Notes under the pieces: model-generated | Databases searched by the model: none | Told to the model about the DNA's origin: nothing | The model's input: only the letters and a program-made list of their open reading frames with translations | Program-made: the position numbers and the translations under genes | NCBI GenBank assembly: GCA_007132225.1 | Contig: SLPB01000079.1 | Location: 1-35,328, forward strand | Length of the DNA: 35,328 nt | Reading direction: 5' to 3' | Origin: Bacteroidales bacterium | Lineage (GTDB): Bacteria > Bacteroidota > Bacteroidia > Bacteroidales > PUMT01 | Part shown: piece after piece, positions 1 through 35,328 of the stretch | Layout: the number at the start of each line of letters is the position of its first letter | Position numbering within the stretch: the stretch's first letter is position 1

Positions 1-270
1 AAAAGTAAAGGCAATATCCGGTTCTTCATAAGTCCAAACTCATTAATAATCATTTCAATTTGTTATTCCTGTTTTATAATAAAACTCCAAAAGTACTACA
101 ATGAAGGTGATAAACTATACAACAAGGGATGTTAAAAATAGTTAAAGAAACCGGTCTAAATACTCTCACTTCTCTGTTCGAAAGGCAGATTTAAATTATT
201 TAACATAAGGAGTACTGCTCTCATGTTCAAATTGATAATCATTGAGCAGCCTGCTCAAAATCTCTCAGTT
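1..270. other. Left edge, no gene seen
   Basis: I see no convincing coding region here. A 21-codon ATG frame near 129-194 has no ribosome site and no recognisable content. The only clear structure is a 17-bp palindrome at 242-258 (TTGAGCAG, one C, CTGCTCAA), just downstream of the rsmG stop on the minus strand. It has no T-run, so it is not a standard terminator. Confidence 0.5.
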
Positions 271-912
271 TTAAGATGGTATATTCATGGAAGGTAAAAA
301 AATCAGGCTCTTGGTCCGAAAAAATTCTTCCCGGAAAAAACTACTGATGGCAATAATCCTGATCTTTTCCTCCCACCCGGCAAGTTCATCCTGAAGGTCT
401 CCCCCCTTTAGGCTGTAAATGCCATGAACACTCCTTGTGGACTGGTCCCTGATAAGCTTGCCTGCGGATAATTCAACCAGGCGGGAAAATGCACAAACTG
501 CACGGCTTATAATATAATGAAAACTTCCTGTGAAACTTTCCGCCCGGACATGTGCAACCGTTATATTGGTAAGATTCAGTTCCCTGGCAATATTTTCAAC
601 AACCTTTATCTTTTTCCCTGTGGAGTCGATCAGAGTGAAATATACCTCCGGATGCATAATTGCAAGGGGAATTCCCGGAAAACCACCGCCGGTTCCAACA
701 TCAAGTACAGTTTCCTTACCGGCAAAAGGGATAACTTTTGAGAGGCTGAGAGAATGTAAAATATGATTCAGATAAAGATTTGGAAGATCCTTCCTTGATA
801 TTACATTGATCCTTTCATTCCAGAAATTATAAAGCCCCGGCAGTTGTTCAAACCTTTCTTCGGCAAGTAAACTTATCCCGGGGAAATATCCGGAAATAGA
901 TTCAATCCCCAA
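271..912 (-). CDS. rsmG: 16S rRNA (guanine-N7) methyltransferase RsmG
   Basis: The 213-residue protein is an S-adenosylmethionine-dependent methyltransferase. The family makes m7G at G527 (E. coli numbering) in 16S rRNA, and loss of it gives low-level streptomycin resistance. The Rossmann motif I (VLDVGTGGGFPGIPLAI) is near residues 69-85, and the N-terminal NFWNERINVISRKD segment (about 29-42) matches the family. The acidic loop at the end of strand 2 (LIDSTGKK) follows at about 94-101. Length is normal. It is the last gene of a minus-strand group, starting 5 bp after the sigma-factor stop, so it is probably co-transcribed with the sigma factor and the glycosyltransferase upstream. No Shine-Dalgarno is evident, which is usual in Bacteroidota. 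Confidence 0.95.
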   Translation of the reverse strand: MGIESISGYFPGISLLAEERFEQLPGLYNFWNERINVISRKDLPNLYLNHILHSLSLSKVIPFAGKETVLDVGTGGGFPGIPLAIMHPEVYFTLIDSTGKKIKVVENIARELNLTNITVAHVRAESFTGSFHYIISRAVCAFSRLVELSAGKLIRDQSTRSVHGIYSLKGGDLQDELAGWEEKIRIIAISSFFREEFFRTKSLIFLPSMNIPS

Positions 913-917
913 AACTA

Positions 918-1517
918 TCAGAATTTAGGTGTGTTATTGCTAAAAACATTAAACAGTAAATCCCGGGCCCTGAAAAGCTGGGCCTTTACGGTTCCTATAG
1001 GAAGGTCCAGCTCTTTGGCAATCTCATCATAGGAATATTCCTTGAAATATCTAAGTTCGATCAGTTTCCTGTACCTTGGTTTTAGTTTTGACACTATATC
1101 CTTCATCATCTTAATCTTTTGATGATTAATCATTGCTTCTTCAGGATCCATGGAATCACACTGAATATGATGAGAGGGATCATCTTTATCTTCACTCTGG
1201 CTTTCAAAAGATAACGGTGTGCTTTTCTTCTTGCGCATAAAATCAATACAATTGTTTGTAGCAATTTTAAAAAGCCATGTGCTGAAGGCAAAGTTTGGTG
1301 CATACTGGTTTATGCTTTTAAAAGCTTTGCCAAATGCTTCAATAGTTAAATCTTCAGCGTCACTTGGATTATTAACCATCTTCAGCAGCATAAAATATAT
1401 TGCATCCCGATAGCGCTCAAGAAGCTCGGCATAAGATTTTTGATCACCTTTTGTAGCTTTCAGGACCAACTCATAATCATGCTGCGCCTTTTCAGAAAGA
1501 TTCTGGCTTATCTCCAT
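918..1517 (-). CDS. RNA polymerase sigma-70 factor, ECF-like
   Basis: The 199-residue protein has only sigma regions 2 and 4, as in extracytoplasmic-function factors. Region 2 covers about residues 28-96 (core-binding and -10 recognition, with the DAEDLTIEAF and FSTWLFKIATNNCIDFMRKKK segments). A loose acidic linker spans about 100-135. Region 4 covers about 139-190 and contains the helix-turn-helix YSYDEIAKELDLPIGTVKAQ. The ATG lies inside the end of the upstream glycosyltransferase gene (10-nt overlap), so translation is probably coupled. No anti-sigma gene lies next to it: the neighbours are a membrane glycosyltransferase and rsmG. It could therefore be a constitutive or growth-linked alternative sigma factor rather than a classic envelope-stress one; that is inference. 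Confidence 0.9.
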   Translation of the reverse strand: MEISQNLSEKAQHDYELVLKATKGDQKSYAELLERYRDAIYFMLLKMVNNPSDAEDLTIEAFGKAFKSINQYAPNFAFSTWLFKIATNNCIDFMRKKKSTPLSFESQSEDKDDPSHHIQCDSMDPEEAMINHQKIKMMKDIVSKLKPRYRKLIELRYFKEYSYDEIAKELDLPIGTVKAQLFRARDLLFNVFSNNTPKF

Positions 1518-2647
1518 CTACTTCTCTTTTGAAAAATTAAATTACTTGCCACACAGAAGGTATTAAACAGGAAAATGAAAATATCAAAGATAGGCGAAAA
1601 TAGTAATAAATTTTTTTCATTCAAACGGTTCATTCCTGAATTTAAAATTAAAACACTTGTGGTCAAACGTATTAAAAACAGACCAATTATGTATAATATA
1701 TATACCTGGCTAAATATCAGCATAATAAAAGAGATGTAAAAAAGAAGTCTGCTGATCATCTCCATCCCGAGCAAAAACCGGGTTGACCGTGAATAATGCA
1801 TACCGGTTGTCAGATGCCTTCTCTTTTGCCCGTACCATTCGGCCCAGCTTTCAGGGGGGACTGAACAGGTATGGGCAAGATGAGAAAACTCAACTTCGGT
1901 ATTCTCCTTTGAGGCGACCTGGTTAATAAAAAGGTCATCATCTCCCGATTCCAGCTTGAGATGCGAGGCAAAACCCTTATTTTCAAAAAAAAGAGAACGT
2001 TTATATGCAAGGTTTCTCCCTACTCCCATATAGGGAAACCCGGCAAGCGCAAATGATAAATATTGCAAGGCGATGAAAAATGTATCAAACCTTAATAACT
2101 TATTTAATAATCCTGGTTTTCTTTCATAGCTTCCATACCCGAGAACAATTTCATTTGGAGGCACAAAATGTTTTTGCATTTGTGATATCCAGAGCGGACT
2201 GGAGGGACGGCAATCAGCATCGGTAAGTAATAAATACTCATATAATGCCGATTTTATTCCTATAGTAAGTGCAAGTTTTTTACCGTGGGTGAATTTAACA
2301 TCTTTCTTAAGTATGGTGGATCTCAGATTACTATATTTCTCTTTAAGCCGGGCAAGAACCTCCTCTGTATGATCTTCAGAACAATCATTAACAACAATTA
2401 CCTCATAATCCGGGTAATCCTGCTCAAGGATGTAAGGAAGGTTATTCTCAAGATTATTTGCTTCATTCCTGGCACAGATAATGACAGACACCGGTTTCCC
2501 CGAACTTACTATAGTATCACTGTACCTGTGGATAGTTAACCGCAGGAAGAAGTACAAATAGTAAAACATCTGTACTGTAAAGGATAATAAAAAAATTCCG
2601 GCAACAACTATCCAGTAAATACCTGTCTGATCGATTTCAAAACTCAC
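1508..2647 (-). CDS. Membrane-anchored family 2 glycosyltransferase
   Basis: The 379-residue protein is an inverting GT-A glycosyltransferase of the GT2 type and transfers a sugar from a nucleotide-sugar donor; the acceptor is unknown. An N-terminal membrane segment lies at about 11-36. The catalytic domain begins at PVSVIICARNEANN (about 52-65). The DxD motif is D143/D145 (TDADC), the GDDD acidic motif is 235-238, and a QxxRH motif (QKRRH, 274-278) resembles the QxxRW of processive enzymes. Three to four hydrophobic segments follow after about residue 296. It is the first gene of the minus-strand group with the sigma factor and rsmG. A candidate promoter lies directly upstream (2670-2701). 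Cell-envelope polysaccharide or lipid glycosylation is a reasonable guess. Confidence 0.88.
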   Translation of the reverse strand: MSFEIDQTGIYWIVVAGIFLLSFTVQMFYYLYFFLRLTIHRYSDTIVSSGKPVSVIICARNEANNLENNLPYILEQDYPDYEVIVVNDCSEDHTEEVLARLKEKYSNLRSTILKKDVKFTHGKKLALTIGIKSALYEYLLLTDADCRPSSPLWISQMQKHFVPPNEIVLGYGSYERKPGLLNKLLRFDTFFIALQYLSFALAGFPYMGVGRNLAYKRSLFFENKGFASHLKLESGDDDLFINQVASKENTEVEFSHLAHTCSVPPESWAEWYGQKRRHLTTGMHYSRSTRFLLGMEMISRLLFYISFIMLIFSQVYILYIIGLFLIRLTTSVLILNSGMNRLNEKNLLLFSPIFDIFIFLFNTFCVASNLIFQKRSRWR

Positions 2648-2669
2648 ATCTGATTATTAAAAGGAATTG

Positions 2670-2701
2670 CAATTTTAATTAAGTTTTTAAACTTTATCAA
2701 A
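2670..2701 (-). promoter_or_regulatory. Candidate Bacteroidota promoter for GT2-sigma-rsmG
   Basis: Read on the minus strand, TTTG (2701-2698) is followed after exactly 20 bp by TAAAATTG (2677-2670), one mismatch from the TAnnTTTG consensus of the Bacteroidota housekeeping sigma factor. It ends 22 bp before the glycosyltransferase ATG. A perfect AAGTTT-TT-AAACTT palindrome (2681-2694) lies between the two boxes. Confidence 0.4.
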
Positions 2702-3019
2702 TCAATAACAAACTATTCCAATAATGAAGTGTCAGATAATAATATTTGAACAATTGATTATCTTTGGTATTTATTTGAGCACCTTCCAGCTACATAATTA
2801 CTGCTCAGCGTGTTATAATATTACAGCCAGGGTATTTACTTTCAAACTATGAATTACCAATGATTTTTTCTTTTCTTTTTTTGTCTGTTGTATACAAAAT
2901 AATAATCCTCCTCTTAATCCATAGTCAGTTAGCAACTTACTCTTGCAAATAAATTTTCCATGCCTGCATTTTCAAAATTTTGAGCAGTATATTATTTTTT
3001 AAATATAATCCGATAACCG
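2702..3019. other. Divergent intergenic region before tgt
   Basis: This AT-rich stretch has no convincing gene. A 42-codon ATG frame (2724-2852) has no ribosome site and no recognisable content. A plus-strand TATCTTTG (2759-2766) matches the -7 box but has no -33 box at the right distance, so the tgt promoter is unresolved. Confidence 0.4.
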
Positions 3020-4150
3020 ATGTTTTTTAAACTTGAAGTCAATGACCCGCATTCCAAAGCGAGAAAAGGAATTATATCCACTTGCAGCGGAAAAATAGAA
3101 ACCCCTGCATTTATGCCGGTGGGAACAGCCGGAAGTGTAAAGGGGATCAGTAAATATGAACTGGAAAATAAAATAAAAGCCAGCATTATCCTGGCAAATA
3201 CCTATCACCTCTATTTACGTCCCGGACTGGATACCATTCATAAGGCCGGCGGACTTCATAAATTCATAGGGTGGGAAAAACCTATATTGACCGACAGTGG
3301 CGGGTACCAGGTGCATTCACTTGCTGATAACAGAAAACTTTCCGAAGAAGGCGCCCTGTTCAGGTCACATATTGATGGGTCAAAACATAAATTCACTCCT
3401 GAGAATGTAATAGATATTCAACGAACCATAGGAGCTGATATAATAATGGCTTTTGATGAATGCACACCATGGCCATGTGATTACACATATGCGGAAAAAT
3501 CGATGAATCTAACCCACAGATGGCTTGAAAGAGGCTGGAAGAGATTTCAGGAAACAGAAAGTGTTTACGACAAGAAGCAATTCCTTTTTCCCATAGTACA
3601 GGGAAGCGTTTACAGTAATCTGAGAAAAAATTCGGCCGAATATATAAGCAATTTAGATGCTGACGGAAATGCTATCGGTGGACTTTCAGTGGGGGAACCG
3701 GCAGAGATAATGTATGAGATGGTTGATGAGGTGAATAAAATATTGCCAGAATCAAAACCACGATATCTTATGGGAGTGGGGACACCTGCCAATATACTGG
3801 AATGCATCTCACTTGGAGTAGATATGTTTGATTGCGTCATGCCTACAAGAAATGGCAGAAATGGTGGCATCTTCACATCGGAAGGTATTATCAATATAAA
3901 GAACCTTAAATGGAAAAATGATTTCTCGCCAATCGACCCGGCAGGAACAATTGATACGGGAACACAATATTCAAAAGCCTATTTACGTCATTTAATAGTT
4001 TCGGGCGAAATTCTTGGATCCGTCATTGCCAGCATTCAGAATCTCGAATTTTACACATCCCTTCTGGCCAGGGCCAGGGAAGAGATTTCCAGGGGGAATT
4101 TCCATGCGTGGAAAAATTTAACTATACCGCGTATAAGCAGAAAGTTATGA
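3020..4150 (+). CDS. tgt: tRNA-guanine(34) transglycosylase (Tgt)
   Basis: The 376-residue protein is a (beta/alpha)8 enzyme that swaps guanine-34 of GUN-anticodon tRNAs for a queuine precursor (preQ1 in bacteria). Visible landmarks are D92 in TDSGGYQV (general base), D146 in AFDEC, the GGLSVGEP substrate loop (220-227), and the nucleophile D271 in FDCVMPTRNGRNGG. The zinc-site region is odd. The CxCxxC of the E. coli/Zymomonas enzymes is replaced by residues without Cys (about 309-316), and the position of the zinc-ligand His in the usual IHNL motif is Q340 (SIQNLEFY). Length is normal. The stop codon overlaps the lptG start as ATGA, so the two genes are translationally coupled; this tgt-lptG order is common in Bacteroidota. 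Confidence 0.95.
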   Translation: MFFKLEVNDPHSKARKGIISTCSGKIETPAFMPVGTAGSVKGISKYELENKIKASIILANTYHLYLRPGLDTIHKAGGLHKFIGWEKPILTDSGGYQVHSLADNRKLSEEGALFRSHIDGSKHKFTPENVIDIQRTIGADIIMAFDECTPWPCDYTYAEKSMNLTHRWLERGWKRFQETESVYDKKQFLFPIVQGSVYSNLRKNSAEYISNLDADGNAIGGLSVGEPAEIMYEMVDEVNKILPESKPRYLMGVGTPANILECISLGVDMFDCVMPTRNGRNGGIFTSEGIINIKNLKWKNDFSPIDPAGTIDTGTQYSKAYLRHLIVSGEILGSVIASIQNLEFYTSLLARAREEISRGNFHAWKNLTIPRISRKL

Positions 4151-5241
4151 ATAAAGCCGGGCTTACAATACTGGACCGTTATATAATAAAAAAATTCCTG
4201 GGGACTTTTTTTTATTCTATACTTCTTATTGTCAGTATTGCAGTGATTTTTGATTTGGCCGAAAAACTGGATAACTTTATGGAGAAAGAAGCTCCCTGGA
4301 GAGCAGTCGTTTTTGATTATTATATGAATTTTATCCCCTATTTCGCCATACTTTTCAGTCCCCTCTTCACCTTTATTTCAGTTATATTTTTCACCTCAAA
4401 AATGGCTTATAACACTGAGATTATAGCGATCTTGAGCAGTGGAGTAAGTTTCAGGCGACTATTACGTCCATATTTCATCGGAGCCTTTATAATAGCAATT
4501 TTTGCTTTCCTGATGAGCGACATGGTTCTGCCCCGCTCAAATGAAAAAAGACTTGAATTTGAAGAACAATATTACCGGAGGCAACCCCCCAGGACAAATC
4601 TCAGGGATGTTCATAAGCAGATAATGCCAAATCTTTATATCTATTTTTCAAACTTCAGCCATTCTTCCAATATCGCTTATCATTTTTCTATTGAAAAATT
4701 CGAAGATAACAAACTGGTATCAAAAATTACATCAGACTATGCAAGCTACGATACAACAACCAATAAATGGACACTGAGGCAATACATTAAAAGAGATTTT
4801 GATGGAAACGGGCAAAGTATCAACAGAGGATCAAGCCTGGATACCACTTTGAATGTACATCCCTCTGAATTCAGCCGCCGGGAAAGTATAGTAGAAACAA
4901 TGAGCCTTAAACAACTGGATGAATTCATTGATCTGCAGCGTATGCAGGGAGCAGATAACATAGATTATTATCTTATTGAACGCTACAACCGCATATCATT
5001 TCCCTTTTCCACATTTATCCTTACCCTTATAGGGATGTCATTGTCGTCAAAAAAGGTGCGCGGAGGTATTGGTCTTCATATCGGACTTGGACTGCTGCTC
5101 AGTTTTTCATATATACTTTTTATGCGCTTCAGTACAATGTTTGCAATCAGCGGACTATTAAGTCCTTTTGTTGCAGTATGGATACCAAATGTAGTTTATG
5201 CCGGAATCGCCTATTTTTTGTACAGGTTAGCACCCAAATAG
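4147..5241 (+). CDS. LptF/LptG family lipopolysaccharide-export permease (LptG-like)
   Basis: The protein is a YjgP/YjgQ-family inner-membrane permease. With LptB it extracts LPS from the inner membrane and passes it to the LptC-A-D bridge. I use the ATG at 4147, which overlaps the tgt stop as ATGA and gives 364 residues starting MNKAGLTILDRYIIKKF, the usual LptG beginning. An upstream ATG at 4108 would add 13 residues inside tgt and is unlikely. Three membrane helices (about 18-36, 60-84, 105-128) are followed by a periplasmic beta-jellyroll (about 130-265) and three C-terminal helices, the normal layout and length. The partner permease in this window is at 24002-25486. Which is F and which is G rests on length and context only. 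Confidence 0.9.
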   Translation: MNKAGLTILDRYIIKKFLGTFFYSILLIVSIAVIFDLAEKLDNFMEKEAPWRAVVFDYYMNFIPYFAILFSPLFTFISVIFFTSKMAYNTEIIAILSSGVSFRRLLRPYFIGAFIIAIFAFLMSDMVLPRSNEKRLEFEEQYYRRQPPRTNLRDVHKQIMPNLYIYFSNFSHSSNIAYHFSIEKFEDNKLVSKITSDYASYDTTTNKWTLRQYIKRDFDGNGQSINRGSSLDTTLNVHPSEFSRRESIVETMSLKQLDEFIDLQRMQGADNIDYYLIERYNRISFPFSTFILTLIGMSLSSKKVRGGIGLHIGLGLLLSFSYILFMRFSTMFAISGLLSPFVAVWIPNVVYAGIAYFLYRLAPK

Positions 5242-5507
5242 GCTTTGGACCACAACAATAATTGCTATAGAGGTTTTTTCTTATACACAACAATAATGCA
5301 GGCAGGGTCCCATATTATTTTTCTTTGGTTTCAGATTAGTAATCAGATTACTAATCAACCTGCAAATAACATAATCTTTTGAAAACTTTTTTAATAAAAT
5401 TTGATTTCGTAATGTTGTATCCGAAATAAATAATGATTTAGTCCGAATGGACCATTAAATTTTTGCCGGAAACTGTCAATTAATGTTAATAACTTAATAA
5501 TTTATAT
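5242..5507. other. Intergenic region before the carboxyltransferase
   Basis: This 266-bp AT-rich gap has no coding frame. It contains a perfect 23-bp palindrome (5334-5356), listed separately. A near-match to the -7 promoter box (TA, three bases, TTTG) occurs near 5396-5404, but the spacing is wrong and I do not call it a promoter. No terminator for lptG is obvious. Confidence 0.4.
5334..5356. promoter_or_regulatory. Perfect 23-bp palindrome, candidate operator
   Basis: GATTAGTAATC (5334-5344), a single A, and its exact reverse complement GATTACTAATC (5346-5356). One centre base is too short for a good RNA hairpin loop and no T-run follows, so a DNA site for a dimeric regulator is more likely than a terminator. 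It lies 151 bp upstream of the carboxyltransferase start and 92 bp after the lptG stop. Confidence 0.55.
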
Positions 5508-7052
5508 ATGGGATTAAAAAGAAAAATCCTTGAATTGCACAAGAAAAGGGAGAAAGCCCTGAAAGGAGGAGGCGATAAGGCTATCGAAAAACAAACAGCC
5601 ATGGGGAAAATGACTGCCCGTGAACGTGTTATTTCCCTGTGCGATCCGGATTCATTCCACGAATACGATCTTTTCGTTGAGCATGAAGCCCGGGATTTTG
5701 ATATGGATAAAAAAATTCTGCATGGCGACGGCGTGATAATCGGAACAGGTACAATCTATGGTGCCCCGGTCTGTCTGTTTGCACAGGATTTTACTGTCGC
5801 CGGCGGCTCACTGGGAATGATGCATGCCCGCAAAATCACCAAGATTATGGATCATGCCCTTAAAATGAAGGTGCCCCTGATAGGTATAAATGATTCCGGG
5901 GGAGCCAGGATACAGGAAGGTGTAAATTCACTGGCCGGTTATGGAGAAATATTTTTCAGAAACACGCTTTCCTCGGGTGTCATACCTCAAATATCAGTAA
6001 TTCTGGGGCCTTGCGCCGGGGGAGCAGTTTATTCTCCCGCTCTTACGGATTATGTTTTCGTGGTGGATAAAATATCAAAAATGTTTATCACGGGCCCGGA
6101 AGTTATACGGACTGTTTTGGGAGAGGAAATTTCAATGGAAGACCTTGGGGGTGCACGTGTGCATAGTGAAATTACAGGAAATGCACACTTTTTTGCAAAA
6201 AGTGAGGCCGAATGTTTTGAGCAGATAAAAAAACTTATCTCTTTCATTCCATGGAATAATACTAAGAAAGCGAGAAAATTTGAGCCCAAAGAACCAAAGC
6301 CTGAATATAAAATCTCTGAAATTGTTCCCGGTGATCCTCGTCAGCCTTATGACGTAAGAGATGTTATCAAAGCAGTTGTGGATGATTCAGATTTCTTTGA
6401 AATCCAGGAATTATGGGCAGCCAATATAGTAATTGGCTATGGCAGGATGAATGGAGATACCATTGGATTTGTGGCAAACCAGCCTCTTGTTCTGGCCGGG
6501 GTTCTTGATGTTGATTCTTCCGACAAAGCTGCAAGGTTCATACGCTATTGTAATGCTTTCAATATTCCAATTATTACACTTGTTGACCTTCCCGGCTATC
6601 TTCCGGGTATTGACCAGGAACATGCAGGTGTAATAAGGCATGGTGCCAAACTTCTATACGCCTACAGCGAAGCTACGGTTCCCAAGATGACTGTCATTCT
6701 CAGGAAAGCCTACGGGGGTGGCTATATAGCTATGAGCTCCAGGCATTTGCGGGCTGATTTCGTATTTGCATGGCCAACTGCTGAAATAGCCGTTATGGGA
6801 CCCGAAGGTGCTGCAAACATAATTTTTCGAAAAGAAATTATGGAAGCCGAAGATCCGGATAAAATGCGAAAACAAAAGGTTAAGGAGTATAAGGATAAAT
6901 TTGCCAATCCATATGTTGCAGCAGCACGTGGATATGTTGATTCTGTAATTGAACCCGAGGAGACCAGGAAGCTGCTTCTTCATGCAATTGAAGTATCCGA
7001 TAATAAATCGGTATTCTTACCGCAGAAGAAACATGGAATTCCTCCATTCTGA
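5508..7052 (+). CDS. Acyl-CoA carboxyltransferase subunit (MmdA/PccB type)
   Basis: The 514-residue protein has the two crotonase-like halves of biotin-dependent carboxyltransferases. The N half has the oxyanion-hole motif GPCAGGAVYSPAL (168-180). The C half has DLPGYLPG (360-367), RHGAKLLYA (377-385) and KAYGGGYIAMSS (400-411). The C-terminal segment (WPTAEIAVMGPEGAANIIFRKEI, split at about 422-444) and the KKHGIPPF tail resemble methylmalonyl-CoA decarboxylase alpha subunits and transcarboxylase 12S subunits more than PccB. The residue matching the PccB specificity Asp (D422 in Streptomyces coelicolor) is I407. The substrate is probably propionyl-/methylmalonyl-CoA, but acetyl-CoA cannot be excluded. 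A biotin carrier gene follows 110 bp later. No biotin carboxylase or membrane decarboxylase beta subunit is in the window. Confidence 0.9.
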   Translation: MGLKRKILELHKKREKALKGGGDKAIEKQTAMGKMTARERVISLCDPDSFHEYDLFVEHEARDFDMDKKILHGDGVIIGTGTIYGAPVCLFAQDFTVAGGSLGMMHARKITKIMDHALKMKVPLIGINDSGGARIQEGVNSLAGYGEIFFRNTLSSGVIPQISVILGPCAGGAVYSPALTDYVFVVDKISKMFITGPEVIRTVLGEEISMEDLGGARVHSEITGNAHFFAKSEAECFEQIKKLISFIPWNNTKKARKFEPKEPKPEYKISEIVPGDPRQPYDVRDVIKAVVDDSDFFEIQELWAANIVIGYGRMNGDTIGFVANQPLVLAGVLDVDSSDKAARFIRYCNAFNIPIITLVDLPGYLPGIDQEHAGVIRHGAKLLYAYSEATVPKMTVILRKAYGGGYIAMSSRHLRADFVFAWPTAEIAVMGPEGAANIIFRKEIMEAEDPDKMRKQKVKEYKDKFANPYVAAARGYVDSVIEPEETRKLLLHAIEVSDNKSVFLPQKKHGIPPF

Positions 7053-7072
7053 AAATATTAAACTAATACCGG

Positions 7073-7102
7073 GCGGGCCTGTATCTACCAATGCAGGCCC
7101 GC
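7073..7102 (+). other. Intercistronic stem-loop
   Basis: GCGGGCCTGTA (7073-7083) pairs with TGCAGGCCCGC (7092-7102) over 11 bp with one G-T pair and an 8-nt loop. It is very GC-rich for this genome and lies between the carboxyltransferase and its biotin carrier. No T-run follows on either strand, so it is not a canonical terminator. An mRNA-processing or stabilising hairpin that sets unequal subunit amounts is possible. Confidence 0.6.
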
Positions 7103-7162
7103 AAATATTCAGGGCACAACGGGTAATATTCTTTCCGGTTAAATATTATAAGTTTATTAAAA

Positions 7163-7504
7163 ATGGAAAAAAGCGATTGTGAAGATAAGAAAATAAGGTG
7201 CAAGTCTCTTTTTATCGACGGCACTAAATACAGGACCACCCTGAACAAAAAGTATGAAAAAAGAAAACCATGGTCCAAACTTGAGAAAAATAAGATTATA
7301 TCGGTTATTCCGGGCACCATACTTAAAATTTATGTGACTGAGGGACAGTGTGTTAAGAAAGGTGACAATCTTATTGTCCTGGAAGCTATGAAGATGCTGA
7401 ATCTTATTAAAAGTCCACTGGAAGGGATTATTAAATCCATTAAACTTAAAGAGGGCGAAAAAGTGTCGAAAGGAAAACTTATGATTGAAATAGGTTATAC
7501 CTGA
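7163..7504 (+). CDS. Biotin carboxyl carrier protein (biotinyl domain)
   Basis: The 113-residue protein carries a C-terminal biotinyl/lipoyl beta-barrel (about 43-111). The classic biotinylation motif EAMKM is at 74-78, with K77 as the modified lysine, and the flanking SPLEGIIKSI (84-93) is typical. The N-terminal about 40 residues are Lys-rich, charged and unmatched to anything I recognise. It should carry the carboxybiotin used by the carboxyltransferase encoded just upstream. The 110-bp gap contains a strong hairpin. The gene converges on ispE. The ATG at 7163 is the first in frame with no strong ribosome site, and the N-terminus could be shorter. Confidence 0.85.
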   Translation: MEKSDCEDKKIRCKSLFIDGTKYRTTLNKKYEKRKPWSKLEKNKIISVIPGTILKIYVTEGQCVKKGDNLIVLEAMKMLNLIKSPLEGIIKSIKLKEGEKVSKGKLMIEIGYT

Positions 7505-7538
7505 ATTATTTACTGATGATTAGATTTATCTTTAATTT

Positions 7539-8369
7539 TTAAAGAATTCCCTCCCAAATAAACAATCCGGGAAATTCATCTTTCAGGGGTTTTAAATCAA
7601 CTTTTTCTTTATATAAACCATAAACAGCCGAACCGCTGCCTGTCATCGACGAATAAAAAGCTCCCGCAGACAGCATCTTTTTCTTTATATGGCAAATCTC
7701 CGGGTATTTTTCAAATATTACATGTTCAAAATCATTTACAATCTCATCCTGCCAATTTACAGGATCTTTTTTTATAACATCCTCAAGTGATTCGGCATGC
7801 TCATGGATATTCACTTCCTTGTATGCCAGGGCAGTATTTATATTAATCCTTGGACTGACAATGATGATGTGAATACCGGCAAGATCAACTTTAACCTCCT
7901 TAAAAACATTACCCCGCCCCACTGCTAAAACAGGTTTGTTATATAAAAAAAAGGGGCAGTCACTCCCGATTCTTCCTGCAACTTCGGCAAGCCTTGAAAC
8001 TGGTATATTAAGATTAAACAAATCATTCAATGCCATCAGTACAAAAGCGGCGTTTGAAGATCCGCCCCCTAATCCTGCACCGGAGGGAATGATCTTATGT
8101 AAATGAATTTTAACTTTGGGAATTGACATGATCTTGCTCAGCTCATGCCATGCGCGAACACAAAGGTTGTCAGACGGGTCGGTATCAACCTGATCTCCGG
8201 TATTCACAAAACAATCCTCACCCCTGTCATTATTTGATAAAGGTATGACCTCAAGTATATCAGTCAGGTAAACCGGATAAAAAACAGTCTCAATATCATG
8301 GTAACCGTCCTTTCTTTTTCCGGTTACCTGCAAGCCTATATTTATTTTGGCATTGGGAAAATAAATCAT
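7539..8369 (-). CDS. ispE: 4-diphosphocytidyl-2-C-methyl-D-erythritol kinase (IspE)
   Basis: The protein is a GHMP-superfamily kinase. It phosphorylates CDP-ME at the 2-hydroxyl in the MEP route to isopentenyl diphosphate. I choose the ATG at 8369 (276 residues, starting MIYFPNAKINIGL) because family members begin right at this conserved strand with Lys8. The open frame extends to 8447, but the extra 26 residues look like translated AT-rich leader. The glycine-rich ATP loop PSGAGLGGGSSNAA is at 95-108, and the catalytic-base Asp is D137 in GSDCPFF. The C-terminal MTGSGSAVYGLY motif is also present. It is convergent with the biotin carrier gene (34-bp gap) and divergent from dnaB. Confidence 0.93.
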   Translation of the reverse strand: MIYFPNAKINIGLQVTGKRKDGYHDIETVFYPVYLTDILEVIPLSNNDRGEDCFVNTGDQVDTDPSDNLCVRAWHELSKIMSIPKVKIHLHKIIPSGAGLGGGSSNAAFVLMALNDLFNLNIPVSRLAEVAGRIGSDCPFFLYNKPVLAVGRGNVFKEVKVDLAGIHIIIVSPRININTALAYKEVNIHEHAESLEDVIKKDPVNWQDEIVNDFEHVIFEKYPEICHIKKKMLSAGAFYSSMTGSGSAVYGLYKEKVDLKPLKDEFPGLFIWEGIL

Positions 8370-8441
8370 TATCAATTTTGTTTTGAACAAATTTAACTTA
8401 TTTTTCAACAACATATTGTTAAAAAAGAAAGTGGGATATAG

Positions 8442-8472
8442 TTTCAACAGCCCGGGGTTATTTTTAACTTTG
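8442..8472 (+). promoter_or_regulatory. Candidate Bacteroidota promoter for dnaB
   Basis: TTTC (8442-8445), 19 bp, then TAACTTTG (8465-8472) matches the TTTG/TAnnTTTG pattern. It ends 31 bp before the dnaB ATG, giving a short 5' leader. The first box has one mismatch. Confidence 0.55.
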
Positions 8473-8503
8473 AGCCGCCTGAGACAAAATGAAATAATAT
8501 ATT

Positions 8504-10018
8504 ATGGATAAAACAGCAAGGACTAAATATAAACAGTTAACACCGTTACCGGAATATGGTAAGATTCCTCCTCAGGCACTTGAACTGGAGGAAACCGTGC
8601 TTGGTGCAATAATGCTCGAAAAGGATGCCGTTATTGCAATACTTGATCTGTTGCAACCAGAAAGCTTCTATAAAGAATCACATCAAAAGATCTATGCGGC
8701 AATAATGAAGCTGTCTATGGAAGAAAAACCTATAGATATCTTGACAGTAACCGAAGAATTACGGAGGCAAAAGGAGATTGATTCTGTAGGGGGGGCTTTT
8801 TATATTACCCAGCTCACCAGCAGGGTTTCGTCTGCTGCTCATATAGAATACCATGCGAGAATAATTGCACAGAAATTTATCCAGCGTGAATTAATAAGAA
8901 TTTCAACCGAAATCCAGAACCGTGCTTATGATGAAGCAAGTGATGTGGATGATCTCCTTGATTTCTCAGAAACAGAATTATTCAATATTGCCGAAGGAAA
9001 TATTAAAAAAGAAACCGTAAAGATCAACGTCCTCATAAACGAAGCGATAAATCAAATTGAGGAGGCAAGCAAAAGAGAAGATAATTTAAGCGGAATTCCG
9101 AGCGGATTTACAAAGATTGACCGGATAACCTCAGGATGGCAAAAATCTGACCTGGTTATCATAGCTGCACGTCCATCAATGGGGAAAACAGCATTTATAC
9201 TGTCAATGACAAGGAATATTGCTGTCGAACACAAGCGGGCAGTAGCTGTCTTCTCCCTGGAGATGTCTTCTATACAGCTGGTTAACCGATTAATAGTAAG
9301 TGAAACCAAACTCCCTTCAGACAGGATCAGGAACGGGAAATTACATGATTATGAATGGGAACAACTGGAAATTAAAATAAAAAATTTTGCTGATGCTCCG
9401 ATTTTCATTGACGATACTCCGGCAATATCAATATATGAGCTGAGGGCCAAGTGCAGAAGACTTAAAAGACAACATAACATCGAACTTATAATTATTGACT
9501 ATCTGCAACTGATGACCGGAACATCTGATACCAGGGGAAACAGGGAACAGGAAGTATCAACTATTTCCCGTTCCCTGAAAGCTATTTCAAAAGAACTTAA
9601 TGTTCCCGTGATTGCACTTTCCCAGTTAAACAGGGCTGTGGAAACCAGAGGCGGAACAAAGAGGCCTCAACTATCAGACCTCAGGGAATCAGGAGCCATT
9701 GAACAGGATGCTGACATGGTCCTGTTTATTCACAGGCCCGAATACTACGGATTTTATGAAGATGAAGACGGCAACTCCAACATTGGTATTGCAGAGATAA
9801 TTATTGCTAAACACAGAAACGGACCTATTGGCGATGTTAAACTTAAATTTCAATCTGAGTCTGCCAATTTTGCAGAGCTTGAGGATGAGCTCAAACCCAT
9901 AAGTGAAGATGATCTGTCTATAACACTTGGTTCGAAGATGAATGATGAAAGTGAGTTCTCCGGGGGATTCAAAAAAGGTGGTAACAGTAATTTTGAAAAC
10001 GAGCCTCCCCCCTTTTAA
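8504..10018 (+). CDS. dnaB: Replicative DNA helicase DnaB
   Basis: The 504-residue protein is the hexameric replicative helicase that unwinds DNA 5'-to-3' ahead of the fork. The N-terminal all-alpha DnaB_N domain (about 21-125, starting PPQALELEETVLGA) is joined by a linker helix to the RecA-like core (about 195-460). Walker A is ARPSMGKTA (222-230) and Walker B is IIIDYLQLM (329-337). The H3 segment ALSQLNRAVE (371-380) and the arginine-finger region ESGAIEQDADMVLFIHRP (395-412) are present. The C-terminal about 40 residues are acidic and Gly/Asn/Pro-rich, ending EPPPF, a likely flexible tail. No intein interrupts it. Confidence 0.97.
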   Translation: MDKTARTKYKQLTPLPEYGKIPPQALELEETVLGAIMLEKDAVIAILDLLQPESFYKESHQKIYAAIMKLSMEEKPIDILTVTEELRRQKEIDSVGGAFYITQLTSRVSSAAHIEYHARIIAQKFIQRELIRISTEIQNRAYDEASDVDDLLDFSETELFNIAEGNIKKETVKINVLINEAINQIEEASKREDNLSGIPSGFTKIDRITSGWQKSDLVIIAARPSMGKTAFILSMTRNIAVEHKRAVAVFSLEMSSIQLVNRLIVSETKLPSDRIRNGKLHDYEWEQLEIKIKNFADAPIFIDDTPAISIYELRAKCRRLKRQHNIELIIIDYLQLMTGTSDTRGNREQEVSTISRSLKAISKELNVPVIALSQLNRAVETRGGTKRPQLSDLRESGAIEQDADMVLFIHRPEYYGFYEDEDGNSNIGIAEIIIAKHRNGPIGDVKLKFQSESANFAELEDELKPISEDDLSITLGSKMNDESEFSGGFKKGGNSNFENEPPPF

Positions 10019-10079
10019 TTTGCAAGCTTGTTGAATTGGCTTCACCGGTTCAAATTATATGCAGGCATCTTTACAGGGA

Positions 10080-10111
10080 TTTAAATCTCTATGAATATGT
10101 TTGTATCTTTG
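10080..10111 (+). promoter_or_regulatory. Candidate promoter for the DEAD-box helicase
   Basis: TATCTTTG (10104-10111) is a perfect TAnnTTTG box, with TTTA (10080-10083) exactly 20 bp upstream as a weak -33 element. Transcription from here would leave a leader of about 100 nt before the helicase ATG. That leader includes a 28-codon upstream frame (10129-10215) ending 3 nt before the helicase start. Confidence 0.5.
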
Positions 10112-10218
10112 CATTTTAAAAAAATAATATGCTAACCTGTAAAAAGAAGATTCCGGTAATTTTTTTTGAATCCCAAATGAACTTGCTTAGCCTTAAAAAC
10201 AACCATTCAATTTAATAG

Positions 10219-11448
10219 ATGATAAGTTTTAAAGATTTTGGTTTCCACCCATCCATTCAGGAAAGCATAGAAGCTATGGGCTTTTCCGAGCCTACACCTG
10301 TTCAGGTCAAAACAATTCCTGTTATTCTGGAGAATAAAGATCTTATAGCCTGTGCCCAGACCGGAACCGGTAAAACCGCAGCCTTTCTGCTTCCGGTACT
10401 TCAAAAGATTGTAGAAAATAAGGATTCGAAAGGCACCAAATTACTGGTGGTAGTTCCTACCAGGGAACTGGCCCTGCAAATAGACCAGCATCTTCAGGGA
10501 TTCTCTTATTTTGTTCCGGTAAGCTCAGTAGCAGTATATGGAGGAGGAGATGGAGAAACATGGGATCAGCAAAAATCAGCAATTGCCTCAGGAGTCGATA
10601 TCATCATTGCTACTCCGGGAAGATTGATTTCCCTTATAAATCTGGATTATTTAAGATCAGAAAACTTGCAAACACTGGTGCTGGACGAGGCAGACCGGAT
10701 GCTTGATATGGGATTTCATGATGACATCGTGAAAATTATAAATGCTCTCCCCACGAAACGTCAGACATTAATGTTTTCGGCAACAATGCCTCCAAAAATA
10801 AGGCAACTGACTAAAAAAATACTCACAAATCCGGTGGAAATTAATATCTCCATAGCAAAGCCGGCCGAGGGTGTTTTACAGGGTGCATATCTTGTTCATG
10901 ATGATCAGAAGCCTGCGCTTATAATGGATTTGCTTCATGATAAACCTGAGCTTAAAAGTATACTTATTTTCTCGGCAACAAAGAAAAATGTAAAAATACT
11001 GCATAAACAGCTTAAAAAAGATGGATTCTCATGTGGAGCAATCCATTCAGATCTGGAACAGCATGAACGAATTTCTGTCTTAAACGATTTCAAGAACAGA
11101 AAAATACAAATACTTGTGGCAACCGATATTGTATCACGTGGTATTGATATAGACAATATAGATCTGGTGATAAATTATGATGTGCCGGCAGATGCTGAAG
11201 ATTATGTACACAGGGTAGGCCGTACTGCAAGAGCTGCATCGACCGGGGTAGCTTTGACATTTATCAACAGCAAAGACGTCAGGAGCTTTCAGAATATAGA
11301 AACTCTAATCAAAAGTGAAATCCATAAATTACCACTGCCTGTGCATCTGGGCGAGGGCCCTGAATACATAATCTCAAGGAGCTACGGGCCAAATAAATCT
11401 TACAGAAAAGATAAACAAAAAGGAAAGCAAGGAAAGTACAGATCGTAA
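10219..11448 (+). CDS. DEAD-box ATP-dependent RNA helicase (RhlE-like)
   Basis: The 409-residue protein is an SF2 RNA helicase with both RecA-like domains. The Q motif is F9 to Q29 (GFSEPTPVQ), motif I AQTGTGKTA (46-54), Ia PTRELALQ (80-87), Ib TPGR (132-135), II DEAD (156-159) and III SAT (187-189). Domain 2 carries the ATDIVSRGIDI and HRVGRTARA motifs. A short Lys/Arg/Gly-rich basic tail (about 385-409) likely helps RNA binding. Such proteins act in ribosome assembly and cold adaptation. The long leader upstream suggests post-transcriptional control, though nothing proves it. Confidence 0.95.
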   Translation: MISFKDFGFHPSIQESIEAMGFSEPTPVQVKTIPVILENKDLIACAQTGTGKTAAFLLPVLQKIVENKDSKGTKLLVVVPTRELALQIDQHLQGFSYFVPVSSVAVYGGGDGETWDQQKSAIASGVDIIIATPGRLISLINLDYLRSENLQTLVLDEADRMLDMGFHDDIVKIINALPTKRQTLMFSATMPPKIRQLTKKILTNPVEINISIAKPAEGVLQGAYLVHDDQKPALIMDLLHDKPELKSILIFSATKKNVKILHKQLKKDGFSCGAIHSDLEQHERISVLNDFKNRKIQILVATDIVSRGIDIDNIDLVINYDVPADAEDYVHRVGRTARAASTGVALTFINSKDVRSFQNIETLIKSEIHKLPLPVHLGEGPEYIISRSYGPNKSYRKDKQKGKQGKYRS

Positions 11449-11510
11449 AAAAACTTCGCCAATATTTCTCTAAATGGCAGTTTTTGGTCTGCAAGTAATT
11501 TCTGAGCACA

Positions 11511-11540
11511 AGGATGAAACTTAAGTTTATGTTTCATCCT
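11511..11540. other. Perfect stem-loop after the helicase gene
   Basis: AGGATGAAAC (11511-11520) and GTTTCATCCT (11531-11540) form a perfect 10-bp stem with a 10-nt loop. The arm and loop also contain a 12-bp palindrome AAACTTAAGTTT (11518-11529), so two alternative folds are possible. There is no T-run. It may protect or end the helicase mRNA. Confidence 0.5.
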
Positions 11541-11661
11541 GGATTTGCAAGTATAAATTCCTGCCAGAAAAACTTTGGGTTTTTGCTTCGTTGTATCTGG
11601 GGGGACAACCGATGATGGCTGGAGTTGTTAATTATGCCAAATTCTAATAGGATAACATAGG

Positions 11662-11799
11662 ATGCCTAAAAAAGAGTGTAAGAAAAATAAATCCGACAAA
11701 AAAGTATCAGATATTGTTAAAGTGAAATATTCATGCTCGAAATGCGGACTTAAGTCTATAAAAGAAAAGGCATTGTGCCGGCCTGTAAAATTAAAGTAA
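11662..11799 (+). CDS. 45-residue Cys-containing basic mini-protein
   Basis: An ATG at 11662 opens a 45-codon frame beginning MPKKECKKNKSDKKVSD and ending at TAA (11797-11799). The protein is highly basic and has four Cys: C6, the pair C25-x2-C28 in YSCSKCG, and C39. CxxC-x10-C plus one distal Cys could bind zinc as a rubredoxin- or zinc-ribbon-like knuckle. The reading is clean and codon use is ordinary for the neighbourhood. I do not recognise a named family. It converges on the MORN-repeat gene (24-bp gap) and lies 213 bp after the helicase stop. Its function is unknown; binding of nucleic acid would fit the charge but is inference. Confidence 0.6.
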   Translation: MPKKECKKNKSDKKVSDIVKVKYSCSKCGLKSIKEKALCRPVKLK

Positions 11800-11823
11800 G
11801 GAATACTTCGTTAAATGAACCTT

Positions 11824-12630
11824 TTAATAATGCCTCCGGGGAGAAAAAATTTCAGATTCATCAGGCTCAGGAATACGGCCACGCATCTGTTCAATTTCCC
11901 TGAACATTTCCTGTTCCCTGTCAATTAATTCATCCTCATTATCCGCACGTCCCTCGACGTAATTGATAACAGACACTACATTGCCGGATTCTCCATAGAA
12001 AATCCACTCCCCATGCATTTGATTTTTATCATAGCTGCCTTTCATTTCTGTCCTGCCACCGGGAGAATAAAAAATAAAATCTCCATGACGCTGGTCATTT
12101 TTAAACTCTGATTTGACCCTCACCTTTCCGTTCTCATAATACTGCAACCAGGGACCATTCCTCGAACCGCTCTCATACCAGAAAGACTCTGAAATACGGC
12201 CATTTGGATAATAGACAGTGGATTGCCCTTCTTTTACACCCATATTATAGGTTACTGTGCTGATTAAATTATCATTATAAAAAGAGTAGTATTTCCACAC
12301 ACTGTCCTTTTGTTCATCAACATATATACCCATGGCAGCAAGATTACCCCCTTCGTAAAAAAGCTTTGCTTCCGCCCTTTTGCCCAGACTGCAAAAAACC
12401 AGGACAGCCAATTTATTACCATTGGGGAAGTACCTTACAAGTTCACCAACAGGATGGTCGTCCCTGAAAGTTCCATGGTACTGTATGTTGCCATTAGGAT
12501 ATTTTCGCTCCCAGTAACCCTGTCGTAAACCATTATCATCGGTATGATTTTTCCGGGTTGAAGATTCCTGGGAACTTAAGGGAAGCAAAAAGATAAAATA
12601 AAAGAGACAAGTAAATAAGCTGAATTTCAT
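11824..12630 (-). CDS. Secreted MORN/YwqK-type repeat protein
   Basis: I start at the ATG at 12630, giving 268 residues beginning MKFSLFTCLFYFIFLLPLSS, a clear signal peptide. The frame's earlier ATG (12660) would place extra residues before it. The rest is about eight degenerate repeats of roughly 23 residues of the form G-x-W-x-x-Y-Y-x-N-G-x, for example GYWERKYPNGNIQYHG, GPWLQYYENGKVRVKS and HGEWIFYGESGNVVS. Such YwqK/MORN-variant repeats form extended beta structures. A charged, Glu-rich C-terminal tail follows. Databases often label these 'antitoxin YwqK', but a signal peptide argues for an exported surface or periplasmic protein. The ligand is unknown. A terminator separates it from dnaK, so it is probably its own unit. 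Confidence 0.8.
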   Translation of the reverse strand: MKFSLFTCLFYFIFLLPLSSQESSTRKNHTDDNGLRQGYWERKYPNGNIQYHGTFRDDHPVGELVRYFPNGNKLAVLVFCSLGKRAEAKLFYEGGNLAAMGIYVDEQKDSVWKYYSFYNDNLISTVTYNMGVKEGQSTVYYPNGRISESFWYESGSRNGPWLQYYENGKVRVKSEFKNDQRHGDFIFYSPGGRTEMKGSYDKNQMHGEWIFYGESGNVVSVINYVEGRADNEDELIDREQEMFREIEQMRGRIPEPDESEIFSPRRHY

Positions 12631-12780
12631 ACAACAAGTTTTAAAAAAAAAAGCAGTCACTAAACAGACCCGGGGGACAAAGATAAGTTCATTTTTTAAA
12701 TAATAATTCTGAGAATTTATATTTTGCTTTGGAAGCTAAATGAAAAAACCTGGTTTCACCTGACAAAAAGGCTGATCCTG

Positions 12781-12813
12781 AAAAAAAAGGGCCGCCCTTT
12801 AACGGACAGCCCT
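12781..12813 (-). terminator. Rho-independent terminator of dnaK
   Basis: On the minus strand AGGGCTGTCC (12813-12804), a 6-nt loop, and GGGCGGCCCT (12797-12788) form a 10-bp stem with two G-U pairs. It is followed by a run of eight T (12788-12781). It lies 26 bp after the dnaK stop. Confidence 0.9.
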
Positions 12814-12838
12814 CTGATTATGGAGTTATTTACGGGTG

Positions 12839-14758
12839 TCATTTCACCTCTTCGAAATCAACGTCAGTCACATCATCATCATCACTCTTCTTTTCGGACT
12901 TTGAAGAATCTCCGGATGGCCCCTGATCCTGACCCGGCTGGCCCCCTTCCTGAGCCTGGCTTGCTTTATACATCTCCTCTGAAGCTGTTTGCCATACCGT
13001 GTTAAGCTCAGCAGTTGCCTTATCAAGCGCTTCAAGATCCTGATTTTTATGTGCCTCCTTTAATTTGACAAGCGCCTCTTCAATAGGTGTTTTCTTATCA
13101 GCAGGCAGTTTGTCGCCAAATTCCTTCAATTGCTTCTCAGTCTGGAAAATAAGGCTGTCAGCCGCGTTCATCTTATCGGTAGTCTCTTTTACCTTTTTAT
13201 CCTCCTCCTCATGAATCTTGGCTTCCTCACGCATCTTTTTTATTTCCTCTTCACTTAAACCTGAAGAAGCTTCAATTCTTATACTTTGCTGTTTGTTTGT
13301 GCCTTTGTCTTTTGCAGATACATTAAGTATACCATTGGCATCAATGTCAAAAGTAACCTCAATCTGCGGCACACCCCTTGGTGCCGGGGGTATACCGTCA
13401 AGGTGAAATCTTCCGATGGTCTTATTACCGGATGCAACAGGCCGCTCACCCTGAAGGACATGGATTTCAACTGATGGCTGGTTATCAGCAGCAGTGGTAA
13501 AAGTCTCAGTCTTCTTGGTTGGTATTGTAGTGTTTGATTCAATGAGTTTTGTCATTACGCCTCCCATTGTTTCAATGCCCAGCGACAGGGGGGTTACATC
13601 AAGCAATAGCACATCCTTAACCTCACCGGTAAGAACACCACCCTGTATGGCTGCTCCTATTGCTACAACTTCGTCCGGATTAACTCCCTTGGATGGGGTC
13701 TTTCCGAAAAAATTCTCTACAACCTTTTGTATGGCAGGAATACGTGTTGACCCGCCCACAAGAATCACTTCATTAATTTCAGAAGCAGACAAACCGCTGT
13801 CTTTAAGAGCTTTTTTGCATGGTTCTATTGTTGCCTGTATAAGTTCATCACTAAGTTTTTCAAAATGGGATCTTGTAAGAGTCTTCACCAGGTGTTTAGG
13901 TATACCGTCTATAGGCATTATATAAGGGAGATTGATCTCCGTGCTGGTTGAACTGGAAAGCTCGACTTTTGCTTTCTCTGCAGCCTCTTTAAGTCGCTGT
14001 AGCGCCATTGGGTCTCTTTTCAGATCAACACCCTCATCCTTCTTGAATTCTTGAGCCAGCCAGTCAATTATCACCTGATCAAAATCATCACCACCAAGAT
14101 GCGTATCACCATTTGTTGATTTAACCTCAAATACACCGTCACCAAGCTCAAGAATTGAAATATCAAATGTTCCTCCACCAAGGTCATATACAGCAATTTT
14201 CAGATCCTGTGATTTTTTATCAAGGCCATACGCCAGGGCTGCGGCTGTTGGTTCGTTAATAATTCTTTTAACCGTTAGTCCTGCAATCTCACCGGCCTCC
14301 TTGGTGGCCTGCCTCTGTGAATCACTAAAATAAGCAGGTACTGTTATCACTGCCTCACTAACCTCCTGCCCGATATAATCCTCTGCAGTTTTCTTCATTT
14401 TTTGCAGAACCATGGCAGAGATTTCCTGAGGTGAATAGTTACGATCACCCACAGATACCCTTGGAGTATTATTATCGCCCTTAATGATCTTGTAGGACAC
14501 CCGCTCGATCTCTTTGGAGATCTTCTCATAAGGCTCACCCATAAGGCGTTTAATGGAAGATATTGTCCTTTCAGGATTGGTTATGGCCTGTCTTTTGGCA
14601 GGATCTCCAACTTTTCTTTCTCCATTATCAATAAAAGCCACAATGGAAGGAGTTGTTCTTTTTCCTTCACTATTAGGTATAACAACAGGTTCGCTAGCTT
14701 CCATTACCGAAACGCAACTGTTGGTTGTACCCAGATCTATTCCAATTATTTTACCCAT
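12839..14758 (-). CDS. dnaK: Hsp70 chaperone DnaK
   Basis: The 639-residue protein is the ATP-driven chaperone that binds exposed hydrophobic peptides with DnaJ and GrpE. The actin-like nucleotide domain (about 1-385) begins [16 protein letters not shown] and has the signature motifs [16 protein letters not shown] (about 190-205) and [14 protein letters not shown] (about 330-343). The [14 protein letters not shown] linker region (about 387-400) precedes the beta-sandwich substrate domain and an alpha lid. The disordered C-terminus is Gln/Gly/Asp-rich and ends with the conserved DVDFEEVK. Length is normal. grpE and dnaJ are not adjacent, so here dnaK is a single-gene unit with its own terminator. 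I see no CIRCE-type repeat upstream. Confidence 0.98.
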
Positions 14759-14972
14759 GATATTATTTCTGTTTTGAATTTAATTTTGATCTATGCCTAA
14801 TCAATGATTGTGCCATAAAGAAATAATCCAAAGATCATGTAAGAATGACACATTTAGTATACCCTGCCTCTGCATTAATTTATGACAAAAAGACATAATG
14901 ACAGTGTGTGGGCCGATTTTGAACTCATTGCCGCAGGTCATAATAATATTGGCGTAAATTGATGCCGGGTTG

Positions 14973-15003
14973 TTGCGATTTAACCAAAATTCATGTAGGT
15001 TTG
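14973..15003 (+). promoter_or_regulatory. Bacteroidota promoter for panB-rluA
   Basis: TTG (14973-14975), 20 bp, then TAGGTTTG (14996-15003), a full match to the TTG/TAnnTTTG pattern. It ends 25 bp before the panB ATG. It lies in the 270-bp divergent gap between dnaK and panB; I could not find an equally good promoter for dnaK there. Confidence 0.65.
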
Positions 15004-15028
15004 CTTAGTCAAATATTAAAAAATTCCA

Positions 15029-15850
15029 ATGTCAGTTAATATAAGTTCCAAAATAAAGAAAGTTACAACTCATGTTCTGCATGAGATGAAACTCAGGGGA
15101 GAAAAAATCGCTATGATTACCGCTTATGACTATTCCATGGCCAGGATTATTGATTCAACAGGTATAGACATAGTACTTGTAGGTGACTCAGCATCAAATG
15201 TTATGGCCGGTAATGAATCAACCCTGCCCATTACACTTGACCAGATGATATACCATGCCACATCGGTTGTCAAAGCAATAGACCGGGCTCTCGTTGTAGT
15301 TGATATGCCATTCGGCACCTATCAGGGTAATTCTAAAGAAGCACTATGCTCAGCTATTCGAATAATGAAAGAAACTGGTGCTCATGCAATCAAAATGGAG
15401 GGGGGTGCAGAGATAATTGAATCCGTAAACCGAATATTGTCTGCAGGTATTCCGGTTATGGGTCACCTGGGATTGATGCCCCAGTCAATCCATAAATTTG
15501 GAACCTATGTTGTCAGAGCGACCAAAGATGATGAAGCAGCGAAATTGTTAAAGGATGCCCATCTGCTTGAACAGGCAGGTTGCTTTGCTGTAGTCCTGGA
15601 AAAAATACCTGCAAAACTGGCAGAAAAAGTTGCGTCAGCAGTAAGGATTCCTGTAATAGGTATCGGAGCCGGAGCGGAAGTTGACGGACAGGTACTTGTT
15701 CTTCATGACATGCTGGGCATCAACCAGGATTTTTCTCCCAGGTTCCTCAGACGTTATCATAATCTTTACGAGGAAATAAAAGGAGCTGTGCAGAATTATA
15801 CCAATGATATTAAAAACAAGGACTTTCCCAACGAAAGAGAGCAATACTAA
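15029..15850 (+). CDS. panB: 3-methyl-2-oxobutanoate hydroxymethyltransferase (PanB)
   Basis: The 273-residue (beta/alpha)8 enzyme adds a hydroxymethyl group from 5,10-methylene-tetrahydrofolate to 2-oxoisovalerate. This makes ketopantoate, the first committed step to pantothenate and CoA. Metal-binding and active-site landmarks are D53 in [11 protein letters not shown]92 in [12 protein letters not shown]124 in IKMEGG, and the catalytic-base E191 in VVLEKIPA. The [12 protein letters not shown] segment (144-155) is also typical. Length is normal. A good promoter lies just upstream, and rluA follows after 16 bp, so the two are probably co-transcribed, an arrangement often seen in Bacteroidota. 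Confidence 0.96.
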
Positions 15851-15866
15851 GCTATGATCCGGGATT

Positions 15867-16556
15867 ATGTATTCTCCGTTAATAATTTACGAAGACAACC
15901 ATATTATTTCTGTTAATAAACAGCCATCAGAACTGGTCCAGGGAGACAGGACCGGCGACTCTTCCATGCAGGAGAACCTGAAAAGCTGGCTAAAGCATAA
16001 GTACAAAAAGCCCGGAAACGTATTTCTCGGGGTAATTCACCGGCTTGACAGGCCGGTGAGCGGAGTTGTCCTGTTTGCAAAAACCAGCAAAGCCCTTGCA
16101 AGAATGAACAATCTTTTTAAGGCAGGAGAAGTAAAAAAGACCTATTGGGCTATTGTCAAAAAAAGACCCGAGAAAACATCAGATACTCTTATTCATTATA
16201 TCAGGAAGAATCAGAGTCAAAACAAATCTTATATTGTTGATGCGCCGGTAAAAGATTCCAAAGAAGCAATTTTGAATTATGAAATAATATATGAATTTAA
16301 AAACTATTATCTCCTGGAAATAGACCTAAAAACGGGCAGGCATCACCAGATACGCTGCCAGCTTGCAAAAATTGGCAGCCCGGTTTTAGGAGATCTGAAA
16401 TACGGGTTTCCCCGTTCTCTCGATAACGGAGGAATAGGGCTGCATGCAAGAATGATTTCTTTTGACCACCCGGTTTCAAAAGCACAAATTATTATCAAAG
16501 CAGATCCATCCGGACACAAATTATGGGATACATTTACCCGAATGATATACAGATGA
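15867..16556 (+). CDS. RluA-family pseudouridine synthase
   Basis: The 229-residue protein isomerises uridine to pseudouridine in rRNA or tRNA. The catalytic aspartate is D61 in GVIHRLDRPVSGVVLFAKTSKA (split at about 55-76). The C-terminal motif TGRHHQIRCQLAKIGSP and the following GDLKYG complete the family pattern. It has no S4 domain, so it is a short RluA/RluC-type member rather than RluD with an N-terminal S4 domain. It is coupled to panB (16-bp gap). The exact target uridine cannot be told from the sequence. Confidence 0.92.
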   Translation: MYSPLIIYEDNHIISVNKQPSELVQGDRTGDSSMQENLKSWLKHKYKKPGNVFLGVIHRLDRPVSGVVLFAKTSKALARMNNLFKAGEVKKTYWAIVKKRPEKTSDTLIHYIRKNQSQNKSYIVDAPVKDSKEAILNYEIIYEFKNYYLLEIDLKTGRHHQIRCQLAKIGSPVLGDLKYGFPRSLDNGGIGLHARMISFDHPVSKAQIIIKADPSGHKLWDTFTRMIYR

Positions 16557-16627
16557 TTGGTGGGAACATAAATAAATAAAGGCCGGTCCAATGACCTGGT
16601 AACAAAAAAAACAATTATCAATCTAAA

Positions 16628-18232
16628 ATGAAAAACAAGGTCCTTATTGCAGGAGACAATCTGAAGTCACTTACTGTTTTAAGAAAAATACTTGAACTAT
16701 TCACAAATGAATTTGAAGTAATAGAAGTAATAACAGAGTACAACCTGGAAAAGATTACAACCGTCCTTTCAGAGAATATCACCGATATAATTATTTTGAG
16801 TTATAACTCTCCTTCTGACACTGGAATTAAGGCCCTTGAAACCCTTAAAAGCAATACACTGACAAACACCATTCCGGTTTTAATAGTCACTGAATTCGTT
16901 TCCTCAGAAGTCCAGCAGGCTATAACTGCGGGTGCAGATGATTTTATAAAAAACCCTGTTGAAAGAATAGAATTACTTGTCCGGATCAAGTACCTTATCC
17001 AGCGAAGCCGCCTTTACAAGGAAAACATCAGGCAATCATCAGAGCTGAAAAAGCTTTCCCTGATAGCTAACAAATCTCAAAACTCAGTCCTTATAACCAC
17101 TACCAGTGGGGAGATAGAGTGGGTAAACAACGGATTTGAAAAGCTTTACGAGTACTCACTTGAGGAATTTAAAAGATATTACGGCACTTATCTTCCGGAA
17201 ATATCGCCTGAATTTTCGAGAGCATTGAAAAAATGCAAAAAAAATGGTAAATGGGTGGTTTATGAAAATTTCTGGACAACAAGATCGGGAAATAAAAAAT
17301 GGATACAGACCTCCCTTACTCCGATAATAGATAACCATGGTGAATTATCCAGTTTTATTGCAGTTGAAACAGATATAACCCAATTAAAACTGACACAGGA
17401 GAGATTGCTTGAAATGAATCAGGATCTTGTAGATCTAACAGTTAACCTTGAGCAGATAAACCTGAAACTTGAAGAACATCAAAAAGAAGTTAGCAGGCAA
17501 AAAAAACTGGCAGACGATCAAAAAAAACTGGCAGATGATCTTCTGATGAATATTTTTCCATATGAAATTGCTGAACAACTTAAAGAAAAGGGGTACGCCA
17601 TGCCCAAACACTACAGGCTCGTTTCGATTATGTTTACAGACTTTGCGGGGTTTACCAAGCTGTCGGATCAATTGAGTATCCATGATCTTATTAAGGAGCT
17701 AAGCATGTATTTTGAAAAATTTGACTCAATTGCCCAAAAGCATTATATTGAAAAAATTAAAACTATTGGCGATTCATATATGTGTGCCGGTGGACTGCCC
17801 CTGAGAAACCACAGTAACCCTATAGATATAGTTCTTGCAGCCCTGGAAATACAGAAGTTCGTAAAAGAAGCCAACAAGATTAAGCTGAAAAATAACCAGC
17901 CAAAATGGGAAATAAGACTTGGCATACATACCGGAGAAGTCATAGCCGGAGTAATAGGAACAAGCAAAATGGCTTATGACATCTGGGGCGATGCAGTTAA
18001 TACTGCAAGCAGAATGGAAACCAACGGCCAGGTCAATAAAATAAATATCTCTGGCAGCACCTACAAGTACGTTTACCCTTATTTCGATTGTACCTACAGG
18101 GGCAAGATTGAAGCCCGGAACAAGGGTCAGATTGACATGTATTTTCTTGAAAGGCTTAAAAAAGAATATTCCGCCGATAAGGAAGGTGTTTTCCCAAACA
18201 GCCTTTTCACAACATTGCTGTCAGAATTTTAA
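16628..18232 (+). CDS. Receiver-PAS-class III adenylate cyclase
   Basis: The 534-residue cytosolic signalling protein has three domains. Residues 3-125 are a response-regulator receiver, but the phosphoacceptor Asp is Ser58 (IIILSYNSPSDTG); the Thr (T88) and Lys (K108) switch residues remain. Residues 142-252 are a PAS domain with a PAC end (FIAVETDITQLK). A coiled coil at about 253-305 includes the tandem KKLADDQKKLADD, as seen before cyclase domains. Residues 328-510 are the catalytic domain. Metal ligands are D338 (FTDFAGFT) and D382 (IGDSYM). Base-specific K378 and D451 (YDIWGDAVNTASRME) predict ATP and hence cAMP rather than cGMP. N458 and R462 are the transition-state residues. All catalytic residues are present. 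No membrane segment is visible. It appears to be a single-gene unit. Confidence 0.92.
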   Translation: MKNKVLIAGDNLKSLTVLRKILELFTNEFEVIEVITEYNLEKITTVLSENITDIIILSYNSPSDTGIKALETLKSNTLTNTIPVLIVTEFVSSEVQQAITAGADDFIKNPVERIELLVRIKYLIQRSRLYKENIRQSSELKKLSLIANKSQNSVLITTTSGEIEWVNNGFEKLYEYSLEEFKRYYGTYLPEISPEFSRALKKCKKNGKWVVYENFWTTRSGNKKWIQTSLTPIIDNHGELSSFIAVETDITQLKLTQERLLEMNQDLVDLTVNLEQINLKLEEHQKEVSRQKKLADDQKKLADDLLMNIFPYEIAEQLKEKGYAMPKHYRLVSIMFTDFAGFTKLSDQLSIHDLIKELSMYFEKFDSIAQKHYIEKIKTIGDSYMCAGGLPLRNHSNPIDIVLAALEIQKFVKEANKIKLKNNQPKWEIRLGIHTGEVIAGVIGTSKMAYDIWGDAVNTASRMETNGQVNKINISGSTYKYVYPYFDCTYRGKIEARNKGQIDMYFLERLKKEYSADKEGVFPNSLFTTLLSEF

Positions 18233-18421
18233 ATATTTACACAACATTGAAAAACAAGTTAATAAAACTCACCGATCAATCACTTTTTTTTGCTTTTGCT
18301 AATATTGAACCACCACCCGGATAATTAGAGGCCAATAATATTTATATATACGCAAAAAAATAATATTTTTGAGCCTGATATTACCAAAGCATAAAATGCA
18401 AATTACAAACAATGTCCTTAT

Positions 18422-19405
18422 ATGAGGAGTTTCCGTATCTTTGTATTTCTCCCTGTTATATTGTTTGCGTGTAAAACAACGCATTATACTCCGTCGGCCC
18501 CTACTGCTACGCGGACTGAATACATAGATCGATTCAGTGATCTTGCCATAAGGGAAATGAGGCGCACAGGAATTCCTGCCAGTATAAAAATGGCCCAGGC
18601 CATCCTTGAATCCGGAGATGGTAACAGCAGGCTTGCACAACGCGGGAATAACCATTTTGGCATTAAATGCCATGACTGGACAGGCAGGAAAATATATCAC
18701 GATGATGATCAGCGCAATGAATGTTTCAGAAGATATTCCCATCCTGATGAGTCTTTCTATGATCATAGTGATTTCCTCACCGGACGTGCAAGATATGCTA
18801 ATCTTTTTAAACTCGATCCCCACGATTACAAGTCATGGGCAAAGGGATTGAAAGCAGCGGGTTATGCCACCAATCCGAATTATGACAGGATCCTTATAAG
18901 GATCATCGAGGAAAATGAGCTTTATAAGCTGGACAGGGGGGTCAGACCAGAACCGGGAGCAGGAATATCAGAAAGGCAGGTCTCCCGTGATCCAGAACCT
19001 TCAACTTCTGCGCCCGGAAGGAAGGTAATGAAAAGAAACAGGATAAATTACATCACAGCCAAAGAAGGGGATACTTACGAGAGTATTACAAAAGAGATGG
19101 AGCTTATGCCCTGGGAACTATCCAGATATAATGACATTCCATCAGGAGCAAATATAAATCCCGGAGATATCATATACCTTCAGCCAAAACGCAGAAGAGC
19201 AGAAAGAGGATCCGAAATTCATATAGTATCCCCGGGGGAGACCATTCATGATATATCCCAACTATATGGTATCAGGATGAGACGACTGCTCCGGAGAAAT
19301 CATATGGAAGAGGGGCAGCAACCTTCTCCCGGAGATACAATTTATTTGCGAAGAGACAGTAAAAATTTGGATCGGCAGGGTTTCGGGCCTGAATACGACC
19401 TGTAG
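18422..19405 (+). CDS. LysM lipoprotein N-acetylglucosaminidase
   Basis: The 327-residue lipoprotein has a signal peptide with lipobox ILFAC, lipidated at C17. A glucosaminidase (FlgJ/GH73-like) domain spans about 35-175. Its likely catalytic Glu is E63 in MAQAILESGDGNSRLA, and the NNHFGIKCHDW, YSHPDESFYDHSDFL and YATNPNYDRIL motifs are typical. Two LysM domains follow, at about 209-255 (ITAKEGDTYESI to NPGDIIYL) and 268-313 (IVSPGETIHDI to SPGDTIYL), and should bind peptidoglycan. It cleaves the GlcNAc-MurNAc backbone during wall remodelling. The ATG at 18422 is needed for the signal peptide. It ends 8 bp from the convergent fmt stop. Confidence 0.92.
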   Translation: MRSFRIFVFLPVILFACKTTHYTPSAPTATRTEYIDRFSDLAIREMRRTGIPASIKMAQAILESGDGNSRLAQRGNNHFGIKCHDWTGRKIYHDDDQRNECFRRYSHPDESFYDHSDFLTGRARYANLFKLDPHDYKSWAKGLKAAGYATNPNYDRILIRIIEENELYKLDRGVRPEPGAGISERQVSRDPEPSTSAPGRKVMKRNRINYITAKEGDTYESITKEMELMPWELSRYNDIPSGANINPGDIIYLQPKRRRAERGSEIHIVSPGETIHDISQLYGIRMRRLLRRNHMEEGQQPSPGDTIYLRRDSKNLDRQGFGPEYDL

Positions 19406-19413
19406 ATGTTTTT

Positions 19414-20376
19414 TTACCTGAAAAAAGCCGGTCTCATCGTCCTGAAACCCCGCAAAAAATCGGTGCAGGACATCACTTTTTTGCCTTCAGCCTGAATTGT
19501 TTTAAGAACAACTATTCCCTCGCCTGCAGCAATTTGAATATTTTCGGTTGAATCCACTACCTTACCCGGAGGATAACTATGTGAACCTGAAATTTTATCA
19601 ACCTCAAAAACCTTTAAATTTATTGTTCTGCCGTTGATAACCATTTTGGTCCACGCAGCCGGATAAGGACTCAGTCCGCGCACAAAATCATATATCTTTT
19701 CAGCCGGTAATGACCAGTTGATGCGGCAGTCATTTTTTGAAATTTTTGGAGCTGCCGAAAGTTCAGGCGGCAGCTCCATCTGATCCTGAGAAATTGGTTT
19801 TACTTTTCCTTTTGTCATAGCTTCAACAGTCTTGAGAAGAAGTCCGGCACCAGTAAGCATCAATTTATCATGCAGACTGCCGGCAGTTTCATTATAAGCA
19901 ATTCCTGTTTTTTCCTGCAACAATATTTTCCCTTTGTCTATCTCTTTCTCTATAAGAAAGGTTGTTACGCCGGTAATTTTTTCACCATTTATTATTGCAT
20001 GATTAATTGGTGCTGCTCCCCGGTATAAAGGCAAAAGAGATGCATGCAGATTTACAGTGCCCATTGGCGGAATGCTCCACACTTTCTCCGGCAGCATTCT
20101 AAAAGCAACTACTATAAAGAGATCGGCGGATAACTTTCGGAGCACATTGGCAAAATCATCATCTTTCAGGTTGGAAGGTTGCAGTACAGCAATATCGTTG
20201 GCAATAGCAAAGGACTTAACCTCAGACTCCCTGACTTTAAGTCCCCTGCCGGAAGGTTTGTCAGGTGATGTAACAACAGCTTTTACATGATAACCATTAT
20301 TTATAAGTATTTCCAGTGAGGGAACTGCAAACCGGGGCGTTCCCATAAAAATTATGGTGGGTTTATGTTTGCCCAT
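19414..20376 (-). CDS. fmt: Methionyl-tRNA formyltransferase
   Basis: The 320-residue enzyme formylates initiator Met-tRNA with 10-formyl-tetrahydrofolate. The N-terminal Rossmann domain begins with IIFMGTPRFAVPSL (8-21). The catalytic triad is N109, H111 and D147 within NLHASLLPLYRGAAPINHAI (109-128) and EIDKGKIL. The tRNA-specific loop KPSGRGLK (40-47) and a C-terminal OB-fold domain (about 205-320) are present. Length is normal. It is the last gene of the lptF-GT4-GT2-ribBA-fmt run, 17 bp after the ribBA stop. Confidence 0.97.
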   Translation of the reverse strand: MGKHKPTIIFMGTPRFAVPSLEILINNGYHVKAVVTSPDKPSGRGLKVRESEVKSFAIANDIAVLQPSNLKDDDFANVLRKLSADLFIVVAFRMLPEKVWSIPPMGTVNLHASLLPLYRGAAPINHAIINGEKITGVTTFLIEKEIDKGKILLQEKTGIAYNETAGSLHDKLMLTGAGLLLKTVEAMTKGKVKPISQDQMELPPELSAAPKISKNDCRINWSLPAEKIYDFVRGLSPYPAAWTKMVINGRTINLKVFEVDKISGSHSYPPGKVVDSTENIQIAAGEGIVVLKTIQAEGKKVMSCTDFLRGFRTMRPAFFR

Positions 20377-20393
20377 TTCAGTAATTTAAGATC

Positions 20394-21662
20394 TTATTTT
20401 TCAGGATTTCCCTCTGATTCTTCAGGTCTTACAATATCCAAAAAATGACCCATTTTATCTCTCTTTGTGACCAGGTAGTTATAATTATGTATATTGGTCT
20501 TTGATTTCATATGAATGGTTTCAACAATCTCAAGACCGTATCCCTCAAGCCCTTTCCGTTTAAAAGGATTGTTTGCAATCAGCTTGATCTTTCCAACTCC
20601 AAGTTCATGAAGTATGTTGGCCCCTACACCAAAATCCCGTTCATCTTCATTAAATCCAAGGTTAATGTTTGCCTGTATGGTATCCATTCCCTCTTCCTGC
20701 AATTTATAGGCAGCCATCTTATTGAATAATCCAATACCCCTGCCTTCCTGGTTAAGATAAACAATAACACCCTTGCCTTCCTTTTGCACCATTTTCATCG
20801 CCTCATGTAACTGGTTGCCACAATCACAACGCAGACTCCCGAAAATATCACCGGTTACACATGATGAGTGAACCCTGACCAGGATGGGATCCTCCCTTTT
20901 CCATATACCTTTTATAATAGCAACATGCTCCATCCCATTGGATTTCTGCCTGAAAGGAATAAGATGAAAATCACCATATTTGGTGGGAAATTTCACCTCC
21001 ACTCCCTTTTCAATTATGCTTTCCTGCCTGAGCCTGAAGGCTATTAGATTTTCAATGGAAATAATCTTGAGATCGAACTGATCGGCTATCCCGATTAAGT
21101 CGGGCAACCTGGCCATAGAACCATCGGCATTCATTATTTCCACCAGCACTCCCCCATGCCTTAATCCGGCAAGAACAGAAAGATCAACTGCAGCTTCAGT
21201 ATGTCCTGCGCGCCTGAGAACGCCTTTACTCTTAGCTTTCAACGGGAATACGTGCCCTGGCCGGGCCAGATCTTCTGATTTGGTTTCAGGATCAACAAGC
21301 GCATTAATGGTTTTAGCCCTGTCTGAAGCAGATATTCCTGTAGTACAGCCCTTGCCTATAAGATCAACTGAAACAGTAAAAGCAGTTTCATGCAGAGAAG
21401 TATTCTTGCCTACCATTAACTCAAGCTCCAGCTCATTGCAGCGTTCCTCGGGAAGTGCCGCACAAATCAACCCGCGGCCGTGGGTAGCCATAAAATTAAC
21501 AATTTCAGGAGTTGTAAGCTCTGCAGGAGCAACAAAATCACCTTCATTCTCGCGGTCTTCATCATCAACCACAATAATAATCTTCCCCTTCTTAATATCT
21601 TCAATAGCTTCATCTATGGAATTCAGTTTCCTACTGATCCCTTTTTGTTGGTTGCCAGACAT
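20394..21662 (-). CDS. ribBA: Bifunctional DHBP synthase / GTP cyclohydrolase II
   Basis: The 422-residue fusion carries out both entry reactions of riboflavin synthesis. The N half (about 11-212, RibB) makes 3,4-dihydroxy-2-butanone 4-phosphate from ribulose 5-phosphate and has [11 protein letters not shown] (33-43), GHVFPL (136-141) and H154 in RAGHTEA. The C half (about 218-410, RibA) opens GTP to the pyrimidine precursor. It has the zinc ligands C268, C279 and C281 ([17 protein letters not shown]) and the QEGRGIGL motif (305-312). Both active sites look intact. The ATG at 21662 lies 32 nt inside the end of the upstream glycosyltransferase gene; the next Met is far too late. So the two genes truly overlap and are translated in different frames. 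Confidence 0.96.
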
Positions 21663-22800
21663 TTGTTTTAACTCCTTTCAGAAATTTAATAAACCCCACC
21701 AGCAAAGCGAAGTTCATACTTATAAAATGTGTTATAAACCGTAAAATTATAACATGAATTTGGTTTTTTCCTAAAAAATAATCAATAATTGGCAAACTTA
21801 AAATAAATATCTGGCCAATAAACAGATACTTAAAAAAAAAATAATTCTCGCTTAATAAAAAACTGGTTATGAATACTCCCCCAAGAAAAAAAGGCCCCAG
21901 CCATCTTAATACTTTATGTGAAAAATAACAAAATGAGAGTCCGGGAATAGTTGAGGTAAGGTATTTTGAAAAATGCCTGAGGTTTTGATAATTACCCGCG
22001 GCAATCCTGACCTTTCGCCTGAACTCCTCGACAAGACTGTTTGAAACATCCTCGTATACATATGCATTCTCTTCGATAATTGATTTATGATATGATCCAA
22101 GAACCTCCATATTCAGATAAAAATCATCCACCAGGAACAGGGGCGGTACATCCGAGTACAATTCCTTTCTCATCGCATAGCAACCACCGAAAGGCCCCAT
22201 CATCGTTCCCCAGATAACTCCTTCATAATATTTAATTTTCACTTCCCTTGTTATGTATGCATTTTCCGGAAAAGAAATGCCGCAATGCTTTAATCCCTTA
22301 TGTCTCATATTGGAGTCAACAAGTCCGATCTCCTTGTTTTTAAAATGCTTAACAAGATGAAACAAGGTGTCCGGTTCCAGTTTTACATTAGCATCTGTGA
22401 TAATAAGTATATCTGCATCAGCTAACCTGGCAAGCTCATTTATTATGGCTGATTTCCCCTGGCGGTTTTTAAAAACCAGATATTTCAGGCAATTATTTGA
22501 CAGGGACAGTTCTTTAAGGATAATTTCAGTATTATCACTAGAAGCATCTGAGCCTATGAGTATTTCTATTTTGGAACCAGGTAACTTATTGTCAAGAATG
22601 CTTTGAACCTTTTCAGACAAAACATTTTGCTCATTGTGCACTGCCATCAAAACGGCTATTCTGGGAAATACCGGTTCATATCCATAGGTTATCACATTTT
22701 GTGATTTTCCGGAAGCAAAGAACCTGAGCAAGGCCGGGTATAATAAATAGGTATATACCAGGGCCGAGAATGACAACCAGAAAATAAAAATGGTCATCAT
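21631..22800 (-). CDS. Family 2 glycosyltransferase, membrane
   Basis: The 389-residue GT-A enzyme has an N-terminal membrane helix (about 3-25) and a catalytic domain from about residue 47 ([14 protein letters not shown]). The donor/metal motif is D136-A-N138 ([11 protein letters not shown]), a DxN rather than DxD. An acidic pair in [12 protein letters not shown] is the likely catalytic base region, and [14 protein letters not shown] is the acceptor/Q-R region. Several C-terminal membrane segments follow from about 290. The C-terminus ([13 protein letters not shown]) resembles other membrane GT2 enzymes, supporting the annotated end. The start overlaps the GT4 stop as ATGA. Lipid-linked or surface glycan assembly is likely, fitting the neighbouring lptF. 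Confidence 0.9.
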
Positions 22801-24005
22801 ATAACATGTTTTTTGTAAAAATCAGTTAACTCTCCTGTGATGGTACTGTTATTAAAATAATTATGTGCTAAATTTTTTGCATTCATACCCAAGCTTTTAG
22901 CATAACCCTGATCAGTCAGTAACTGGTCTATGCATCTGATAAAAGCATGTTCGTTATCAGCCAGCAGGATATGCTCGCCATGCTCAGCGGGAATACCCGA
23001 AATGGAGAAAGATGTTGCTATTATTGGCTTTCCCATAAACATTGCTTCAATTATCTTAACTCTTATACCGCTTCCGGAAAACAAAGGAACTATAAATATT
23101 GAGTTTTGACAGAGAAAATCCTTTGAATTTTCAACTTCACCAATAAAATCAATGCCTTTTTCGGTAAGTTTTCTCACCAGACTGTCTCCCGCATTCCTGC
23201 CTGCAACAAAAAATTTCAACCCGGGATATTTATCTTTGACCACAGTCCACACTTTTTCGACAAGCCAGTTAAGTGACTCAATATTTGGCAGCCAGTCCAG
23301 TGCACCAATATATTGCAAAAAAATATTATCATTGTGATTTTGTCTGGTTTCGGGAAACTCATTAACCGACATCCCAAAAGGCGTAACTATAGAAGGTTTT
23401 TCATTACCCATTGAATTTAATACTTCAAGATCGGTTTCCGTGACAGTTGCAAGAAGATCATATGAATTAATAAAATTCTGCTCATAATTCCTGACCCTTT
23501 TTTGCAGTTCATTAAGATAGAATTTCCTGAACCTGCTTTTCTCCCTTTTCTTATAAGTACCCCAAATTATATGTTCAACATTATGGGCCCTGTATGAAAT
23601 TCCCGCAACAGTATTCTCCCGTATTGTTTCAACATAGGGTAACAGGTATAATCCTTCCAACTGAACAATATCATATGCTTCTTCCCTCAGCATCCCGGCA
23701 AGAGCAAGGCGAAACCTGCTGTTATCATAAAGGCCTGCATTATAGGGAATTGAGGAGAACAGAAAATTGCAAAAAAAACCAAAATAGCTGAATGAATTAT
23801 CAATATTCACAGATACGACCCTGCCCATACCCTTAATATCAATACCCGATGTATCATTGAAGGAAAAATGCCTACTGGTATTCATTGCCAGCAGATCAAC
23901 TTTATTGCCCGCTTCCACCAGTCCTTTTACCATATTATAGCTGGCAAGTGCCCCCCCGTCGAGGGAGGGGAAAGGAAATTTATTGCAGACCAGCAAAATA
24001 TTCAT
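22797..24005 (-). CDS. GT4-type (GT-B fold) glycosyltransferase
   Basis: The 402-residue soluble enzyme has the two Rossmann domains of retaining GT-B transferases. The N-terminal NILLVCNKFPFPSLDGGALASYNMVKGL (2-29) gives the acceptor-side glycine loop (DGG, 16-18). RAHNVEH (139-145) is a conserved acceptor motif. The donor-binding C domain has GSGIRVKIIEAMFMGKP (311-327), with K317 and E320 in the positions that bind the nucleotide-sugar. It overlaps lptF at its start and GT2 at its end by 4 nt each, so the three are translationally coupled. Donor and acceptor cannot be inferred. LPS or exopolysaccharide assembly is the likely setting. Confidence 0.9.
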   Translation of the reverse strand: MNILLVCNKFPFPSLDGGALASYNMVKGLVEAGNKVDLLAMNTSRHFSFNDTSGIDIKGMGRVVSVNIDNSFSYFGFFCNFLFSSIPYNAGLYDNSRFRLALAGMLREEAYDIVQLEGLYLLPYVETIRENTVAGISYRAHNVEHIIWGTYKKREKSRFRKFYLNELQKRVRNYEQNFINSYDLLATVTETDLEVLNSMGNEKPSIVTPFGMSVNEFPETRQNHNDNIFLQYIGALDWLPNIESLNWLVEKVWTVVKDKYPGLKFFVAGRNAGDSLVRKLTEKGIDFIGEVENSKDFLCQNSIFIVPLFSGSGIRVKIIEAMFMGKPIIATSFSISGIPAEHGEHILLADNEHAFIRCIDQLLTDQGYAKSLGMNAKNLAHNYFNNSTITGELTDFYKKHVI

Positions 24006-25486
24006 AATCCGGATCTGATCTTCGACACATGTCGCATTATTAGGCCTTTAACAGTCTTCTCGATCTTTTTAAAGAACTTAAAATAAGTTTCAGTATTAAG
24101 TATCACAGAATCAGTGGTTGCCTTATATGTTAAAAATATGCCCATGGGAAGAAGGATAATACTTGAGATCCACATGCCAGGAAAAGGAGGTATCACCAAT
24201 TCCTTAACAAATTTCTGTGAAGAGATATCAATCACATAATACAGTACGAAAAACAAAACCGACACCACCACCGGCATACCTAATCCTCCTTTTCTTATAA
24301 TAGCACCCAGCGGGGCGCCTATAAAAAAGAATATAAAGCATGCAAATGAAAGAGTGAATTTCCGGTGCCACTCCATTTCATATCTTCGGATTCGGCGGTT
24401 TTGGAAGTCAAAATTTGTTTTTGTCGATGTTATCTGGTTCCTGACATTCCTTGCCTCGGATAAAGCTATCTCAAGGGCATCTATTCGTTGCTCCCTGCTG
24501 AGAGTGTCATTTATTTGAAAAATGTCTACGGGAGTCCTTTGAATAACAACATTGGTATCACTCCCCGGGGGGCGGCGAATTTCTTTTTTGAAAAAATTCC
24601 CCCTTATAATATTTTCGGCATGATCGGAAACTTCTTTTGAAAGTTTATAGCTGAGAGAGTCGGTTGTCATCTCCAGCTGACTTAGATTCATCATCTGGGA
24701 ATTATGACGGAAATGATCTTCATCTGTTCGTTGAAGATCAAAGCCCGACAATTCAATATGCAATACCTGTTCTTCGAACCTGTCATGGCGGTGAGGAAAT
24801 GACCTGTCATTTCTGTGACGTACATTTTCTTCCATTTCCTCATAATTATAACCACTGTAAAGAGTGGTAATCAGGTATGTTTTGTCTTCGGTTATCCTCA
24901 TAAAACCGGAATCAGCAACTGTCACCTTTAAATTACCTCTTCTGTCAGCATGATCATAAATTTTAATATCATACATCATATTGGTCCGGTGGTTTTTACC
25001 TGAAACCTTAATACTGAAATTATCTATACCATTATAGAATATCCCCTCCCTTATTTGCATTTCAGGCCTCTGTTGCTGAATATCATAGAGCAACGAGCGC
25101 ATTTTAAGGTTTGTGTATGGCAAAACAATGACAGAAAAATAAAAGGCACCAACGCTCATCATTGCAGTTAAAATTATCAGGGGACTCATAATCCTCTGAA
25201 GTGAGATACCTGCGGATTTCAGAGCAGTAAGTTCAAAATTCTCACCCATATTACCGAAGGTCATCAGAGATGATAACAGTATGGCAAGAGGAAGAGCAAG
25301 GGGTACAAGTCCGGCCGAGGTATATAATAACAATTCGGCAATAACTGCCAATTCAAGGCCCTTGCCGATTAAATCGTCAATGTATTTCCACAGGAACTGC
25401 AGGAGCAGTATAAAAACAACCACGAAAAAAGTGGAAATCAGAGGCCCTATATATGATTTTAAAACAAAAAAATGAAGTTTCTTCAT
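24002..25486 (-). CDS. LptF/LptG family lipopolysaccharide-export permease (LptF-like)
   Basis: The 494-residue YjgP/YjgQ-family permease is the probable partner of the LptG-like protein at 4147-5241. Three N-terminal membrane helices (about 12-34, 58-78, 100-122) precede the periplasmic jellyroll (about 145-270). Unlike the 364-residue partner, a further charged, mostly helical segment of about 100 residues (about 275-370) lies before the last three helices (about 377-394, 402-420, 437-454). This makes it about 130 residues longer than E. coli LptF. It leads an operon with two glycosyltransferases, ribBA and fmt. The SRPBCC gene upstream is separately terminated. Confidence 0.9.
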   Translation of the reverse strand: MKKLHFFVLKSYIGPLISTFFVVVFILLLQFLWKYIDDLIGKGLELAVIAELLLYTSAGLVPLALPLAILLSSLMTFGNMGENFELTALKSAGISLQRIMSPLIILTAMMSVGAFYFSVIVLPYTNLKMRSLLYDIQQQRPEMQIREGIFYNGIDNFSIKVSGKNHRTNMMYDIKIYDHADRRGNLKVTVADSGFMRITEDKTYLITTLYSGYNYEEMEENVRHRNDRSFPHRHDRFEEQVLHIELSGFDLQRTDEDHFRHNSQMMNLSQLEMTTDSLSYKLSKEVSDHAENIIRGNFFKKEIRRPPGSDTNVVIQRTPVDIFQINDTLSREQRIDALEIALSEARNVRNQITSTKTNFDFQNRRIRRYEMEWHRKFTLSFACFIFFFIGAPLGAIIRKGGLGMPVVVSVLFFVLYYVIDISSQKFVKELVIPPFPGMWISSIILLPMGIFLTYKATTDSVILNTETYFKFFKKIEKTVKGLIMRHVSKIRSGL

Positions 25487-25810
25487 AAACTAATTGACTT
25501 GACAGAACTTGCCCTGCAGCATTTCCACCGCAGCTCATTTGATTTCCAGGCTATTCAGACTAATGAATTATTTCCTTGCAATATTTGCTTTCCTTTAAAA
25601 AGTTTGTTAATTAATCTGATTATAACTGCTATTAATTGAATTCGGGTTGGCCCCGACATCAAAGAAGAAAAATACAGTACGATTAAATTGCTAAAAACCT
25701 GATAGTTGAATATTAACAGGTTTTTATACAAAGAATAAACGTTTATTCCTGCACTTTTATGTTGAATCATTTAAAAAAAACAGATGCTAACAGCAGAAAA
25801 CCTGAAAGAA
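25487..25810. other. Intergenic region between SRPBCC gene and lptF
   Basis: This AT-rich gap of 324 bp has no convincing gene; a 71-codon minus-strand frame (25555-25770) is rejected. It holds a probable terminator (25692-25726) and a perfect 16-bp palindrome GAATAAAC-GTTTATTC (25733-25748). I could not place the lptF promoter. Confidence 0.5.
25692..25726 (-). terminator. Probable terminator of the SRPBCC gene
   Basis: TAAAAACCTG (25692-25701) and CAGGTTTTTA (25717-25726) form a perfect 10-bp stem with a 15-nt loop. The U-tract is part of the 3' arm, and the structure reads as a terminator on either strand. It lies 85 bp past the SRPBCC stop. The stem is AU-rich, so efficiency is uncertain. 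Confidence 0.5.
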
Positions 25811-26191
25811 TCAAAGCCCTACAGTATGCTTTAGCCTGTTAATTTGGGAATCCCAGAGCTCTTTGGTGTCATCGGCATCAATATCGTCTGCAAAATCGGT
25901 AATTTCCAGCGCAACATCCCCGGTAAGTTCATGGTGATTAATCTTGAATTCAAAAAAAGAATCTTCATCTTCAGATTCCAGCCAGCGGAAACGGATAAAC
26001 TTATTCTCCTTTTGTGAGATCATCTCAGCCTTTTCCTCCGATCCATCCCATATAAAAGTAAATATTTTGCCTTTCAGATTCACATCATCGGCAAACCATT
26101 CAGATAATCCCGAAGGAGTGCTCAATTGCTTATATAAAATATTTATGGAAGAATTAATTGCATATTCTAGTCTTAACTTATTTTTCATCAC
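25811..26191 (-). CDS. SRPBCC / START-like domain protein
   Basis: The 126-residue protein has the helix-grip pattern of the SRPBCC superfamily. An N-terminal beta strand (LRLEYAINSS) is followed by a helix with LSTPSGLSEWFADDV. The beta strands include FTFIWDGSEEKAEMI and KFIRFRWLESE, and a long C-terminal helix ends TKELWDSQINRLKHTVGL. It resembles AHSA1/START-like proteins found next to lptF in many Bacteroidota. Such folds bind hydrophobic ligands or clients. No ligand can be inferred. The start may be the first or second Met (26191 or 26188). It has a good promoter upstream. Confidence 0.8.
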   Translation of the reverse strand: MMKNKLRLEYAINSSINILYKQLSTPSGLSEWFADDVNLKGKIFTFIWDGSEEKAEMISQKENKFIRFRWLESEDEDSFFEFKINHHELTGDVALEITDFADDIDADDTKELWDSQINRLKHTVGL

Positions 26192-26219
26192 TGCTTAAAA
26201 TTATTAAAAACCTATTATT

Positions 26220-26250
26220 CAAAATTATTACGGCTCTATCTGCCACTCAA
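26220..26250 (-). promoter_or_regulatory. Bacteroidota promoter for the SRPBCC gene
   Basis: On the minus strand TTG (26250-26248), 20 bp, then TAATTTTG (26227-26220), a full match to TTG/TAnnTTTG. It ends 28 bp before the ATG. Confidence 0.6.
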
Positions 26251-26388
26251 TTATCATAGAAACTTCCCAAACCGCACATTATCCGTGAAACCCTAACATG
26301 ATTATTTCCGCATATCAGTTATAACAGCCAACTCAGGATATATTGGAATATTGCAATATATAAAAATAATATAATAAAAAAAAGTTAT

Positions 26389-26396
26389 TATATTTG
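26389..26396 (+). promoter_or_regulatory. Probable -7 box for the tRNA gene
   Basis: TATATTTG matches TAnnTTTG and is followed by GCAG, in an otherwise A/T-only stretch. No TTG lies 19-21 bp upstream. It is 72 bp before the tRNA 5' end, and no other unit follows on this strand. Confidence 0.5.
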
Positions 26397-26468
26397 CAGC
26401 CTCAGTAAAAACCGGAGATATTTTACATTTTTGCTGACGCATATAAATCTCCATGTCAACAAATAAAT

Positions 26469-26542
26469 GGCGAGGTAGCTCAGGTGGTTAGAGCGCATGA
26501 TTCATAATCATGAGGTCGGGAGTTCAAGTCTCCCTCTCGCTA
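26469..26542 (+). tRNA. tRNA-Met (anticodon CAT)
   Basis: A complete 74-nt cloverleaf. The acceptor arm GGCGAGG pairs with TCTCGCT, with G-T at both ends. The D stem is GCTC/GAGC, and the anticodon stem CATGA/TCATG has loop TTCATAA (anticodon 26503-26505). The T stem GGGAG/CTCCC has loop TTCAAGT, and the discriminator is A. The CCA end is not fully encoded (only CA follows). The GGC start and overall pattern suggest elongator Met; a lysidine-modified tRNA-Ile(CAT) is possible but less likely. Confidence 0.95.
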
Positions 26543-26546
26543 CAAG

Positions 26547-26591
26547 AAATAAACCACCTGCAAGGTTTAGTCGGCAGGTGGTTTATTTTTT
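26547..26591 (+). terminator. Rho-independent terminator after tRNA-Met
   Basis: AAATAAACCACCTGC (26547-26561) and its exact complement GCAGGTGGTTTATTT (26574-26588) make a 15-bp stem with a 12-nt loop and a T-run through 26591. It begins 4 nt after the tRNA. Confidence 0.9.
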
Positions 26592-26612
26592 GACCATACA
26601 TTTGACCATACA
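26589..26612. repeat. Perfect tandem 12-bp repeat
   Basis: TTTGACCATACA occurs twice without a gap (26589-26600 and 26601-26612), starting in the T-run of the tRNA terminator. Direct repeats of this size beside a tRNA 3' end resemble arm-type integrase sites or att-flanking DNA, but no integrase is in the window. Confidence 0.7.
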
Positions 26613-26702
26613 GAAATCGACTTGAAGCGATTTTTTCACCTTTTGGGAGGTTTTTTTTGCACTGTCTGCCGGGATAAAACTGATCATAATATCATCCATC
26701 CT

Positions 26703-26906
26703 TCATAAACCGTTACACGGTATCTCTATCCCCATACCTCTGCTCTTCATCGCCTTTAATTCTGCCATCAACTCCTCCTCTTCCTTATTCTGAGGCGTTC
26801 TCTTATTCTCCCATAAATACAGCATTATAGTCTCCTCTTCTAACTCCATCGAATTATAATCCGGCACCCATCCTCCATTAATCCATTGTCCTTTCTTGTT
26901 CATCAT
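26703..26906 (-). CDS. 67-residue hypothetical acidic/basic mixed protein
   Basis: I do not recognise this protein. It begins MMNKKGQWINGGWVPDYNSM and has a charged helical middle (about 21-55: LEEETIMLYLWENK, EEEELMAELKAMKSR). There is no signal peptide or membrane segment. A GGAAA lies 6-8 nt before the second ATG. It shares its strand with the 63-residue gene upstream (47-bp gap), so the two may be one unit. The small size, the position beside a tRNA and the lack of recognisable homologues suggest cargo of a mobile element or its remnant. The ORF could be spurious. Confidence 0.5.
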   Translation of the reverse strand: MMNKKGQWINGGWVPDYNSMELEEETIMLYLWENKRTPQNKEEEELMAELKAMKSRGMGIEIPCNGL

Positions 26907-26953
26907 AATTTCCAGTTTATAAAAGTTAATATTATTTTTAACTAAATCACCCC

Positions 26954-27145
26954 TTAGTTATACTCAACCTGATACATGTCCTTATGGCTCTCAAATATTA
27001 CAAACCTTTCTCCCTCACTTATTACCCACCATGCACCAATGTCCTTCTCTAACAGAATCCTCATCCTTACTCCTCTGGCCGTGTAAAGCACATTACCCTT
27101 TTTGTAGTCCCTTACCTCTGCTCTCCTCATTCTTGTTGTTTTCAT
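26954..27145 (-). CDS. 63-residue hypothetical basic protein
   Basis: I start at the ATG at 27145, not at the frame's first ATG (27226). A perfect AAAGGAGG lies 5 nt upstream of 27145, a Shine-Dalgarno unusual for Bacteroidota chromosomal genes. The protein begins MKTTRMRRAEVRDYKKGNVLY, is very basic at the N-terminus, and looks like a small beta-rich domain (VLYTARGVRMRILLE, GAWWVISEGERFVIFES). I do not recognise the family. The beta pattern with a basic patch could bind nucleic acid, but that is inference. It pairs with the 67-residue gene downstream. Confidence 0.6.
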   Translation of the reverse strand: MKTTRMRRAEVRDYKKGNVLYTARGVRMRILLEKDIGAWWVISEGERFVIFESHKDMYQVEYN

Positions 27146-27226
27146 TTTTCCTCCTTTCTTTGTTTCCCGGGTAACCTGCCCGGTCATTAAATTAAAATTC
27201 AAACGCTGCCATTGGCAAACATTCAA

Positions 27227-27596
27227 TTGCGAATATGTCAGTAAAATTTTAGGATTAAATGAGATTGTCTCGAATGGAAAGTACTATGAATATACAAAAT
27301 TTCCCGATCATATCCAAATTTTCAGTCTCAAAACAGGTATTTAGTCTCCCTTGGTCAGGAAGGACCCCATTAGAAACTAATTATCCGGATATGGATGACT
27401 ATCATGGAGAAATGAAATTTTTCGGTATCGATCCCTGAGGATAAGCAAAAAGAGTTACTAACAGATAAATGTCAAGATATCCGGTAGCACTGACCTGGTT
27501 CAAGATTTATATTGATTTTTTCCTGGACGTTAAGTTAAGTTTTTTTGCTTAACTTACTGTCCATTTTAAAAGAGCAATATCAGTTTAGACCCGGGC
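27227..27596. other. Gap before the decarboxylase
   Basis: There is no clear gene. A plus-strand 59-codon frame (27259-27438; inner starts at 27274 and 27286; end GEMKFFGIDP) is open but has no ribosome site and no recognisable content. A long imperfect hairpin (27525-27562) lies just before the decarboxylase. Confidence 0.4.
27525..27562. other. Imperfect hairpin before the decarboxylase
   Basis: The arms are GGAC-GT-TAAGTTAAG (27525-27539) and CTTAACTTA-CT-GTCC (27548-27562). They pair over 9 and 4 bp around a 2-nt internal mismatch, with a T-rich 8-nt loop. It ends 34 bp before the ATG. It could be an operator, an mRNA leader hairpin, or paired ends of a tiny element. Confidence 0.5.
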
Positions 27597-29084
27597 ATGG
27601 ATAACGAAACATTCAGAAAATACGGATATGAGATGGTGGACTGGATCGCCGGTTATTTTGAAAATGTAAGGCAGTACCCGGTCAGATCAACGGTCAATCC
27701 CGGCGATATAAAATCACGTCTCCCCAAACAGCCGCCCGCTGAAAGCGATGATATGTCGGCTATATGGAAAGACTTTCATGATATTATCCTTCCGGGAATA
27801 ACCCACTGGCAGCACCCGGGCTGGTTTGCCTACTTCCCCGCCAACAATAGTCCGGCATCGGTCCTTGGAGAGCTGCTGACCGCAGGAATCGGCGCACAGT
27901 GCATGTCATGGGAAACCTCCCCGGCTGCAACCGAACTGGAGGAAGTGGTAACTGACTGGCTGCGGCAAATGACAGGGCTGCCGGAAGAGATGAAAGGTGT
28001 GCTCCAGGATACGGCATCTACTGCAACCCTCACCGCACTGCTTACTGCCCGCGAAGTCGCCACCGGATTTTCGGTCAATGAAAAGGGATTGGTAGGCGTG
28101 CCCGGAAGTATTGATAAGGGGCTGGATTACACTGAGGCCGGGAAATTAACTGGTAATAAAGATACAGGCCGGACATTGAGGGTCTACGCATCGTCGGAGG
28201 CACACTCGAGCATTGAAAAGGGAGTGAAGATTGCAGGATACGGCCGGGAAAACCTTTGCTATATTGAAACAGATGAGAATTATGCCATGAGAGCTGACAA
28301 ACTTAGGGAGGCCATAATGGAAGACCTAATGGCAGGTTTCAAACCAGCATGCGTTGTCGCCACCATAGGCACCACCTCATCAACGGCCATTGACCCGTTG
28401 CCTGAGATCGGACACATATGCCGTGAGTATGGTATCTGGCTTCACGTCGATGCAGCCATGGCCGGCACGGCGGCAATTCTCGAGGAGAAAAGGGACATGA
28501 TGAAAGGTGCTGAATTTATCGACTCACTTGTTTTCAACCCGCATAAATGGATGTTTACAAATTTCGACTGCTCGGCATATTTTGTCCGCAACCCCTCTCA
28601 CCTTGTAAATACCATGTCGATCAGCCCGGAATACCTGAGGACCAGTAGAGATGCCCAGGTAAATAACTACAGGGACTGGGGCATACAGCTTGGCCGGCGG
28701 TTCAGGGCGCTGAAGCTGTGGTTCGTGATTCGCCAGTACGGGGTTAACGGGTTGAAGGAGATTGTGAGGGAACATATCCGGCTGGCACAATGGTTCGCAG
28801 GCAGGATATCTGAAGCTGATGACTTTGAGCTGATGGCACCGGTAAGTACCAACCTGGTATGTTTTCGCTGGAACGACAGGAATACCGGAGAAAAGGAGCT
28901 GGACAGAATCAACAGACAGCTCCTGGTAAAAATAAATGAAAGCGGCGGGGTATACCTTACCCACACCGTTCTCTCAGGTAAGTACACCATAAGAATGTCC
29001 ATAGGTCAGCGCACTACAGTAAAGGCCGATGTTGAAAGGGCCTGGGAGATCATCAGGGCAGCCGCTGTTAAACCTGCAACCTGA
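27597..29084 (+). CDS. Aromatic-L-amino-acid decarboxylase-like (PLP group II)
   Basis: The 495-residue PLP enzyme belongs to the DOPA/tryptophan decarboxylase family and probably turns an aromatic amino acid into the amine and CO2. Landmarks with human DDC equivalents are H203 (cofactor stacking, H192), D285 in WLHVDAAMAG (D271), and K317 in FNPHKWMFTNFDCS (K303, the Schiff-base lysine). Y346 in SPEYLRTS matches Y332, the catalytic-loop Tyr that favours decarboxylation over aldehyde synthesis. The HWQHPGWFAYFPA and NYRDWGIQLGRRFRALKLWFV stretches are strikingly animal-like. A segment at about 160-192 is longer than in the human enzyme. The gene is clearly GC-richer than the core genes to its left. 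The substrate (Trp, Tyr, Phe or DOPA) is not resolvable by eye. It converges on the glycosidase (19-bp gap). Confidence 0.92.
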   Translation: MDNETFRKYGYEMVDWIAGYFENVRQYPVRSTVNPGDIKSRLPKQPPAESDDMSAIWKDFHDIILPGITHWQHPGWFAYFPANNSPASVLGELLTAGIGAQCMSWETSPAATELEEVVTDWLRQMTGLPEEMKGVLQDTASTATLTALLTAREVATGFSVNEKGLVGVPGSIDKGLDYTEAGKLTGNKDTGRTLRVYASSEAHSSIEKGVKIAGYGRENLCYIETDENYAMRADKLREAIMEDLMAGFKPACVVATIGTTSSTAIDPLPEIGHICREYGIWLHVDAAMAGTAAILEEKRDMMKGAEFIDSLVFNPHKWMFTNFDCSAYFVRNPSHLVNTMSISPEYLRTSRDAQVNNYRDWGIQLGRRFRALKLWFVIRQYGVNGLKEIVREHIRLAQWFAGRISEADDFELMAPVSTNLVCFRWNDRNTGEKELDRINRQLLVKINESGGVYLTHTVLSGKYTIRMSIGQRTTVKADVERAWEIIRAAAVKPAT

Positions 29085-29103
29085 GAAACGTCATTATAAA
29101 ATA

Positions 29104-30426
29104 TCAGGGAATCAGGAATGGAATATTAATAGTTCCTGTATTTGAATTATTATCTGAAACGTAAATAAACAAGCGGTATGCTCCTTTTTGAGAAGGGGTT
29201 TTAAATACAACTTTGTCCGGGTCAACAGACCTTATGAGTCCTTCCATTGTTTGAGGCCTCTGCTCAAAATCACCCCCGTCACTCAATTCTACCGGTTCTG
29301 GAAGGATCTCGGCTCTTGCTGTAATTTGTGCGTCACCAGGGTATTTAATTTCTACTGCTGCCGAATAAACAGCATTCTCTTCAAGTGTGACATTATCAAA
29401 TCGCCCTCCTTCACCAACTATTTCAGCATTTAAGATTCTAGGGGCCATGTGTTCGGGCCATTTTCCTGTCCATAAATACTCCATAACATTAACAGACTCT
29501 GTATTTTCGCCCATTTCTGTAAACAGCCCGTACCAGGTTGGGGTTCTTTCCTGTTTCTGTCCCCAAAGAAAAACATAGGAACCCAAACAGTTTTTCGGAT
29601 CGGAAAGAATCGCCTTTTCATATCTTTCCCTGATAGCCTCTGCCTTTTCAGCAGAAGATTGCTCAATGGGCGAGCCCCATTTAGTTTCCGGCATCTCCCA
29701 GTGACCGGTAGCTCCCCATTCGGTTACCAGGTATGGCCCATTGTATCCGGCCTCCTCAAGCCGTTGCTCCAGGTTAATTATATCAGCATACATTTGAACT
29801 GAGATAAAGTCGAGATAGGGACAATTATCGCGGATATATTCCACCTCTTCCCTGTTAATTCCGGCAAGCATTGTTGTAACAACATGATTACCGTCTACCT
29901 CCTTGATCATCCTGGCTATATCATTAACAGCGTTCCAAACCTTTTTATTGGTATATCCATGATTTAGTTCATTTCCTATGCCCCATCCCAATAATGCAGG
30001 ATGATCCTTAAGTTCTAAAACATCTCTTTTAATATTTTCAAGTTGTCTGGCCACCGCAGCCTTATTGTCATAGTCAAAACCATGCCGTTCCCTGGCAACA
30101 TCAAGTCCCATCATAACCATAAGGCCATTTTCCCAGGCCATATCAAGAACCTCCCGTCCGGTATGTACACCGTTATTTACCCGCCAGGTACGAATGGAAT
30201 TACCTCCATGCAGGGCAACCTGATCACATGGCCCGAATTCACATCCGGCTCCCTTGACGAAGAACTCTTCCCCGTTTACAAAGAGGCGGTACATGTCTTC
30301 AATCTTTTTCAATTCAACGATCGACGGCCCGAATTTCTCAGAATAATCTTTGTCATTACTTTCAAAATCAAATGACATCATTATAGCCGACATCATTACA
30401 AGTGTTAATAACAGGAAAGATTTCAT
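29104..30426 (-). CDS. Secreted (beta/alpha)8 glycoside hydrolase, clan GH-A-like
   Basis: The 440-residue protein starts with a signal peptide (about 1-19). It resembles GH2/GH5-type TIM barrels: LFVNGEEFFVKGAG (48-61) and GGNSIRTWRV (74-83) at the barrel entry. The acid/base Glu is E153 in WGIGNELNHGY, and the nucleophile Glu is E236 in LVTEWGATGHWE. A C-terminal beta-domain of about 110 residues (about 330-440) follows. It lacks the N-terminal sandwich domains of full GH2 beta-galactosidases. It is the third gene of a SusC-SusD-GH set, 169 bp after susD, and presumably trims the imported glycan in the periplasm. The exact GH family and substrate are unresolved. Confidence 0.85.
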   Translation of the reverse strand: MKSFLLLTLVMMSAIMMSFDFESNDKDYSEKFGPSIVELKKIEDMYRLFVNGEEFFVKGAGCEFGPCDQVALHGGNSIRTWRVNNGVHTGREVLDMAWENGLMVMMGLDVARERHGFDYDNKAAVARQLENIKRDVLELKDHPALLGWGIGNELNHGYTNKKVWNAVNDIARMIKEVDGNHVVTTMLAGINREEVEYIRDNCPYLDFISVQMYADIINLEQRLEEAGYNGPYLVTEWGATGHWEMPETKWGSPIEQSSAEKAEAIRERYEKAILSDPKNCLGSYVFLWGQKQERTPTWYGLFTEMGENTESVNVMEYLWTGKWPEHMAPRILNAEIVGEGGRFDNVTLEENAVYSAAVEIKYPGDAQITARAEILPEPVELSDGGDFEQRPQTMEGLIRSVDPDKVVFKTPSQKGAYRLFIYVSDNNSNTGTINIPFLIP

Positions 30427-30484
30427 ATAAGATAATGTTTAAATAAATTAATATTCAATTCCGCGAAAAGATAATTGCAGGCAT

Positions 30485-30513
30485 GACATTACCATTACGG
30501 CTCAAGTAATGTC
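30485..30513. other. Inverted repeat upstream of the glycosidase
   Basis: GACATTAC (30485-30492) and GTAATGTC (30506-30513) are exact complements around a 13-nt spacer, 59 bp before the glycosidase ATG. A second small repeat TTACA/TGTAA lies just beyond (about 30523-30536). They may be an attenuator or operator separating glycosidase from SusCD expression. Confidence 0.4.
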
Positions 30514-30595
30514 TTGATACGTTACAGCCTTGTAAAGGATTTTAAGCTTTTTATAACTGGTTACAACATGAGATTGCTAAAATCATTTACAAGTA

Positions 30596-32146
30596 TCAAT
30601 AACCCTCATTTTGGTTAAAAGCTCCCGCAGAAAGGTCTATCTCTGTTTGTGGAATGGGCAGAAAACCTTTGATCGCAGGATCAAATGTAACCGAGAATAT
30701 TTCCTGGTCTCCTTCATAATTGGGCCCTCTCACAGAATGGGTCAGCTCCTGGTTTGCATAATTAAGGCCTCGTCTTATCACATCATAATACCGGATCCCT
30801 TCCAGGGATAGTTCCAGCCGCCTTTCCCTGAAAATATTCTCGGCCGTTGCAGGAACACTTGTTAACCCAACCCTCATTCTCACCCGGTCCAGGTAAGTTT
30901 GGGCGTTATCGCTGCCTAGTTCAGCTGCCATCAGGAGCACATCGGAAAAGCGTATCACACGGTGATTGCATGTCCTGTTCAATTCAAACTGTCCGTCCGA
31001 ACCCCAGTGTTCTGCATCTGAGCTGTACTTTTTGGAAAAATACCCGGTATGCTGATAGCCTTTTACCAGGTTGCCATCCAGTTCCTCCTCCAGAAGGATG
31101 GTATATTCAAATCTGGGGTCATCAGCCAGATCCTCTGCAAGCTTGTGGCTTACCGGAGCAAAGCTCCATCCCCTGTTCCAGTTTCGTGAACCGGTAACCC
31201 TTGGACCCTGCATCTGGGCTGAAAGGTTTCCATGTCCGCCTCTGATATAACCCCAGTCCCACCAGGGAGGTGTGTCGCCATAGGAAATTTCAAAAACCGA
31301 TTCCATTCCAAATTCACCTGCTAACCTGAAATTTAATTCGTAGTCGGGAAACAGGTCATGGTCACTATATTCAATTAAATATTCCAGTTCATCCAAAACA
31401 AATGCCTGATCTACCACCGTACCATTTGCATTCAGGTTTGCACCATAAACTCCGTTATAAAAAAGGTAAACCCTTGCAAGCAATGCCTGGGCGGCCCATC
31501 TGGTTATTCTGCCGGCTTCGGCTGAAGGGACACTTTCGGGTAAATCAGTAATTGCCTCTACAAGATCCAAAGCAATCTGATCATAAACCGCTTCGGGTGT
31601 GTTTTGTTCCTGCTGATATCCAGAAGGCCCTTTAATAGTTGAAGTAAGCAGCGGGATGTTTTCAAAAAAGCGAACTTGTTCAAAATAGAAATAAGCTCTA
31701 AGGAATTTAGCCTCAGCTATGGTTCGTTCTTTGAAGCTGTCCAGTGCATCTATATCGTCAATAACTTCCAGAAACTGATTTGCTCTGTAAATGCCAATAT
31801 AGTTCTTTATCCAGATGGAATGGACAATGCTATTGGTTGGAGGAATATTGAAAGTGTTCATTTCCTGCTGCTGCATACCGTCATTGGCATCAGATCCCCC
31901 TGCATAGGCATCATCCGAGAGTATATCGGAGACTGTAATAAAGGGAGCCCATGCAACGCCGGGAGTTGACTGATAGGTCAGCACATCGTAAACTGCCACC
32001 AGCGCCTGCATAGCATGATCCTGGGTCTGGTAGAAATTTGTCGAAACTTCCTGGTCAAGAGGCTTAAGATCAAGGAAATCATCACAACCTGCTAGAAGCA
32101 ATATGATAAATGATGCTTTTGCTGTATTAAATAAATATTTTTTCAT
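30596..32146 (-). CDS. SusD-like glycan-binding lipoprotein
   Basis: The 516-residue surface lipoprotein has lipobox LLAGC with lipidated C21, followed by DDFLDLKPLDQEVSTNFYQT, the classic SusD N-terminus. Tetratricopeptide-like helices follow (for example AEAKFLRAYFYFEQVRFFENIPLL). The RWAAQALLARVYLFYNG segment and the C-terminal ERRLELSLEGIRYYDVIRRG motif are characteristic. SusD proteins cap the SusC barrel as a lid and hold the glycan. Trp/Tyr/Phe-rich stretches (about 280-330, including PPWWDWGY) may line the sugar site. It is 16 bp after the SusC stop, so the pair is co-transcribed. Confidence 0.96.
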   Translation of the reverse strand: MKKYLFNTAKASFIILLLAGCDDFLDLKPLDQEVSTNFYQTQDHAMQALVAVYDVLTYQSTPGVAWAPFITVSDILSDDAYAGGSDANDGMQQQEMNTFNIPPTNSIVHSIWIKNYIGIYRANQFLEVIDDIDALDSFKERTIAEAKFLRAYFYFEQVRFFENIPLLTSTIKGPSGYQQEQNTPEAVYDQIALDLVEAITDLPESVPSAEAGRITRWAAQALLARVYLFYNGVYGANLNANGTVVDQAFVLDELEYLIEYSDHDLFPDYELNFRLAGEFGMESVFEISYGDTPPWWDWGYIRGGHGNLSAQMQGPRVTGSRNWNRGWSFAPVSHKLAEDLADDPRFEYTILLEEELDGNLVKGYQHTGYFSKKYSSDAEHWGSDGQFELNRTCNHRVIRFSDVLLMAAELGSDNAQTYLDRVRMRVGLTSVPATAENIFRERRLELSLEGIRYYDVIRRGLNYANQELTHSVRGPNYEGDQEIFSVTFDPAIKGFLPIPQTEIDLSAGAFNQNEGY

Positions 32147-32162
32147 GGTCTGCTTGTTTAAA

Positions 32163-35100
32163 TTAAAATGTCATGGTCACCCCCAGACGCCATGTTCTGG
32201 CCTGCGGATAAATTCCCCTGTCAATCCCTATATTAAATGGGCTCATAGCACCAATTTCAGGATCAGCACCCGTATACCTGGTTATTGTCAGCAAGTTTTC
32301 GGCAGAAGCATAAATTCTCAGATTCGATGCATTAATGCGATTTTGAAAAGTGTCGCTGAATGTATAACCTAACTGAATATTTTTTAACTTAATAAAAGAA
32401 CCATCCTCAATATAAAGATCAGATATCCGGTAGTTGTTATTTACATCTGTCCATGTATATCTGGGAATACTGGAAGAAGTGCCCTCGCCGGTCCAGCGAT
32501 CCAGGATGGCGGTTGACCTGTTGGTAAAGCGAAGATCCTGCCTTTGCGCTCCGTTAAAAACATCATTGCCATAGCTTCCGACGAAATACATTGAGATGTC
32601 AAACTGTCTGTAATCAACTGAACCGTTCATCCCAAAGGTTAAAGCAGGAGTTGGGTTACCGATCATTGTTCTGTCTTTTTCATTAATAACCCCATCTCCA
32701 TTAACATCCACAAACCTTACGTCACCGGGTTTAGCTCGGGGCTGCAGTGGCTCTCCGGTCGGACCTATATGCTGAAATATTTCTGTCTCATTCTGGAATA
32801 TACCATCAGTTTGATATCCCCAGAAATGCGCTATAGGCAGTCCCAGTTCAGTCCGTGTTACCATACCGGCAACCGCCCAGGTTGCACCTGGCAGCACCCC
32901 TTCTTCATTGCCAATAACCGTCATTTTATTCTGGTTATAGGCCCCATTTATGCCAATAGAGTAACGCAACCCGTTTATATAGTGGCGCCAGTCAATTGCC
33001 AGTTCTATACCTTTGTTTTGTACGCTTCCAACGTTTGCAAACGGGGGACTGTTTCCCACATGTGCAGGAATGGGTATTACTTCAAGCAGTCCCCCGGTAG
33101 TTTTTATGTAATAGTCAATTGATCCGATAAGCCTGTTATTAAAGGCTCCTGCATCAAGGGCAATGTTAAACTGCTCTGATTCCTCCCAGCGAATATCAGT
33201 ATTCTCAATATATGCGGGAGATGCTCCAAACATTCTGCCCCCGCCAAAAATGTATCCCCGGCTTTTATCCATTACCGATACGAACTGGTAGTTTCCAATT
33301 TCCTGGTTACCATTAATACCCCAGGAGGCTCTTAATTTCAAAAAATTTACCTGACCCAGGTCCGGAATAAAATCCTCATCGCTGAGAACCCATGAAACAC
33401 CCAGAGAAGGAAAGATACCATATCTCGTATTAGGGCCGAACTTTGATGATCCATCCCTTCTGATAATCCCGGTAAAGGAGTACCTGTTTTTATAGTCGTA
33501 GGTTATACGGCCAAAAGTTGATAACAGTGACGAATGAGAGGCACCTCCATATGCAGTCCAAACCGTATCGGTTGCCATATTAAGATAAACATGCCTTGGA
33601 TCGGTAATAGGAACATCGGCGTTAAAACCCGACAGGTCTTCAAAGTTAAACTTGCTGGCTGTCGTACCTGCGAGAACGGAGAAATTATGATCATCTACCT
33701 GTCTGGAATAGTTAAGGGTATTCTCAAATTGCCAGGTATAGTATCTGTTGATATTCTTGGAAACCGATGTCTTATCAACATTCAGCTGTGCACCGTTAAG
33801 ATAAAATAAAGGTGTGTGGGAATCATTCAGAACATATGCAAGATCGATCCCAAGGCTGGAGTTTAATCGCAAACCATCAATTATTTCAAGTTCCCCGAAC
33901 ACATTGCCAACAATTTTGTCTGTTCTTGTTTCTCCGGTCTGGATCTCCATTAGTGCCAAGGGATTTACAATCTCAGCACCAACATGGTTGGAAATTCCGT
34001 ATACTCTTCCATCACTGCCAGTAACAACAGGTTCAGTGGAATAGGGGTAAGTGTTGAGTATGTTTTCATCATCTTCAAAAAGCGGTGTAAGAGGGTCCAG
34101 GTTCAGGGCGCTGCTGTATGCACTGTTGAATGACTGGTTGCTGGCAATACCCCGCTGCTTTATATGTGAATATGCAATATTGCTTCCAAAATTGAAATTG
34201 CTGTTTACCTGGTGCCGGGTGTTAAGCCTGCCCGAAATCCGGTCGAATTGTGATCTGTCACCACCAATAATCCCCTGTTGTGAAAAGTATGAGATTGAAG
34301 ATGCATAGGTGGAGGTTTCAGTGCCACCCGATACAGACAATTCATGGTTTGTCATGGGTACATTTTCATGGAACAGATGTTCCTGCCAGTTAGTATTATG
34401 TCTGGGAATCTCCTGCAAATCAAATGGCTCAGAGAACCCTGCATTCCGGGCACCCTCGTTCATCAGCATACGGTACTGTTCGGCATCCAGCATATCAATT
34501 GTTCTGGCAACATTCTGAAATCCCTGGTATCCTGAATATGTAACACTCATCTCCCCCGGGCTGCCGCCCTTTGTAGTGATCAAAACTACTCCGTTGGCAG
34601 CTCTTGCTCCGTATATTGCGGCGGAAGCAGCATCTTTTAACACATCAATTGATTCAATGTCGCCGGGGTTGAGATAATCGATACTTTGAACAGCCATTCC
34701 GTCGACTATATATAGAGGCTCTGCATTACCTGTAGTACCGGCTCCCCTGATCCTGACCGTTGGAGCTTCACCCGGCTGTCCCGAGAGATTGGTTACCTGC
34801 ACCCCGGCAGTCCGCCCCTGCATGGCCTGGTCTATCCGAAGAGTTGGGGTAGAGGCAATCTCAGCAGCATTCACAGTTGAAATTGCACCTGTTACCACCC
34901 TCTTTTTTTGTGTTCCATAACCAATTACCACAATTTCATCAAGTTCAGTCAGCTGAACACCAAGATCTACTTCGATAAATGAAACACCATCTAAAGGAAC
35001 AACCATGGTCTGGTAGCCAACAAATGAAATTACAAGTGTGGCATCGGGACTGGAAACCGTAAGGGTGAAATTTCCATCCGGACTGGTGACGGTTCCAGTC

Positions 35101-35255
35101 AGTGTTCCCTGTTCCAGAACAGTTGCCCCGGGTATTCCATCTCCTGTTTCTGCATCCCTGACAATCCCGTCTACAGTGTGTTCCTGCGCGACAAGTAAGC
35201 CAGAACAGGGTATAAGGACTAATATAAAGAATAGTCTGATAAACTGTGCTTTCAT
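32163..35255 (-). CDS. SusC-like TonB-dependent outer-membrane transporter
   Basis: The 1030-residue protein has a signal peptide (about 1-24). A carboxypeptidase-regulatory-like domain spans about 27-93 (DGIVRDAETGDGIPGATV to VISFVGYQTM). A TonB-box-like stretch (DEIVVIGYGTQKK) comes next, then the plug (about 115-225; IRGAGTTGNAEPLYIVDGM, VLKDAASAAIYGARAANGVVLITTK) and a 22-stranded barrel to the end. The C-terminus ends with aromatic phenylalanine (GVTMTF), as outer-membrane insertion requires. With SusD it imports oligosaccharides of about 5 kDa or less using TonB energy. The start is at 35255; only 73 bp of upstream DNA are in the window, so its regulator and promoter are not visible. 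The plug lacks an N-terminal STN domain, so signalling to an anti-sigma factor is not expected. Confidence 0.97.
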   Translation of the reverse strand: MKAQFIRLFFILVLIPCSGLLVAQEHTVDGIVRDAETGDGIPGATVLEQGTLTGTVTSPDGNFTLTVSSPDATLVISFVGYQTMVVPLDGVSFIEVDLGVQLTELDEIVVIGYGTQKKRVVTGAISTVNAAEIASTPTLRIDQAMQGRTAGVQVTNLSGQPGEAPTVRIRGAGTTGNAEPLYIVDGMAVQSIDYLNPGDIESIDVLKDAASAAIYGARAANGVVLITTKGGSPGEMSVTYSGYQGFQNVARTIDMLDAEQYRMLMNEGARNAGFSEPFDLQEIPRHNTNWQEHLFHENVPMTNHELSVSGGTETSTYASSISYFSQQGIIGGDRSQFDRISGRLNTRHQVNSNFNFGSNIAYSHIKQRGIASNQSFNSAYSSALNLDPLTPLFEDDENILNTYPYSTEPVVTGSDGRVYGISNHVGAEIVNPLALMEIQTGETRTDKIVGNVFGELEIIDGLRLNSSLGIDLAYVLNDSHTPLFYLNGAQLNVDKTSVSKNINRYYTWQFENTLNYSRQVDDHNFSVLAGTTASKFNFEDLSGFNADVPITDPRHVYLNMATDTVWTAYGGASHSSLLSTFGRITYDYKNRYSFTGIIRRDGSSKFGPNTRYGIFPSLGVSWVLSDEDFIPDLGQVNFLKLRASWGINGNQEIGNYQFVSVMDKSRGYIFGGGRMFGASPAYIENTDIRWEESEQFNIALDAGAFNNRLIGSIDYYIKTTGGLLEVIPIPAHVGNSPPFANVGSVQNKGIELAIDWRHYINGLRYSIGINGAYNQNKMTVIGNEEGVLPGATWAVAGMVTRTELGLPIAHFWGYQTDGIFQNETEIFQHIGPTGEPLQPRAKPGDVRFVDVNGDGVINEKDRTMIGNPTPALTFGMNGSVDYRQFDISMYFVGSYGNDVFNGAQRQDLRFTNRSTAILDRWTGEGTSSSIPRYTWTDVNNNYRISDLYIEDGSFIKLKNIQLGYTFSDTFQNRINASNLRIYASAENLLTITRYTGADPEIGAMSPFNIGIDRGIYPQARTWRLGVTMTF

Positions 35256-35328
35256 ATAATTTATTTATTATTGTTTACATCTTAATATTCTACAGATATG
35301 TTACACACATTACTATATCGTTCCCTCT

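Follow-up and report, generated by a model that had tools for sequence, protein, structure and literature searches.

A decarboxylase gene of bacterial type, probably acquired horizontally, beside a tRNA-Met gene in a Bacteroidales genome

How does a Bacteroidales bacterium come to carry the gene for a neurotransmitter-type decarboxylase that looks animal at its catalytic residues, and what would the enzyme make? The gene lies in a stretch of 35,328 nucleotides (contig SLPB01000079.1 of assembly GCA_007132225.1; hereafter the window), and an earlier note, drawn from the letters of this stretch, had read it as an animal-like, horizontally acquired decarboxylase beside a PUL. By examining the protein family, the active site, the phylogeny, the base composition and the genomic surroundings of the gene, we arrive at a different origin: the reading we favour, to which we give a probability of roughly 0.7, is that the gene encodes a cytosolic bacterial group II decarboxylase, most likely converting phenylalanine, tyrosine or tryptophan to the amine, and that it came from a higher-GC congener and resides in an accessory stretch past a tRNA-Met gene. 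When a bacterial enzyme of the neurotransmitter type resembles its animal counterpart at the catalytic residues, a eukaryotic source does not follow, as closer bacterial relatives are numerous.

The open reading frame is genuine and its coordinates (Table 1) were confirmed. Its product scores 346 bits against PF00282, the family of group II pyridoxal phosphate (PLP) decarboxylases (gathering score 27; E 2.7e-103), and is the only member of that family found in the host assembly. Assignment to the NCBIfam diaminobutyrate, aspartate, archaeal tyrosine, histidine or glutamate decarboxylases was rejected, the scores being far under each cut-off. Among solved structures, the best sequence match is the DOPA decarboxylase (DDC) of P. 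putida (7xin, 470 bits, ~45% identity), followed by 6eei, 6liu and 6eem (407, 373 and 372 bits; plant), and human and pig DDC trail the plant enzymes at 358 and 356 bits. An AlphaFold model built on a 60-sequence alignment has a mean pLDDT of 88.9; searched with Foldseek, it retrieved 6eem at rank 1 and 7xin at rank 2, with human AADC not before rank 12. By sequence and by Foldseek alike, the top matches are DOPA, tyrosine and aromatic decarboxylases.

Table 1. Position of the decarboxylase gene and of its neighbours in the window
Feature	Position	Strand	Remarks
START-like domain gene	25811..26191	-	last conserved gene before the tRNA; PF19569; synteny
tRNA-Met (anticodon CAT)	26469..26543	+	gene order shared with congeners stops here
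small ORF, phage family of unknown function	26954..27226	-	phrog_31785, E 8.1e-6
aromatic L-amino acid decarboxylase-like CDS	27597..29084	+	495 aa; PLP lysine K317, loop tyrosine Y346
variable loop insert, codons 166-191	28092..28169	+	low confidence in the model at 168-189
putative glycoside hydrolase, convergent with the decarboxylase	29104..30426	-	weak GH2 TIM-barrel match PF02836, 26.3 bits against a cut-off of 21
SusD-like lipoprotein	30596..32146	-	PF14322 and PF07980
SusC/RagA-like TonB-dependent receptor	32163..35255	-	TIGR04056

The single stretch of the model with pLDDT below 50 falls within a loop insert that is hypervariable and rich in Gly, Ser and charged residues. Such an insert occurs, at differing lengths, in only five of 116 family sequences, namely the window protein and those of the congeners G002, G005, G010 and G011 (L004, L005, L006 and L007), and it is missing from G007 (L008), a close sister of G011, so that it was either lost there or gained more than once. 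That the insert is a mobile or palindromic element was rejected: its sequence is present as a single copy in the genome and its stretch in the window holds no repeats, while the short repeats in L004 and L005 are not convincing. Counts of promoter-like sites (nine, against 4.7 with sd 2.3 in shuffles) and of terminator-like sites (two, against 2.6) gave nothing usable.

The earlier note had likened the active site very closely to that of animal DDC, a likeness that was confirmed for the catalytic residues but not for the site as a whole: aligned to human DDC, H203, D285, H316, K317, Y346 and G366 correspond to H192, D271, H302, K303, Y332 and G354, and the protein has the PLP site of a group II decarboxylase, with the H316-K317 pair and the PLP-ring Asp D285. 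These catalytic residues carry no animal signature, since all 116 family sequences, the window protein among them, keep H203, K317 and Y346. Beyond them the resemblance is closer to a bacterial enzyme: over 30 active-site positions (human numbering), the window protein agrees with P. putida DDC at 25, with human and pig DDC at 22, and with two plant enzymes at 21 and 19. Moreover, T82, I101 and F103 of human DDC, which contact the substrate ring, are replaced by A, Q and M in the alignment; an excerpt of PMC8003434 describes these three residues as touching the catechol of carbidopa. Of the 116 family sequences, 102 carry Q and 14 carry N at position 101, while at position 103 all have M except one with F; the set was picked by similarity to the window protein, so that these counts do not describe all aromatic decarboxylases. 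Among the reference enzymes and plasmid-borne relatives the pair 101/103 is I/F in human DDC, V/F in the two plant enzymes, Q/M in the Nostoc and Ensifer rows, and L/L in the rows of P. putida, Gemmatirosa and Deinococcus. No solved enzyme examined here has the pocket type in which Q or N at 101 goes together with M at 103.

The P. putida enzyme has the same fold, the loop Tyr and the PLP residues, but carries S82/L101/L103 where the window has A/Q/M, is without the insert of ~25 residues and stands on a separate branch of the tree; in work of Koyanagi from 2012, it was reportedly termed eukaryotic-type and highly specific for DOPA. Human and pig DDC (3rbf and 1js3) share the group II fold, the PLP lysine, the His, the Asp and the loop Tyr, yet the animal sequence falls in a separate clade, and the window protein is ~40-43% identical to human DDC. 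The plant aromatic decarboxylase 6eem agrees in fold and loop Tyr but has Ser at the position of G366, 6eei has Phe at the loop position, and the plant enzymes lie in that same clade, separate from the window's. More distant is the tryptophan decarboxylase of Ruminococcus gnavus (4obv), which has the group II fold at ~24% identity in structural alignment and whose gene, like the window's, stands alone, as stated in a section of PMC12607914.

Insect aromatic aldehyde synthases are marked by a change of the His. According to part of PMC11308512, the loop Tyr goes with decarboxylation, and its replacement by Phe turns such enzymes into aldehyde synthases. With Y346 and H203 both retained, the window protein lacks the marks of aldehyde synthases, and an aldehyde-forming activity is disfavoured by the presence of the loop Tyr. 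The A82/Q101/M103 pocket, we infer, confers a specificity different from that of the DOPA-type enzymes, and DOPA as the chief substrate looks less likely. Nor was a Biopterin_H hydroxylase matched in the host assembly (~96% completeness), which speaks against an endogenous supply of DOPA or 5-HTP and makes dopamine or serotonin from endogenous precursors less likely. We take the most likely activity to be that of a stand-alone decarboxylase which converts Phe, Tyr or Trp to the amine, and the enzyme is likely to produce aromatic amines. In the proposed sequence of steps, PLP on K317 and an aromatic L-amino acid, probably one of these three, would form an external aldimine, the aldimine would lose CO2 to give a quinonoid, and Y346 would protonate the quinonoid, setting free the amine and not the aldehyde. 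That the enzyme instead works on another class of substrate, or yields aldehyde, is decidedly unlikely: the A82/Q101/M103 pocket, unlike that of the solved aromatic enzymes compared, and the family's Q or N at position 101 would suit such a reading, but the loop Tyr and His203 are retained and the protein stays far under the cut-off of each NCBIfam model for a decarboxylase of diaminobutyrate, aspartate, histidine or glutamate.

The phylogeny bears directly on where the gene came from. Trees of 89, 42, 39, 13 and 11 rows were built from more than 120 fetched sequences, leaving out L023-L025 (on the same contigs as L008, L009 and L007) and the weak match L022; some of the groups submitted to AU tests were defined after inspection of a first tree. 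In the 89-row and 42-row trees the window's genus is recovered as one clade (100/100 in the latter), nested in a wider one (98/94) that also takes in Aminicenantes, B38, Fischerbacteria, Desulfobacterales and a Bacillota MAG. Transfer from an animal or another eukaryote could be argued from the catalytic residues in common and the identity to human DDC, but P. putida DDC and one plant enzyme outscore the human enzyme, the animal and plant sequences stand together as a separate clade in the 42-row tree (100/97; one animal and two plant sequences in the trees), and a clade uniting the genus with the animal sequence was rejected there (AU p 0.00016). An animal origin is thus rejected by the trees and the AU test, and we regard the chance of any eukaryotic donor as negligible; the label "animal-like" does not hold for a sequence that falls among bacterial ones, apart from those of animals and plants. 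P. putida DDC is a long branch in the 89-row and 42-row trees, and in the 39-row tree, which includes four plasmid rows and a distant outgroup, the backbone is open and the genus is not one clade, with the animal-plant group still apart.

At E 0.001, matches were found in 22 of 60 genomes searched (its own included), among them eight of 12 other members of the genus and all three genomes of the sister genus, and in an even draw across the phylum at E 1e-60, 21 of 99 genomes matched (its own included), with none among the 23 that share the class only. A scan of named genome contigs returned at least 581 relatives, of which the best 80 were kept; on plasmids, 77 of 72,556 records held a relative at E 1e-40, all below 60% identity. 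The sister genus, although of the same family, sits in another clade: a single clade for both genera was rejected (p 0.0055), as was one for all 19 Bacteroidales rows used (p 0.00048). A firm position among Bacteroidota sequences of vertical descent, combined with a matching composition, which the earlier note had set as refuting its view, was not observed. Inside the genus, a marker tree of four proteins groups the window genome (G000) with G003, G009 and G012 (85/93, not starred; G003 represented by DnaK alone), whereas the decarboxylase tree groups it with G002, G005, G007, G010 and G011 (100/98), and forcing the marker grouping on the decarboxylase was rejected (AU p 0.0135).

The composition of the gene points the same way. 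It has a GC content of 0.513 and a GC3 of 0.570, a GC3 reached by none of 152 host ORFs of at least 200 aa from 238,565 bases of the assembly (mean 0.410, sd 0.046, maximum 0.546); in line with the suspicion that the gene is richer in GC than those to its left, dnaB and dnaK have GC3 values of 0.369 and 0.371, and on the other side SusC, SusD and the hydrolase have 0.417, 0.428 and 0.393. When codon usage is modelled on 37 genes of G002, G005 and G007, the fit to the decarboxylase is better by 0.050 per codon than under the host model (-1.124 against -1.174); modelled on 32 genes of G003, G009 and G012 it also improves on the host, though by less (-1.137). None of the 152 host genes has a preference as large for the first model (nine lie above zero), and for SusC, SusD, the hydrolase, dnaK and dnaB the host model is in each case the better one. 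The decarboxylase contigs of G002, G005 and G007 have a GC content of 0.50-0.51 and a GC3 mostly of 0.51-0.64, which fits the foreign composition of the window gene.

A vertically inherited gene, whose high GC3 would reflect codon selection or an older, ameliorating history, is the alternative that these figures have to face. It draws on the close relatives in eight of the 12 other genomes of the genus and on a trend in the family as a whole, whose genes top their flanks in GC3 by 0.031 on average, with 75% of 69 loci positive (69 of 80 loci had enough flank). The excess of the window gene, ~0.16-0.18 from the host-ORF figures and hence by a procedure different from that of the flank comparison, nevertheless lies above the largest of the 69 loci (0.131). 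DnaK genes are usually highly expressed, and the low GC3 of dnaK here speaks against codon selection. Since, in addition, the position of the gene varies between most congeners and the marker-gene grouping was rejected, we hold vertical inheritance within the genus to be unlikely, though not negligibly so.

The surroundings of the gene supply the third line of evidence. Up to the tRNA-Met gene, the order of genes (starting with a glycosyltransferase gene and an lptF-like gene and running through the START-domain gene) is common to the congener stretches read. Past it, a 205-aa gene follows after 64-125 bases in G002, G007, G008 and G010; in G012 a single ORF intervenes, other genes take this place in G011 and G009, and for G001 and G004 the contig runs out. 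In the window genome, the 205-aa gene sits with its usual neighbours on another contig (C46), and none of the seven readable congeners has, past the tRNA, a partner of the decarboxylase, hydrolase, SusD or SusC genes (at 35% identity over half the length). As the shared order breaks at tRNA-Met, an accessory stretch, likely a tRNA-borne genomic island, has its left edge at this tRNA and extends over 8.8 kb or more. Given that G009, G011 and G012 differ too just past tRNA-Met (L177-L185), insertions may vary at this site across the genus. The phrog_31785-matching ORF between tRNA-Met and the decarboxylase, found in none of 40 other genomes searched, is possibly the remnant of a phage or an integrative element. 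No integrase appeared among the 27 window ORFs scanned against Pfam, and a second copy of the tRNA end, as a mark of the far edge of the island, was not found in the assembly at up to three mismatches; the contig stops at 35328, inside the stretch.

Composition, gene-order break and the conflict between gene tree and marker tree concur, and on these grounds horizontal acquisition of the decarboxylase, as the earlier note had proposed, is well supported, with a bacterium and not an animal on the donor side. The donor was probably a congener; the direct donor is not in the data, as the nearest relative found is only ~79% identical to the window protein. The gene would have passed from a higher-GC member of the genus into a lower-GC host lineage, to settle in the accessory stretch just past tRNA-Met, and the genus's version of it belongs to a clade common to several other phyla and distinct from that of the sister genus.

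Two further explanations concern the contig itself. In a draft of 181 contigs, a shift of composition at the decarboxylase and right-hand neighbours that sit elsewhere could signal a chimera of binning or assembly, with the gene foreign to this genome; yet the genes on both sides are host-like in composition and codon usage, and no other PF00282 gene was found in the assembly, so that we judge an artefact very unlikely. The gene might also be a working part of the SusC/SusD locus, and it does indeed adjoin SusC- and SusD-like genes, only 19 bases separating the stop ends of decarboxylase and hydrolase. The two sides are, however, on opposite strands and convergent, the SusC, SusD and hydrolase genes have host-like codon usage and the decarboxylase does not, and in those congener stretches that were compared the gene was not flanked by these neighbours. 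While the description "beside a PUL" is correct as to position, a functional tie was accordingly rejected, and we consider it extremely improbable.

Neighbours of the gene mostly differ among congeners, although G002 and G005 share theirs. Among 515 flanking ORFs of 77 loci, nine families listed as common to four or more loci, judged by eye, contained no conserved partner of the kind of a transporter or an amine oxidase. ATP synthase genes do recur among these flanking ORFs: a gene like that of the ATP synthase beta subunit, recognised by eye, lies one or two ORFs from the decarboxylase in 11 Bacteroidales or Bacteroidota loci (L041, L045, L060, L066, L069, L070, L071, L072, L075, L085 and L100), and this conserved position suggests vertical inheritance there. 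Elsewhere in the window, positions 16628-18232 encode a single protein that joins receiver and PAS domains to the catalytic domain of an adenylate/guanylate cyclase, an unusual mix; PADLOC returned weak matches to DndA and SspA only.

The relevance of aromatic amines had been tied to an animal-associated host, a premise that finds no support: no pointer to such a host was found, though one is conceivable, and three congeners (G005, G007 and G012) match the Bacteroidales soda-lake sediment MAGs CSSed165cm_433, CSSed165cm_359 and CSSed165cm_240. Gut Bacteroides, according to PMC12484125, do not as a rule rely on the classical route of aromatic decarboxylation. Within the same phylum, a comparison by description only can be drawn with the aromatic amino acid decarboxylase DisA from Tenacibaculum discolor sv11, which, as described in PMC9605681, is active on Phe, Trp and Tyr and whose amines feed imidazolium alkaloids; one such imidazolium-type alkaloid was seen to form only under basic conditions, according to PMC12787093. 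A link between the window gene and DisA-type alkaloid chemistry is speculation by analogy, and our literature search found no paper uniting "aromatic amino acid decarboxylase" and "soda lake". A broader conjecture, improbable as a whole, is that the proteins with Q or N at 101 and M at 103 make up a large branch of bacterial aromatic decarboxylases with a pocket chemistry of its own, transferred between phyla, whose amines would become antimicrobials of alkaline lakes. If this were true, the amines would condense in alkaline lakes, without further enzymes, into imidazolium-type antimicrobials, and one transferred gene, here as tRNA-side cargo, would give a chemical weapon suited to high pH.

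Among the plasmid-borne relatives, one protein deserves a separate mention. On plasmid NZ_CP151101.1 of Nostoc sp. UHCC 0302, typed as conjugative, the relative at L225:101-1477 has Phe at the site of the loop Tyr (PEFLKN), matching the plant phenylacetaldehyde synthase 6eei. Going by this residue, it is a candidate for a plasmid-borne bacterial aromatic aldehyde synthase; in the tree, it groups with L212 beside the animal-plant clade.
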